Shown here piece by piece: positions 1 to 53,582 of a stretch of 53,582 nt of DNA. The notes beneath the pieces were generated by a model. That model did no database searches. It was not told the origin of the DNA and saw only the letters and a list, made by a program, of their open reading frames with translations. Source of the stretch: Candidatus Cloacimonas sp. (GTDB lineage Bacteria; Cloacimonadota; Cloacimonadia; Cloacimonadales; Cloacimonadaceae); contig JBDKSF010000036.1 of NCBI GenBank assembly GCA_039680785.1, positions 1 to 53,582 of the forward strand. Direction: 5' to 3'. A program made the position numbers and the translations under genes. Every line of letters starts with the position of its first letter. Positions within the stretch are counted from its first letter, which is position 1.

Positions 1-1016
1 CAGATTTGGCAGAAAACATTATCTCTTTACAACCGGATATACCTGTTTATAGAACAAAACAGATACTATCTTGGCTATACAAATCACTAATAAATGATCC
101 AGATGCTATGACCAATCTGCCTCAGCAGATAAAACTTTTGCTGAAAGATAACTATTCTTTTTTCTTACCTGAAGTTGATGCGATGGTAGTTTCCAAAGAT
201 AGATCAATAAAATATCGTTTACGCTTGGAAGATGGTGAATTAATTGAAAGTGTTCTAATTCCGGCAGCTAAGAAAAATACCCTCTGCATTTCCACTCAAG
301 TTGGATGCGCACATAATTGTCAGTTTTGTTCTACCGGTAAAATGGGTTTTATCCGCAATTTACAAAGTTATGAAATTGTTGGTCAGGTTATAAATGCAGC
401 AAGTTATTTAAAAAATAACGGATCGTCTCATCTTACCAATCTGGTTTTTATGGGGATGGGTGAACCAATGGATAACTTGGAAAATGTATTAGATGCCCTA
501 AAAATGCTACAAAGTAATGAAGGCCTATCCATTAGTCCCCGGCATATAACAATTTCCACTTGTGGAGTAGTTCCTGGCATTATCTCTCTTGCCAATAGCG
601 GCATCAAAGTAAAACTGGCGCTTTCTTTAAATTCTGCCATAGAATCCAAAAGAAAAGAACTAATGCCAATATGCAAACAATATAACCTGCTGGAATTGAA
701 ACAGGCATTGCTTTATTATCAAAGAAACAGTACCTACCGAGTTACCATAGAATATATTCTTTTTGCTGGTTACAATATGGGCAATGAGGACTTGGCTGCT
801 TTGCGTAAATATATCGGAGACATTTCCTGTAAAATAAATTTCATTCCTTTCAATGTAGACGGAAAATCAAAATTTAGAGCTCCCACCGAAGCTGAGATAA
901 CGGACTTTATGCAGAGAGCTCAAATCCTTCCCCAGGCAATAACATTACGCAAAAGCAGAGGTTCAGATATTTTAGGCGCATGCGGACAGCTTGCCAATAG
1001 TAATCAAGGAGATTAG
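1..1016 (+). CDS. rlmN: Dual-specificity 23S rRNA/tRNA adenine C2-methyltransferase RlmN, 5' end cut by window
   Basis: Radical-SAM enzyme that methylates C2 of A2503 in 23S rRNA and A37 in some tRNAs. The open frame is readable from base 3. A TTG at 6 could be a start, but the residues before it (DL-) match the family's N-terminal region that precedes RTKQILSWLY, so the true start most likely lies upstream of the window. The [4Fe-4S] motif CxxxCxxC is seen as CAHNCQFC. The C-terminal cysteine that carries the transient methyl group is in GACGQLA, and the resolving cysteine is in LCISTQVGC, so every catalytic cysteine is present. GMGEP and the following SAM-binding segments are also intact. 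It ends 2 nt before deoC, whose ribosome site AAGGAG lies inside the last codons, so the two genes are probably co-transcribed. Confidence 0.93.
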   Translation, partial: DLAENIISLQPDIPVYRTKQILSWLYKSLINDPDAMTNLPQQIKLLLKDNYSFFLPEVDAMVVSKDRSIKYRLRLEDGELIESVLIPAAKKNTLCISTQVGCAHNCQFCSTGKMGFIRNLQSYEIVGQVINAASYLKNNGSSHLTNLVFMGMGEPMDNLENVLDALKMLQSNEGLSISPRHITISTCGVVPGIISLANSGIKVKLALSLNSAIESKRKELMPICKQYNLLELKQALLYYQRNSTYRVTIEYILFAGYNMGNEDLAALRKYIGDISCKINFIPFNVDGKSKFRAPTEAEITDFMQRAQILPQAITLRKSRGSDILGACGQLANSNQGD

Positions 1017-1018
1017 CT

Positions 1019-1795
1019 ATGAAAGACATTTCAAAAATTGCCATAGACCTTTTGGGAGACAATCATCCCGCCCAATGCGGAGGAGGACATAAAATATGTT
1101 TGAATTGTTTTAAATGCCATTTAAAATATCCTGACAGAGTTTATGATCCATCTCTTAATTTGGCTTCCTATATAGATGCCACCTTACTAAAAGCCGACGC
1201 CAGCAAAAAGAACATTGAAGAACTTTGCAATACGGCAAACCAATATAAAACCGCATCCGTATGCGTTAATTCCTTTTTTATCCCACTGGCAAACACACTA
1301 CTGGAAAAACCGGTCATTTCCTGCACGGTCATTAATTTTCCTTTGGGTGCCTCTAATATCAATGCAGTGGCTTATGAAGCAGAGTCCGTTTTAAAAGAGG
1401 GAGCAAAAGAAGTTGATCTGGTTCAAAATTTAAGTGCTTTACTAAGTGGAGATTATGATACTGACTTGCAGACCATCCAAAATGTAGTGATATTATGTAA
1501 AGAGCATAAAGCACTGTTAAAAGTTATTCTGGAAACCTGCTATTTAACGGAAGAACAAATAATCATCAGTTCCCTGCTGGCTAAAAAAGCAGGCGCTGAT
1601 TTTATCAAGACCTCTACTGGTTTTGGAACCGCTGGGGCAACAGTAGAAAATATCGCTTTAATGAGAAAAGTGGTTGGCCCAAAAATCGGTGTGAAAGCAG
1701 CGGGGGGCATTAAAACAAAAGAACAAGCATTGGCAATGCTAAATGCAGGAGCCAATAGAATTGGTGCTTCCAATGTTACAGCCATCTTAAAATAA
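1019..1795 (+). CDS. deoC: Deoxyribose-phosphate aldolase with N-terminal four-cysteine extension
   Basis: Class I aldolase that splits 2-deoxyribose 5-phosphate into glyceraldehyde 3-phosphate and acetaldehyde during deoxynucleoside breakdown. The TIM-barrel core shows DATLLKADA, ASVCVN, CTVINFPLGA, EVDLVQN, the Schiff-base lysine segment DFIKTSTGFG and the second lysine in GVKAAGGI. The core starts near residue 50; normal DeoC proteins are about 220 residues, this one is 258. The extra N-terminus carries C20, C27, C30 and C33 (CGGGHKICLNCFKC), a pattern that looks like a zinc or iron-sulfur site. Start chosen at 1019 because AAGGAG lies 9 nt upstream. It sits between rlmN and thyX with gaps of 2 and 11 nt. 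The aldolase call is firm; the role of the extension is unknown. Confidence 0.93.
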   Translation: MKDISKIAIDLLGDNHPAQCGGGHKICLNCFKCHLKYPDRVYDPSLNLASYIDATLLKADASKKNIEELCNTANQYKTASVCVNSFFIPLANTLLEKPVISCTVINFPLGASNINAVAYEAESVLKEGAKEVDLVQNLSALLSGDYDTDLQTIQNVVILCKEHKALLKVILETCYLTEEQIIISSLLAKKAGADFIKTSTGFGTAGATVENIALMRKVVGPKIGVKAAGGIKTKEQALAMLNAGANRIGASNVTAILK

Positions 1796-1806
1796 AGGTT
1801 ATCACT

Positions 1807-3228
1807 ATGAAAGTTAATATTGCCGGATTCAATATCGATAAAGAGCTTGTGGACAAACTGAACAGTTCCATAGCCACACCAGAACTAATTTCTGCCTCTT
1901 ACGCCAGAATAAGTCGCAGCAATAAAAGCATTGAAGAGCTTCGCAAAGAAGCGCTTACAGAACTGGAAAAAGCCCGCAAAACCAATACTGATATTATTTT
2001 TGAAATGGGACACAGTTCCGTAGCTGAACATGCTGTTTTTAATATTGACATTGTAGGAATTTCCAGAGTGCTTACGGAATTGGTTCAGCGCAGCAGAATT
2101 GCCTCTTTTACAGAAAAATCTCAAAGATATGTAACTTTTAACAAGGATTATGTAGTTCCTGCGGAATTTGCCAATAGACCAAAGTTGAAAAAGCCCTATA
2201 AGCAAATGATGGATTCTCTTTTTCAGGAATATGAGCTCTGTTTTAATGCTTTGAACGAATTGTATAAGACCCAAAAACCCAAATTAAAAACAAAGGAAAG
2301 AGAATGTCTTGCCAAAGAGGATGCGCGTTATATTTTGCCTCTTTCTACCAAAACTCAAATGGGTATGACCATCAATGCCCGCAGTTTGGAAAATTTACTG
2401 AGGCGTTTAGCTAAACATCCTTTCCAAGAAGCGGACGAACTAAAAGAACTTCTTCTCCAAAATGTTTCAGCCATAGCTCCATCTTTAATTCGCTACACGG
2501 AAGATTCTCAATACGACGGAAAGATTGATCTGGAAAAAGTAGGTTTTAGCGGTTTTTTGCAACAGGAACTTCCCTGGGTTAAAGAACTGGATATGGCTAA
2601 TAAACTGAAAGTAATAAGTGTTCCGGATAATGCCGATGACAAAGTTTTAGCTGCCATAATCTATCAGCAGGGAGAACTTGATTGGAATGAAACCCTCGAG
2701 ACCGTTTCCCATTTACCCCGCGTAATTAAACAGCAGCTCTGGAACCAGGTTTTTCGTAATCTTAAGCCCTGGCATAAAGTTCCTCGCGCCTTTGAAATTG
2801 TTGATTTCGTTTTTGAATTAACAATGAGCGAAAGCTGCTGGGCTCAATTCAAGCGTCATCGTTATTGCACTATTTTACGCAAAGGCAGCAGTTCATTTGT
2901 AGCCAAAATTCCACCTGCCATTAAAGCAATTAAGCGAGAAAAAATATGGAGCGATTTAAATAATGAACTAAGCCGTTTAGGAAGTTCCCTCCCTCCTAAA
3001 TTTGCTTATTTAACTCCTTATTTTAGAACTAATGCTTCGCTTGTTACTATTTTGGTTAAGATGAATCTGCGCGAAATTTATCATTTTACGCGTCTGCGCA
3101 GTGACGAAAATGCTCAGTGGGAAATAAGAGAAATATCCCAACTAATGACAAAACAAGTAAAAAATGCTGCGCCGCAAGCAAGTGTTTTACTCTGTGGCAA
3201 AAGTGAATTTAAAAATCCCTATGCCTGA
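1807..3228 (+). CDS. thyX: Tandem-domain FAD-dependent thymidylate synthase (ThyX)
   Basis: ThyX makes dTMP from dUMP using FAD, NADPH and methylene-tetrahydrofolate. Usual ThyX subunits are about 220-250 residues; this protein is 473 and holds two ThyX-like halves, an arrangement known from chlamydial ThyX. The first half has the motif region QRSRIASFTEKSQRY (residues 94-108), where ExSxRY is conserved but the usual RHR reads RSR. The second half has RHR at residues 350-352 (FKRHRYCTIL) but lacks the following NExS part; FTRLRSDENAQWEIREI near the C-terminus is also ThyX-like. So each half keeps a different part of the signature. It follows deoC by 11 nt with AAAGG upstream of the ATG. No thyA is in the window. 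Family assignment is firm; which half binds dUMP or FAD is inference. Confidence 0.88.
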   Translation: MKVNIAGFNIDKELVDKLNSSIATPELISASYARISRSNKSIEELRKEALTELEKARKTNTDIIFEMGHSSVAEHAVFNIDIVGISRVLTELVQRSRIASFTEKSQRYVTFNKDYVVPAEFANRPKLKKPYKQMMDSLFQEYELCFNALNELYKTQKPKLKTKERECLAKEDARYILPLSTKTQMGMTINARSLENLLRRLAKHPFQEADELKELLLQNVSAIAPSLIRYTEDSQYDGKIDLEKVGFSGFLQQELPWVKELDMANKLKVISVPDNADDKVLAAIIYQQGELDWNETLETVSHLPRVIKQQLWNQVFRNLKPWHKVPRAFEIVDFVFELTMSESCWAQFKRHRYCTILRKGSSSFVAKIPPAIKAIKREKIWSDLNNELSRLGSSLPPKFAYLTPYFRTNASLVTILVKMNLREIYHFTRLRSDENAQWEIREISQLMTKQVKNAAPQASVLLCGKSEFKNPYA

Positions 3229-3529
3229 TCCTTTCTTCTTTTTAGACAAATATTAGATTGGGATAGTCACCTAATTCCAATATAGCAAAATAATGTAGCT
3301 GCTATTTTCCTGAACTCAATAACCATTTGGTATATATGAAGTTACTTACTCATTTTTCCATAGAGGCATTGTTTTAGTTAAATTTGATAATTTTCTACTT
3401 GACTGCAAGGCCTCATTCGATTATTATGTTTATAAAATAATTTTTTTCGGGTTTTCCCGCAGGTTTTTTTTCTTTCCCAAGTATAACATACAGGAAAATT
3501 CTATACTTAAAAAACAAGGAGATTAAATT
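3229..3529. other. Intergenic region between thyX and the Deg protease
   Basis: No credible gene. It holds the promoter at 3399-3427. In the predicted leader there is a 4-bp stem CGGG-TTTT-CCCG (3448-3459), followed 4 nt later by a run of eight T. The stem is too short to be called a terminator with confidence, though it could act as a weak attenuator. No clear terminator follows thyX. Confidence 0.5.
3399..3427 (+). promoter_or_regulatory. Sigma-70-type promoter for the Deg protease gene
   Basis: TTGACT (3399-3404), a 17-nt spacer and TATTAT (3422-3427), each one base off consensus. Transcription would start near 3434, leaving a leader of about 95 nt before the ATG at 3530. Confidence 0.7.
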
Positions 3530-4987
3530 ATGAAAATGTGGAAACAATTATTCCTGGTGCTGATGACATTATCTGTTATGAGTTGCGCCACAGCGAAAGA
3601 TAATATGATCGACCTCAATAGTCCCAATCCTGTAGTGGAAGTAGTAAAAAATGTGCGCGAGGCGGTTGTTCAAATCAGAGTTGAGGCAAAAGTGACCGTT
3701 CAAAATTATATGAATCCCTTCTCTGACGATCCCTGGTTCCGTCAATTTTTCCAGTTTCCTCAAGAACAAACTCGCCCCATCGTCTCTTTAGGTAGCGGTT
3801 TTATTTATGAATATAATGCCTCCACTCGTGAAGCATTTATTCTTACCAATAACCATGTTGTGGAAAAAGGTCGGGAAGGAACAATCACTGTAACTATGGC
3901 AGATAAAGTTGTTTACACGGGTTCTGTAGTTGGTTTAGACCCCAGCACAGATGTAGCCGTTATCAAAGTTGTAGTTAAAGAAGGCGAAAAAGTGACCGTT
4001 GCACCTTTAGGAGATTCCGATAAACTCCAAATCGGAGAATGGGCAATCGCCATAGGTAATCCTTTCAGCGAAGGACTGGATCGAACAGTTACTTTGGGTG
4101 TTATATCAGCCACGAGCAGAGCCAATTTAAATTTGGGTGAAAATTCTCCCATATATCAGGATTTCATCCAAACCGATGCAGCCATCAATAGTGGTAACAG
4201 TGGCGGACCTCTTTTAAATATCAAAGGCGAGGTCATAGGTATCAATTCAGCTTTGGCAAGCACTAATGGAGGCAATGTCGGCATCGGTTTTGCCATTCCC
4301 ATCAATCTTGCTAAGCGAGTTGTGCAAGATCTTGTTGCCAGTGGAAAAGTTACCCGTGCCTACATCGGCATTTTACCCCAGGAAATAACCCCGGATATTA
4401 TGGAAGCTTACGGTTTGAAAGAAGTTGCCGGAGTCCTTGTTACCAAAGTGGAAAAGGATTCTCCCGCCGATAAAGCCGGCATTCACGAAGAAGATATCAT
4501 TACTGAAATTAACGGTGAAAAAGTAACCAGTGTGCCTAAATTCCGCATTGCCATCGCTACTGCCAAAGTAGGACAAGAACTTCCTCTCAAAATTGTGCGT
4601 GATAGAAAAGAAATATCTGTGCGCGTCGTTTTAGAAGCATATCCCGAAGATATTGTCGCAGCCAACGATAATGCAAAAGGAGGACCGGCCACAGGTATCA
4701 GCGTAGAATCAATTGATAGCCAAGCAGCCAAGCGTTTAAATGTCACCAGCGATAAGGGTGTGGTAGTTACTAAAGTGGAACCAAATTCTCCCGCCGCCAA
4801 GTCCGGATTAAAAGTCGGCTATGTCATCATTAAAATTGAAGGCAAAGAAATTAATAGCCCCAAAGAATTCAATACTGAGCTGGAAATAGCCAAAACCAAT
4901 ATGGATAAAGAAAACCGCAAGACCATTCGGCTTTATGTGCTGGATACTAATAAACAGCCCTCGGTAGTAATTCTAAAATTTGAATAA
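3530..4987 (+). CDS. HtrA/Deg family periplasmic serine protease with two PDZ domains
   Basis: Envelope quality-control protease and chaperone of the DegP/DegQ type. The N-terminus is a signal sequence ending in LSVMSC, which can be read as a lipobox, so the protein may be membrane-anchored through the cysteine near residue 19. The trypsin-like domain shows the triad: His in LTNNHVVEKG, Asp in DPSTDVAVIKV and Ser in INSGNSGGPL. Two PDZ domains follow, the first starting near YIGILPQEI and the second near GISVESIDSQ, with GVVVTKVEPNSPA inside the second. The length of 485 residues fits DegP/DegQ. The start at 3530 is backed by CAAGGAG 8 nt upstream. It is a single-gene transcription unit with its own promoter and terminator. 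DegP and DegQ cannot be told apart from sequence alone. Confidence 0.93.
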   Translation: MKMWKQLFLVLMTLSVMSCATAKDNMIDLNSPNPVVEVVKNVREAVVQIRVEAKVTVQNYMNPFSDDPWFRQFFQFPQEQTRPIVSLGSGFIYEYNASTREAFILTNNHVVEKGREGTITVTMADKVVYTGSVVGLDPSTDVAVIKVVVKEGEKVTVAPLGDSDKLQIGEWAIAIGNPFSEGLDRTVTLGVISATSRANLNLGENSPIYQDFIQTDAAINSGNSGGPLLNIKGEVIGINSALASTNGGNVGIGFAIPINLAKRVVQDLVASGKVTRAYIGILPQEITPDIMEAYGLKEVAGVLVTKVEKDSPADKAGIHEEDIITEINGEKVTSVPKFRIAIATAKVGQELPLKIVRDRKEISVRVVLEAYPEDIVAANDNAKGGPATGISVESIDSQAAKRLNVTSDKGVVVTKVEPNSPAAKSGLKVGYVIIKIEGKEINSPKEFNTELEIAKTNMDKENRKTIRLYVLDTNKQPSVVILKFE

Positions 4988-5010
4988 ATAAGAATGTTCA
5001 ACCCATATTT

Positions 5011-5042
5011 AAGCGGAAGGTTATTGCCTTCCGCTTTTTTTT
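5011..5042 (+). terminator. Rho-independent terminator of the Deg protease gene
   Basis: Perfect 10-bp stem AAGCGGAAGG / CCTTCCGCTT with a 6-nt loop, followed by an unbroken T run to 5042. It lies 23 nt after the stop codon. Confidence 0.95.
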
Positions 5043-5260
5043 AAATATTTCTCTGAAATCCTTTTATCCCGTGCATTGGCTTGATAGTTTTCATTAGTTA
5101 CAGCAGTAATTATCTATCTGGAAAGCCCCAAAAAGCTGTGTTTTTTGCGTCCGCATCAGACATATTTACTGCTCCCTAAAAGGCATTTTTTTAATTGGAC
5201 AAAATTCATCCTTCTATTGTAAGCTAATTTCTTGCTATTTAGTAAATTGTCTTATAACGC

Positions 5261-5320
5261 CGTAACGCTTCCGTAACACTTCTCTAACTTCGTTACTGCA
5301 TTGTAAGAGATATGTTACTG
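5261..5320. repeat. Phased GTAAC/GTTAC element, copy A
   Basis: A 60-bp stretch that aligns without gaps, at roughly three quarters identity by eye, to 21637-21696. Pentamers of the type GTAAC start at 5262 and 5273, CTAAC at 5284, then GTTAC at 5292, GTAAG at 5303 and GTTAC at 5314. The spacings are 11, 11, 8, 11 and 11. The left three read GTAAC-like and the right three read close to its reverse complement, so the whole is an imperfect dyad with helical phasing. It lies about 180 bp upstream of the hydF start. It may be a protein-binding array or a small dispersed repeat. Confidence 0.7.
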
Positions 5321-5336
5321 GATTATTACTTTAGCG

Positions 5337-5408
5337 AGCAAGCTGAATATTACCAATGCTCTGCCTCAGTGAAGTGAGCCAGAAAGTAAAGTTTTACAGA
5401 TGCTTGCT
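5337..5408. repeat. Nested inverted repeat upstream of hydF
   Basis: Outer arms AGCAAGC (5337-5343) and GCTTGCT (5402-5408) are perfectly complementary. Between them is a hairpin TCTG-C-CTCA / TGAG-C-CAGA (5360-5368 with 5375-5383, one C-C mismatch, 6-nt loop). It directly follows the GTAAC element and ends 36 bp before the hydF promoter. It could be part of a larger element or an RNA structure; no known RNA family was recognised. Confidence 0.45.
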
Positions 5409-5444
5409 GAACGAATAAAAATATCAACTAACCGTAAAAAGAAC

Positions 5445-5473
5445 TTGACTAATACTGAACTTCTTTATATAAG
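5445..5473 (+). promoter_or_regulatory. Sigma-70-type promoter for the hydF-lptG gene group
   Basis: TTGACT (5445-5450), a 17-nt spacer and TATAAG (5468-5473). A start near 5480 gives a leader of about 24 nt before the hydF ATG. Confidence 0.7.
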
Positions 5474-5503
5474 GAATAAGCTAAAATTGGAAAAGGAGAA
5501 TAT

Positions 5504-6841
5504 ATGAGCTCTGCACCCCGAGGTGAACGCTTAATTATAGCCATAATCGGAAAACGCAATGCCGGCAAAAGCAGTTTGATAAACGCCATAGTCGGTCAGG
5601 AAATAGCTATTGTTTCCGATATTGCCGGCACAACTACAGACCCAGTTGATAAACATTATGAACTTCTGCCTTTGGGTCCCGTAACTTTTTATGATACTGC
5701 CGGAGTTGATGATAGCGGTGAATTGGGCTTAAAAAGAGTGCAGGCGACTCAAAAAATACTCTACCGTGCCGACATAGCAATTTTCGTTTCCGACGGGAAA
5801 CCCTTTACTAAAGCCGAATTGGATATAATAGCTAAAATTATGCGAATGGAATTGCCTATTCTGGTTGTATTTAATAAAAGTGACCAAAACCCAGCCAGCC
5901 CGGAAAACATTGCCTTCTGCAAACAAAATGCTTTGCCTTATTTAAGCGTTTCTTCCGTTACTAAAGAGGGCATAAACGAATGCAAAGACAAAATTATCCA
6001 ACTGGCACCCGAAATTTTAAAAGTGAATAGAATTATTGCTGGCGACCTGGTAAAACCGGGTGAAAATGTTATCTTAGTTACTCCTATTGATTCTTCCGCT
6101 CCCAAAGGTAGGTTAATTTTACCTCAGGTTGAGACCTTGCGCGATTTGCTGGACCGAAATTGTAGCGTGACTGTTTTACAGCCATCCGAATTAAAATCTG
6201 CTTTAGATAATGGAAATGAACCACCGGCATTGGTAATAACCGATTCTCAGGCAATTGAATTTGTGGCAAAAACAGTGCCTAAGGAAATTCCTTTAACCAC
6301 TTTCTCCATTCTTTTTGCACGCTACAAAGGTGAACTGGATATCCTTTGGGAAGGCGTTAACCGCCTGAAAACCTTAAAAGATGGCGATAAAATTTTGATT
6401 GCTGAGGCCTGCTCTCATCACATTCAAAAAGATGATATAGGTAGAGTTAAAATCCCTTACTGGATGAAGAATTTCAGCCATAAGGATCTGATTTTTGAGG
6501 TCTATGCGGGACACGATTTTCCAGAAAATCTGGAAGAGTATGCGGTTTGCGTCCATTGTGGTGGATGTATGATTACTTCTATGGAAATGAACAGACGCAT
6601 TATGGAATGTCATAGACGCGGAGTTCCCATCACCAATTACGGAATGACCATTTCTTTATTGCAAGGTGTTTTGGAGAGAACAATGCAGCCCTTGCTGAAG
6701 GATAAAAATGATAAGTACCAAAATCCCGATTGGGCAAATTCTGGAAGCGGAGTTACAAATGAAAATGTCTCCGAGGCAGCGTGCAAATCAGAAATTAATA
6801 ATTCCTTATCTTCCTCTCCCATAAAGGATAATAAAGAATAA
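5504..6841 (+). CDS. hydF: [FeFe]-hydrogenase H-cluster maturation GTPase HydF
   Basis: Scaffold GTPase on which the 2Fe subcluster of [FeFe]-hydrogenase is assembled before transfer to the apo-hydrogenase. The N-terminal GTPase shows the P-loop GKRNAGKS (residues 16-23), switch GTTTD, G3 DTAG and G4 NKSD. The C-terminal cluster site has C303-S-H305 and H351-C352-G-G-C355, matching the CxH...HCxxC signature, with 45 residues between, at the short end of the known range. The length of 445 residues is a little over the usual 410; the extra is a polar C-terminal tail. AAAGGAG lies 9 nt upstream of the ATG. HydE, HydG and the hydrogenase are not in the window. The stop overlaps the next start as TAATG. 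Confidence 0.95.
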   Translation: MSSAPRGERLIIAIIGKRNAGKSSLINAIVGQEIAIVSDIAGTTTDPVDKHYELLPLGPVTFYDTAGVDDSGELGLKRVQATQKILYRADIAIFVSDGKPFTKAELDIIAKIMRMELPILVVFNKSDQNPASPENIAFCKQNALPYLSVSSVTKEGINECKDKIIQLAPEILKVNRIIAGDLVKPGENVILVTPIDSSAPKGRLILPQVETLRDLLDRNCSVTVLQPSELKSALDNGNEPPALVITDSQAIEFVAKTVPKEIPLTTFSILFARYKGELDILWEGVNRLKTLKDGDKILIAEACSHHIQKDDIGRVKIPYWMKNFSHKDLIFEVYAGHDFPENLEEYAVCVHCGGCMITSMEMNRRIMECHRRGVPITNYGMTISLLQGVLERTMQPLLKDKNDKYQNPDWANSGSGVTNENVSEAACKSEINNSLSSSPIKDNKE

Positions 6842-7632
6842 TGAAGGTCTCGGCTTTACAATTTGCTCCCCGCTTGCTAAATAAGGAATATAATCTTAAA
6901 CGCATATCTGAATTACTTATAAAGCTAAAAACTGATTTAATAGTTCTGCCGGAACTATGCTTAAGCGGTTATGTTTTTGCCTCTAAATCCGAGGTTTTAT
7001 CTGTTGCTGAAGAAGCAGGTAAAGGAGAAGCATTTGATTTGCTAACTAACATTGCAGTAACAAATAACTGTGATATAGTTTATGGATATCCTGAAGTTTG
7101 TGGTGATAAACTCTTTAATTCCTGTATGTTAATTATGCCTGATGGTAGATATTATAATTATCGTAAGACGCATCTATTCAACCGCGAAAAATTATTTTTT
7201 AGTCCTGGCGATACAGGTTTTCAAGTGTTTACGAACACAAATGGGATAAAAATAGGGATGATGATTTGTTTTGACTGGCAGTTTCCTGAAGCGGCAAGGA
7301 CTCTTGCTCTCTCTGGAGCACAAATTATTTGCCATCCTGCCAATTTAGTTTTGCCCTGGTGTCAGGAAGCGATGAAAATTCGCTGTCTGGAAAATCGTGT
7401 ATTTGCCATAACGGCTAATAGAATTGGGACAGAATCTAATGCAGGAGTTACAGTTAGCTTTACAGGTAGAAGCCAAATTCTCAATACCAAAGGTGAAGTT
7501 CTTTCTGCACTGTCAGTTAACGAAGAAAATATATCAACGGCAGAAATAAAACCAGATGAAGCAAACGACAAAACCATAACTGAACTCAATGATGCCTTTG
7601 AAGATAGACGACCGGAGTTTTATCGCTTATGA
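6841..7632 (+). CDS. Carbon-nitrogen hydrolase (nitrilase superfamily)
   Basis: Cytosolic hydrolase of an amide or nitrile. The Glu-Lys-Cys triad is visible: E38 in VLPELCLSGY, K109 in YRKTHLF and C143 in MICFDWQFPEAAR. The length of 263 residues fits the omega-amidase and N-carbamoyl/amidase branches of the superfamily. The substrate cannot be read from sequence; an omega-amidase-like role in amino-acid catabolism would suit this organism but is only inference. It is translationally coupled on both sides: it begins in the TAATG junction with hydF and ends in an ATGA junction with ligA. Confidence 0.88.
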   Translation: MKVSALQFAPRLLNKEYNLKRISELLIKLKTDLIVLPELCLSGYVFASKSEVLSVAEEAGKGEAFDLLTNIAVTNNCDIVYGYPEVCGDKLFNSCMLIMPDGRYYNYRKTHLFNREKLFFSPGDTGFQVFTNTNGIKIGMMICFDWQFPEAARTLALSGAQIICHPANLVLPWCQEAMKIRCLENRVFAITANRIGTESNAGVTVSFTGRSQILNTKGEVLSALSVNEENISTAEIKPDEANDKTITELNDAFEDRRPEFYRL

Positions 7633-9632
7633 ATAATGCGGAATTAAAAGCGAAAATTGCTAAGCTTAGAGCTGAAATAGAACATCATAATCAGCTTTAT
7701 TATCAATTTGCCAAACCGGAAATCAGCGATTATGAATATGATATGCTGGTTAAACAGCTGCAGGAATTGGAAGCACAAAATGCGGGAACTTCGATGGAAG
7801 AATCTCCCATTCAAAAAGTTGGTAGTGATTTAACGCCCGGAGCTAAAACCATACCTCATAAAGTTCGGATGGCAAGTTTGGAAAATGCCTATTCTCTGGA
7901 AGAGGTATTGGCTTTTATGAATAGGACAAATAATGAGCTGAACTATAATAGCGAATATTGTGCTGAATTGAAGATAGACGGATTTAGCATCAATCTTTAT
8001 TATGAAAACGGCAGCTTGATTTATGCCACTACCCGAGGAAATGGTTTGGAAGGTGAAGATGTTACGGAAAATTTTCGCTTGCTACCTGATGTTCCTTTTA
8101 GCATTGATTATAAAGAGCCCATCGAAATCAGGGGAGAAATATATATGCCGGTGCAAGATTTTCTGGCTCTGAATGAAATCCGGAGAGAAAATGAACAAAA
8201 AACCTTTGCTAATCCTCGTAACGCTGCCGCCGGCTCCATAAAGTTAAAAAATGCACAAGAAGTGAAATCCAGACATCTAAAAGCATTATTTTATGCTTTG
8301 GGCTATTACAAAATACCTTTACAATATAAAAACACCATAATTGAAACTCAGTATCAGCTGTTAGATTTTTTAGCGAGTATAGGGTTTCCTACTGGAAAAA
8401 GATTACTCTGCAAAAATTATCAAGAAGTGGAAAAGTTCTGTCTGCAAACGGAACAAGAACGCTATACCCTGCCTTATGATATAGATGGCATTGTAATTAA
8501 AGTAAATAATCTGGAAGATCAAAAACGCTTGGGTTGGACAGCTAAAAGTCCTAAATGGGCTGTTGCCTATAAATTTAAACCCGAAGAAAAAGAGACCATC
8601 TTGGAATCGGTTAGTTTTCAGGTTGGTAGAACCGGTGCAGTAACTCCTGTGGCAAATTTAAAACCAGTTTATATTTCTGGTAGCACTGTTTCGCATTCTA
8701 CTTTGCATAATGCAGATGAAATCAAACGGCTAAATTTGCATTATGGAGATACTGTTCTGGTAGTTAAAAGCGGAGAAATAATCCCTAAAATTCTGTCCGT
8801 AAACTTAAGTAAACGCCCTATTGATGCTAAACCAGTTGAATTTCCAGTTAACTGTCCAGTTTGTAATACTCCTCTTGAACGCGATGAAGAAGGCAGTATA
8901 AATTATTGTCCCAATGCTAATTGCTCGGCTCAAATTCAGCGTAAACTGGAACATTTTGTTTCTCGCGAAGCAATGGATATTTATGGTTTAGGCAGTTCTT
9001 TAATTGCTCGTTTGATCGAAACGGATCAAATAAAAAGCATTCCCGATATCTATCATCTTGATTATGCTAAAATTGCAGATATGGATAGAATGGGCAAAAA
9101 GTCCGCTGACAACTTACAGAAAGCCATTGAAGCATCCAAAAACAAGAATTTTGATAGAGTGCTTTTCGCATTGGGAATACGACATATTGGCTCAATTACA
9201 GCCAGAACAATAGCTCAACATTTTAACAACATTGATGCTTTAATAAAAGCAACGGAAGAAGACCTGTTAACTGTCCCCGACATTGGTTCTATCATAGCCC
9301 AGTCAATAATTAGTTTCTTCGCTCAACCCAAAAACCTGGAAATGATAGATGCCTTGAAAGAAGTTGGCTTGCAATTTTCATATAAAAGTGAGCAAAGCTC
9401 GGATATCTTAGCCAACAAGACCTTTTTAATAACTGGAACTCTGCCTTCCTATGGACGAAAAGAAATGGAAACTATCATAATGGAACACGGAGGCAAAATC
9501 TTAAGCGGAGTAAGTAAACAATTAAATTACCTTGTAGTAGGTGAAAATCCCGGTTCCAAACTGGACAAAGCGCGCCAAATGGGAACTGTGCAAATTATCA
9601 GTGAAGCGGAACTAATGGATATGCTGAAATGA
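7629..9632 (+). CDS. ligA: NAD-dependent DNA ligase
   Basis: Seals nicks in replication and repair using NAD+ as the adenylate donor. The 667 residues show all domains: N-terminal Ia domain, the adenylation lysine K115 in ELKIDGFS, NPRNAAAGS, the OB fold, a four-Cys zinc finger (CPVC ... CPNANC), helix-hairpin-helix repeats around TVPDIGSIIAQS, and a C-terminal BRCT domain beginning near LANKTFLITGTLP. Length and residue numbering agree closely with the E. coli enzyme. Start and stop both lie in 4-nt ATGA overlaps, with the nitrilase upstream and lptF downstream. Confidence 0.97.
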   Translation: MNNAELKAKIAKLRAEIEHHNQLYYQFAKPEISDYEYDMLVKQLQELEAQNAGTSMEESPIQKVGSDLTPGAKTIPHKVRMASLENAYSLEEVLAFMNRTNNELNYNSEYCAELKIDGFSINLYYENGSLIYATTRGNGLEGEDVTENFRLLPDVPFSIDYKEPIEIRGEIYMPVQDFLALNEIRRENEQKTFANPRNAAAGSIKLKNAQEVKSRHLKALFYALGYYKIPLQYKNTIIETQYQLLDFLASIGFPTGKRLLCKNYQEVEKFCLQTEQERYTLPYDIDGIVIKVNNLEDQKRLGWTAKSPKWAVAYKFKPEEKETILESVSFQVGRTGAVTPVANLKPVYISGSTVSHSTLHNADEIKRLNLHYGDTVLVVKSGEIIPKILSVNLSKRPIDAKPVEFPVNCPVCNTPLERDEEGSINYCPNANCSAQIQRKLEHFVSREAMDIYGLGSSLIARLIETDQIKSIPDIYHLDYAKIADMDRMGKKSADNLQKAIEASKNKNFDRVLFALGIRHIGSITARTIAQHFNNIDALIKATEEDLLTVPDIGSIIAQSIISFFAQPKNLEMIDALKEVGLQFSYKSEQSSDILANKTFLITGTLPSYGRKEMETIIMEHGGKILSGVSKQLNYLVVGENPGSKLDKARQMGTVQIISEAELMDMLK

Positions 9633-10957
9633 AGATTCTCAAACGATATATCCTGAAAGAGCATATTGCTCCTTTTTTAATCGCTTTGATGGTAGTAACT
9701 TTTGTGCTGCTAAGCGATAGGATTATTGATTTATTGAACCTGATCATAGAAAAAAAACTCCCTTGGCAAACGATCTTTGAGCTTTTTGGTTTGTCGCTGC
9801 CCTATATGCTTGCCCTATCTATACCCATGGCAGTTTTAGTTGCTACAATTCTTGCTTTTGGAAGAATGAGCGTTGATAGGGAAATTACAGCCATAAAATC
9901 AAGCGGAATTAATGTCTATTCACTTATTGGGCCTCTTGTAATAGTTGCCATATTGCTATCTGGACTAATGGTTTATTTCAATCACTGGTTTTTGCCCGAT
10001 ACTAATCATAAATTAAAGAACCTAATGCTGAAAATTGCTTACTATAAACCAATGACCATTATCAAAGAAAGAGAATTTACCAACTTTATGGATTATACTA
10101 TCTATACGAATGAGGCAACTGATTCTTTACTAACGGATGTATTAATCTATGATAGAAGTAAAACACATTATCCTCGAACTATTTTTGCCAAAACCGGAAA
10201 TGTCATTCAAAAAGACAATGGAAATGCTTTGCAAATCATATTAAATAACGGTGAAATGCATGAACGCAATGAAAAAGAAACCGGAAAATATCAAAAAACG
10301 ACCTTCACTCGCTATGTAATAAATGTCCGCAACTTAGGCAGTAATGTTGATATGTTTGAGACGGGCTATAGAAGCGATAGAGAAATGACCTACAATCAAA
10401 TAGTAGCCGCTATTGCCGGGCACAAAAAAGAACTGAAGGAAAGACAACAGGAAATAGAAACCTTGAATCAGCGCATCGAACTAATGCAAAAAAGCTCTCC
10501 CAGTTTTAATCGCAATATGCAATTGCGACGCTTGCAAGCAATGCAAAAAATGGCTAAGGATCGAGCTGAAGAATTAAAAGAATTGATCAGCTCTTTACAG
10601 GTGGAATATCATAAAAAGTTCTCTCTTTCTTTTGCTATCGTAATCTTTATTTTAATTGGCATTCCACTTGGGCTAATGACACGCACCAGTGGGATAGGTA
10701 TGTCTTTTTCGGTTTCTTCCGTAATTTTTCTGGTCTATTATATCGCTCTAAATGCAGGTGAACAACTTGCCGATAAAGGAAATATTCCTCCTTTCATTTC
10801 TATGTGGTTAGCCAATATAGTATTTTTACTTTTGGCAATTCTGTTAATTAACGGCTCCATCAAAGAGAAAAGAATTATTGATATGCCAACTTTAATGTGG
10901 AAAATTAAACACTTTCGCAGTAGAAAATCTCCCGTCCCAGATGAGATAGTGCATTAA
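9629..10957 (+). CDS. lptF: LPS export permease, LptF/LptG (YjgP/YjgQ) family
   Basis: Inner-membrane subunit of the LptB2FG ABC transporter that extracts lipopolysaccharide and pushes it across the periplasm. Membrane helices are seen near residues 15-35, 55-80 and 100-120, then a periplasmic domain, then three helices in the C-terminal third beginning with FSLSFAIVIFILIG. Between the periplasmic domain and the last helices is a long charged coiled coil (about residues 260-330), which makes this protein (442 residues) longer than the usual 360. It overlaps ligA by ATGA and is followed one base later by a second family member. Which of the pair is LptF and which LptG is assigned by order only. 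Confidence 0.88.
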   Translation: MKILKRYILKEHIAPFLIALMVVTFVLLSDRIIDLLNLIIEKKLPWQTIFELFGLSLPYMLALSIPMAVLVATILAFGRMSVDREITAIKSSGINVYSLIGPLVIVAILLSGLMVYFNHWFLPDTNHKLKNLMLKIAYYKPMTIIKEREFTNFMDYTIYTNEATDSLLTDVLIYDRSKTHYPRTIFAKTGNVIQKDNGNALQIILNNGEMHERNEKETGKYQKTTFTRYVINVRNLGSNVDMFETGYRSDREMTYNQIVAAIAGHKKELKERQQEIETLNQRIELMQKSSPSFNRNMQLRRLQAMQKMAKDRAEELKELISSLQVEYHKKFSLSFAIVIFILIGIPLGLMTRTSGIGMSFSVSSVIFLVYYIALNAGEQLADKGNIPPFISMWLANIVFLLLAILLINGSIKEKRIIDMPTLMWKIKHFRSRKSPVPDEIVH

Positions 10958-10958
10958 A

Positions 10959-12047
10959 ATGAAAATCATAGATAAATATATAACCCGTGAGTTTCTGCGT
11001 ACCTATTTAATAATCTTCTTATCTTTCGTAGCCATATTTATTGTAATAGATGTGATAGATAATCTACCTCGTTTAATTCGTAACGGTGCAAATGTCCAAC
11101 AGGCAACTATATACTATTTAATGCGGTTACCTTATTTGCTTGTCTTAACATCTCCCGTCACAGTTCTTTTGGCTGGTCTGTTTATGATGAGTGCACTCTC
11201 CAAACATAATGAAAGTATAGCTATTCGAGCTGCTGGAATTAGCATTAAAAGAGCTATGCTGCCTCTCTTCGGTATCGGACTGATAATCAGTGTAATCGTG
11301 GCTTTATTTGGAGAATATGTAGTCCCTTGGGCAGAAACCACCAAAAATTATGTTTATAATGTGCAAATCAAGGGCCAGCAACCTGATGATCAAATGTTGA
11401 AAGCCAGAATTCATTATAAAGGAAAAGCCAACGATTTTTACTACTTCGGTTTTTTTGATGGCTATAAGAATAACCTGAAAATTATAGACCTCACCCGCAT
11501 TGATTTTAAGACCCATCAAATAAGTGAACACATAACAGCCGCTTCTGCTGATTGGAATGGCAATAGATGGATGTTAAAGGACTGTGATATAAGACGCTTT
11601 GCGAATGGACGGCAGGTCTTTATGGCTCACTATCCAGAAACCGATTTGGTAGTTTTGGATGTTCAACCGCAGGATTTTGTGCGAATTACTCAAAAGACGC
11701 TATCTCTTAATTTTTGGCAGCTCAAAGAATACATAAATAGAATGAAAAAGCTGGGTGATAATCCAGCTCGCGAGATCGTAGATTTATATATGAAAATTTC
11801 CTTCCCCCTCACTAATCTGATCGTGATCTTTTTTTTCATCCCAATTGCCACTTCCAATATACGTTCTAAAGGCAGAGGACTGATCATAATGCTTGGTTTG
11901 GTGGTCTGTTTTACTTATTTAATTGTAGTGAGAATCTGCCAAAGTTTGGGCTACAACAGTGTAATAAGCCCTATTTGGGCTGCCTGGTTTCCTAACCTTT
12001 TCTTTTCCCTGATAGGATTGGGTTTCTTATATAAAGCAGAAATTTAA
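10959..12047 (+). CDS. lptG: LPS export permease, LptF/LptG (YjgP/YjgQ) family
   Basis: Second permease of the LPS extraction complex, 362 residues, the typical family length. The N-terminus IIDKYITREFLRTYLIIFLS is the canonical start of the family, followed by two more membrane helices, a periplasmic beta-jellyroll region (about 130-250) and three C-terminal helices starting near ISFPLTNLIVIFFFIPIA. The upstream paralogue ends 1 nt before, so the two are translated together. LptA, LptB and LptC are not in the window. A short hairpin follows the stop codon. Confidence 0.9.
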   Translation: MKIIDKYITREFLRTYLIIFLSFVAIFIVIDVIDNLPRLIRNGANVQQATIYYLMRLPYLLVLTSPVTVLLAGLFMMSALSKHNESIAIRAAGISIKRAMLPLFGIGLIISVIVALFGEYVVPWAETTKNYVYNVQIKGQQPDDQMLKARIHYKGKANDFYYFGFFDGYKNNLKIIDLTRIDFKTHQISEHITAASADWNGNRWMLKDCDIRRFANGRQVFMAHYPETDLVVLDVQPQDFVRITQKTLSLNFWQLKEYINRMKKLGDNPAREIVDLYMKISFPLTNLIVIFFFIPIATSNIRSKGRGLIIMLGLVVCFTYLIVVRICQSLGYNSVISPIWAAWFPNLFFSLIGLGFLYKAEI

Positions 12048-12066
12048 TGCCTCGATGGGCATTTTT
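12047..12066 (+). terminator. Weak hairpin terminator after lptG
   Basis: ATGCC (12047-12051) pairs with GGCAT (12058-12062), with a 6-nt loop, and runs into five T. The stem is short and starts in the lptG stop codon, so termination may be partial. Confidence 0.5.
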
Positions 12067-12068
12067 GC

Positions 12069-12096
12069 TTGACAAACAGCCAAATAAAAATATTGA
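12069..12096 (+). promoter_or_regulatory. Possible promoter for the flavin dehydrogenase operon
   Basis: A perfect -35 TTGACA (12069-12074) is followed after 16 nt by TATTGA (12091-12096), a poor -10. It lies right after the lptG terminator and about 85 bp upstream of the next gene. Confidence 0.38.
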
Positions 12097-12120
12097 GGGT
12101 AGATAAATAATATTAGAAGA

Positions 12121-12153
12121 GTATGAACCAAGCTAATGATGCAAGCTTCATAC
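12121..12153. repeat. Inverted repeat in the leader of the flavin dehydrogenase operon
   Basis: GTATGAA (12121-12127) and TTCATAC (12147-12153) are perfect inverted 7-mers, with an inner GCT/AGC pair. It lies between the possible promoter and the ribosome site at about 12167, so it may be an operator or a leader hairpin. Confidence 0.45.
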
Positions 12154-12181
12154 CCCTTGAATAATAAGGAGTTTAATACAA

Positions 12182-14260
12182 ATGGCAGATAACAATCGTA
12201 TTGCCATACATCCCATTTTACCAGTGCCCGAAAGGGAGGAAGTATGTTTTTATTGGAATCAGCAAAAAATGAAGGCAAAAAAGGGAGAAATGATTGCTTC
12301 CGCTCTTATAGCCAATGGAGTTTCCGTTTTTGGCCATCACCATAAAGATGGCAGCGCTCAAGGCATTTTTTGCGCTAATGGTCAATGTGCTCAATGCAGT
12401 GTGATCGCAAATGGTTTAGCCGTTAAATCTTGTATGACCGCTGTTAGTGAAAATATGATAGTGCAATCGCTGGAAGGACTTCCAGTTTTACCTGCGGCTG
12501 ATAATCCTGTCTCTTTTGAACCTTTGGAACAGATGGAAACCGATGTTCTTATTATTGGAGGAGGCCCTGCGGGACTTTCTGCAGCCATTGAACTTGGTAA
12601 ACAGAATATCAAAACCCTGCTGATAGACGATAAAAACGCATTGGGCGGAAAGCTGGTTTTGCAAACTCATAAGTTCTTTGGTTCGCAAGCAGATAGCAGT
12701 GCTGGAACCAGAGGTATCGAAATTGGCAGAAACCTATCTACAGAACTTGCCAATTATGCAAGTGTGGACATTTGGTTGAATAGCACCGTCGTTTATATTT
12801 TCAGCGATAAAAAAGTAGGTATCTTAAAAGATGGTGTGTATAAAATTATTCAACCCAAGCGTATTCTAAATGCTGCCGGCGCCAGAGAAAAATTCTTAAG
12901 ATTCCCTGGTAATAATTTAGCCGGAATTTATGGTGCAGGTGCTTTTCAAACTCTTGTAAATCGTGATCTTGTGCGCCCTACTAAACGACTTTTTATCATC
13001 GGAGGCGGTAATGTAGGTTTAATAGCCGGATATCATTCTTTGCAAGCAGGAATTGATGTTGTTGGCTTAGCGGAAGCATTGCCTGCTTGTGGTGGATATA
13101 AAGTTCACGCTGATAAGTTAAAAAGATTTGGAGTTCCGATTTATACTTCTCATTCCATTCTTTGCGCCAATGGAAATGAATCAGTGGAAAGTATAACCAT
13201 AGCGGAAATTGATAAAAAATTCCAACCCATAGCTGGAACGGAAAAGACCTTTACCTGTGATACAATTTTAATAGCGGTAGGTCTTAATCCTTTAAGTGAA
13301 TTCACTTTAGAGGCAGAAGCTGCAGGCATACCAATTGACGCAGCCGGTGATGCATTAGAAATTGCAGAAGCAAGTTCGGCAATGTTCAATGGAAAAATAG
13401 CCGGCAAAAAAATAGCTTCCATTCTTATGGGAGAAAAACAGAATCCCATTCCTGACGAGTGGTTTAGAAAAGCAGAAGAGCTTAAATCTGCTCCAGGAAA
13501 AATCAAGAACTATAATACACCAGAAAAAGAAGAAGGGGTCTTCCCTATTCTGCATTGCCTACAAGAAATACCCTGTAATCCTTGCACAACTGTTTGCCCT
13601 ACAAATAGTATTCAAACGGAAGATGGCTCTTTAACAGCCGTTCCTGTATATACGGGTTCTTGCATTGGCTGTGGAAAGTGCTTATTAATATGTCCCGGTT
13701 TAGCGATCACTTTAGTGGACTATAGAAAAGATAAAGAAAATCCCACTCTCAGCATTGTTTACGAAGTAAGTAACTATCCTGTGAAAGTAGGAGATAAGAA
13801 AATACTAAGCGATATAAATTCCAAAGAATTAGGTGAATTTGTCGTTTCCGCAGTCCAGGATTTTCCCAAGCAGCATACTCAAATAGTAAAATTTAAAGTC
13901 CCTAAAGCAATTGCTAAAAAAGTAGCTGGGTTCAGAATTCAGGATGCAAATGTTTCTGCACCCTTAGCAAAACCAGTTCTTTTAGATAAAACACCCGATG
14001 AAGCAATGGTTTGTTTGTGTGAAAGGGTTAGTGTGGGAGAAGTGCGTAGCTTAATAAGAAAAGGAATTACAGACCTGAATCTGATAAAGGCAATTACCAG
14101 AGCAGGAATGGGGCCTTGTGGCTCGAAGACCTGTGAAGTGTTGATAAAGGGTTTGCTTCGAGAAGAAGGCATTTCAGATAACGACATTGTTACTAATACA
14201 AAAAGGCCTCTATTTATAGAAATTCCACTGGAGAAATTTCCCGACGGGAGTAAAAAATGA
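12182..14260 (+). CDS. Iron-sulfur/FAD NAD(P)-type subunit of a two-component amino-acid (amine) dehydrogenase
   Basis: Relative of the alpha subunit of heterotetrameric sarcosine oxidase, archaeal proline dehydrogenase and HcnB. Four redox modules are visible. An N-terminal plant-type [2Fe-2S] site has C64, C69, C72 and C84. A pyridine-nucleotide/FAD oxidoreductase has GGGPAGLSAAIEL near residue 124 and GGGNVGLIAGYH near 273. A ferredoxin-like insert has CNPCTTVCP near 464 and CIGCGKCLLICP near 493. A C-terminal BFD-like [2Fe-2S] domain starts at VCLCERVSVGEV and continues GPCGSKTC. At 692 residues it is larger than HcnB-type subunits because it joins the ferredoxin insert and the BFD module. 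TAAGGAG lies upstream of the ATG. It shares an ATGA overlap with the next gene, its likely partner. The substrate is not readable; proline, sarcosine or a D-amino acid are candidates. Confidence 0.82.
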   Translation: MADNNRIAIHPILPVPEREEVCFYWNQQKMKAKKGEMIASALIANGVSVFGHHHKDGSAQGIFCANGQCAQCSVIANGLAVKSCMTAVSENMIVQSLEGLPVLPAADNPVSFEPLEQMETDVLIIGGGPAGLSAAIELGKQNIKTLLIDDKNALGGKLVLQTHKFFGSQADSSAGTRGIEIGRNLSTELANYASVDIWLNSTVVYIFSDKKVGILKDGVYKIIQPKRILNAAGAREKFLRFPGNNLAGIYGAGAFQTLVNRDLVRPTKRLFIIGGGNVGLIAGYHSLQAGIDVVGLAEALPACGGYKVHADKLKRFGVPIYTSHSILCANGNESVESITIAEIDKKFQPIAGTEKTFTCDTILIAVGLNPLSEFTLEAEAAGIPIDAAGDALEIAEASSAMFNGKIAGKKIASILMGEKQNPIPDEWFRKAEELKSAPGKIKNYNTPEKEEGVFPILHCLQEIPCNPCTTVCPTNSIQTEDGSLTAVPVYTGSCIGCGKCLLICPGLAITLVDYRKDKENPTLSIVYEVSNYPVKVGDKKILSDINSKELGEFVVSAVQDFPKQHTQIVKFKVPKAIAKKVAGFRIQDANVSAPLAKPVLLDKTPDEAMVCLCERVSVGEVRSLIRKGITDLNLIKAITRAGMGPCGSKTCEVLIKGLLREEGISDNDIVTNTKRPLFIEIPLEKFPDGSKK

Positions 14261-15411
14261 ATAAAATATATGATGTAATCGTAATTGGCGCTGGCTCAAC
14301 AGGACTTCCAACCGCTTATAATTTAGCAAAAGCAGGAATGAAGGTATTAGTTATTGAAGCAGAACACTGTCCCGGACAGGGAAATAACAAAAAAGCCATC
14401 GGAGGAGTTCGAGCTACCCATTCCGATTTTGGCAAGATAAGTGTATGCCTGCGTTCAATAGATATTCTAAAGAATTGGCAAAACGAAATGGGCGAGGATA
14501 TTGGTTGGCTTTCCAATGGCTATAGCTATCCCGCTTATAATGAAAGAGATGCCAAAGCGCTAAAAGACCTGATGCAAATTCAGCTTAGTTTTGGACTAAA
14601 TATAAAATGGCTTAACGCAGATGAGTATAGTGATATAGTTCCCGGTATTTGGAAAGATGACTTACAAGGTTCCACCTATTCTCCGGAAGATGGTTCTTGC
14701 TCTCCCTTACTGGTTTCTGCCGCTTATTTTGAACACTGTAAAAATGAGGGTGTGGAGTTTCATTTTCAGGAAAAAGTTACCGAATTCAATATAGAAAACG
14801 GTAAAATAAATAGGGTCATCACCAATAAAGGCATATATTCTTCAGCCAAAGTAGTGAATGCGGCAGGAAGCAATGCTCGTGAAATTGGTTCATTGGCTAA
14901 TTTGGATTTACCCGTTTTCCCGGAAAATCACGAAGCAGGCATAACTGAACCGGTAGAAAGATTTTTTGGACCTATGGTTATTGATATGCGGTTAGATCCT
15001 GGCAGTTCCAATTTCTATTTCTATCAAAATAGTGAAGGACAGGTTGTTTTTTGTATTACTCCCGAACCACCTATAGCAGGAATAGATATCCGTTCCACTT
15101 CTGTCTTTTTGCCAATGTGCAGTAAAAGAATGTTGACCATCTATCCCCGTTTGCGCAATTTGAAAGTGCGCAGAACTTGGAGAGGACAGTATCCTATGAC
15201 TCCGGATGGATTTCCTATTGTGGGAATTATGGAAGAAACAGAAAATTTGATTAATGCAGTGGGAATGTGCGGTCAGGGCTTTATGCTCGGTCCCGGAATG
15301 GGTGAATTGGTTACTCGGATCTGTTTGGAAAACACTACTGATAAGGACAGAGAAATACTAAAGAGTTTTGATCCCTACCGTCAATTCACTGGTCAGGAAG
15401 CTTTTAAATAG
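14257..15411 (+). CDS. FAD-dependent DAO-family oxidoreductase, beta subunit of amino-acid (amine) dehydrogenase
   Basis: Glycine/D-amino-acid oxidase superfamily flavoprotein, likely the catalytic subunit that oxidises an amine or amino acid and passes electrons to the 692-residue partner. The N-terminal dinucleotide fold VIVIGAGSTGLPTAYNLAKA is intact, and the C-terminal FAD motif includes GQGFMLGPGMGELV. The length of 384 residues fits sarcosine oxidase beta and HcnC. The ATGA overlap with the upstream gene supports a fixed stoichiometry. Known relatives oxidise sarcosine, proline, opines or glycine (to cyanide), so the substrate stays open. It ends convergent to rnhB with 51 bp between; no terminator is obvious there. 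Confidence 0.85.
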   Translation: MNKIYDVIVIGAGSTGLPTAYNLAKAGMKVLVIEAEHCPGQGNNKKAIGGVRATHSDFGKISVCLRSIDILKNWQNEMGEDIGWLSNGYSYPAYNERDAKALKDLMQIQLSFGLNIKWLNADEYSDIVPGIWKDDLQGSTYSPEDGSCSPLLVSAAYFEHCKNEGVEFHFQEKVTEFNIENGKINRVITNKGIYSSAKVVNAAGSNAREIGSLANLDLPVFPENHEAGITEPVERFFGPMVIDMRLDPGSSNFYFYQNSEGQVVFCITPEPPIAGIDIRSTSVFLPMCSKRMLTIYPRLRNLKVRRTWRGQYPMTPDGFPIVGIMEETENLINAVGMCGQGFMLGPGMGELVTRICLENTTDKDREILKSFDPYRQFTGQEAFK

Positions 15412-15462
15412 TCGCTTTACTAAAAGTGAATAGTTCGAAAATAGAGAGATAAGAGAAGCTTT

Positions 15463-16080
15463 CTACTGTTCTCCAGTTCCCCAGTTATCTGGCACAGTAA
15501 AACTCTTTCTGTGAATGGGAGAAAGCCCAAGGATATGAATTCTGTTGCTATGAAAAGCAGTTCCATAGCCCTTATGAGAAGCAAAACCGTATTCTGGATA
15601 CTTTTCATCGTAAGCAATCATTAGCTTATCTCGATGGACTTTTGCCAAAATGGAAGCGGCAGCTATGGCAGCATAAAGTTGGTCGCCTTTAATGATTGCT
15701 TGAGCATAGGATTTAAGCTCACCGGGTATATCCTTCCCATCTATTAAGCAATGTTGCGGTTTGCTGTTTAGCTGAAAAAAAGCTTTTTGGAATCCTTGCA
15801 AAGTTGCCTGCCGAATGTTATGTTCATCAATATAGGCAGGGCTTATTTCCACAATGCTATAATCAATGGCGCTATTTACAATTTGCGGAAAGAGGATGGC
15901 ACGTTTCTGAGGGGAAAGCAATTTGGAATCGTTGATGCCATCGATAATTATATCATAATTTAAGATCACAGCCGCAATCACTACAGGACCGGCTAAGGCG
16001 CCTCTACCGGCTTCATCGATTCCAGCAAAAAGTCCATTTTCCCGATAGAAGTCAATATCGTTCTGATAGAGAGTTGTCAA
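15463..16080 (-). CDS. rnhB: Ribonuclease HII
   Basis: Cuts the RNA strand of RNA-DNA hybrids and nicks at single misincorporated ribonucleotides. The first acidic cluster is in GIDEAGRGALAGPVV, followed by DGINDSKLLS, CLIDG and the SILAKVHRDKLM segment with the last conserved residues. The length of 205 residues is normal. It is the last gene of a minus-strand group with the methyltransferase (3 nt upstream) and the PyrE fusion. Confidence 0.95.
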   Translation of the reverse strand: MTTLYQNDIDFYRENGLFAGIDEAGRGALAGPVVIAAVILNYDIIIDGINDSKLLSPQKRAILFPQIVNSAIDYSIVEISPAYIDEHNIRQATLQGFQKAFFQLNSKPQHCLIDGKDIPGELKSYAQAIIKGDQLYAAIAAASILAKVHRDKLMIAYDEKYPEYGFASHKGYGTAFHSNRIHILGLSPIHRKSFTVPDNWGTGEQ

Positions 16081-16083
16081 TGA

Positions 16084-17526
16084 TTACACCTTTTCTAAGA
16101 TGAAGAACAAGCGACTATATTTTTCATCTATGCCAGACAAGTGTTTTGGATATAGATTTGTTTTGTTTTGGGCGCTATGAATGGCTTTCACTTTAAGAGA
16201 AGAATTATTGATCAATTCCAGCAGTTCAGTTGTAAAATAAACTCTTTGTAAATGTTGTTCATATTGATAGTTATAACCGATGGCATCTTTTTGAAAGAAG
16301 TGCAGAGCTGATTTTTGCCACAGTTGAACACTTTCAAACCACGCTTGATGAACCATAAAACCATCAGAATAATGTTGCAAATCACAGATATTGGCAAAAT
16401 TATCAATGCTGTTTTCCAGAGTGGAAATATCAAAAATAAACAATCCCCCTTTTTCTAAAGCCAACGAGACCTCGGAAAGAGTTTTACTAATCTGTTTTGC
16501 TTGTGTAAGGTAGTTTATACTGTCAAATATACAAAGCACCAGTTGATAATCCTTACCAGGAATGGGATCGGTCATAGAAGCATAATATAATTTTGGTTTT
16601 GATGGCTTTTTGGATGCCATTTTCAGCATATCTAAAGACATATCGCAAGCATAAACATCATAACCTTTTTGAACCAGTTTCTGGGCTACATTTGCCGTTC
16701 CACAAGCAAGCTCCAGAATTTTATTCAGTTTCAAAGAAGAGTATTGTTTATACCAAGATAAGATATAGTTCACCCATATATCGTAATCTACCTGTGCCAT
16801 ATATTCATCGTAATGGCTGGCAAAAAATGAATAGGACTGTGAATAGTTCTTTTGGCAATAGCGTATTCCTGCCAAATCATAACTGTTTTCCAATCCCCGC
16901 ATTTGGCTAAGTAATTGCTTTTGGGCAATATACAATAACCGGTATGCGTTACTGTCTTCCACCCTCAGGTCTCGATAATTGATTTCAGGATAAAACACTT
17001 GCCACTTTTCATTGTCTATACTTACAAGTGCCTCAGCAATTCTGTTATTGGTGGTTAGCAAAACAGAATTGGGTTTTTTACTTTCCAAAAACATCTGTAG
17101 ATTCTTATAAACAAAAAGACCCTCTCTTTTACAATAAAGTTGTTCCGCAGAATCATTTTCCAGAACACAAGGGCTCAAGCCATAGATAGAAAGATCAGTT
17201 TGAAATATATCGGTCTCTTTCAGTTCCAAAATTGCTATTTCGGGATGGACAAATAGAATCGGTGATTTTACTTCGTTTTGCTTGCTGTAATAAACAAAAG
17301 AAGCAGAATCGGCAAAGAAACAGATATTATTTTCAGTAGGAACAGGAAGTTTGCCTATTTCCTTAATGCCTCTGAAATGAATGTTATCTACAGTGTGTTT
17401 GGGGATTTCTTCGTCTGGGCAAATAATTTCCAATTCAAGTTCCGCATTTAACGGAGAGAATTCACAGGCGTCGATTATTTTTTCAATATCGGAAAACAAG
17501 TAGGTTATAATGGATATTTTTGGCAT
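16084..17526 (-). CDS. SAM-dependent methyltransferase with an unassigned N-terminal domain
   Basis: The C-terminal half is a class I methyltransferase: motif I ILELACGTANVAQKL near residue 270, the acidic motif VYACDMSLDML, and LVLCIFDSINYL where motif IV is expected. The N-terminal 220 residues do not show a family I can name with confidence. They begin PKISIITYLFSDIE, which resembles the first strand of GT-A glycosyltransferases but without a convincing DxD. The substrate is unknown. It sits 3 nt upstream of rnhB and 8 nt downstream of the PyrE fusion. The total of 480 residues is about twice a stand-alone methyltransferase. Confidence 0.75.
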   Translation of the reverse strand: MPKISIITYLFSDIEKIIDACEFSPLNAELELEIICPDEEIPKHTVDNIHFRGIKEIGKLPVPTENNICFFADSASFVYYSKQNEVKSPILFVHPEIAILELKETDIFQTDLSIYGLSPCVLENDSAEQLYCKREGLFVYKNLQMFLESKKPNSVLLTTNNRIAEALVSIDNEKWQVFYPEINYRDLRVEDSNAYRLLYIAQKQLLSQMRGLENSYDLAGIRYCQKNYSQSYSFFASHYDEYMAQVDYDIWVNYILSWYKQYSSLKLNKILELACGTANVAQKLVQKGYDVYACDMSLDMLKMASKKPSKPKLYYASMTDPIPGKDYQLVLCIFDSINYLTQAKQISKTLSEVSLALEKGGLFIFDISTLENSIDNFANICDLQHYSDGFMVHQAWFESVQLWQKSALHFFQKDAIGYNYQYEQHLQRVYFTTELLELINNSSLKVKAIHSAQNKTNLYPKHLSGIDEKYSRLFFILEKV

Positions 17527-17534
17527 ACTAAACT

Positions 17535-18326
17535 TTATACTTTATCACTGCTGCCGGGTTTTATGAGAGGAATACTCTGCTTACAGGCATCACAATTTTC
17601 GGGCTCATAGGCAGGAATATCTAAGCTTAGCAATGGTTCCATCGGAAGAGAAAATTGCACATTCCCACCGCTTCTATCTACTAAAACTCCAATGGCAATA
17701 ACTTCCAATCCCTTATTTTCCAGACAGTTAATAACTTCTTGAATACTTCCACCCGTAGTAAGAATATCTTCCACAATTACCGTTTTCCGAATTTTAGAGA
17801 GGTCAAAACCGCTGCGTAAAGTCATTTCTCCATCTTTGCGTTGCGTAAAGAGAAAACTTTTGTTCATCAGCAAAGCAACATCAAAAGCAAGAGCGATGCC
17901 TCCGTAAGCGGGACCCACAATGGCATCAAAATCATAATCGGCAAGACGATTGGCAAGGAGCTTACAGAGATTATGAGCCGCAGCCGGATTTTGGAGGATT
18001 CTGATTTTTTCTATATACTGTTTGCTATGTTTGCCTGAGGTTAATTGAAAATGACCTTTCAGCAGAGCTCCTTCGCTATGCAAAATCTTTGTTACATAGT
18101 CCGAATCTTCCAGACCTGTGATAAGTTCTTTAGCTTCGTGTTCCTCATTTTCCGGAACCTGCAATTCAATTTTATACATATCCCCGGCGATGGAAGCATA
18201 CATACTCATCATTCTTTCATTTAGTAAATAGGGATGAAAACCGGATTCTTCCAAAAAACCCTTTGCTAATTCAGCTTCAAAGGGATTTGTATAGGTAGCA
18301 ATGGTGATAAGTTCATTCTCTTCCAT
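17535..18326 (-). CDS. pyrE: DUF2007-orotate phosphoribosyltransferase fusion
   Basis: Makes orotidine 5'-monophosphate from orotate and PRPP in pyrimidine synthesis. Residues 1 to about 75 match the DUF2007 type (small predicted signalling domain): NPFEAELAKGFLEESG, then a hydrophobic strand and the segment IELQVPENEEHEAKELI. The PyrE part starts near ILHSEGALLKGHFQLTSGKHS, includes IVGPAYGGIALAF and the PRPP loop VIVEDILTTGGS, and ends CDACKQSIPLIKPGSS, the C-terminal motif of the bacterial long-form enzyme. The total of 263 residues compares with about 190 for PyrE alone. The start is backed by AAAGGAAGAAG upstream. Other pyr genes are not nearby. The fusion is read as one uninterrupted frame. 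Confidence 0.88.
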   Translation of the reverse strand: MEENELITIATYTNPFEAELAKGFLEESGFHPYLLNERMMSMYASIAGDMYKIELQVPENEEHEAKELITGLEDSDYVTKILHSEGALLKGHFQLTSGKHSKQYIEKIRILQNPAAAHNLCKLLANRLADYDFDAIVGPAYGGIALAFDVALLMNKSFLFTQRKDGEMTLRSGFDLSKIRKTVIVEDILTTGGSIQEVINCLENKGLEVIAIGVLVDRSGGNVQFSLPMEPLLSLDIPAYEPENCDACKQSIPLIKPGSSDKV

Positions 18327-18433
18327 TTTTCTTCTTCCTTTATGTTTCGCCGTATAAAATTCGGCAAATATATTTTTAAGCTTAGGTCAATGACCTTTTG
18401 GGTAAAATGGAATTCACTGTCTTAATTTTTGGG

Positions 18434-18465
18434 GGAACCGGACAGATAAAGATCTATCCGGTTCC
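18434..18465. other. Strong hairpin between the 2-oxoacid oxidoreductase operon and pyrE
   Basis: GGAACCGGA and TCCGGTTCC pair over 9 bp; after a C-A mismatch, AGAT pairs with ATCT around an AAAG loop. It follows the minus-strand gamma-subunit stop by about 20 nt, where a terminator is expected. On the minus strand, however, the stem is followed by CCCCCAAAAATT and not by T, while the T run lies on the plus-strand side. Likely a 3'-end or terminator structure of unusual form. Confidence 0.6.
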
Positions 18466-18486
18466 TCATATTTTTTTGTAATAAGA

Positions 18487-19032
18487 TCAAGTATGTTGTT
18501 TAGCGATCTCTATTCCGCGTTTGATGGCAGTGAGATTTTTGGCAAGCAAATCAGGATTTTTCTCCTTCATAAAGGAAGTTAAATTCTGTTCCAGAGTTTC
18601 GTATTGGATGATATTTGTTTTCCCAATAACAACACCAGTTGCCAGCATATTGAGCACAATCATACTTCCAATCTCAGTTGCAATATCATTCATCGGTATC
18701 GCTATCTTGGTTATATCTTCCCTTTTACATCCGCGAGGACACATATTGGTATTATAAATTAATATGCCGCCAGCGCGCATAGAAGGAGCGAATTTATCGA
18801 TGGAGGGCTGATTTAAAGCTACCAGCACATCTGGAAAACTGACGATTGGAGAGGCAATCGGTTCAGTGGAAACAACAGTAGATACATTAGCAGTTCCACC
18901 TCTCATTTCGGGACCGTAAGAAGGTAGCCAAGAAACATTCTTCCCTTCTTGCATTGCTGCTTGGGCAATAAATTTGCCTATAGTAAGAACTCCTTGACCG
19001 CCAAAACCAGCACAAATCATTTCCGTAGTCAT
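18487..19032 (-). CDS. 2-oxoacid:ferredoxin oxidoreductase, gamma subunit
   Basis: Small catalytic-core subunit of a pyruvate/2-ketoisovalerate/2-oxoglutarate:ferredoxin oxidoreductase. The protein begins with the family signature AGFGGQGVLTIGKFIAQAA and shows SYGPEMRGGTANVS. The length of 181 residues is normal. It begins in a TAATG overlap with the beta subunit. Gene order ferredoxin-alpha-beta-gamma and the alpha type point to the VOR/KOR group, so a branched-chain 2-oxoacid or 2-oxoglutarate is the likely substrate. It is the last gene of the operon, followed by the hairpin at 18434-18465. Confidence 0.9.
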   Translation of the reverse strand: MTTEMICAGFGGQGVLTIGKFIAQAAMQEGKNVSWLPSYGPEMRGGTANVSTVVSTEPIASPIVSFPDVLVALNQPSIDKFAPSMRAGGILIYNTNMCPRGCKREDITKIAIPMNDIATEIGSMIVLNMLATGVVIGKTNIIQYETLEQNLTSFMKEKNPDLLAKNLTAIKRGIEIAKQHT

Positions 19033-19781
19033 TATTCCACTCCTTCACCTTTATCGCGAAAGACACCTGGTTTGAAGAAAGGTAGCATATTTTCTTTTGC
19101 CCATTGCCTTGCTTGTTCAGGTTCATAACCCCAATTGGTAGGGCAGGTGCTGATAAATTCTATAAAGGTAAAACCGCGATTTTCTTTATTATAACGAATT
19201 GCTTTGCTAACCGCTTTTTTGGCTTTAATGATATCGGCAGGACTTAAAAGTGAGACCCTTTCAATATAATAGGGAGCCACCAAAGTAGATAATAGTTCAC
19301 AAACCCTAATTGGGTAACCAATATCATCTACATTTCTTCCATAAGGACTGGTAGTGGTTTTCATATCAGGCAAAGTTGTAGGAGCCATTTGTCCTCCGGT
19401 CATACCATAAATTGCATTATTAACGAAGAACACGCTTATCTTTTCTCCCCGATTTGCAGAATGGATAATTTCAGCAGTTCCTATGGCAGCTAAATCACCA
19501 TCTCCCTGATAAGTAAATACATGCATATCAGGACGGGCTCTTTTTATTCCAGTAGCAACGGCAGGAGCCCTTCCATGAGCTGCTTCAGCCATATCACAAT
19601 TAAAATAATTGTAGGCAAAAACAGCACAACCGACGGGTGCCACACCAGCTATTTGATTGATTAAACCATTTTCATCTATTGCTTCGGCAATTAATCTATG
19701 AGCTACACCATGCATACATCCAGGACAATAATGGAAAGGGACTTTTGTAAGTGCTTCAGGGCGTTTTGCAATAATTTCCAT
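19032..19781 (-). CDS. 2-oxoacid:ferredoxin oxidoreductase, beta subunit (thiamine diphosphate-binding)
   Basis: Holds the TPP and one [4Fe-4S] cluster. Seen: HYCPGCMHGVAHRL with the cluster cysteines near the N-terminus, GVAPVGCAVF, the TPP motif GDGDLAAIGTAEIIHSANR and the NNAIYGMTGGQMAPTT segment. The frame is open up to 19871, but the start was set at 19781 because AAGGAGG lies 5 nt upstream of that ATG and the added residues would overlap the alpha gene. This gives 249 residues, the normal size. It overlaps the gamma start by TAATG. Confidence 0.92.
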   Translation of the reverse strand: MEIIAKRPEALTKVPFHYCPGCMHGVAHRLIAEAIDENGLINQIAGVAPVGCAVFAYNYFNCDMAEAAHGRAPAVATGIKRARPDMHVFTYQGDGDLAAIGTAEIIHSANRGEKISVFFVNNAIYGMTGGQMAPTTLPDMKTTTSPYGRNVDDIGYPIRVCELLSTLVAPYYIERVSLLSPADIIKAKKAVSKAIRYNKENRGFTFIEFISTCPTNWGYEPEQARQWAKENMLPFFKPGVFRDKGEGVE

Positions 19782-19794
19782 TTTTCCTCCTTCC

Positions 19795-20874
19795 TTAAAA
19801 ACACGATTCCAGTTTTTCTTTGATCTCAGCAGGAGTGAAAACGACGCCTCCCACTTTTCCCCAAAAATCAACCGGAACCTTTCCTTCTACGGCAATTTTT
19901 ACATCTTCTACCATTTGTCCCGAATTGAGTTCAAATACATATACTTTTTTCACATTTTTCCCAATTGCTTGTTTAATTGCATCATAGGGATAGGGCCAAA
20001 CACGAATGGGACGAATTAAACCAACATTCTTCCCTTCCTTAAGAACTTCATTGATGGCTGATTTTACAACCCGGCTGGCAGTTCCCCATGCAACGCAAAG
20101 AACTTCATTATCATCGGAGACATTATAGGTCTCATAACGAATTTCATTTTTATCTATTATCGCGTATTTTTTATAGAGGTTCAGAACATGCTGTTCCAAA
20201 ACTTGGGGATCAAGTTCCAAGGAATTTATTTCATGATGATGCTTTTTATCGCCATCTTCATTGGGACAAATACACCAGGAAAGATGTTGATTGGCAAGCT
20301 CTTGTAATTCCTCTTCCGTTTTTGCCGGCTTAAATTCCACCGGCTCCATCATTTGTCCCAGCATTCCGTCGGCAAGAATCATAACGGGATTACGATATTT
20401 ATCTGCCAAATCAAATGCTTCACTTGCCATATCGGCAAATTCCTGAACCGAACTTGGAGCCAAAACAATTAAACGATAATCGCCATGACCACCGCCTTTA
20501 GTTGCCTGAAAATAATCACCTTGGGCGGGTTGGATGTCTCCCAAACCGGGACCACCGCGTTGAACATTAACTACCACACAAGGAAGTTCTGCACCAGCAA
20601 TATATGAAAGACCTTCCATTTTTAAAGAAATGCCAGGTGAAGAGGAGGAAGTCATCACTCTTTTTCCACTTCCAGCAGCACCGTAAACCATATTGATGGC
20701 AGCAACTTCACTTTCTGCTTGAATAAAAGTGCCTTTTACTTTAGGCATCATTTTTGCCATATATTCAATTAATTCGCTTTGGGGTGTAATGGGATAGGCA
20801 AAATACAATCGACAACCACTTCTAATTGCCGCTTCTGCAATTGCTTCATTACCTTTCATTAAAATTTTAGACAT
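19795..20874 (-). CDS. 2-oxoacid:ferredoxin oxidoreductase, alpha subunit
   Basis: Large subunit of the oxidoreductase that decarboxylates a 2-oxoacid to acyl-CoA with reduction of ferredoxin. The N-terminus KGNEAIAEAAIRSGCRLYFA is the VorB/KorA type, followed by PITPQSELIEYMA, the AESEVAAINMVYGAAGSG segment and SSSSPGISLKMEG. The frame is open from 20907, but the ATG at 20874 (MSKILMKG) was chosen: it lies 7 nt after the ferredoxin stop with a GAGG site in front. This gives 359 residues. The subunit type favours branched-chain 2-oxoacids (VOR) or 2-oxoglutarate over pyruvate. Confidence 0.92.
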   Translation of the reverse strand: MSKILMKGNEAIAEAAIRSGCRLYFAYPITPQSELIEYMAKMMPKVKGTFIQAESEVAAINMVYGAAGSGKRVMTSSSSPGISLKMEGLSYIAGAELPCVVVNVQRGGPGLGDIQPAQGDYFQATKGGGHGDYRLIVLAPSSVQEFADMASEAFDLADKYRNPVMILADGMLGQMMEPVEFKPAKTEEELQELANQHLSWCICPNEDGDKKHHHEINSLELDPQVLEQHVLNLYKKYAIIDKNEIRYETYNVSDDNEVLCVAWGTASRVVKSAINEVLKEGKNVGLIRPIRVWPYPYDAIKQAIGKNVKKVYVFELNSGQMVEDVKIAVEGKVPVDFWGKVGGVVFTPAEIKEKLESCF

Positions 20875-20881
20875 TATAACC

Positions 20882-21085
20882 TCACTTCTCAATCGTAATC
20901 GCCACATCGGGACAGGTTATATAACAAAGTTTGCAGGCAGTACACTTTTCCTGCTCAATACACTCTGCATAGTTATAGCCCTTGGCATTAATGTTTTCCG
21001 ATAAATGAATAATCTTTCTCGGACAAGCAATTATGCACAAACCACAACCTTTGCAGTAATTGGGATCAACAGTCATTTTGGGCAT
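20882..21085 (-). CDS. 2[4Fe-4S] ferredoxin subunit of 2-oxoacid oxidoreductase
   Basis: Two classical cluster motifs are seen, CKGCGLCIIACP and CTACKLCYITCP, in a 67-residue protein. It carries electrons from the TPP subunit to free ferredoxin. The frame also allows a GTG at 21094, but the ATG at 21085 has AGAGG 8 nt upstream and fits the family length. It is the first gene of the operon. Confidence 0.93.
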   Translation of the reverse strand: MPKMTVDPNYCKGCGLCIIACPRKIIHLSENINAKGYNYAECIEQEKCTACKLCYITCPDVAITIEK

Positions 21086-21125
21086 AATAAACACCTCTCT
21101 TTATATGTTTTTCTTCTTTATGTGA

Positions 21126-21154
21126 TACATCAATTTTTTGGCTTATTCTGTCAA
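21126..21154 (-). promoter_or_regulatory. Possible promoter of the 2-oxoacid oxidoreductase operon
   Basis: On the minus strand a perfect TTGACA (21154-21149) is followed after 17 nt by GATGTA (21131-21126), a weak -10. Position, about 40 nt before the ferredoxin start, is right. Confidence 0.35.
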
Positions 21155-21171
21155 ACTATTTCTTTTTAAAC

Positions 21172-21390
21172 CTGGAAGAACTACATCTTGTCGTTCCACT
21201 TACAACCGAGTTATTTCGTTATTGCGCTTTTTATAATAACGATATAAAATATAAAATTGGAGTTGACGAGAACATTAACATCTGGAAGAACGACATCTTG
21301 TCGTTCCACTGGCAACCGAGTTATCTCGTTATTGCGCTTTTTATAGTAACGATATAAAATATAAAATTGAAGTTGATGAGGACTTTAAAA
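21172..21390. repeat. Tandem duplication of a 110-bp palindrome-bearing unit
   Basis: Units start CTGGAAGAAC at 21172 and 21282 and differ at only about a dozen positions. Each unit holds three dyads. The first is GAACGACA-TCT-TGTCGTTC (perfect in unit 2, one mismatch in unit 1). The second is CGAG-TTAT-CTCG (unit 2; imperfect in unit 1). The third is CGTTATT...AATAACG (perfect in unit 1, one mismatch in unit 2). Period is exactly 110 bp. Confidence 0.9.
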
Positions 21391-21392
21391 TT

Positions 21393-21524
21393 GCGGAGGA
21401 TCAGCGTCCTCCGGCTACACTTTTTGCGGAAGAAAGGCGTCCTCCGGCTACATTTTTTGCGGAAGATCAGCGTCCTCCGACTACGCTTTTTGCAGAGGAT
21501 CAGCGTCCTCCGGCTACACACCTG
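21393..21524. repeat. Four tandem 33-bp units, each with a GGAGGA/TCCTCC hairpin
   Basis: Units start at 21393, 21426, 21459 and 21492 with a constant 33-bp period and no spacer. Consensus features are GCGGAGGATCAGCGTCCTCC followed by GGCTACACTTTTT. In units 1 and 4 the core GAGGA-N6-TCCTC is a perfect dyad; in units 2 and 3 it is weakened by changes in the left arm. The T run at the end of each unit makes each look like a miniature stem plus T-tract on the plus strand. The array follows the 110-bp repeats by 2 bp. Confidence 0.9.
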
Positions 21525-21636
21525 TGTCTATAATTTATACATAGTTCTTTGCAACGCATATAAATACTAAATATTTCCACTTGATATAGTAAGAGAACTG
21601 TAACTGATTGTAACATAGTCAATTCAGTAACGACCC

Positions 21637-21696
21637 AGTAACATTTCCGTAACACTTCCGTAATAGCGTTACTGAATCGTTAGAGAAATGTAACAA
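21637..21696. repeat. Phased GTAAC/GTTAC element, copy B
   Basis: Aligns without gaps to 5261-5320. Pentamers begin at 21638 and 21649 (GTAAC), 21660 (GTAAT), 21668 (GTTAC), 21679 (GTTAG) and 21690 (GTAAC), the same 11-11-8-11-11 spacing as copy A. On the left three more GTAAC at 21600, 21610 and 21627 extend the array, the last in the same 11-bp phase. It lies about 255 bp upstream of rlpA. Confidence 0.7.
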
Positions 21697-21895
21697 GAGA
21701 ATAAGTGTATAAAGAAAGGGTAAAACAGCTTAAATACGCTGATATTACACGATATAAGGATATAAATCAATAATATGGATTATGCTGAGGACAGGGAATA
21801 TTTGCCAAACTTACATAATGCCAGATTAAGTTAGAAGAGCGATCCCATAACTAATTGTTACACAATATTATAAGGTTGTTTTGGCATTATTTTTC

Positions 21896-21924
21896 TTGAC
21901 AATATAGTAGGCCTAAAAAATTAT
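21896..21924 (+). promoter_or_regulatory. Sigma-70-type promoter for rlpA
   Basis: Perfect TTGACA (21896-21901), a 17-nt spacer and AATTAT (21919-21924, four of six matches). It would give a leader of about 20 nt. Confidence 0.55.
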
Positions 21925-21952
21925 CACACCCATCACATAACTAAGGAAAATG

Positions 21953-22447
21953 ATGAAGAAACACAAAAAGAAATTATTGGCTTGCTTAATTGGAATTCAG
22001 GTTATGTTTATTGCGCCTGTAATTGCCCAAACCATAGCAAGCTTAAATGAAGAAGAATTAATTACGGAACAAAGAGGGGTTGTAATTGATTCTTTGCAAA
22101 CTCAAGAACCGCCGGGAGCTCCCCCGGGTGAAAAAATGGTCGCTACTTTTTATTCTAAACGATTTCAGGGTAGAAGAACGGCAAGTGGCGAAAAATATGA
22201 TCGCGATGCCCTCACTTGTGCCCATAAGACCCTCCCCTTTCAAACCTTATTAAAAATAACCAATCCTCAAAACAACAAATCCATAACCGTGCGCGTTAAC
22301 GACAGAGGTCCCTTCAATCGTGGCAGAGATATCGATCTTTCTTATGCTGCGGCAAAAGAAATTGATATGCTTTCTGCTGGTGTAATACCTGTAATTGTGG
22401 AAATATTATCTCCCACACCAACGGATTCTTTGCTGGCAAAACGATAG
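21953..22447 (+). CDS. rlpA: RlpA-like septal ring lytic transglycosylase (double-psi beta-barrel)
   Basis: Periplasmic or lipid-anchored protein that cleaves denuded peptidoglycan glycans. The N-terminus is a signal peptide (KKHKKKLLACLIGIQVMFIA, cleavage near AQ). After a linker the RlpA domain is seen: ATFYSKRFQGRRTASGEKYD, LPFQTLLKITN, the conserved VRVNDRGPF with the catalytic Asp, and GRDIDLSYAAA. There is no SPOR domain, so septal targeting is not evident. There are two ATG in tandem (21950 and 21953); the second was chosen because AAGGA would be only 2 nt from the first. 164 residues. A sigma-70-type promoter lies at 21896-21924. Confidence 0.88.
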   Translation: MKKHKKKLLACLIGIQVMFIAPVIAQTIASLNEEELITEQRGVVIDSLQTQEPPGAPPGEKMVATFYSKRFQGRRTASGEKYDRDALTCAHKTLPFQTLLKITNPQNNKSITVRVNDRGPFNRGRDIDLSYAAAKEIDMLSAGVIPVIVEILSPTPTDSLLAKR

Positions 22448-22502
22448 ATATAAAGCTTTTTTTATTTTCATCCTGTTTTAAATAAAGGCAGGTAATTGGA
22501 AG

Positions 22503-23417
22503 ATGCGTCCGCCATTATATTATACATCCGCTATACAACAAGCGTTAAAAACCAATAAACCAATTCTGGCAATGGAATCAACCGTCCTTACTCATGGTTT
22601 GCCTTATCCCGATAATTTATTAATCTTAGACGATCTGGAAGCCCTTTGTTTAGATCTGAAAGTGGAGCCAGCAACAGTAATTATTTTGGATGGCAAAATT
22701 CACATCGGAATGGGTGAAGCGGAAAAAGCGATTCTGAAACAAAAAATAATACGGAAACAAGAGCTGCATAAATTTGGTATGCGAGACATTCCCTATGCCA
22801 TAAGTAATCAAAAAAGCGGAGGAACAACCGTTTCTGCCACAATGCTGCTCTGTTTTAAGGCAGGTATAAAGGTCTTTGCTACCGGAGGAATTGGAGGGGT
22901 TCATAAAAATTGGAATGAGACATTGGATATATCTTCTGATTTAAAAGCTCTTGCTCAAATACCGATAATAGTAATTTCCGCTGGGTGTAAAGCCATTTTG
23001 GATATTCCTGCTACGCTGGAAGTTCTGGAAAGTGAAGCAGTTCCAGTTTTGGGATGGAAGACCAATGAATTTCCTGCTTTTTATTCACGCCGAAGCGGAA
23101 AAAAGATAGACAGAATTGAAAGCGCCAAAGATGTGGTAAATATCTATCAAGTAATGCAAGAATTGTATCCGCAACCTACCGGAATTTTAGTGGCAAATCC
23201 CGTGCCGGAAAAGGACGAAATTCCTTTTGCGGAAATGGATAAATATATCGCAGCAGCGGTTGAAGAAGCCAAAGCAAAAAAGATTTGTGGAAAGGATTTA
23301 ACCCCCTTCCTACTGGCAAAGTTAGCAGAAAAAACGGTTGGCAAATCGGTTCAGACCAATCTGGCTTTGCTAAAAAATAATATAATAATCGGCGCACAAA
23401 TCGCCAAGGAGCTATAA
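22503..23417 (+). CDS. psuG: Pseudouridine-5'-phosphate glycosidase
   Basis: Splits pseudouridine 5'-phosphate reversibly into uracil and ribose 5-phosphate. Family signatures are clear: LAMESTVLTHGLPYP with the catalytic Glu, DGKIHIGM, the lysine in NQKSGGTTVSATM, and FATGGIGGVHK. The length of 304 residues is standard. The partner kinase PsuK is not beside it, so pseudouridine phosphorylation must be done by another gene. It ends in a TAATG overlap with the M55 peptidase, so the two are co-translated. Confidence 0.95.
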   Translation: MRPPLYYTSAIQQALKTNKPILAMESTVLTHGLPYPDNLLILDDLEALCLDLKVEPATVIILDGKIHIGMGEAEKAILKQKIIRKQELHKFGMRDIPYAISNQKSGGTTVSATMLLCFKAGIKVFATGGIGGVHKNWNETLDISSDLKALAQIPIIVISAGCKAILDIPATLEVLESEAVPVLGWKTNEFPAFYSRRSGKKIDRIESAKDVVNIYQVMQELYPQPTGILVANPVPEKDEIPFAEMDKYIAAAVEEAKAKKICGKDLTPFLLAKLAEKTVGKSVQTNLALLKNNIIIGAQIAKEL

Positions 23418-24247
23418 TGAAAATTTTCATTTCCACCGATATGGAAGGAATGCCGGGAACTTTTAACTGGGAACAAGAAAAAACCAACCGCCCGGAGGTG
23501 ATGAAAAATTACCAGGCACATATAACCGATTGCCTGAATGCTATTTTATTCAGCGGTTTTAACGAATTCATAGAAGAAATTACCATTGCCGATTCTCATA
23601 GCGGAGGAGATAATTTGAGCTATGATATAACCGCTTTGGATAAAAGAATTTCGCTAATTTCAGGCGGACCTCGACCTCAATATATGATGCCTGCTTTCAG
23701 TAAGGATTATTCTATGGTCTTTTTGCTGGGTTATCATTCTGGAACTGGCGCTCTGAAAGGGAATATGGACCATACATATTCTAACAGTAAAATATTTAAG
23801 ATCTGGATAAATGATATCCCAATGAACGAGGCAATCATAAATTCTGCTTACGCAGGTCATTTGGGTGTGCCGGTGGCTTTAATAAGTGGTGACAAAGCAT
23901 TGGAAGAAGAAATTGCAGTAGCTATGCCTTGGGTTCATTTTGTTAGAACTAAAGAAGCGGTTGCCAAATTTGCCGCGAAAAATTATTCTTCCATAGTAGT
24001 GAAAGAAACACTCGTAAAAGCAGTTCAGTCAGCTTTAGCTCAAAAAAATATTCCACTTTATACTTTTACCAGCCCTATCCGTCTAAAAATTGAGTTTCAT
24101 TCTACTTCTATGACCGATTGTGCAGCTCTGATGCCACATACAAAACGCCTAAATGGGAGAACCATTGAATATATTGATGACGATTATGGAGTTATCTTTG
24201 AAGCAATAATGGCTTTGGTAACGCTGGCTTATGGGTCAACTCTGTAA
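23417..24247 (+). CDS. M55-family D-aminopeptidase (DppA-like)
   Basis: Zinc peptidase family known from B. subtilis DppA, which releases N-terminal D-amino acids such as D-Ala from D-Ala-D-Ala. The metal residues D8 and E10 lie in STDMEGMPG; H61 in ADSHSGG, H107 in GYHSGT and H119 in MDHTYS match further conserved positions. 276 residues, normal length. A role in recycling D-amino-acid peptides from peptidoglycan or in peptide fermentation is inference. It starts inside the psuG stop (TAATG), with AAGGAG in the last psuG codons. Confidence 0.9.
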   Translation: MKIFISTDMEGMPGTFNWEQEKTNRPEVMKNYQAHITDCLNAILFSGFNEFIEEITIADSHSGGDNLSYDITALDKRISLISGGPRPQYMMPAFSKDYSMVFLLGYHSGTGALKGNMDHTYSNSKIFKIWINDIPMNEAIINSAYAGHLGVPVALISGDKALEEEIAVAMPWVHFVRTKEAVAKFAAKNYSSIVVKETLVKAVQSALAQKNIPLYTFTSPIRLKIEFHSTSMTDCAALMPHTKRLNGRTIEYIDDDYGVIFEAIMALVTLAYGSTL

Positions 24248-24400
24248 AAGACAGATAGTAAACTGGTGGGATGGAAATTTAGGAAGTAGATAAGTTTCTT
24301 TGGCAATATAAAAAGTTGAGCGGTCTGGATGTTCACAAAAAAGAACACACATAACTGGAGCGACTGAATTAACTGAAGCGATATAATTACATAAATATAA

Positions 24401-24427
24401 TCTGCGTTATCTGCGTAATCTGCGTGA
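24401..24427. repeat. Three tandem 9-bp units TCTGCGTNA
   Basis: TCTGCGTTA, TCTGCGTAA and TCTGCGTGA follow directly. It lies in the 243-bp gap between the convergent M55 peptidase and iorB genes; the rest of that gap holds only the terminator and an 11-bp direct repeat (AACTGGAGCGA at 24353 and AACTGAAGCGA at 24371). Confidence 0.75.
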
Positions 24428-24453
24428 TATACTTAAGCAATCTGTAAGAAACG

Positions 24454-24480
24454 AAAAAGGGCGTAGAAAATCCACGCCCT
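24454..24480 (-). terminator. Rho-independent terminator after iorB
   Basis: Read on the minus strand: AGGGCGT, a 9-nt loop, ACGCCCT, then a run of T (24458-24454). It lies 10 nt after the iorB stop and ends the long minus-strand gene block. Confidence 0.88.
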
Positions 24481-24490
24481 AACAATGACT

Positions 24491-25060
24491 TTAATTTGCT
24501 GCCATTCCGGCTTGGAGAGCGCGTAAATTTGCTTCTACAATTGCTTCCCCTTTGGGAGCAAAAATCACTTTGATTGCTTCTTCAATTTCTTCTAAAGTAA
24601 AACCAAGATGAGTTATCGCCGCACCCAAAACCACAATATTCATACTACGATTGGCTTTTTGTTCTTTGGCTAAAGTATCTGCATCAAAAAGAACATAATT
24701 GGGTATTTTTCTGATTTCCTTATAGATATCCTCTTCCGGAGGATAATTGGGAATATTTTTAAAGGGGGTGGAATTAGATATAATCCAACCGTCTTCTTTT
24801 AAATATGGCAGATAGCGTAATGCTTCCAAGGGTTCCACGCTTAAAATCATATCCGCTGAGCCAAAAGGTATTAAATCACTCCAAATTGGATCATCGGAAA
24901 GGCGTAAGTGAGATTGCACATCTCCCCCTCTTTGACTCATTCCATGCACTTCTGCCTGTTTTAAATTCATTCCTCTATTAATTGCAGCGGTTCCAAGAAT
25001 GGTGGCTATGGTTAATATACCTTGTCCACCAACACCAGCAAGTATTATATCCTGTTTCAT
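24491..25060 (-). CDS. iorB: Indolepyruvate (aryl-2-oxoacid):ferredoxin oxidoreductase, beta subunit
   Basis: Partner of IorA in oxidative decarboxylation of arylpyruvates from aromatic amino acids. The N-terminus IILAGVGGQGILTIATILGT and the VHGMSQRGGDVQSHLRL segment are the IorB signature. The frame is open to 25105, but the ATG at 25060 overlaps the iorA stop as ATGA and gives 189 residues, the usual size. It is the last gene before the terminator at 24454-24480. Confidence 0.92.
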   Translation of the reverse strand: MKQDIILAGVGGQGILTIATILGTAAINRGMNLKQAEVHGMSQRGGDVQSHLRLSDDPIWSDLIPFGSADMILSVEPLEALRYLPYLKEDGWIISNSTPFKNIPNYPPEEDIYKEIRKIPNYVLFDADTLAKEQKANRSMNIVVLGAAITHLGFTLEEIEEAIKVIFAPKGEAIVEANLRALQAGMAAN

Positions 25061-26664
25061 TCTTCCGTCTCCATTTTGTTCTTTTTCTTTAAGGTCTGAA
25101 TGCATTCCCTGCGGGCAATAATAACGGAAACACCCTTGTAAGCGAGTTCTTCCTTATAGATATTGATAATTTCGGGATAATTTTTCTTCAGGGGAACAAA
25201 TACCCTGATATGTTCTTTTTCCACTCCCAAACCTGAACAAATATCTTCCAGTTTTCCATATCCCGTATAATTCTGCCCACCGGTCATAGCAGTGGTGGAA
25301 TTATCCAAAATAATAATCACTACATTAGCTTTATCGTAAATACAATCCAGCAATCCAGTTAATCCGGAATGACAAAAAGTGCTATCTCCAATTATAGCTA
25401 TGGCTGGAAAAAGTCCACTATCGGCAGCCCCTTTTGCCATTGTAATGGAAGCGCCCATATCCACACAAGAATTGATGGTATTATACGGTGGCATAAAACC
25501 AAGAGAGTAACAACCAATATCACTAAAAACATTGCCTCTTCCATATTCAGCCATAACTTCATTCAGCGAAAGAAAAGTATCGGAATGAGGGCAACCGACG
25601 CATAAAGCAGGAGGTCTGCCAACTACAATTTCCGGAACTGGCTTACCAGTTGTATCTGGCATTAAAAATGCTTTAGCTACAAGATTGGGATTCAGTTCCC
25701 CAGCGCGTGGGAGATAGCCGTCCAAACGACCATGAATGGGTTTTAAACAAGGAAAAGCAAGTCCTTTTAACTGTTCTTCCACTATAGGCATTCCTTCTTC
25801 GATAATTAACAGTTCGTCGCAACTATCGTAAAGCTGGTGAATTTGCTTTTCAGGAATAGGATACTGACCTATTCTCAAAACCGGATAAGGGATTTTTTCA
25901 CCCTTAAACGCTTCTCGCAGATAGTTATAAGCTAAGCCGGTTGTAATAATACCCAGTTTTTTGGAATTTGCTTCCCCTTCATAGACATTATAAAGTGAAT
26001 TTTCCGCTTCTGCCAGAAAATTATTTTGCAATTCCAAATGATGTTGATATTTCTTTCTGGCAATGGCAGGTAAAAGCATAAACTGATACATATCTTCCGG
26101 TTTACGCATTTTATTCTGAGGAATAGGTTCTTTGGTTATTACGCCAGAGCGTGAATGCGCTAAGCGAGTGGTTAAACGCAAAAGAACAGGTATATGATAC
26201 TTTTCAGATAGCTCAAAACCATAAAAAGCCATATCATAACATTCTTGTTGATTACCTGGCTCTAAAACAGGAATCATCGCAAAGTGACCATAATAACGGC
26301 TATCCTGCTCGTTTTGAGAACTATGCATAGAAGGATCATCCGCCACGGCAATTATTAAACCACCGCTGGCTCCTGTGATGGCTGAATTCATTAATGGATC
26401 GGCTGCCACATTCAGACCCACATGTTTCATCGTTACCATAGCTCTTTTTCCTGATGCACTCATCCCCAAAGCTGTTTCCAGAGCGGTTTTTTCGTTCGAA
26501 CTCCAAGTTCGGTGAATATTGTTTTCCGCTGCCTGTTTTGATCTTTGGGCATATTCAATGATCTCGGTGGAAGGAGTTCCCGGATAACCATAGAAGCCGG
26601 AAATTCCTGCATCCAAAGCACCTTGAGCAAGGGCTTCATCTCCCAAAAGCATAAGTTTTGGCAT
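25057..26664 (-). CDS. iorA: Indolepyruvate (aryl-2-oxoacid):ferredoxin oxidoreductase, alpha subunit, lacking the C-terminal ferredoxin domain
   Basis: TPP-dependent subunit that oxidises indolepyruvate, phenylpyruvate and related 2-oxoacids with ferredoxin as acceptor. Seen: GYPGTPSTEIIEYAQ, WSSNEKTALETALGMSASGK, MKHVGLNVAADP, CVGCPHSDTF, the TPP region with GDSTFCHSG, and DNSTTAMTGGQNYTG. The known IorA proteins are about 580-650 residues and end in a two-cluster ferredoxin domain. This one has 535 residues and ends shortly after VIIARRECIQ with a lysine-rich tail and no CxxCxxC motif. The stop is in an ATGA overlap with iorB, which argues against a recent frameshift. Electron transfer would then need a separate ferredoxin. 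Confidence 0.9.
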   Translation of the reverse strand: MPKLMLLGDEALAQGALDAGISGFYGYPGTPSTEIIEYAQRSKQAAENNIHRTWSSNEKTALETALGMSASGKRAMVTMKHVGLNVAADPLMNSAITGASGGLIIAVADDPSMHSSQNEQDSRYYGHFAMIPVLEPGNQQECYDMAFYGFELSEKYHIPVLLRLTTRLAHSRSGVITKEPIPQNKMRKPEDMYQFMLLPAIARKKYQHHLELQNNFLAEAENSLYNVYEGEANSKKLGIITTGLAYNYLREAFKGEKIPYPVLRIGQYPIPEKQIHQLYDSCDELLIIEEGMPIVEEQLKGLAFPCLKPIHGRLDGYLPRAGELNPNLVAKAFLMPDTTGKPVPEIVVGRPPALCVGCPHSDTFLSLNEVMAEYGRGNVFSDIGCYSLGFMPPYNTINSCVDMGASITMAKGAADSGLFPAIAIIGDSTFCHSGLTGLLDCIYDKANVVIIILDNSTTAMTGGQNYTGYGKLEDICSGLGVEKEHIRVFVPLKKNYPEIINIYKEELAYKGVSVIIARRECIQTLKKKNKMETEE

Positions 26665-26691
26665 TTTTTCTCCTTTGTATTTTATTTAAAA

Positions 26692-28155
26692 TTAATATAT
26701 TAGTTCATCCAAACGCCACTGCCAATTACCTAAAGCAGTTCCGGGAATATTCATTCTTGCTTCATCTCCCAAGCCCAATATATCTTGTAAAGGAAAAATA
26801 ATCTGTTGGCATCCGGAAGATAAAGCAATATGTCGCATAATGGCAGAAATGTTATCAGCGTTTAAAACAGGATGATTATCCATTAATCTGTGTTTTAGGC
26901 AATATTCTTGTAAATGTTTAAGTGAAGGCGAATCGGGAGAAAGTGATTCAAACCAACCCCGAAGAGTGTGATTGTCATGCGTTCCAGTATAGAGCCATCT
27001 TTCGGAAGGATAATACTGAACTTCCGGAACACTTTCTTCAAAACAAAACTGTAGAATTATCATTCCGGGAAAACCAAAGCTATCCCTAATTTTGCATACA
27101 TTCTGATTTAAAACGCCTAAGTCCTCAGCAATAAAATGTGCAGGCATATATTTTCTTAATAATAAAGGGAAAAAATCCTCTGGCAAAGCATTTACCCAAG
27201 AGCCATGCATAGCATTTTTGGGTAAAATTGGCTTTCCCTCTTTATCCCAATCCGGTTCTACCTGCCAATAATTTACATAACCGATAAAATGATCAAGGCG
27301 AAGTATATCCAAATAATTCAGTGCTTTACCGATTCTATCCAAAAAGAGCTTAAAACCATCCTGTTTTAAAACTTCCCATTTATAAAGAGGATTGCCCCAA
27401 AGCTGACCTTTTTCGGCAAAAGCATCTGGTGGAACACCGGCAAAATGTAAACGCCTGCCCTCATCATCCAAATCAAAATATTCCGGATGAGCCCAAACCT
27501 CGGCACTATCGTAAGAAAGGTATAAAGGCAAATCCCCCACTAAAATTATGCCAAGCTCTTTTAGGCAATTCTTAAAGCCAATCAGCTGCTCATTTACCAA
27601 TGCTTGTGATGCTGCCCGAGTATGAACAAATTCTAAATCCAGCAAACGGATTTTTTGATACAGTTCTTCGCTATAATGTTTATGTTCTTCACTCCAATTA
27701 TACCAACAGCTATCGTCATAAATCTTGCTTAAAGTGAGAAAAGTTAAATAGGGCTTTAAATAAGCGGCATTTTCTTCTATATAGTCATCTATGTTGTTGG
27801 TAAGCATCCAATTTGCTGTTGCTTGAGCCAGCATTTTATCCTTTAAAGCATAAACGCGTTCATATTGAGTAATGCTACCAGGTGGTATATGCACTTTTTC
27901 CAACATTCTTTGATTGATTAATCCCTGTTGATAAAGTAATTCAGGACTTATCAGATAAGGATTTAAAGCAAAAGCGGAAAGAGGATTATAAGGAGAATTA
28001 CCATAGCCGCAATGAGTTACAGGTAATATCTGCCAGTATGTATATCCTTCTGCTTTCAAATAGGCAGCAAAATTAATTGCTTCCGGACCAAAATCTCCGA
28101 TACCATAATTAGAAGGTAATGAACTGATATGCAATAAGATACCTGTTTTATGCAT
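26692..28155 (-). CDS. malQ: 4-alpha-glucanotransferase (amylomaltase, GH77)
   Basis: Transfers alpha-1,4-glucan segments in maltodextrin or glycogen metabolism. The start of the domain HKTGILLHISSLPSNYGIGD is typical. The nucleophile Asp lies in LRLDHFIGY, the acid/base Glu in AEDLGVLN and the third acid in YTGTHDNHTLRGW. The frame is open upstream to 28182, but the ATG at 28155 shares TAATG with the holA stop and gives 487 residues, the normal length. No other glycogen gene is near; the coupling to holA looks incidental. Confidence 0.95.
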   Translation of the reverse strand: MHKTGILLHISSLPSNYGIGDFGPEAINFAAYLKAEGYTYWQILPVTHCGYGNSPYNPLSAFALNPYLISPELLYQQGLINQRMLEKVHIPPGSITQYERVYALKDKMLAQATANWMLTNNIDDYIEENAAYLKPYLTFLTLSKIYDDSCWYNWSEEHKHYSEELYQKIRLLDLEFVHTRAASQALVNEQLIGFKNCLKELGIILVGDLPLYLSYDSAEVWAHPEYFDLDDEGRRLHFAGVPPDAFAEKGQLWGNPLYKWEVLKQDGFKLFLDRIGKALNYLDILRLDHFIGYVNYWQVEPDWDKEGKPILPKNAMHGSWVNALPEDFFPLLLRKYMPAHFIAEDLGVLNQNVCKIRDSFGFPGMIILQFCFEESVPEVQYYPSERWLYTGTHDNHTLRGWFESLSPDSPSLKHLQEYCLKHRLMDNHPVLNADNISAIMRHIALSSGCQQIIFPLQDILGLGDEARMNIPGTALGNWQWRLDELIY

Positions 28156-29156
28156 TATGCTTCCAAAACCTTGATGAGGCAAGTAGTAAGTAAAATTCTG
28201 GCATCTGCAACGGAAAGTTTAAATTGATGATCGGTCTCCAATAAAATGGCAAATATCTTTTCCAGTGAATTAAGCGTACATGAGGTTGCTAATGATAAGA
28301 ATTCCTTCCTCTGGTTATAATAGATATCCTCAAGATGCTTAGAGATGATTTCGCTATCGGAAATATGAGCTTTTTTCAATAACAAAATATGCCAGATGTT
28401 GTTATAGAACTTATTAAATTGGAAAAATATCTGTAAGAAATCCCAGTTAGCGTTAAGCATTTTTTCCATTGCTTCAATTGCTTGCATTGTTTGTTTTCTG
28501 CCTAAGGCACGATAAAAATCAATCAGGGTTCCTTTGCGGGTTGTTCCCAAACTTTTCATAACATCCGTATCGGTGATTGTTTTTTTATCCGAAGTTAGGA
28601 TGTCCAATTTATTAAGCTCATTGGCTGCATTATAATAATCCAGTTCCACTCGATTGAGGAATTCTTCAATGGCTTTATAGGTCATAGTTTTATTCATTTC
28701 TTTCAGAGTGTTGTCCAGCCAGGAACGAATCGCAGAGCCAAAACGAGGCGGTTCACAATTAATTACCTTTGTCTGAGATTTAATTTTCTTCCAGATATCA
28801 TCTTTAAGCTCAATCTTTTCTACTACAATAGCCAGACATTGAATTTCGGATGGTTCAGCTAAATAGCTAAGCAGTATCTTTTGTCCTTTTTCATTCATCT
28901 GATCGGCATTTCGGATAATAACAAGTTTAGCGGAAGAGAAGATGGAATAGGTATCCAATAAATCAGCTAATTCAGCACTTTTCACTTCATCGCCATAGAT
29001 AATAAATACATCTACATTGTCTTTCTTTTTCAGGGTCGCTTTTAAGATATCAAGAATTCTATCCACAAGATAGGAATCTGCGCCAATAAGTAGATAGGAA
29101 GAACCCAAATGCACACTGGCAGAAGTAAAATCAAGAGCTAAAAGGGGTGATTCCAT
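28155..29156 (-). CDS. holA: DNA polymerase III delta subunit
   Basis: Clamp-loader subunit that opens the sliding clamp. Weakly conserved family, recognised by the N-terminal ATPase-like fold YLLIGADSYLVDRILDIL, the KLVIIRNADQMNEKGQ segment, and the C-terminal all-helical collar with TRKGTLIDFYRAL. The length of 333 residues is typical. The start at 29156 overlaps the uppP stop as TAATG; an upstream in-frame ATG at 29207 would run inside uppP and was not used. Confidence 0.85.
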   Translation of the reverse strand: MESPLLALDFTSASVHLGSSYLLIGADSYLVDRILDILKATLKKKDNVDVFIIYGDEVKSAELADLLDTYSIFSSAKLVIIRNADQMNEKGQKILLSYLAEPSEIQCLAIVVEKIELKDDIWKKIKSQTKVINCEPPRFGSAIRSWLDNTLKEMNKTMTYKAIEEFLNRVELDYYNAANELNKLDILTSDKKTITDTDVMKSLGTTRKGTLIDFYRALGRKQTMQAIEAMEKMLNANWDFLQIFFQFNKFYNNIWHILLLKKAHISDSEIISKHLEDIYYNQRKEFLSLATSCTLNSLEKIFAILLETDHQFKLSVADARILLTTCLIKVLEA

Positions 29157-29971
29157 TAAAATCCCATTGCGATCATACAAATAGAGATTAAACCTGCCAC
29201 CCAGCAATATATGCCAAAGTATTTTAGCCGGCTCATTTCAATTAAACGGATTAAAAACGCAATAACTAAATAACCAACCAGAAAAGAGCTAATGAAACCA
29301 GCAAAATAATTTACGGCAAGCGCTGAATTAAGCGTAACCAGTTCTTTATAGGCAGAAAGATTACCTGCCAAAATTGCCGGTATGCTTAATAAAAAAGAAT
29401 ACTGAGCCGCATCTTTGCGTTTCATTCCCGTTGCTAACGCATAGGCAATGGTAGTTCCGGATCGAGATATTCCAGGGATAATGGCAATCCCCTGTCCCAA
29501 CCCAATAATAATTGCCTTGAAAAAGCCCAAGTTGGAGGATGGGATACCTTTATCCTTAAAATAATCGGAAAGAAAAACAATGCTGCCCGTTAATAGTAAG
29601 AAGAATGCCACCAGCATCGGTAAAGCAAAAGCAAGTTCAAAATAGTCACCACAAATAAGATAGACAGCTCCCGTCGCCAGAGTGGATATTAACAGATAAT
29701 AGACCAAAGTTCTGTTTTTACGATGCTGTTCGCGATTTACCGTATTACCCCAGCAAAAAAGTGACTTAAAAAGCTCCCAAAGGGTCTTACGGAAATAAAT
29801 AAGAACCGCTAACAAAGTTCCTAAATGTAAGAAGAGCTCAAAACCAATGTCACTGCTATCTCCTATGCCAAAGAAATGTTGAAATAATACCAAATGCCCT
29901 GAACTGCTGACCGGTATGAATTCCGTAAGACCTTGTAAAATGCCCAGAAGAATTGACAGGATAAAACTCAT
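29156..29971 (-). CDS. uppP: Undecaprenyl-diphosphatase
   Basis: Membrane enzyme that recycles undecaprenyl diphosphate to the monophosphate lipid carrier for peptidoglycan and O-antigen synthesis; over-production gives bacitracin resistance. Motifs: GILQGLTEFIPVSSSGHLVL with the conserved Glu and Ser-rich loop, and IPGISRSGTTIAYALATG. About eight hydrophobic segments; 271 residues, normal. It is separated by 9 nt from the deacetylase-like gene upstream. Confidence 0.96.
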   Translation of the reverse strand: MSFILSILLGILQGLTEFIPVSSSGHLVLFQHFFGIGDSSDIGFELFLHLGTLLAVLIYFRKTLWELFKSLFCWGNTVNREQHRKNRTLVYYLLISTLATGAVYLICGDYFELAFALPMLVAFFLLLTGSIVFLSDYFKDKGIPSSNLGFFKAIIIGLGQGIAIIPGISRSGTTIAYALATGMKRKDAAQYSFLLSIPAILAGNLSAYKELVTLNSALAVNYFAGFISSFLVGYLVIAFLIRLIEMSRLKYFGIYCWVAGLISICMIAMGF

Positions 29972-29980
29972 TACTAACCT

Positions 29981-31270
29981 CTATAGTATTTCCGGAACAT
30001 TGAATTTATCAATTTCCGTGATAGGAACCAAAGTAAAACCTGCGGCTTTAAGTCGGTTTATTATTTTTTTTATGTATTGCAGCTTATCATAATTATGACA
30101 GTGTGTGATGGCTATTACATTATCATTCAGATTAGAAAGCTCAATAATCTGATTCAACTTTGCGTCCATAGTAGATTGGCTGATATTGGGAGAATCCAGA
30201 AAGAGATCATTCCGATAACTCTTTAAATGTTGTTTCCTTGCTACTGAATAAGCAACTGAAACATTCGTAGTTCGGCTATCCAAAAAGAAGAGATTATGCT
30301 TTTTAAGGGTTTCCATAACTGTGCTCATAACATCTTCATCTGTAGTAGCCAAACTGCCCATATGATTATTTACTCCTGCACAATAAGGAAGTTGGTCAAT
30401 AAAACGATTTAGGATCTTTTCAATCTGCCGATCATCATATTGAACTAAGATAGCATTATCTCCGGGATTTACTTCCGGGTATCCGATTGGTTCCATAGGA
30501 ATGTGAATTATAGTAGTTCTTCCCTGCTTTTTTGCTCTTTCCATAGTAAGCACACTGTATTTCTCATCAGGAAAAATGGCAAAACAAATTTCTTTATCCA
30601 GAGATAGAAAACCTTCCAGCAGGTCTCCTCCAATAATGCCAAAATCATCAATTACCAGAGTAATAGTCCTATTTTTCTGTTTCTTTTGATATAAATCGGA
30701 ATCATAATATATGTTTATCTGATACTGTTTGGGTGCTTCGGAGAAATTAAATAGTAAGGTCTGCTTTCCAGGATTGTCTGTCCCTCGGATAAATTTTCCA
30801 CCTCCTCTTTCCAATTCTCCTTTAAATATCATATTTGCATAAACCAGATCCATAACGGATTTATCAATGGGGACATTATAAACGATGATATCATTGGTTT
30901 TATTTTTTCGGTAGTAACTTGCTGGAATACCGAGTTTATTTATGGTGGAGCCAATTACTGCTTCCGGACTATTATTCTTGGCAGTTGGTTCTTGTTTTGT
31001 AAGTTCTTTCACTTTTGATATTGTATTTGTTTTATTGATTTTCTTATCTGCAAAATGCTGCTTTTTCTCTTTATGCTTCATTGTATTGGGTGTTCCTGCA
31101 CTATCAGCTTCGGTAGTTTCTCCGGTCTGATTATGATTAGTGACAGGTTCCTTCGTTATCCACCAAATAAGGACACAACAAATAAAGCCGATTAAAATTA
31201 AAATTCCAGGTCCCTTGTTCGTTTTGCGTCTTTTTATCTTGCGCAGTTTCTTTTTATGCGTTTTGGGCAT
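29981..31270 (-). CDS. Membrane-anchored divergent polysaccharide deacetylase family protein
   Basis: Residues 1-25 are very basic (PKTHKKKLRKIKRRKTNKG), followed by a membrane helix (about 24-42), so the rest faces the periplasm. After a low-complexity linker the C-terminal 220 residues match the divergent polysaccharide deacetylase (YibQ-like) family: ITLVIDDFGIIGG, FAIFPDEKYS, IIHIPMEP, GVNNHMGSLAT and VIAITHCHNY. The D-D and H motifs needed for metal binding are there, but the enzyme activity of this family is not established. It overlaps the upstream membrane protein by 17 nt. Context suggests envelope polysaccharide or peptidoglycan work. Confidence 0.85.
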   Translation of the reverse strand: MPKTHKKKLRKIKRRKTNKGPGILILIGFICCVLIWWITKEPVTNHNQTGETTEADSAGTPNTMKHKEKKQHFADKKINKTNTISKVKELTKQEPTAKNNSPEAVIGSTINKLGIPASYYRKNKTNDIIVYNVPIDKSVMDLVYANMIFKGELERGGGKFIRGTDNPGKQTLLFNFSEAPKQYQINIYYDSDLYQKKQKNRTITLVIDDFGIIGGDLLEGFLSLDKEICFAIFPDEKYSVLTMERAKKQGRTTIIHIPMEPIGYPEVNPGDNAILVQYDDRQIEKILNRFIDQLPYCAGVNNHMGSLATTDEDVMSTVMETLKKHNLFFLDSRTTNVSVAYSVARKQHLKSYRNDLFLDSPNISQSTMDAKLNQIIELSNLNDNVIAITHCHNYDKLQYIKKIINRLKAAGFTLVPITEIDKFNVPEIL

Positions 31271-32093
31271 AATTAGACCTCAATATATGAGAAAAAGGTA
31301 AAAAGTAGTTAAGTAGAAAACTTAATAATTGAATAATCGGGTAGAAACACAGATTGGATACTAAGAAGGCACCGACCAGAACCAGAAAATTGGAAAATAT
31401 GTCTTGTAATGCCATAAAAGGATATAGCTGAAATTGAAAACTGAACCCAATCTGATTGCCGATTATATTTATAAAAGGTATTAAGGCATATTGTAAAACG
31501 ATTTCATAGATGCGAACGGCAAAGAAAACCATCAAAATAACTACTATTGCATAGCTCAGTAACGTTAACCGGTTTTTTCTCGCCCAGATAAGAAATGACT
31601 TAAGAGCATATTTATAGCTATATTGCTTCTGATAGAATGGTGTTAAAACAACATTTGACATATAATGATATAATATTAGGATACAAGTATATATCTTTAA
31701 CAGCAGATACAAACCAGATTTAATGGTTCCTTTGATACCATAAAAATATGCTATGAAATTGGATAATGCGTAGATAATTAAACCAATCAAAACTAAAGCC
31801 ATCACGCTTACATTCAGCTGAATAAGCAATTCCAGATATTCATCGGAAGAGCAAGAATATAGTAACTTCAGCTTAATCAGCATATAAAGCACAAAAGCAA
31901 AAATGATCAAAAAGCTTAGCAAAGGCAAATAATGAATGCGAAAACTGAGCAAACTGGTAGCTGAGGATACTAAGCTTTTACTATCTATCCAGTATAAAAG
32001 AGTGATTGGCGCTATGAAAACTTGTATTCCGTTATAATCTCCAAACAGAACTTTCATTATGCTCCGAATAAAGTTCCCTGCTGTTAAGTGCAT
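31254..32093 (-). CDS. Hypothetical polytopic membrane protein
   Basis: No family recognised. About six hydrophobic segments, the clearest being LPLLSFLIIFAFVLYMLI, VSVMALVLIGLIIYALSN, LLSYAIVVILMVFFAVRI and FLVLVGAFLVSNLCFY. Tyrosine- and leucine-rich; no catalytic motif visible. 279 residues. AAAGGAAG precedes the ATG. It lies between an outer-membrane barrel gene and the deacetylase gene, with a 17-nt overlap with the latter, so a role in the same envelope process is likely. Confidence 0.7.
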   Translation of the reverse strand: MHLTAGNFIRSIMKVLFGDYNGIQVFIAPITLLYWIDSKSLVSSATSLLSFRIHYLPLLSFLIIFAFVLYMLIKLKLLYSCSSDEYLELLIQLNVSVMALVLIGLIIYALSNFIAYFYGIKGTIKSGLYLLLKIYTCILILYHYMSNVVLTPFYQKQYSYKYALKSFLIWARKNRLTLLSYAIVVILMVFFAVRIYEIVLQYALIPFINIIGNQIGFSFQFQLYPFMALQDIFSNFLVLVGAFLVSNLCFYPIIQLLSFLLNYFLPFSHILRSNYAQNA

Positions 32094-32158
32094 TATCTTC
32101 CTTTTAATTATCTTTTAAAATCTGCATCCTGAATGTATTGATTTCTGTCAATAAAATC

Positions 32159-33637
32159 CTAAAAACGATGTTTTACACCTAAGTAAAAGTTGCGTCCCCT
32201 ACCCGGTTGCTCAGAAAAAACCCACTGCTTGCGATTGAACAGATTAGCAAGCTGAACATAAATTGCCGAGTCATCCCTATTATATTCTGCTCCGATATTT
32301 AGAACGAACGCTTCAGGAAGATCATTGCCTAAATGATCTTTAGTAAAATAATGCTGTAAAACATCCAGATTGAAAAACCAAACATCATAGTTATAAGAAA
32401 AACGCGAATCCAGATTTAACAGAGATCGGTAGGGAACTCTCTCGTAATTATCTTTGCTTAAATATGCAAGATCCAATTCAATATCCTGATGCATATTAAG
32501 CTTATCCAGTTTAAAAAAAGCATCCAATGTCGTCTGATTGGAGAAGATATCAGTATAGCGAACGCTTGGAATACGATACACAACACTATTTATCAAGACA
32601 GGACTGTCAACTTCATAGAGCAGCTTATTTTTCAGATTCAACCGTGCTAAAGAAAAGTTTAGTTTCTCAGGATAGAGATAATCCAAACTGGTTATAAAAT
32701 TGAGGGGAACCTTTTTAAGTTTGTGAGCGTCACTAAAAGCAATCCAGGGAGATGCTTCCAGAAAAGACAGATAATCGTTACTCTCCAGAAGTGGTTCATT
32801 AGCCAAACTAAATACTCCAAAGCCGTTAACAGGATAGCGATATAAAAATTCTATAGAAGGGATGACATTGTAGGCATCCGCAGTCAAATTAATTCCTACT
32901 TTAGGGAATCGCTTAAATTCATCCTGATAGAGGGATGCTATTTGGATTCCAGCATCTCCCTCTTTGGTAAGTAATTTTGCTTTAATGTCCCACGGCTCGA
33001 TCTCCATACTGGAAGCAAGATATAGATTAAGATAATTTCGTTTGTATGGGACTTCCGCAATCTTTTGATAGAGATAGCTGTAGCTTAATTGTGCGGAGAT
33101 ATCTTTAAAATTGGTTTCACTTAACTCAAAATAAGGTCTATAATAACTGATATTAAAATCCATCATTGTATTATCATAATCATCACCCTGCGAGGACACA
33201 TTCTGAATCCTTAAGGAGAGAGGAAATTCTGGATTAATCAGCGCTCCCAGAAATAAATTATTATGAATGGAAAGCAATTCAGGAATCGGGGAACGCATAT
33301 CTAAAGTATTAGTTAACGCATTTATCAAGGAACTGGAAGGATAGTAGCTGATGAAACTATTGAATCCATAATCAACATTACCCTCAAATTGCATATAGCA
33401 ACGATGCTTGATTGTTTGCACCTCTGTCGGTTTTTCTGGCTCAGGAGACACATAAGGCACAAAAGCAGGTAAACTATCACCCATATCTGGTAAAGGTGAA
33501 AAAAGTAAAGACCTTCTATATAAATAAGGTTTGAAGGAGTTCTCCCCAGTAACCAATAATTCTGGTTGTTCCTGGACTTGAGCCGTTAGGACTTCCAGAA
33601 TTATTAATAATGCAATTGTAAAGATAGAGCGTTTCAT
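32159..33637 (-). CDS. Putative outer-membrane beta-barrel protein
   Basis: The signal peptide KRSIFTIALLIILEVLTAQ is followed by about 90 residues rich in proline and then a long series of short alternating, aromatic-rich strands. The last residues GRNFYLGVKHRF end in phenylalanine, the usual outer-membrane assembly signal, and the preceding YVQLANLFNRKQWVF resembles the last strands of TonB-dependent receptors. At 492 residues it lacks a visible plug domain and TonB box, so it may be a reduced barrel of that type rather than a transporter. It begins in an ATGA overlap with the TPR gene, so the two are translationally coupled. Confidence 0.75.
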   Translation of the reverse strand: MKRSIFTIALLIILEVLTAQVQEQPELLVTGENSFKPYLYRRSLLFSPLPDMGDSLPAFVPYVSPEPEKPTEVQTIKHRCYMQFEGNVDYGFNSFISYYPSSSLINALTNTLDMRSPIPELLSIHNNLFLGALINPEFPLSLRIQNVSSQGDDYDNTMMDFNISYYRPYFELSETNFKDISAQLSYSYLYQKIAEVPYKRNYLNLYLASSMEIEPWDIKAKLLTKEGDAGIQIASLYQDEFKRFPKVGINLTADAYNVIPSIEFLYRYPVNGFGVFSLANEPLLESNDYLSFLEASPWIAFSDAHKLKKVPLNFITSLDYLYPEKLNFSLARLNLKNKLLYEVDSPVLINSVVYRIPSVRYTDIFSNQTTLDAFFKLDKLNMHQDIELDLAYLSKDNYERVPYRSLLNLDSRFSYNYDVWFFNLDVLQHYFTKDHLGNDLPEAFVLNIGAEYNRDDSAIYVQLANLFNRKQWVFSEQPGRGRNFYLGVKHRF

Positions 33638-36558
33638 CTCTTTCCCTCCATAATCTCGTTCAGTTCTTTTTTATCTATTTCGTTCAAATTCGTTTCGTAT
33701 TGTCTAAAATATGCCTTTGCCTCTATGTTTGCTCCCGAATCAAGTAAAGACAGCACTAAATAATAAACTGCACCGCTCTGAATATCTTTATATTCTGGAG
33801 AAAGAGCCATCACTCTTTTTAAAGTAGCTATAGCGGAAGAGTATGCTTTTGTGCTATAATCAATCATCCCAATCATCAGATAAGCGGAAGATTGATCATA
33901 ATCGGCAAAACTATTGTTTATTATGTAATCAGCCAAATCTCTTGCCTCTTCAAAACATTCTGCACTATAGAGCTGACGCAAGCGGAGCAAATATACTTCC
34001 GGATGATCATCCAAATAGGCAGAGCCAAGTTTCCACAGCTCATCAAAATTTTGGTACTCATTGGCTTCGGAACACTTTAGCATTTTAACCCAGATTTCTC
34101 CATCTGGATTACTATCATAGGCAATGCGATATTTTTCCAAAGCTGAATCATAGTTACCGACTAAAAATTCGAGTTCCGCCCATTTTAAAAGGGCTTCTCT
34201 ATTTCCACTTTCCTGATAGATACTGGATAGTAATGTATCCGCATCTACCAATTGATCAAGTTCCATCAAGCCAGTGGCCATAATCAGTTCGATATCTTCC
34301 TTTTTGCTTGGGGGAAATTTCGCCTTTATTTGTTCAGCCGTAGCCAGTAAATCATTCCATTGCACTTTATCAGCATAGCACTTCACGAGTATATAATTTA
34401 ATTCAAATTTGATGTATTCACTATAAAAACTATCGGGCAGCGCAAGCATTTCATTATAGACATTTTCATTATTTACTTTTTTCAAAGCCAGTTCCAAGCC
34501 ATTTAAGGCATCTTGGATTACATTATACTGCTGATCATCAAAATCAACCGTATTTCTAAAATGAGCAAGAATATTTATCCAGTCATCAATGGCTTTTTCG
34601 TAATTACCCATATTATAATAAGCATTGGCTATATCAGATAATGCTTCCCAAAAATGAACCGATTCAGGATACTGTTCAATGAATGAGCTGTTTAATTCCA
34701 CCGCGGAATTATAATCTCCCGCGGCAAAAGCAGATTTGGCAGCTAATAACAGATAGGTCTCTGGGCTACCTTTTTGTCCGGATATTTGAAGATATAAATC
34801 GGATGCTTCTTTAAAGCGTTTCATTTGATACAAACACAATGCCCGATAGCTAAGCGCTTCTTCTTTATGCAAAGTATCACTGGCAAATTGTTCCGCTTGT
34901 AAAAACTGCGCAAGAGCAGAAGAGTAATCCTTTCTTGCCAACATTATATTACCTTTTAGAAGACAAACATCATAATTGAGTGTAAGGTCTTGCAAAAATT
35001 CTTCACTTTTAGCATAGTTATCCTGATAGTAATATATCTGAGCAATTCTTAAAGCCGTAAATGATTTTTCCGGCATCCTATCATATAAGTAAAGATAATT
35101 CTGCAAGGATGATTCATAGTTTGCCAAAAAGAAATCAATCTCCGCCTGATAGAATATTGTCTCCTGGATCAAAGGAGAATTGGGATAGAGTTCTGTAAAT
35201 TCTTGAAAAAGAGATTTTGCTGCCATATAATCCTTTTCCAGATAATCTATATAGCCAAGATAAAACCATGCCCTATCTCTTCTGTTTCCAGTAGGATATA
35301 GATTCAAATATCGATTGAATGCTGCTTTTGCCAATTCAATGCGGCCTGCAGCATAAAATGCTTCCGCAGTTAAATAATCAATCCTACTCATTAACTCACG
35401 GGTTATAACATAGTGTTTGGCTTGAGCCAGTTGTTTGATTGCATCAATATAATTTCCACTTTGATAGTAAAAATATCCCAGGGTATAATATAGTTCCGCT
35501 TTCATAAACTCATCGGAGGTCTGTGACAGATAGCTATTCAATTGTTCAATTGCCGCTGCGGGATTTATCTCATAGCTCAATTTGAGATGTTCCAGCAGGG
35601 CAGGTATGGCTATTTCTTTTTCTGGGGTAGTTGACAAGACAGCTAAAAGTGAATCTGCTTGTTGTTTCTTACCTGAGTTGATATGCAGCAGCGCTTTATA
35701 ATATTGAAAGCGAGGAGAATCTTGTTTAACTTTTGGTAATAGTCCTGCCACTTTTATGTAGTCGGAATCTTGCAAGTATCTCCGGATGCAAATATCAATA
35801 ATTTCCGCAGGAATGGTTTTTTCTTCCAGCTGATTATCCATAATAAATTGATCAAAATCGGCATAGCGTTCATTGGAGAGTAAAAATTCCAACCAGAGAC
35901 GAGCATAATTATAAAAATAATCGCTTTCAGCAGCTTGTGTTTTTAATAGTGTCAGCGCTTCTTCATCTTTTCCCAGTTGCAGATAAGTAGAATACAAAGC
36001 ATAGCGAATTGCCTCGTTAGTGGGAAATGCCTTTGCTGCCTTAGTGTATGATTCTTCTGCAGCATAAAACTGTCCCTGTTTGAAATATATATCACCCCTT
36101 AGATGATCGGCAAGGTCATTATACAGTGGATTCCCAATTTTTCTTTCCAACTGCTGTAATAAAGACAGCGATGCATCATACATTTTTAATTCACTTAAGC
36201 AATAAGCGTAATTCAGTATCAAATCGGCAAGCACAGTTTGATTTAAGTTTACTTTCAGCAACGGTTCAAAAATGTAAATGGCGGTTGAATAATCTCCTCG
36301 TTCCATTGCCAGATTTCCTTCTATGTATTTTACATAAGGAAGATAAGGTGAATCGGGATAAGTAACCTTAAACATAATTATTTCTTTCTCCAAATTAGGA
36401 GAATCACCTTCTTGGACGAGTTCTGTTATATACTTATAAGTGTATGTATCACTGCTTGTTTCCGCCATCACTGAAGAGCCATCTTCTTTTACAGTTGGCT
36501 CAGCTGCATATAAGCAAATCAGGAATAGGGCAAACAGAGCGGTATAAATCCATTTCAT
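33634..36558 (-). CDS. Exported TPR-repeat protein
   Basis: N-terminal signal peptide KWIYTALFALFLICLYAAEP, then TPR-type helical repeats almost to the C-terminus; recurring units have the pattern of a small residue at position 8 and Y/F at position 11 and 17, for example YLGYIDYLEKDYMAAKSLFQ and YLLLAAKSAFAAGDYNSAVE. 974 residues. Large periplasmic TPR proteins of this kind act as assembly scaffolds, in the manner of BamD/YbgF-type repeats. No enzymatic domain is visible. It is coupled by ATGA to the outer-membrane barrel gene and follows the dual-kinase gene by 8 nt. Confidence 0.82.
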   Translation of the reverse strand: MKWIYTALFALFLICLYAAEPTVKEDGSSVMAETSSDTYTYKYITELVQEGDSPNLEKEIIMFKVTYPDSPYLPYVKYIEGNLAMERGDYSTAIYIFEPLLKVNLNQTVLADLILNYAYCLSELKMYDASLSLLQQLERKIGNPLYNDLADHLRGDIYFKQGQFYAAEESYTKAAKAFPTNEAIRYALYSTYLQLGKDEEALTLLKTQAAESDYFYNYARLWLEFLLSNERYADFDQFIMDNQLEEKTIPAEIIDICIRRYLQDSDYIKVAGLLPKVKQDSPRFQYYKALLHINSGKKQQADSLLAVLSTTPEKEIAIPALLEHLKLSYEINPAAAIEQLNSYLSQTSDEFMKAELYYTLGYFYYQSGNYIDAIKQLAQAKHYVITRELMSRIDYLTAEAFYAAGRIELAKAAFNRYLNLYPTGNRRDRAWFYLGYIDYLEKDYMAAKSLFQEFTELYPNSPLIQETIFYQAEIDFFLANYESSLQNYLYLYDRMPEKSFTALRIAQIYYYQDNYAKSEEFLQDLTLNYDVCLLKGNIMLARKDYSSALAQFLQAEQFASDTLHKEEALSYRALCLYQMKRFKEASDLYLQISGQKGSPETYLLLAAKSAFAAGDYNSAVELNSSFIEQYPESVHFWEALSDIANAYYNMGNYEKAIDDWINILAHFRNTVDFDDQQYNVIQDALNGLELALKKVNNENVYNEMLALPDSFYSEYIKFELNYILVKCYADKVQWNDLLATAEQIKAKFPPSKKEDIELIMATGLMELDQLVDADTLLSSIYQESGNREALLKWAELEFLVGNYDSALEKYRIAYDSNPDGEIWVKMLKCSEANEYQNFDELWKLGSAYLDDHPEVYLLRLRQLYSAECFEEARDLADYIINNSFADYDQSSAYLMIGMIDYSTKAYSSAIATLKRVMALSPEYKDIQSGAVYYLVLSLLDSGANIEAKAYFRQYETNLNEIDKKELNEIMEGKR

Positions 36559-36566
36559 TAGATTTG

Positions 36567-39500
36567 TTAAACCTTGCTTTTAGGTTTTAATGGTATAGAT
36601 ACAAAGACAGTGGTGCCTTCGTTTTCTTTACTCTTAATCCAAATTTTACCGGAATGCAATTCTGCAATGCGTTTGGAAGTAGTTAATCCTAAGCCAAGTC
36701 CACTGCTACGATATTCTATGGTCCCAGATTTATGTGCATAAATTTCGTTCAGTTCATAGAATTTCCGAAACACATTCCTTAGTTGATATTCAGGTATGCC
36801 GATTCCATTATCTTGAACATAGATGACTAATGCTTCTTTTCCATCTATTTTTTCACTTTGGAATGCTGATTTTCGTGCACCAATAATCACGGTGCCAAAA
36901 TCATTGGTAAAGCGAATGGCATTTAAGACCAAATTATATACCATCAAATGCAGTGCTTCCCAGTTAGCTTTAATGGGTGGCAAATCTTTCTCAACTTCCA
37001 ATTTTATAAACATCTTGCGATTGCGGGAAAGAATTTGCACTTCCTGATATACGATTTCCAATATTTCCTGCACGGACAGAGTTGTAAGAGGTAAAGAATT
37101 GGTTAAGTTATAAGTATTCATTGTCGTAATATCATTGGTAGTGAGAATCAGCTTTTTTACCGAATTTTCAATCTTGTTTATGATATCCGTTCTTTCTTCT
37201 TCATCAGCAAAGAGATTGCGTTTCAAACGAGTTACATAACCCTGCAAAGTTGTTAAAGGAGTATTTAATTCGTGTGCTACAATAGCCATAAATTCATCCT
37301 TCAGCGTTTCAAATGTATTAAGTTCGTTATTCTTTTGCAGTAAATTCTCGTAGAGCATAGCATTCTTTAAGGCAATATTAATTTGCTCCAATAGCAGCTT
37401 GATTATCTCGATATTTAAATACATCTCCCGCGTGTTATCGTTCAAATTATCCAGATAGATATATCCATAAACAGCGTTATCTACAATCACGGGAGCACAA
37501 AATATTGTATGCAACACATAATCTTGAACGCTAATAGCGCTTTTAAAACGGTTGTCTTCCACGGCATTGTAAGTAGATATGATTTCCTGACTACTTTGAG
37601 ACGAGCTTAATACTGTTTTACTCACTCCGGAAACTACCGGTAAAATTTGTTTGGCAGAATTTAGCTGCACTTTATAGATAATAGTTCCATCGCTGTCTCT
37701 TTTAATCAGAAAACCCCGCGTGCTATTGGTAAAATCTATGCAAGCGGCAACAATAGCCGTTTCCAGTTCATTTATATTTACCGTTCTCATTAAATTATGC
37801 GTAATGGACATCAACTGGTTCATTTTTGCTATGCGCAGAGTAATCTGACTAAAATCCTCTATTCTAATAAGCAAAGCGGCAAGATGTTGTTTTGTATTGC
37901 GCATAATGGATAATTCTTGTTTAGTGTAAGGCATTTCTCCTTTATCGGAAAGTTGCAAAAACCCAATCCGTTTAGAGCCAATCTGAAAAGGAACTATCAT
38001 TAAATGCCTGTTATCTTGTTCAAAGACAACCGGACTATCCATTTTATACGCTTTTTCTATGTAGGGCACAAATTCTGCGCTGAATAAATTATCCTTCCCT
38101 GTATTATAGCTTTGGAAACAAGAATAAGAAGACATTCTATCTGAATATTGCATCAAGCAGAATTGCCAAGGAGATAAAACTTGGATCAGGCCTTTCTCTA
38201 TCAGAAATTTTATTCTGTCTATGCTATTAATGTTAGTTATATTAAATAGCATCTCATTCCATTTTTTGATAATTTCTCTTGTGCGTGATGCAGTGGGCAA
38301 TAGAGTAAACTTTTTCAGGTTATTCAAATAATAGAGATTTACGCTTAAATAGTTCTGCCTATCGTCATTGCTGATGTTTTCGGTTATTTTCTCCAGATAT
38401 GCTTTATATTTTCTCAATTCTTCCGCGGCAAAATCATCTTGCTTCAGCTCTGTGAGTATTTGGATTTTTATTTGATACAATTCAACATTTAGCTGATAAT
38501 ACTCGTAGGAACTCCAATCCTCCAGATATTCATTCACTTTTCTTAAAATTGCTCGCAAGGGAATGTCCGCATCCAAAAGGTCAAGTTTTAAGGATAGCAC
38601 ATTCAATTCGCATTGCCAATAACGATATTGATTTTCTCTAATAATAGGCGAAGCTATTTCGATAAGTTCACGAGCTCGTTCCACCTCCCCCAAGCCATAA
38701 TAGCAACGGATTTGTAGGACATAGAAGACCGCTATTGCATAGTTATTGTTAATCTCACCTGCATAACGCAAGGCAATTTTAAGTTCATTCAAAGCACCTT
38801 CAAAGTCCTTTTCCGCCATTGCTGACAAGGCAAGGGCATTATGATAAAACTCTTCCTCATTTATATGTTTGTAATTGATATGTACATTTTTTGCTAATAA
38901 TTTTCTCAGTTTTTTGGCATTTGCCGTTTCGTGCAAATAATAGAAATAGGTCTTTACCAGAGGATTCAATTCCTTTATCTGACCATTGATTAATTCCGGC
39001 TCATTGTCCATAATGAAACTGAAGTAATGCCCAAAACCCTTAATTTTACTTTTTGCCAAGGCAAGGTTTCTTTTCACCGCCTGAAGAAAAATATTGCTAC
39101 CTTTGGAAAGAACCAGTGATTCGCATTCCAGCAATTTTTGCTCAGCCGTAAGAAAATCTCCCATTTTAATTTTTGCTTCACCTTGATTCAACAAAGCCAA
39201 TGCTTTGGATACAAGAAGATTAAGCTCATCCGAATATTGATATGCCAGTTCTGAATAGTGTTCTGAGATAACCGTAAAACCCTGTCTCAGATACAGATCT
39301 GAAATATTATTGTAAATAAGCCCCAAATAGCGTTTGATATTGTATCGACGCCAAAGATTTAAGGATGTAAAAAGATGATCATTCGCTTCTTCTATTTTTT
39401 TCTGCTCACTGTAAAAAACACCTAAGTCATTATGAATAGCCGCCAAACAGATCATAACATTAGCATTATGCTCGGGAGGCAATTTTTCCAGATAGTCCTC

Positions 39501-42056
39501 TACCGTCTTAATTGCCATATCCAAATCTTTCATCAATGAATAGTAAACAGCCAGACGATCGATGAAAGTTATTTCCAGTTCGAGAGTCATTTTTTGCTTT
39601 AGAGCTTTATCCACATAATACTTCATTTTCTCAGTATCTATCTTAGCATAAACTCGCGAATAACCAAGCCAAATAAGTAGTTGCTGTTTGCCTGTAACGA
39701 TGAAATTTTCAGCTTGTTGATATATAGTGAGTGCGGTCTGTATGTTTTCCGCCATCAAATCTACCGTCCCCAACAGATAATACTTCTCAAAAATATCAGG
39801 AAAATTGCTGAATTCCTGAATAATGAAATTGGCTCTTTCATAGAAACCAGTTATTTCCGTTTTTTCCTGAAACTTGTTGATATCGGTAATAATATCTTTT
39901 ACGGATATTTGCAGGGAAGGATCCAAATCCAGATTCAGCACATTCAAAATTGCTTCAAATGCTTCTTCCTGTCTATATTCCTGATTCAGCAAATCATACA
40001 TTTTCAAATAGTAGAAGCGCGCGCTAACTGGATCGTTAGCTATAAAGGAATTGATAATTAAACCCCGGCAGGATTCATAATCCAAGATTGTTTCTTTGGC
40101 ATAGAACTTCAGCACTCTTTGGGATATTAAGATATGCATTTTTTCGTTGCATTCTTTATATAGACGCTGTTTTGCTTCCTTGATGGTAAAATAATAATTC
40201 TTTCCGTGTTTCCTCAATATTTCGTTATAAATGCCATCATTTAACAAAGAATACAGTTCCGTATCCTTTATTTTTAAGATAGAAAGCATCAGTTCTCTAC
40301 TTAAAGGTGTCTGCACTATGCTCAATTTTTGCAAATGCAGATAGTTTACTTCTTTTAAATGGCTCAAGCGAGAATATATTGAATGTAACAGACGATTTGG
40401 CAATTGATAATCAGAAAGATTCTCAGGATAGTGCATCACCTTGTTATAATAAAGTTTATTGCGTTGAGTAAGGTCAATCAGGATTTCCACAATAAATTGA
40501 GGATTTCCTGCAGAGCGTTTGTATATCTCCGTGACTAATTCTTCCGGCACCTCATCTTTATGATATGTAGAAGTAAAACTTGCCAGTAAACGGTTTATAT
40601 AACTGCGGCTTTCTTCCAAATTCAAGCTGGGAATATTAATCAGCACACTATGCTCAATCTGGTTTATTTTATTGTAATCATTACTGCTGATAACAATCAT
40701 TATAGGATGTTTTACTATATAGGAAGACATATAATTGAGAAAATCAATCGTATTATGATGAACGAACTGAAAATTACGAATGATGAATATAATGGGTTTA
40801 TCACTGGAAATGTCTATCAGCAAGCTTTTAACGGATTCAAAATCAAGTTTCAATTCACTGCTGGATTGAGTGACTGTTTTCGCTTCTTGTTCAGAACCAA
40901 ACAGATACAAGCGGAATTTTTCCGAAATCATTTTCAGTCCGTTGTATTTTTGCATATCTTCATTGCTGAGGGATTGCACAAATTCTTTAACTAAAGCAAA
41001 AAATGCCTCATGATCAGTTTTAGAACAAGTATAGTCATAAATAAAGTATTTACCGCTGAAGAGATGGTAACGAAACAAGGAAATGATGCTGTCTTTCCCC
41101 AATCCATCTCCCCCAATCACAGAAATTATTTTGCCGTTTCCTTTTTCTATCACCGGAATATAATCAAGAATTTGATGCGAGAATTTATCTCTTATCAGGT
41201 AGCTATTGAATTTTAAAGTATTGATCATCGACCAGGAAACGGAAAAAGGATATTGCACAGGTTGAATTCTATTGATGTAATTTACGATTTCTTCACTATC
41301 AGTAAAACGATTATCCGGATTTTGATCCAACAGACGCAGGATTAATTTTTCCAGAGCCAAAGGGATATTTTTATTCAATTCACTGGGAAAATTGGGAATT
41401 ATATATTGATTGCCACCCGTTATTAATGCTGATATTTGATCTATGCTAAAAGGAAAACTGCCCGTAGTAAGTTTATATAATATAACCCCTAAAGAATAAA
41501 AATCGCTGGCTTTGCTCGCCGGTTTACCCAAATAAACCTCAGGAGCAAGATAAGGAAGAGTTCCAGAAACCGCTTGAGAATCTCTGTTTGTGTCTATTTT
41601 GGAAAAACCGTAATCCAACAATTTAAGCACTATAGTATTCCCTTCCATTCTGTAAAGCACATTTTCCAGTTTCAAATCCTTGTGCAATATGTTTTGGGTA
41701 TGCAAGGCATTCAAAGCATAACAAATCTGGACGGCAATTTCATATATTTGATTTATTTTATTTTTACCGAACTTGAAGGTGGAAAGCTGTTTACCATCAA
41801 AAAATTCACATAGATAATATATGTGGTCACCAATATTGCCAAAATCTACGACTTTACTAAGATTTGGATGTTCCAAGCGAGTTATATGGTGCATTTCTTC
41901 CGCAGTAAATCGCGAGTATAATTCCTCCGAAGATATATATTGAAACAGTTTCAAACTGTATATTTTCCCTGTTCTAATATCACGCACCTTAAAAACATTA
42001 GCCCAAGAACCGCTGCCTAATTGCTCCAAAACCTCATAACGGTGGTCAATAAACAT
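36567..42056 (-). CDS. Multidomain Ser/Thr kinase-AAA ATPase-TPR-GAF-histidine kinase
   Basis: 1829 residues with both a Hanks-type kinase and a sensor histidine kinase, the layout of cyanobacterial/myxobacterial hybrid kinases. Residues about 1-270 are the Ser/Thr kinase: GSGSWANVFKV, lysine in YSLKLFQ, HKDLKLEN with D127, DYG in place of DFG, and LPYLAPEVYLG. Residues about 290-560 are a STAND/AAA-type ATPase with Walker A GGDGLGKDS (K321). About 600-1270 is helical, TPR-like. Two GAF-like domains follow (about 1290-1400 and 1420-1560). Then HisKA with H1595 in VAHELNTPL and an HATPase with NLVLNAIRF, DNGIGIPE and GLGLGLTTSKR. No membrane segment is seen, so it is likely cytosolic. No receiver domain is attached. 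It sits between the acyltransferase and the TPR/barrel genes. Confidence 0.92.
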   Translation of the reverse strand: MFIDHRYEVLEQLGSGSWANVFKVRDIRTGKIYSLKLFQYISSEELYSRFTAEEMHHITRLEHPNLSKVVDFGNIGDHIYYLCEFFDGKQLSTFKFGKNKINQIYEIAVQICYALNALHTQNILHKDLKLENVLYRMEGNTIVLKLLDYGFSKIDTNRDSQAVSGTLPYLAPEVYLGKPASKASDFYSLGVILYKLTTGSFPFSIDQISALITGGNQYIIPNFPSELNKNIPLALEKLILRLLDQNPDNRFTDSEEIVNYINRIQPVQYPFSVSWSMINTLKFNSYLIRDKFSHQILDYIPVIEKGNGKIISVIGGDGLGKDSIISLFRYHLFSGKYFIYDYTCSKTDHEAFFALVKEFVQSLSNEDMQKYNGLKMISEKFRLYLFGSEQEAKTVTQSSSELKLDFESVKSLLIDISSDKPIIFIIRNFQFVHHNTIDFLNYMSSYIVKHPIMIVISSNDYNKINQIEHSVLINIPSLNLEESRSYINRLLASFTSTYHKDEVPEELVTEIYKRSAGNPQFIVEILIDLTQRNKLYYNKVMHYPENLSDYQLPNRLLHSIYSRLSHLKEVNYLHLQKLSIVQTPLSRELMLSILKIKDTELYSLLNDGIYNEILRKHGKNYYFTIKEAKQRLYKECNEKMHILISQRVLKFYAKETILDYESCRGLIINSFIANDPVSARFYYLKMYDLLNQEYRQEEAFEAILNVLNLDLDPSLQISVKDIITDINKFQEKTEITGFYERANFIIQEFSNFPDIFEKYYLLGTVDLMAENIQTALTIYQQAENFIVTGKQQLLIWLGYSRVYAKIDTEKMKYYVDKALKQKMTLELEITFIDRLAVYYSLMKDLDMAIKTVEDYLEKLPPEHNANVMICLAAIHNDLGVFYSEQKKIEEANDHLFTSLNLWRRYNIKRYLGLIYNNISDLYLRQGFTVISEHYSELAYQYSDELNLLVSKALALLNQGEAKIKMGDFLTAEQKLLECESLVLSKGSNIFLQAVKRNLALAKSKIKGFGHYFSFIMDNEPELINGQIKELNPLVKTYFYYLHETANAKKLRKLLAKNVHINYKHINEEEFYHNALALSAMAEKDFEGALNELKIALRYAGEINNNYAIAVFYVLQIRCYYGLGEVERARELIEIASPIIRENQYRYWQCELNVLSLKLDLLDADIPLRAILRKVNEYLEDWSSYEYYQLNVELYQIKIQILTELKQDDFAAEELRKYKAYLEKITENISNDDRQNYLSVNLYYLNNLKKFTLLPTASRTREIIKKWNEMLFNITNINSIDRIKFLIEKGLIQVLSPWQFCLMQYSDRMSSYSCFQSYNTGKDNLFSAEFVPYIEKAYKMDSPVVFEQDNRHLMIVPFQIGSKRIGFLQLSDKGEMPYTKQELSIMRNTKQHLAALLIRIEDFSQITLRIAKMNQLMSITHNLMRTVNINELETAIVAACIDFTNSTRGFLIKRDSDGTIIYKVQLNSAKQILPVVSGVSKTVLSSSQSSQEIISTYNAVEDNRFKSAISVQDYVLHTIFCAPVIVDNAVYGYIYLDNLNDNTREMYLNIEIIKLLLEQINIALKNAMLYENLLQKNNELNTFETLKDEFMAIVAHELNTPLTTLQGYVTRLKRNLFADEEERTDIINKIENSVKKLILTTNDITTMNTYNLTNSLPLTTLSVQEILEIVYQEVQILSRNRKMFIKLEVEKDLPPIKANWEALHLMVYNLVLNAIRFTNDFGTVIIGARKSAFQSEKIDGKEALVIYVQDNGIGIPEYQLRNVFRKFYELNEIYAHKSGTIEYRSSGLGLGLTTSKRIAELHSGKIWIKSKENEGTTVFVSIPLKPKSKV

Positions 42057-42097
42057 AATTATTCTCCCTTGCCTTTAGGAATATTAACGCCTTTCCA

Positions 42098-43009
42098 TCA
42101 GGCAAGCATATTGCAGGAATGCTTCCATCTAAGATGAACCCAAAACCATTGTTCTGGATGTTTATTAATTTGCTGCTCCAAAATCTTATCCAGTTCTGCC
42201 AAAATTACTTTATAGTTCTCTTCTTTATCTTCCCAATCTGGGTGCAAAATAGGTGGATAAAATTCTATCTCAATTTTATCATCATCTGTTCTAAGTGCGA
42301 AACTTGGAACTATAGGAATTTGATAACGCAAAGAAATTTTGGCTGCTCCTTTCCAGTGAGAAGCGGGAAATCCTAAAAAATCCATCACTAAACCAGACCC
42401 ACCTGCATTTTGATCAATCAGAAATGCTACTACTCTATTTTCTTTTAATTCCTTTAGCATTTCTCTTAAACCGCGTTTCATATTGATTATGTGCATTCCA
42501 CATCTTTTCCGAATTGCATTGGTATAGTTATCAAATAGGACATTTCTTTGGGGTTTTGCAATTCCACTAAGTGGAATACCTGCTTTGGGTAAAACTCTGG
42601 CTGCTTCCCAATTTCCGTAATGAGCGGTAGCTAATATGGCACCTCTATTCAAAGATAATGCCTCATCAATATGTTCTTTCCCTCTTAGCCGGATATTGTT
42701 ATAAAGCGTATTATCATCCATAATATAGCTCTCATAAACTGATAGCGCCATATTACGGTACATTTTTTTTATGATTGCAGTTCTTTCTCGGGCTGTCTTA
42801 TTGGGATAAACCTTGCCAATTTGTTTTAGAGCAACCTTTTTACGAATTCCAATAACCATACCTCCAAACCAGAATAGACCTTTAAGCACTGCTTTCGCCA
42901 TCTGGGAAGGTAATATTTTTAATCCTGCCAAAGCTATTCTAAAACTTATATACTCTATGTTATTGGTCAGTTCTTGATTAGGCACTATAGGTTCCTCGTC
43001 AGTCCACAA
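42098..43009 (-). CDS. LpxL/HtrB-type lysophospholipid (lipid A) acyltransferase
   Basis: Adds secondary acyl chains to lipid A precursors or a related lipid. The HX4E active-site motif is in ATAHYGNWEAARV, followed by GIAKPQRN, the RGLREMLKELKENRVVAFLI segment and DQNAGGSG. 303 residues, normal. No ATG opens the frame at a suitable place: the first in-frame start after a stop codon is TTG at 43009, and the next ATG would remove about 36 residues that align with the family. TTG is therefore preferred, though no strong ribosome site precedes it. It is 55 nt downstream of trxA. Confidence 0.87.
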   Translation of the reverse strand: MWTDEEPIVPNQELTNNIEYISFRIALAGLKILPSQMAKAVLKGLFWFGGMVIGIRKKVALKQIGKVYPNKTARERTAIIKKMYRNMALSVYESYIMDDNTLYNNIRLRGKEHIDEALSLNRGAILATAHYGNWEAARVLPKAGIPLSGIAKPQRNVLFDNYTNAIRKRCGMHIINMKRGLREMLKELKENRVVAFLIDQNAGGSGLVMDFLGFPASHWKGAAKISLRYQIPIVPSFALRTDDDKIEIEFYPPILHPDWEDKEENYKVILAELDKILEQQINKHPEQWFWVHLRWKHSCNMLA

Positions 43010-43064
43010 ATTCTCAAGTTGCCATTATTTTTTTCTGCCTTGAACTGACAAGTATTATCTTGTT

Positions 43065-43376
43065 TCAGGAATTAATTCGTTCTAATCGCTTTACAATTAC
43101 ACCTACTGAGACAACTCCGATAATGGAATCCACCAGTTTTCCGCGTTGATAAAATAACAAAGTGGGGATACTATGAATACTATGTTTATCTGCCAGAGCA
43201 GGATATTCATCTACATTAATTTTGTAGAATTCCATTTCCGGATACTCTTTTGCTATTTCATCCATAATTGAACCCAGAACTTCACACGGACCACACCACG
43301 GCGCCCAAAATTCTATCACAACTTTCGCTCCGGATGTTGCTTGATCAAAATTCACATCATTTAAGTCCTTAATCAT
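43065..43376 (-). CDS. trxA: Thioredoxin
   Basis: Small redox protein with the active site WAPWCGPCEVLG. The cis-proline is in HSIPTLLFYQRGKLVD. 103 residues, the classical thioredoxin size; cytoplasmic, no signal peptide. It is the first gene of the long minus-strand block and has a good promoter 84-112 bp upstream. Its proximity to the kinase and envelope genes may only be operon sharing. Confidence 0.94.
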   Translation of the reverse strand: MIKDLNDVNFDQATSGAKVVIEFWAPWCGPCEVLGSIMDEIAKEYPEMEFYKINVDEYPALADKHSIHSIPTLLFYQRGKLVDSIIGVVSVGVIVKRLERINS

Positions 43377-43459
43377 TTCACTCTACCTTCTCTAATGTCA
43401 TATTGGCTAAAATACCAGCTTATTAGAAACCTGCATTCCCAAAAGAAGTCCCATAAAAT

Positions 43460-43488
43460 ATAATAATCCGATATCTCGCTTTTGCCAA
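43460..43488 (-). promoter_or_regulatory. Sigma-70-type promoter for trxA and the following block
   Basis: Minus strand: TTGGCA (43488-43483), a 17-nt spacer, TATTAT (43465-43460). One mismatch in each hexamer. The leader would be about 75 nt. Confidence 0.68.
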
Positions 43489-43573
43489 ATAATATCTGTT
43501 GCATCCGCCTTTAACAAAACTAATATTTACACTTACCATTAGTGACCCAAGGGTATTTATTCGCTAACCCATC

Positions 43574-43679
43574 CTTACTCGTAAGCGCTATGTTTTTCAG
43601 AACTATGCTATAACCATCCCATATTTTAATACGGGATGGTTATGCGATGGTTACCGGTTATATATGCCTTGCGAGCAAG
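43574..43679. promoter_or_regulatory. Two operator-like 12-bp dyads
   Basis: CTTACTCGTAAG (43574-43585) and CTTGCGAGCAAG (43668-43679) share the plan of 5-bp inverted arms around 2 bp, CTTRC-N2-GYAAG. They flank the inverted repeat at 43610-43643, with 94 bp between their starts. They could be binding sites for one dimeric regulator acting on trxA or ino1. Confidence 0.4.
43610..43643. repeat. Perfect 11-bp inverted repeat with 12-bp loop
   Basis: ATAACCATCCC (43610-43620) and GGGATGGTTAT (43633-43643). A second ATGGTTA follows at 43647, 11 bp after the first at 43636, and GGTTA again at 43656. There is no T run on either side, so it is not a standard terminator. Confidence 0.7.
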
Positions 43680-43899
43680 TACGCATTCACCCAAATATAT
43701 GCTGCATAGTCCATAGTAGCTACCATACTTATTGGAGAAAATATTCTGGGTGGTGACAATGCTGTGCAATTCTCTCTCCCTTTTAGGCGGATAATCCCTA
43801 CCTTTAATAAGTGATTATGACCAGCGGATTGTGCTTGACACAAGTGCAATTACATAATAAGTGACTCTAAATAAGCAAATGAATGAAAGGAGAAATAAA

Positions 43900-45219
43900 A
43901 TGCTTAGAGGTAATGAAATAAAACCTGCCGAGGGTAAACTTGGCGTTCTGTTGGTTGGTTTAGGCGCAGTTAGCACTACTTTTGTAGCTGGAGTGCAGGC
44001 AGTAAAAAAAGGCATCGCCGAGCCCTTTGGTTCGGTTTCACAGATGGCAACCATTCGTTTAGGCAAAAGGACAGAAAATAGAACTCCTCTTATTAAGGAT
44101 TTTGTCCCCCTATCAAACCTTGGCGATTTGGAATTTATGGCTTGGGATATTTTTGAAAACGATGCCTATGAAGCCGCTCTTAAAGCAGGAGTTTTGGAAA
44201 AAGAACTGCTAAGTAAAATTGAACCTGACTTGCGTTCTCTCAAACCTCAGAAAGCGGTTTTTGATAATAAATATGTAAAAAAACTACACGGCACCAATGT
44301 TAAAACCGGCGTTAACAAAATGGACTTGGCACAGCAATTAATGGAAGATATCAAACATTTCAAAGAAGCAAAAAATTGCAGTCGTCTCGTTATGGCTTGG
44401 GCTGCCTCCACTGAGGTCTATTTAGAAGCAGATCCCGTTCATAATACGCTGGAAAGTTTTGAACAGGGCTTAAAAGATAACCATCCTGCCATCGCTCCTT
44501 CAATGATTTATTCTTATGCTGCCCTAAAAATGGGCGTTCCTTTTATCAATGGAGCTCCGAACTTAAATCTGGAAATTCCGGCTTTAAGAAAGCTGGCGAA
44601 AGAGAAAAAAGTTCCCGTGGGCGGTAAGGATTTTAAGACAGGCCAAACCCTGATGAAAACAATTATCGCACCTGGTTTGAAATCAAGAATGGTTGGAATT
44701 AGTGGTTGGTTCTCCACAAATATTTTGGGTAATCGAGACGGTGAGGTCTTAGATGATCCCGATAGCTTTAAAACCAAAGAAGTAAGTAAACTTTCGGTGC
44801 TGGAAACCATTCTGGAACCCGATAAATATCCCCAGCTCTATAAAGACCTCTATCATAAGGTGCGGATTAATTATTACCCTCCTCGTGGCGATAATAAAGA
44901 AAGTTGGGATAATATAGATATTTTTGGTTGGCTCGGTTATCCGATGCAAATAAAGATAAATTTCCTGTGCAGAGACAGCATTTTAGCCGCTCCTGTTCTA
45001 TTGGACTTGATTTTATTTATGGATTTGGCACAGCGTTGTAATCTGTCGGGAGTGCAAGAATGGCTTTCTTTCTTCTGGAAATCCCCGATGACAGCTCCTG
45101 GATTGTATCCGGAAAACGACCTCTTCATTCAACAAATGAAATTGAAAAATACGCTGCGTTATATGATGAAAGAAGACCTTATAACTCACTTGGGACTGGA
45201 ATATTATAACGAAATGTAA
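43900..45219 (+). CDS. ino1: myo-Inositol-1-phosphate (1L-myo-inositol-3-phosphate) synthase
   Basis: Converts glucose 6-phosphate to myo-inositol phosphate with NAD+, the entry to all inositol compounds. The NAD fold is VLLVGLGAVSTTFVAGVQA, then LGDLEFMAWDIFENDAYEAA, the active-site lysine stretches with GGKDFKTGQTLMKTI, GWFSTNILGNRDG and DDPDSFKTKE. The length of 439 residues fits the archaeal/bacterial long form. The frame is open from a GTG at 43861, but the ATG at 43900 has AAAGGAGA 6 nt upstream and gives the normal N-terminus. A hairpin terminator lies only 4 nt after the stop, before two genes that probably use its product. Confidence 0.93.
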   Translation: MLRGNEIKPAEGKLGVLLVGLGAVSTTFVAGVQAVKKGIAEPFGSVSQMATIRLGKRTENRTPLIKDFVPLSNLGDLEFMAWDIFENDAYEAALKAGVLEKELLSKIEPDLRSLKPQKAVFDNKYVKKLHGTNVKTGVNKMDLAQQLMEDIKHFKEAKNCSRLVMAWAASTEVYLEADPVHNTLESFEQGLKDNHPAIAPSMIYSYAALKMGVPFINGAPNLNLEIPALRKLAKEKKVPVGGKDFKTGQTLMKTIIAPGLKSRMVGISGWFSTNILGNRDGEVLDDPDSFKTKEVSKLSVLETILEPDKYPQLYKDLYHKVRINYYPPRGDNKESWDNIDIFGWLGYPMQIKINFLCRDSILAAPVLLDLILFMDLAQRCNLSGVQEWLSFFWKSPMTAPGLYPENDLFIQQMKLKNTLRYMMKEDLITHLGLEYYNEM

Positions 45220-45223
45220 AGAA

Positions 45224-45261
45224 AAAGTATGGAGCTTCCCTCCATACTTTATTTTATTTTT
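45224..45261 (+). terminator. Terminator or attenuator after ino1
   Basis: Perfect 11-bp stem AAAGTATGGAG / CTCCATACTTT with a CTTCC loop, followed by the T-rich ATTTTATTTTT. Only 18 nt remain before the next ATG, so downstream genes depend on read-through or an internal promoter that was not seen. Confidence 0.85.
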
Positions 45262-45279
45262 GTAATCCTTAAATAGATA

Positions 45280-46386
45280 ATGAAGAAGATAAAACTCCTG
45301 TTTCGTATTGGTTACGCTTATCATAAAGCTGCCTTTGATCCTATTATAGACCTCTTGCTGAATGATGCTAAATACGATGTCTGGTTCTCTTTGGATATGG
45401 AAAAGATCAAATATGCCTTTTTGGAATTTCCTTATAGAGAAAGAATAATTGAGGACTGGAAAAAACTTGGTTATCGTTTTACGAATGAGACCAAGGGCTT
45501 TGATATTGTTATTGCCGGCGATACCCTTCGCAATGCAGAGGACTATGGAAAAACCCTTTTGATTTTTTTGAATCACGGAACAGGTATTAAAAATATACTC
45601 TATCGTAATTTGGAGCGTTCTCCCGGGGTGAAATATCAAATTTTTGTGGAAGGACCTCACCGAGTTGAGTCATTGTTAAAATGCCCCTACTTAGGTAAAA
45701 GTGAAGTTCACTTAATTGGTTTGCCCAAACTGGATTATTATTTTCAGGGCAAATTTGAGCGGGAAGCAATATTAAAACGCTGGGGAATGAATCCTGACAA
45801 AAAAACTGTGCTCTTTTCCCCTAATTATAAACCCACTTTTATGTATGAAATAAAATACGATATCTTTGAACAAACCCAGAACTATAATCTGATAATAAAA
45901 CTTCATCCTTACAGTTGGATGGGAAAATATGCACCGCATAAGCAACACAGAATATTTGAAAAAAGAGTGAAAAAATATCCTCATTCCGTTCTTCTGCCTT
46001 TTAATGAATTCAATATCGTTCCTTATTATGCTGCCGCTGATACTATTTTAAGCGAGGCATCCAGCACTGTCTTTGATTTTATTGCCCTCAATAAATTTGG
46101 CATCGTTTATGATCTTGATTGTGATAAATTGAACCATTCCGATGGCCAACCCCTGCTGGAAATTGATAACAGGGAATTTTTAAAAGGAGCTTTTCCCCAT
46201 ATTCAAAACGGTAAACAACTCCCCAAAGCGATTGAGACCGCCCTAAATCCAAGCCCTGAAATGATTGCCAAAGCCGATGAATTTCGGAATAAATACTTTT
46301 TCGGTTTGGATGGAAAAGCCGCTCATCGCTTTATCGCAAAAATGGAAATGCTCTACTCTGAAGGCGGTCACGAAAATGGAGCATAA
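45280..46386 (+). CDS. CDP-glycerol glycerophosphotransferase-like (TagB/TagF family) protein
   Basis: Teichoic-acid-type transferase fold (GT-B). Seen: LIFLNHGTGIKNILY, corresponding to the HGT motif of TagF; LIGLPKLDYYF; VLFSPNYKPTF; IIKLHPYSW with the catalytic HP; and ILSEASSTVFDFIALNK in the place of the family's nucleotide-binding S-S/D motif. 368 residues, the size of the minimal catalytic domain. There is no signal peptide; the protein is probably peripheral on the inner face of the membrane. Known relatives transfer glycerol phosphate or ribitol phosphate from CDP-alcohols. Here it lies between ino1 and a nucleotidyltransferase, so CDP-inositol is a possible donor (inference). No clear ribosome site; it may be coupled to ino1. 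Confidence 0.8.
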   Translation: MKKIKLLFRIGYAYHKAAFDPIIDLLLNDAKYDVWFSLDMEKIKYAFLEFPYRERIIEDWKKLGYRFTNETKGFDIVIAGDTLRNAEDYGKTLLIFLNHGTGIKNILYRNLERSPGVKYQIFVEGPHRVESLLKCPYLGKSEVHLIGLPKLDYYFQGKFEREAILKRWGMNPDKKTVLFSPNYKPTFMYEIKYDIFEQTQNYNLIIKLHPYSWMGKYAPHKQHRIFEKRVKKYPHSVLLPFNEFNIVPYYAAADTILSEASSTVFDFIALNKFGIVYDLDCDKLNHSDGQPLLEIDNREFLKGAFPHIQNGKQLPKAIETALNPSPEMIAKADEFRNKYFFGLDGKAAHRFIAKMEMLYSEGGHENGA

Positions 46387-46389
46387 GTT

Positions 46390-47088
46390 ATGAAGGGAGT
46401 TATAATTGCCGCTGGAATGGGAAGTCGGCTTTGGAACACAACGAAACAAATTCCTAAAACCCTGCTGCCATATAATGAAGGAACTATTTTGTCCACTATT
46501 ATGGCACAATTGCAATTGGCTGGAATAACAGAACTAATTGTCGTAGTTGGTTTTAAGAAAGATTATATCATAAATTACTTGCACAATAACCCACCTTCCA
46601 TACCCTATACAATAGTGGAAAACCCCGATTGGAAAAATGGTAACGCCCTGTCCGTTTATAAAGTGAAAGAATATGTAAATGATGAGCCATTCCTACTTTC
46701 AATTTCTGATCATCTGGTAAAACTGGAAGCGCTGCAAAAAATCATTGAATATCCTGAAAGAATTAATCTTTTGCTTACCGATCCCTTTTATAAAGACAAT
46801 TTTGATGTAGATGATGCTACAAAAGTGCAAACCGAAAATGATTACATAACTGCTATCGGAAAAGAACTGGCTAATTATGACGCTTTGGATTGTGGAATTT
46901 TTCGTTTGGAATCGGACTTCTTTTCTGCCGTGGAAAAAGCAGTTCAAAATGGTAAGGAATCCATTAGCAATGCCATCACGGAATTGATCTTCGTAAAACG
47001 CATTAAATCCGTTATGCTGAATAAGCCCAATCTGTGGATAGATATTGATACAACAGAGGCATATAACTTCTCTAAGAACTTCTTTTAG
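46390..47088 (+). CDS. Sugar/alcohol-phosphate nucleotidyltransferase, candidate CTP:inositol-phosphate cytidylyltransferase
   Basis: Small GT-A-type nucleotidyltransferase: KGVIIAAGMGSRLWNTTKQI with the NTP-binding loop, PKTLLPYNEGTILST, VVGFKKDYI, LLSISDHL with the metal Asp, and WIDIDTTEAYNF at the C-terminus. 232 residues, like the cytidylyltransferase part of archaeal/Thermotoga IPCT and like LicC. In IPCT/DIPPS proteins a membrane CDP-alcohol transferase domain follows; none is present here. Its place 3 nt after the TagF-like gene and next to ino1 is the reason for proposing inositol phosphate as substrate. Choline phosphate or a sugar phosphate remain possible. GGAG lies 8 nt upstream. 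Confidence 0.78.
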   Translation: MKGVIIAAGMGSRLWNTTKQIPKTLLPYNEGTILSTIMAQLQLAGITELIVVVGFKKDYIINYLHNNPPSIPYTIVENPDWKNGNALSVYKVKEYVNDEPFLLSISDHLVKLEALQKIIEYPERINLLLTDPFYKDNFDVDDATKVQTENDYITAIGKELANYDALDCGIFRLESDFFSAVEKAVQNGKESISNAITELIFVKRIKSVMLNKPNLWIDIDTTEAYNFSKNFF

Positions 47089-47101
47089 CTTTCAAAAAAT
47101 G

Positions 47102-47126
47102 GGCTGAGTTTTGGCAAACTTTAGCC
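47102..47126 (+). other. Hairpin after the nucleotidyltransferase gene
   Basis: GGCT and AGCC pair as the base of a stem that continues through GTTT / AAAC around a TGGC loop, with one bulge and a G-T pair. No T run follows directly. It lies 13 nt after the stop and may mark the end of the ino1 cluster. Confidence 0.4.
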
Positions 47127-47206
47127 ACACCAAAATTTTCCTTGTCTTTTTTCTGCTTCTGTAAATAAAGGTATCAGAAGAAAAATAAGATAATAAGGAT
47201 GTTAAA

Positions 47207-48403
47207 ATGGAGCTATCTAAAAGAGCAAGAGAAATACAAGCATCTCCTATTCGGAAACTAAATCCTGTCGCTAACGCTGCAAAATCAAAAGGGATTAAGG
47301 TCTATCATTTAAACATAGGCCAACCCGATCTTGCCACTCCCCCTGAAATGCTGAAAGCATATCACGAATTTAATGATCAGGTCTTGGAATATGGTCCTTC
47401 TCAGGGTCTTGATTTATACAGAGAAGGACTGGTTAAATATTATCATCGTTATCATATTGAACTTACCCCTGATGATATAATCGTAACCACCGGCGGAAGT
47501 GAAGCAATTATTTTTGCAATGATGGTTACAGGTGAAGTTGGCGATGAAATAATTGTTCCCGAGCCATTCTATACAAATTATAATGGTTTTGCTAAAATGG
47601 CAGGTATTAATCTGGTGGCGCTAACCACTTATGCTGAAAATGGTTTTGCCCTTCCTGATGATAAAACGATTGAAGCAAAAATAACTAATAAAACCAAAGC
47701 GATTATGCTCTGTAACCCCGGAAATCCTACTGGCACAGTATATAGCAAAGAGGAAATTTTCCGCATTGCTGATTTGGCAAAAAGAAGAGGACTCTATTTT
47801 ATCTCTGATGAGGTCTATCGCGAGTTTATTTATGATGGTTTAACTCATACCAGCGTTATGGAAGTGCCCGATTTTGAAAAAAATGCCATTTTGGTGGATA
47901 GCGTTTCCAAACGCTATAGCGCTTGCGGAGCAAGAATCGGTTGCATTGTTAGTAAAAATAAGGAACTGATGGCTTCCGTGTTAAAATTTGCCCAGGCACG
48001 TCTTTGTCCTCCCACAGTTGATCAGTTAGCTGCCAATACTGGTATTTATTTACCGGAAAGCTATTATGAGGAAATTAGAATTGAATATCAATCTCGCAGG
48101 GATTTGGTTCTGAATGAACTGAAAAAAATCCCTCGCGTTGTTTGTCAGAAACCGGAAGGGGCTTTTTATGTCCAAGTAAAACTTCCTATTGAAGATGCCG
48201 AGGATTTTATTATCTGGATGCTGAAAAACTTCCAAATAGATCAAGAAACAGTTATGGCTGCTCCCGGAGAGGGATTTTATGCCACTCCCGGCTTAGGAAA
48301 AAATGAACTGCGTATTGCCTACATCCTTTGCAAAGAAGATCTGAAAAAAGCAATGAATGTCTTTGCCAAAGGGCTGTACGCTTACCAACAAATCCATAAA
48401 TAA
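47207..48403 (+). CDS. Class I/II PLP-dependent aminotransferase (aspartate aminotransferase-like)
   Basis: Fold-type I aminotransferase. Seen: HLNIGQPDLATPP near the N-terminus, GPSQGLDLYREGL, GGSEAIIFAMM, NPGNPTGTVYSKEEI, SDEVYREFIY, the PLP lysine in DSVSKRYSACGARIG and the C-terminal Arg in LRIAYIL. 398 residues, normal. TAAGGATG lies just before the ATG. Substrate not certain; aspartate or a range of amino acids is usual for this branch. The next gene begins 1 nt after the stop, so it heads the co-transcribed signalling/transport group. Confidence 0.93.
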   Translation: MELSKRAREIQASPIRKLNPVANAAKSKGIKVYHLNIGQPDLATPPEMLKAYHEFNDQVLEYGPSQGLDLYREGLVKYYHRYHIELTPDDIIVTTGGSEAIIFAMMVTGEVGDEIIVPEPFYTNYNGFAKMAGINLVALTTYAENGFALPDDKTIEAKITNKTKAIMLCNPGNPTGTVYSKEEIFRIADLAKRRGLYFISDEVYREFIYDGLTHTSVMEVPDFEKNAILVDSVSKRYSACGARIGCIVSKNKELMASVLKFAQARLCPPTVDQLAANTGIYLPESYYEEIRIEYQSRRDLVLNELKKIPRVVCQKPEGAFYVQVKLPIEDAEDFIIWMLKNFQIDQETVMAAPGEGFYATPGLGKNELRIAYILCKEDLKKAMNVFAKGLYAYQQIHK

Positions 48404-48404
48404 A

Positions 48405-48980
48405 ATGAAAGATTTACCTCCTGCCATTCTTGAAGGACTCATCCATAATGTTCGAACTCCTTTAAACCTGATTTTAGGTTATGTTCATCGCCTCAAACAA
48501 CGAGTTGATTGTGATGAAGCAGATCAAATTTACAAGGCAGGAATTAAATTGGAAGACATCCTGCAAGAGACCTGGGAAGCAATTCAAATTCGCGGGGGAA
48601 AAAGTTCAAAGACAGCCCTTAATACTTGGTTGAATGCAGAACTTAGCTTTTTGCAAAATTACCTGGAAATTAAACATCGCTTTCTTTTCACTCCCCATTT
48701 TTTCGAAAAAGAAGTGTTAGGAAAAATCAGTCCCATCTCATTAAGCGAATGGTTTGAGGCATTATTACTGCATATAACCTCAAAAGTCCCTGAAAATCAG
48801 ATAACAATGCAGATATTTGTTACCTTGCAGGGACTAAAAATCTTTGCCAGCGGTAACAATTTACTTGCCAGTGTATTGCCTGAAGATCATTCTGCTAAGT
48901 ATCTCTGTTTTAATAAAGATATCACGGTTGACGCCAAATATGAAAACGCCAATCTGGTAATCGTGGTAAAATTGGTATGA
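48405..48980 (+). CDS. HisKA-like protein without a recognisable ATPase domain
   Basis: 191 residues. The N-terminus GLIHNVRTPLNLILGYVHRL has the phospho-acceptor motif of sensor kinases (H14), with Asn in place of the usual Glu/Asp after the His. The remaining 140 residues occupy the place of an HATPase, but no N box, G1 (DxGxG) or G2 motif is visible and the C-terminus VIVVKLV ends abruptly. It may be a phosphotransfer protein, a catalytically dead kinase, or a regulator of the response regulator it overlaps (ATGA, 48977). The start was set at the ATG 1 nt after the aminotransferase stop; an upstream in-frame start lies inside that gene. Confidence 0.72.
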   Translation: MKDLPPAILEGLIHNVRTPLNLILGYVHRLKQRVDCDEADQIYKAGIKLEDILQETWEAIQIRGGKSSKTALNTWLNAELSFLQNYLEIKHRFLFTPHFFEKEVLGKISPISLSEWFEALLLHITSKVPENQITMQIFVTLQGLKIFASGNNLLASVLPEDHSAKYLCFNKDITVDAKYENANLVIVVKLV

Positions 48981-50410
48981 ACGATACAACCAAACCCAGA
49001 ATTTTGATTGTGGACGACAGCATAGAGACATTGGAACTCTTTGAACTGCAGTTGAAAGATAAATACCAAGTGGATACGGCTACCAGTTTGAAAGCAGGCA
49101 AAGGGCTTTTGGATAAATATGGTTATCATATTGCTATTATTGATCTTATCCTACCGGGAGAAAACGGGCTGGATTTGATTCAATATGTTACTCAAAGTTA
49201 TCCACACACAGCTGTTATAGTAATTAGTGGCCAAGCATCAATTGAAACTGCAGTTGCCGCTATGAAATTAGGAGCCAGTGAATATTTGGTAAAACCCTTT
49301 CGTGATCTTGATATAATCAATATCCAAGTAGAAAAAATCTTACAAACGCAAAGGCTGATTGCAGAAAATAAACGACTGAACGCTATGTTGGACAGCGAAA
49401 TTGAAACGGATATGATTATTGGTAATTCACCTGAAATTCAATCCCTCATTCAAACAGTGAAAAAAATCGCCAAACTGGATACGCCTATTCTTATAACTGG
49501 TGAAACCGGAGTTGGAAAAAGTGTTTTTGCCAATTTAATTCATCGTAACAGTTTACGCAAGCATCAAAAATTTGTGATCGTTAATTGTGGCAGCTTAACA
49601 GAAACCCTTTTGGAAAGCTTACTTTTTGGTCACAAACGGGGTTCCTTCACAGATGCTTACAGAGATAAAATCGGTTATTTTCAAGAAGCTAACGGTGGAA
49701 CCCTCTTTCTGGATGAAATTACTGAGACCTCCCTTTCCTTTCAGGTAAAGTTACTGAAGGTTTTGGAGACAGGATTTTTTCGGATGGTTGGGGGTGAACA
49801 AGATGTGCATACAGATGTAAGAGTTATTGCCGCCACCAATAAAGACATCAAAGAATGCGTTGCCAACTGCACTTTCCGGGAAGATTTATATTACCGTTTA
49901 AATGTATTTCACTTAAATATTCCGCCTTTAAGAGAGCGTCGCGATGATATTAAAGTGTTGGCAAACGCTTTCACCAATGAATTCAGCAATAAATATAACA
50001 AAGGGGATTTGAAGCTTTCTCCGGAAGTGATCTCCATCTTTTTAAATTATGCCTGGATGGGCAATATCAGAGAACTGAAAAATGCCATTGAGCATGCAGT
50101 CATTTTAGCTGAGCATAATGTCATTTTACCTGAGGACTTACCTGAAAACATTGTTGCTTCTACCAATATTGTTTCTCCTACTTATCAACAGGAAGAATCC
50201 GGTGATTGGTTTTCCGCTAAACAAAATTTTGAAAAACGCTATCTGAATCAGCTGCTTACACAATGCAAAGGCAATTTCAGTAAAGCAGCTAAACTAAGTG
50301 GCATCACCCGAGAAAACTTGTATAATAAATGTACCAAACTGGGAATTAATTATAATCAATATCGTTCCCACAATCTACCTCACGAGGAAACGAAGGAGAC
50401 AAAAGTATGA
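48977..50410 (+). CDS. NtrC-family sigma-54-dependent response regulator
   Basis: 477 residues with three domains. The receiver (about 5-120) has the acidic pair DD13-14, phospho-Asp D56 in AIIDLILPG, Ser in VISGQAS and Lys in LVKPF. The AAA+ domain (about 145-390) has Walker A GETGVGKS (175-182), the sigma-54 loop GSFTDA (222-227, usually GAFTGA) and Walker B GGTLFLDEI. The C-terminal Fis-type HTH includes CKGNFSKAAKLSGITRENLY. It is coupled by ATGA both to the upstream HisKA-like gene and to the first permease gene, so phosphorylation, regulation and sugar transport are likely linked. A target -24/-12 promoter was not found in the window. Confidence 0.94.
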   Translation: MNDTTKPRILIVDDSIETLELFELQLKDKYQVDTATSLKAGKGLLDKYGYHIAIIDLILPGENGLDLIQYVTQSYPHTAVIVISGQASIETAVAAMKLGASEYLVKPFRDLDIINIQVEKILQTQRLIAENKRLNAMLDSEIETDMIIGNSPEIQSLIQTVKKIAKLDTPILITGETGVGKSVFANLIHRNSLRKHQKFVIVNCGSLTETLLESLLFGHKRGSFTDAYRDKIGYFQEANGGTLFLDEITETSLSFQVKLLKVLETGFFRMVGGEQDVHTDVRVIAATNKDIKECVANCTFREDLYYRLNVFHLNIPPLRERRDDIKVLANAFTNEFSNKYNKGDLKLSPEVISIFLNYAWMGNIRELKNAIEHAVILAEHNVILPEDLPENIVASTNIVSPTYQQEESGDWFSAKQNFEKRYLNQLLTQCKGNFSKAAKLSGITRENLYNKCTKLGINYNQYRSHNLPHEETKETKV

Positions 50411-51339
50411 AAACGAAGTGGAAAATATCGCCCTATCTTTATGTCCTTCCAGCGTTGTTTTTGTTGCTTGCTTTCCGTCTAATCCCTATTGTCATGAGTT
50501 TTGTAATCAGCTTTTTTGATTGGTCACTAAAGGGAACGGGAAAATTCATCGGGTTAATGAACTATGCTAATATGTTGAAGGATGATGTTTTCTGGCAATC
50601 TATGGGCAACACACTTTGGTTAGTAATAATTGTAGTTCCTGCCAGCATTATCTTTTCATTGCTTTTTGCCGTTCTGCTAAATAACATAAAAGCGCTCAAA
50701 GGTCTTTTTAGAACTGTCTATTTTATGCCTTATGTAACTTCTTTGGTTGCCGTATCCATTGTCTGGAAACTGATGTTTAACGAGCAGACCGGTTTAATGA
50801 ACATATTACTTAGTTATGTAGGAATTGCTCCTCAAAAATGGCTTTCCGAATCCAGGGGAATTTTCCAAATGTTATTTTCGGGTTTGGGCATAAACTTGAA
50901 AGGTTGGATCGGAGGTCCTTCGCAGGCACTTTTTTCCATTATCATTATGACTGTTTGGAAGGGGCTGGGTTATAACACAATCATCTATCTTGCCGGTTTG
51001 CAAAATATTTCCAAGGTCTATTATGAAGCAGCGGAAATAGATGGTGCCAGCAAAACCAGACAATTCTTCAAAATTACTCTGCCTTTGGTTTCGCCAACCA
51101 CTTTTTATGTGCTGATAATGACAACCATCGTTACTTTTCAGACCTTTTCGCAGGTATATTTAATGACGGATAAAGGGGGTCCCCTAAATACCACCAAACT
51201 GATTGTTTACTATATTTATGAAAAGGGCTTTGATACACTGGAAATGGGTTATGCGAGCGCCGTCGCTTTAGCTTTATTTATAATCATTCTGGGTTTAACC
51301 ATTTACCAGAAACGGCTGGAAAAGTATGTTAATTATTAA
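50407..51339 (+). CDS. Sugar-type ABC transporter permease (MalF/UgpA-like)
   Basis: Inner-membrane subunit of a CUT1-type importer for oligosaccharides or glycerol phosphates. Six hydrophobic helices; the EAA loop that contacts the ATPase is YYEAAEIDGASKTRQFFKIT. 310 residues. ATGA overlap with the regulator gene upstream and 11 nt to the second permease. The substrate-binding protein and ATPase are not in the window; CUT1 systems often share one ATPase encoded elsewhere. Confidence 0.92.
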   Translation: MKTKWKISPYLYVLPALFLLLAFRLIPIVMSFVISFFDWSLKGTGKFIGLMNYANMLKDDVFWQSMGNTLWLVIIVVPASIIFSLLFAVLLNNIKALKGLFRTVYFMPYVTSLVAVSIVWKLMFNEQTGLMNILLSYVGIAPQKWLSESRGIFQMLFSGLGINLKGWIGGPSQALFSIIIMTVWKGLGYNTIIYLAGLQNISKVYYEAAEIDGASKTRQFFKITLPLVSPTTFYVLIMTTIVTFQTFSQVYLMTDKGGPLNTTKLIVYYIYEKGFDTLEMGYASAVALALFIIILGLTIYQKRLEKYVNY

Positions 51340-51350
51340 GGAAGTGCATA

Positions 51351-52337
51351 ATGGGTGAAACAATAAGAATGACGCTTATTTATATAGTTCTCATTATTTG
51401 CGGACTGGCAATGATCATTCCTTTTTTATGGATGCTTTCCACTTCATTGATGACCCAATCGGAATTTAACAAACAGGAAAGCGTTTTTATTCCCAAAGAG
51501 ACATATTATGTTTGGGATAAGGGAAATCAACAACAGAAGATAATTTTGGTGCAGGAAAAGGGCAAGATTAGCGTAGTTCATATATTAAACAACGATAATA
51601 AGATAATTGAAGAATATAAGGAAGTTCCCTCTGCGCAAGTAAAAAAGATTACTAAAGTCCCCAGTTTCCATTGGGATAATTATATTAAAGCATTTAACAA
51701 AGTTCCTTTCGCCATCTATTTTAAAAATACTATTTTAGTTAGTTTATTCACTTTGCTGGGTGTGTTAATTACTTCTCCGCTGGCAGCTTATGCTTTTGCC
51801 AGGATGGAATTTTTCGGTAGGGATTTCTTGTTCTATCTTTTTTTAAGTATGATGATGGTTCCTGAGCCAATTTACCTTGTTTCTTCTTATGTTTTACTGG
51901 ATAAAATTAGTTGGCTTGATACTTATCAAGCGCTTATCGTTCCTTGGTGTGTAAACATTTTTACCATATTTTTGTTCCGGCAGCATTTTAAATCCTTGCC
52001 GCAAGAACTTTTTGATGCAGCCGCCATTGACGGATGTAGTACTTTTGGAATGCTATGGAGAATTATGCTTCCTCTTTCCAAACCAGTGATTGCCACTGCT
52101 TCCATTTTTTCCTTGATTGGCAGTTGGAACAGTTTTATGTGGCCATTGGTTATGACTAACAGACCAGAACTAAGGGTGTTACAGGTAGGGCTTAGTTATT
52201 TTAATCAGGAAGCATCCACGCAGACCACTTTACTGATGGCTGCTTCCACTTTCAGTATTGTGCCCATTTTGATTTTGTTCTTTATGGCACAAAAACAAAT
52301 CATCGCCAGTTATGCAAAAGCAGGACTAAAGGACTAA
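51351..52337 (+). CDS. Sugar-type ABC transporter permease (MalG/UgpE-like) with an enlarged first periplasmic loop
   Basis: Partner of the preceding permease. The first helix LIYIVLIICGLAMIIPFLWM is followed by about 75 extra polar residues with several beta-strand-like stretches (QKIILVQEKGKISVVHI, residues about 45-105) before the rest of the family core begins near NYIKAFNKVPFAIYFKNT. The EAA loop is FDAAAIDGCSTFGMLWRIML. 328 residues against about 275 for the usual form. AAGGAAG precedes the ATG. Confidence 0.92.
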   Translation: MGETIRMTLIYIVLIICGLAMIIPFLWMLSTSLMTQSEFNKQESVFIPKETYYVWDKGNQQQKIILVQEKGKISVVHILNNDNKIIEEYKEVPSAQVKKITKVPSFHWDNYIKAFNKVPFAIYFKNTILVSLFTLLGVLITSPLAAYAFARMEFFGRDFLFYLFLSMMMVPEPIYLVSSYVLLDKISWLDTYQALIVPWCVNIFTIFLFRQHFKSLPQELFDAAAIDGCSTFGMLWRIMLPLSKPVIATASIFSLIGSWNSFMWPLVMTNRPELRVLQVGLSYFNQEASTQTTLLMAASTFSIVPILILFFMAQKQIIASYAKAGLKD

Positions 52338-52349
52338 AGGAGAAAAACA

Positions 52350-53582
52350 GTGGATGTAAAAGACATAAAGAAAAAAGCACAATTGCAAAAAGCGAAAGAA
52401 TCCGAAAAAATAACAAAAGAATATCAAAAACCAGTTCCGCATATTATTATTGACGATGAATCGCTGCGTCCCCAAAATATTGTTCCTATAAAGCTGAATC
52501 GCTGGATTGCCTTAAGTGTTTTTATCGTCACTTTAATTGTATATATGTGCACTCAATCCCGCACTATGAGTTTTTGGGATAGCGGAGAATATGCAACCTG
52601 TATCAGCATTTTGGGGGTTCCTCATCCGCCTGGAAATCCTTTTTATATTTTACTGGGTAGAGCTATTGTAGCCATTTTCGGTGGTTTTATTCCGCATGCC
52701 ATTTTGGCAGCTTTTATTTCCGGACTTTTTAGCGCCCTGGCAGTTATGTTCACTTATCTAATTGCCATTAAGTTAATTAGTATGATGAAAGTGAAGCCCT
52801 GGGAGGCAATTTTCGCAGGTGTTATCGCAGCTTTTTATACTGCTTTTTCTTTCACTTTTTGGATGAATGCAGTGGAAGCGGAGGTTTATTCGGGTTTGGT
52901 TTTCTTTGTAAACCTAATTTTCTGGCTTACTTTAACCTGGGTTCAGAAGAGCAGGGACTTTTCGCATCAGAACATTTTACTGTTAATTGCCTATCTGTTT
53001 TTCTTGGGTTTTTGTGTTCATCAAACTGCCTTACAGATAGCGCCCGCGATGTTGTTCATTGTATGTTATCCTCTTTTGCGGCAAGGCATTAAACAAGGCA
53101 GTTTTTTCCCGAAACTCATTATTTATTCCATCTTTTTATTAGTGGGATATTTCCTCTTTGGAGTAGTGGGAAAAAATGTTCAAATTGACGATCTGGATAA
53201 AATGGGTTTTGCACTTGTAGCAGTTATTATTATGTTTATTGAGCTAAGAAAGGTTTTGGATCGCAGAATTTGGCTTTTGGGAATTGCCTTAGTTTTAGTT
53301 GGGCTATCTTCACATATTTATTTAATGGTTCGAGCCGGGGAGCGACCTTTTATCAATGAAGGCAATCCCAGTAATTGGAAAATGTTTCAAGAATATGTAT
53401 TACGCAAACAATATGGCAATACCAGTTTTGTACAAAGGCGCGGCAATTTCTTTACCGATCAGTTAGGTTATCACTTTTTACGCTATTTTAATATGCAATG
53501 GTTAAACGAGCCATTTTTTACCAAATTTTTAGGAGTAACTTCTGGCTTGCTGAAACCCATAGCTAATATTTTCATTGCTTTT
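52350..53582 (+). CDS. DUF2723-family membrane protein (GT-C glycosyltransferase-like), 3' end beyond window
   Basis: The frame opens with GTG at 52350, 7 nt after AAAGGAG, and stays open for 411 codons to the window edge. After a charged N-terminus (about 65 residues) come a membrane helix and the conserved DUF2723 motif MSFWDSGEYATCISILGVPH followed by PPGNPFYILLGR. More hydrophobic helices follow, with FWMNAVEAEVYS, another typical motif. DUF2723 proteins are related to TMEM260, a protein O-mannosyltransferase; bacterial members occur widely in the FCB group. The acidic pair in the first loop is present. The preceding permease ends 12 nt upstream. Its function here, possibly protein O-glycosylation, is inference. 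Confidence 0.85.
   Translation, partial: MDVKDIKKKAQLQKAKESEKITKEYQKPVPHIIIDDESLRPQNIVPIKLNRWIALSVFIVTLIVYMCTQSRTMSFWDSGEYATCISILGVPHPPGNPFYILLGRAIVAIFGGFIPHAILAAFISGLFSALAVMFTYLIAIKLISMMKVKPWEAIFAGVIAAFYTAFSFTFWMNAVEAEVYSGLVFFVNLIFWLTLTWVQKSRDFSHQNILLLIAYLFFLGFCVHQTALQIAPAMLFIVCYPLLRQGIKQGSFFPKLIIYSIFLLVGYFLFGVVGKNVQIDDLDKMGFALVAVIIMFIELRKVLDRRIWLLGIALVLVGLSSHIYLMVRAGERPFINEGNPSNWKMFQEYVLRKQYGNTSFVQRRGNFFTDQLGYHFLRYFNMQWLNEPFFTKFLGVTSGLLKPIANIFIAF

Follow-up and report, generated by a model that had tools for sequence, protein, structure and literature searches.

Phased 11-bp dyad arrays in the intergenic regions of Cloacimonas genomes and a family of small paralogous proteins that probably bind them

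PhoB/OmpR-type boxes are made of half-sites spaced by 11 bp on one face of the helix, and in the matS/MatP system one short type of site is recognised by one protein. REPs are 20-40 bp long, and every rayt gene lies between two REPs in inverted orientation (PMC3733652, PMC2817692). In parC/ParR, direct repeats of about one helical turn (11 bp in R1) are located beside the genes of their binders, and both the sequence and the specificity vary by family (PMC9426499). BIME impedes supercoil diffusion, and the topological domains of E. coli measure 10-400 kb, with barriers that are mostly unidentified (PMC6907758). Here we describe an intergenic element of Candidatus Cloacimonas that can be compared with these systems. 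We found no report of these repeats in the literature, and searches of Rfam, PADLOC, phage and plasmid records, PDB sequences and folds gave no relative of the element or of its candidate partner protein.

The window analysed is a whole contig of 53,582 nucleotides (C36) belonging to a genome of 2.07 Mb, here called G000. The initial annotation had reported that two of its intergenic regions, 5261-5320 and 21637-21696, align without gaps, and this similarity was confirmed (45/60 identical positions); the next best match of copy 1 on the same strand of the window, 35/60, is copy 2 shifted by one 11-bp unit. The conserved element exceeds the 60 bp first reported, measuring about 117 bp. Copy 1 occupies 5224..5342 on the plus strand, with a core of six pentamers at 5262-5318, and copy 2 occupies 21601..21718 on the same strand, with its core at 21638-21694; each matches the profile described below with 88.1 bits (E 3.8e-25). 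The 11-11-8-11-11 spacing attributed to the pentamers is correct, but only some of them are exact GTAAC or GTTAC: copy 1 reads GTAAC, GTAAC, CTAAC / GTTAC, GTAAG, GTTAC and copy 2 reads GTAAC, GTAAC, GTAAT / GTTAC, GTTAG, GTAAC, with an additional GTAAC unit 11 bp upstream, at 21627.

Copy 1 is located between a gene for a DegP/HtrA-family protease (3530-4987, plus strand) and hydF (5504..6841, plus strand). Copy 2 lies in the gap from which a vorB-like gene (19795-20907, minus strand) and an rlpA-family gene (21950..22447, plus strand) diverge. The names previously given to hydF and rlpA, which form the context outside the arrays, agree with matches to TIGR03918 (529.8 bits) and TIGR00413 (131.2 bits), respectively. 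The relatives of the HydF encoded in the window come almost all from Cloacimonadota, with a few from WOR-3 and Hydrothermota. Copy 2 is adjoined by a 110-bp unit present in two repeats and a 33-bp unit (TTGCGGAAGATCAGCGTCCTCCGGCTACACTTT) present in about four (21172-21388 and 21391-21519); similar repeats occupy many long intergenic gaps in the genus, and their similarity links 383 gaps of G008, a complete genome of the same genus (2,246,820 bp). A third array, detected at 43593..43660 by a sequence-blind scan (no strand assigned, 60% of the possible matches), lies in the divergent gap 43377-43860. Arrays are present in the window at 5.3 kb, 21.6 kb and 43.6 kb, and the third one has units (ATAACCATCCC ... 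GGGATGGTTAT / GCGATGGTTAC) of a family other than that of the two copies, called F1; units like these also occur on contig C18 of G000 and in G004.

Each array consists of at least three 11-bp units, an inversion, and then at least three units in the opposite direction. In G000 the pattern GTAAC-N6-GTAAC occurs 60 times against 7 for the reversed pattern, a comparison that provides no null for G004, G008 and G056, as the reversed pattern hits another family (CAATG-N6-CAATG) in relatives. An alignment of 38 copies in both orientations revealed a conserved asymmetric unit, from which the F1 profile was built. The scan of the genome with such a profile, which had been suggested as a check on whether copies exceed chance and avoid genes, gave about 61 copies in G000, well above chance. 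No F1 copy fell within called genes, either in the G000 pieces examined (294 kb, with genes called by a simple script) or in G008. In both genomes the conserved stretch goes from TAATTGCTTG to AAG..GCAA, over 117 bp, with similarity at background level outside, and its ends are inverted around the dyad (TTGCTTG / AAGCAA), as in the terminal inverted repeats of MITEs. An exact scan with a strict pattern found no match among 85,000 species genomes other than its own, and the F1 profile found none in G003.

We also scanned G008 without setting any sequence, assuming just 3+3 units and a dyad. With a period of 11 this sequence-blind scan gave 98 arrays, all intergenic, against 0 in the shuffled genome (121 against 0 at a looser threshold), while periods of 10, 12, 13 and 14 gave 0-1 hits and 150 kb of E. 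coli contained 0 arrays. After classification, G008 holds 118 arrays, all intergenic, belonging to at least five unit families: 47 are F1, 44 are F2 (CATTGCTTACC), 14 are F3 (CATATCATTCC), 5 are F4 (TTAATCAAGCG) and 8-9 are F5 (CCATCCTCAAC). G000 has almost no occurrences of the F2 word. Arrays with the words CTAAC, CTAAT, TTAAC and TTAAT are present in genomes of the same genus and the same family, and in another genus the arrays have units such as CAATACGGTAG. In G004 and G012 near-perfect palindromic arrays are found at several contig ends, suggesting that arrays break short-read assemblies. The period-9 hits that we inspected in G008 are purine-rich tandem repeats (TTTAGAAGG / TTGAGAAGG) at about 40 places, mostly intergenic.

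A candidate partner was found by screening G008 for families of small basic paralogs. The family, A2, comprises nine proteins of about 148 aa in G008 and is present in all 37 searched genomes of the same GTDB family, G000 included, with 1-26 copies each; outside this family it is sparse. The nine paralogs have no match in Pfam, NCBIfam, PHROG, PADLOC or PDB, no recognisable DNA-binding domain and no match to a transposase family; weak rows for lambda integrase (E above 2) were set aside. The structure model, which is confident (pLDDT 87.6), shows a beta-hairpin followed by helices, and fold searches with it gave no significant match. Considering one locus per genome, an array lies 5' of the A2 gene in 20/30 loci, at 26-394 bp from the start codon; within 300 bp the count is 18 of 30, against 3.2% of G008 genes (p 1e-19). 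No array was recorded on the 3' side in the remaining loci of the 30. Four G008 paralogs each have a 5' array, of four different families, and each of these arrays agrees with its own family (47/47 F1, 44/44 F2, 14/14 F3 and 5/5 F4) and with 0-1 arrays of the others. The similarity of A2 proteins tracks that of their 5' arrays (Mantel r 0.47), a correlation that could also arise simply because a gene is inherited together with the DNA upstream of it. At G008 paralogs 33932, 100837, 752235, 770987, 1660701 and 1678024 we also observed a TTTTGTCACC-like motif, usually twice, just 5' of a TATATAA-like stretch. This motif is present also at paralogs without an array and possibly marks a regulator shared by all the paralogs.

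The distribution of the arrays along the chromosome was evaluated in G008, the one complete genome on which exclusion across families was tested. No intergenic gap longer than 300 bp contains two arrays, against 14-17 expected. With all families pooled, arrays are spaced by 19 kb on average (median 16 kb), and only 5 spacings are below 8 kb where 32-37 are expected; a strict detector gives 1 where 26-27 are expected. The avoidance also holds between families: F1 is found within 8 kb of another family twice and F2 once, against 22 expected in both cases, and there is a single F1-F2 pair closer than 8 kb against 12.5 expected. Even spacing of F1 considered alone is not significant in G008, and the signal appears when all families are pooled; in G000, none of the 18 within-contig F1 spacings is below 10 kb, against 7.5 expected. 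At 1769889-1772821 of G008 an F6/F1-like array and an F2 array are 1.5 kb apart, in a stretch that the gene caller splits with a small gene. In G000 (C14) the same neighbours flank a single F1 array, and one family may here be in the course of replacing another. The two longest stretches of G008 that lack arrays, 729-819 kb and 931-1029 kb, contain two array-less paralogs each (752235 and 770987; 972080 and 972548).

Positions are also kept between species. Between G000 and G008, orthologous proteins share about 80% identity and long gaps are scrambled; in gap alignments the array appears as a recognisable island amid diverged DNA. Where both flanking genes of an F1 array have stayed together, an array is found in G008 at 9/12 positions, the base rate being about one third (p 0.002), and in 2/9 of the kept positions the family has switched, from F1 to F4 and from F1 to F2. 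The array upstream of rlpA is present in G000 and G008 and, with variant words, in G001 and G007. Within the operons of G000 and G008, gene order is wholly kept (99/99 junctions under 50 bp), but breaks are common in long intergenic gaps, an extreme shuffling between transcription units.

The architecture of the arrays, their families, intergenic placement, mutual exclusion, positional conservation and one-to-one association with paralogs can be read from the DNA itself, and on this basis we propose, with slightly more than even confidence, that the arrays are sites of nucleoprotein assembly, each paralog binding its own family, regulating its own gene and, jointly with the others, tiling the chromosome in a structural role. 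Identical protein subunits would be aligned along a single helix face, to either side of the dyad. Each paralog would bind its own type of array, using the 5' copy to adjust its own gene and occupying the other copies along the chromosome. The arrays would give the nucleoid a fixed anchor, bridge or boundary every 10-20 kb or so. The earlier suggestion of a cooperative array on one DNA face is well supported by the 11-bp phasing, the central dyad, the lack of covariation discussed below and the genes with a matching 5' array; the small A2 protein probably binds the matching array, and a role as anchor, bridge or boundary is the most likely one for the arrays. Close neighbours are almost never seen among arrays, whatever their families, and one family can take the place of another at a locus, so the families appear to do equivalent work. 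That in Ca. Cloacamonas and its relatives small DNA-binding paralogs of diverged specificity each own a family of dyad arrays, and that these families are interchangeable, exclude each other and tile the chromosome at about 10-20 kb, seems to us an evenly balanced proposition. Some observations count against this explanation: 5/9 G008 paralogs have no 5' array, F5 has no matched paralog, and copy number is patchy among relatives (no F1 in G003, scarce F2 in G000).

The main rival is that arrays are selfish or mobile repeats, small non-autonomous elements spread by the paralog or by another enzyme with target immunity, which we consider unlikely. A discrete unit of 117 bp with inverted ends, families that are patchy among close relatives and a gene accompanied by matching dispersed repeats, as in RAYT/REP (PMC2817692), would all fit such elements, and so would two further comparisons: some G008 copies have 450-900 bp of flank in common (85-95% identical), and the arrays on contigs C103 and C117 of G000 are missing from the syntenic G008 gaps of about 9 and 135 bp. 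However the protein matches no transposase family, the array is on one side of the gene only, and no target duplication was recognised, although in the two array-free syntenic gaps divergence is too great to reveal any. Moreover positions are kept although most of the DNA around them has diverged, and immunity would need to operate between arrays whose units are unrelated in sequence. The conserved mobile palindrome considered by the initial annotation was not demonstrated, given the 9/12 kept syntenic positions, even if presence/absence differences and duplicated flanks permit some mobility; insertion immunity, instead of a structural need, could also produce the spacing of the arrays. Shuffling of chromosome segments by recombination at the arrays is very improbable in our opinion. 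Of 32 array gaps, 20 have lost synteny between G000 and G008, and in 3 cases (F1 only) or 4 (any family) both broken flanks abut G008 arrays, but long gaps without F1 arrays break about equally (5/9 at 300 bp or more) and the flank sides abutting arrays are 20/40 against a base rate of 36%. Because the few long array-free gaps break as often, a breakpoint role is not claimed and this reading was set aside.

The location upstream of hydF and rlpA had also suggested a link with promoters, which is not general. The idea that the arrays are operators and the paralogs global transcription regulators, with regulons of up to about 50 genes, is favoured by the array 5' of the paralog's own gene and by the genes flanking arrays in G008, which include groEL, htpG and those for trigger factor, peroxiredoxin, rubrerythrin, uvrA and a umuC-like polymerase. 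On the other hand the long G008 gaps holding an array are enriched among convergent ones (35/72 against 77/277 of the others; odds ratio 2.5, p 0.001), where neighbouring genes have no promoter. Arrays lie anywhere between tens and more than 1,000 bases from the nearest genes, the flanking genes have mixed functions, and regulons do not predict that arrays of different regulators should avoid each other over 8 kb. These context counts led us to drop the promoter-operator as a general role, with the exception of the paralogs' own genes, and we regard this alternative as quite improbable. A hairpin of RNA or DNA, such as a terminator, a small RNA or a cruciform, acting in place of a protein array has a very low probability. 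Single elements do fold well as RNA (z from -1.7 to -5.3) and G004 and G012 contain the near-perfect palindromes, but the register of the fold changes from copy to copy, the elements of the four loci searched have no Rfam match, and across 81 elements from two genomes no covariation was seen between mirror columns (overall z 1.8), a test after which the hairpin was dropped. The arms are alike because one unit is repeated in opposite directions, as a protein array predicts.

If the assembly-site explanation is true, the arrays would mark a bacterial chromosome at intervals in a previously unknown manner, and A2 would be an uncharacterised protein family involved in it. They would also provide a built-in record of protein-DNA co-evolution, with a paralog set and at least five site families within a single genome, and with more unit types among its relatives. 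With proposed anchors located to the base pair, it would become possible to test what sets the size of bacterial chromosome domains. The spacing of the arrays matches the lower end of the range quoted for topological domains in E. coli.

Compared with the known systems, the arrays resemble REP/RAYT in being many dispersed intergenic palindromes accompanied by a gene family whose members each have their own type of repeat. They differ because here the repeats are 117-bp phased arrays of 11-bp units on the 5' side only, none being recorded 3' of the genes where rayt has two flanking repeats. Moreover the protein is not a recognisable transposase, with no IS200/IS605-type tyrosine transposase family of Pfam, NCBIfam or PHROG assigned to the nine paralogs, and copies exclude one another across families. 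The direct-repeat array beside the gene of a candidate binder recalls parC/ParR. However a plasmid has one partition site, next to the gene of an actin-like ATPase, whereas here one chromosome carries 118 arrays, up to about 50 sites per family, with a central dyad and a protein that gave no ribbon-helix-helix hit in Pfam and is modelled as a beta-hairpin followed by helices. With matS/MatP and BIME the arrays share the dispersion of sites along the chromosome, which in those systems organise the nucleoid, but neither has interchangeable families, each with its own paralog. PhoB/OmpR boxes are promoter operators of few units, while the arrays have six or more, a central inversion and no preference for promoters. 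Arrays matched by paralogs look like an undescribed mode of bacterial chromosome organisation.
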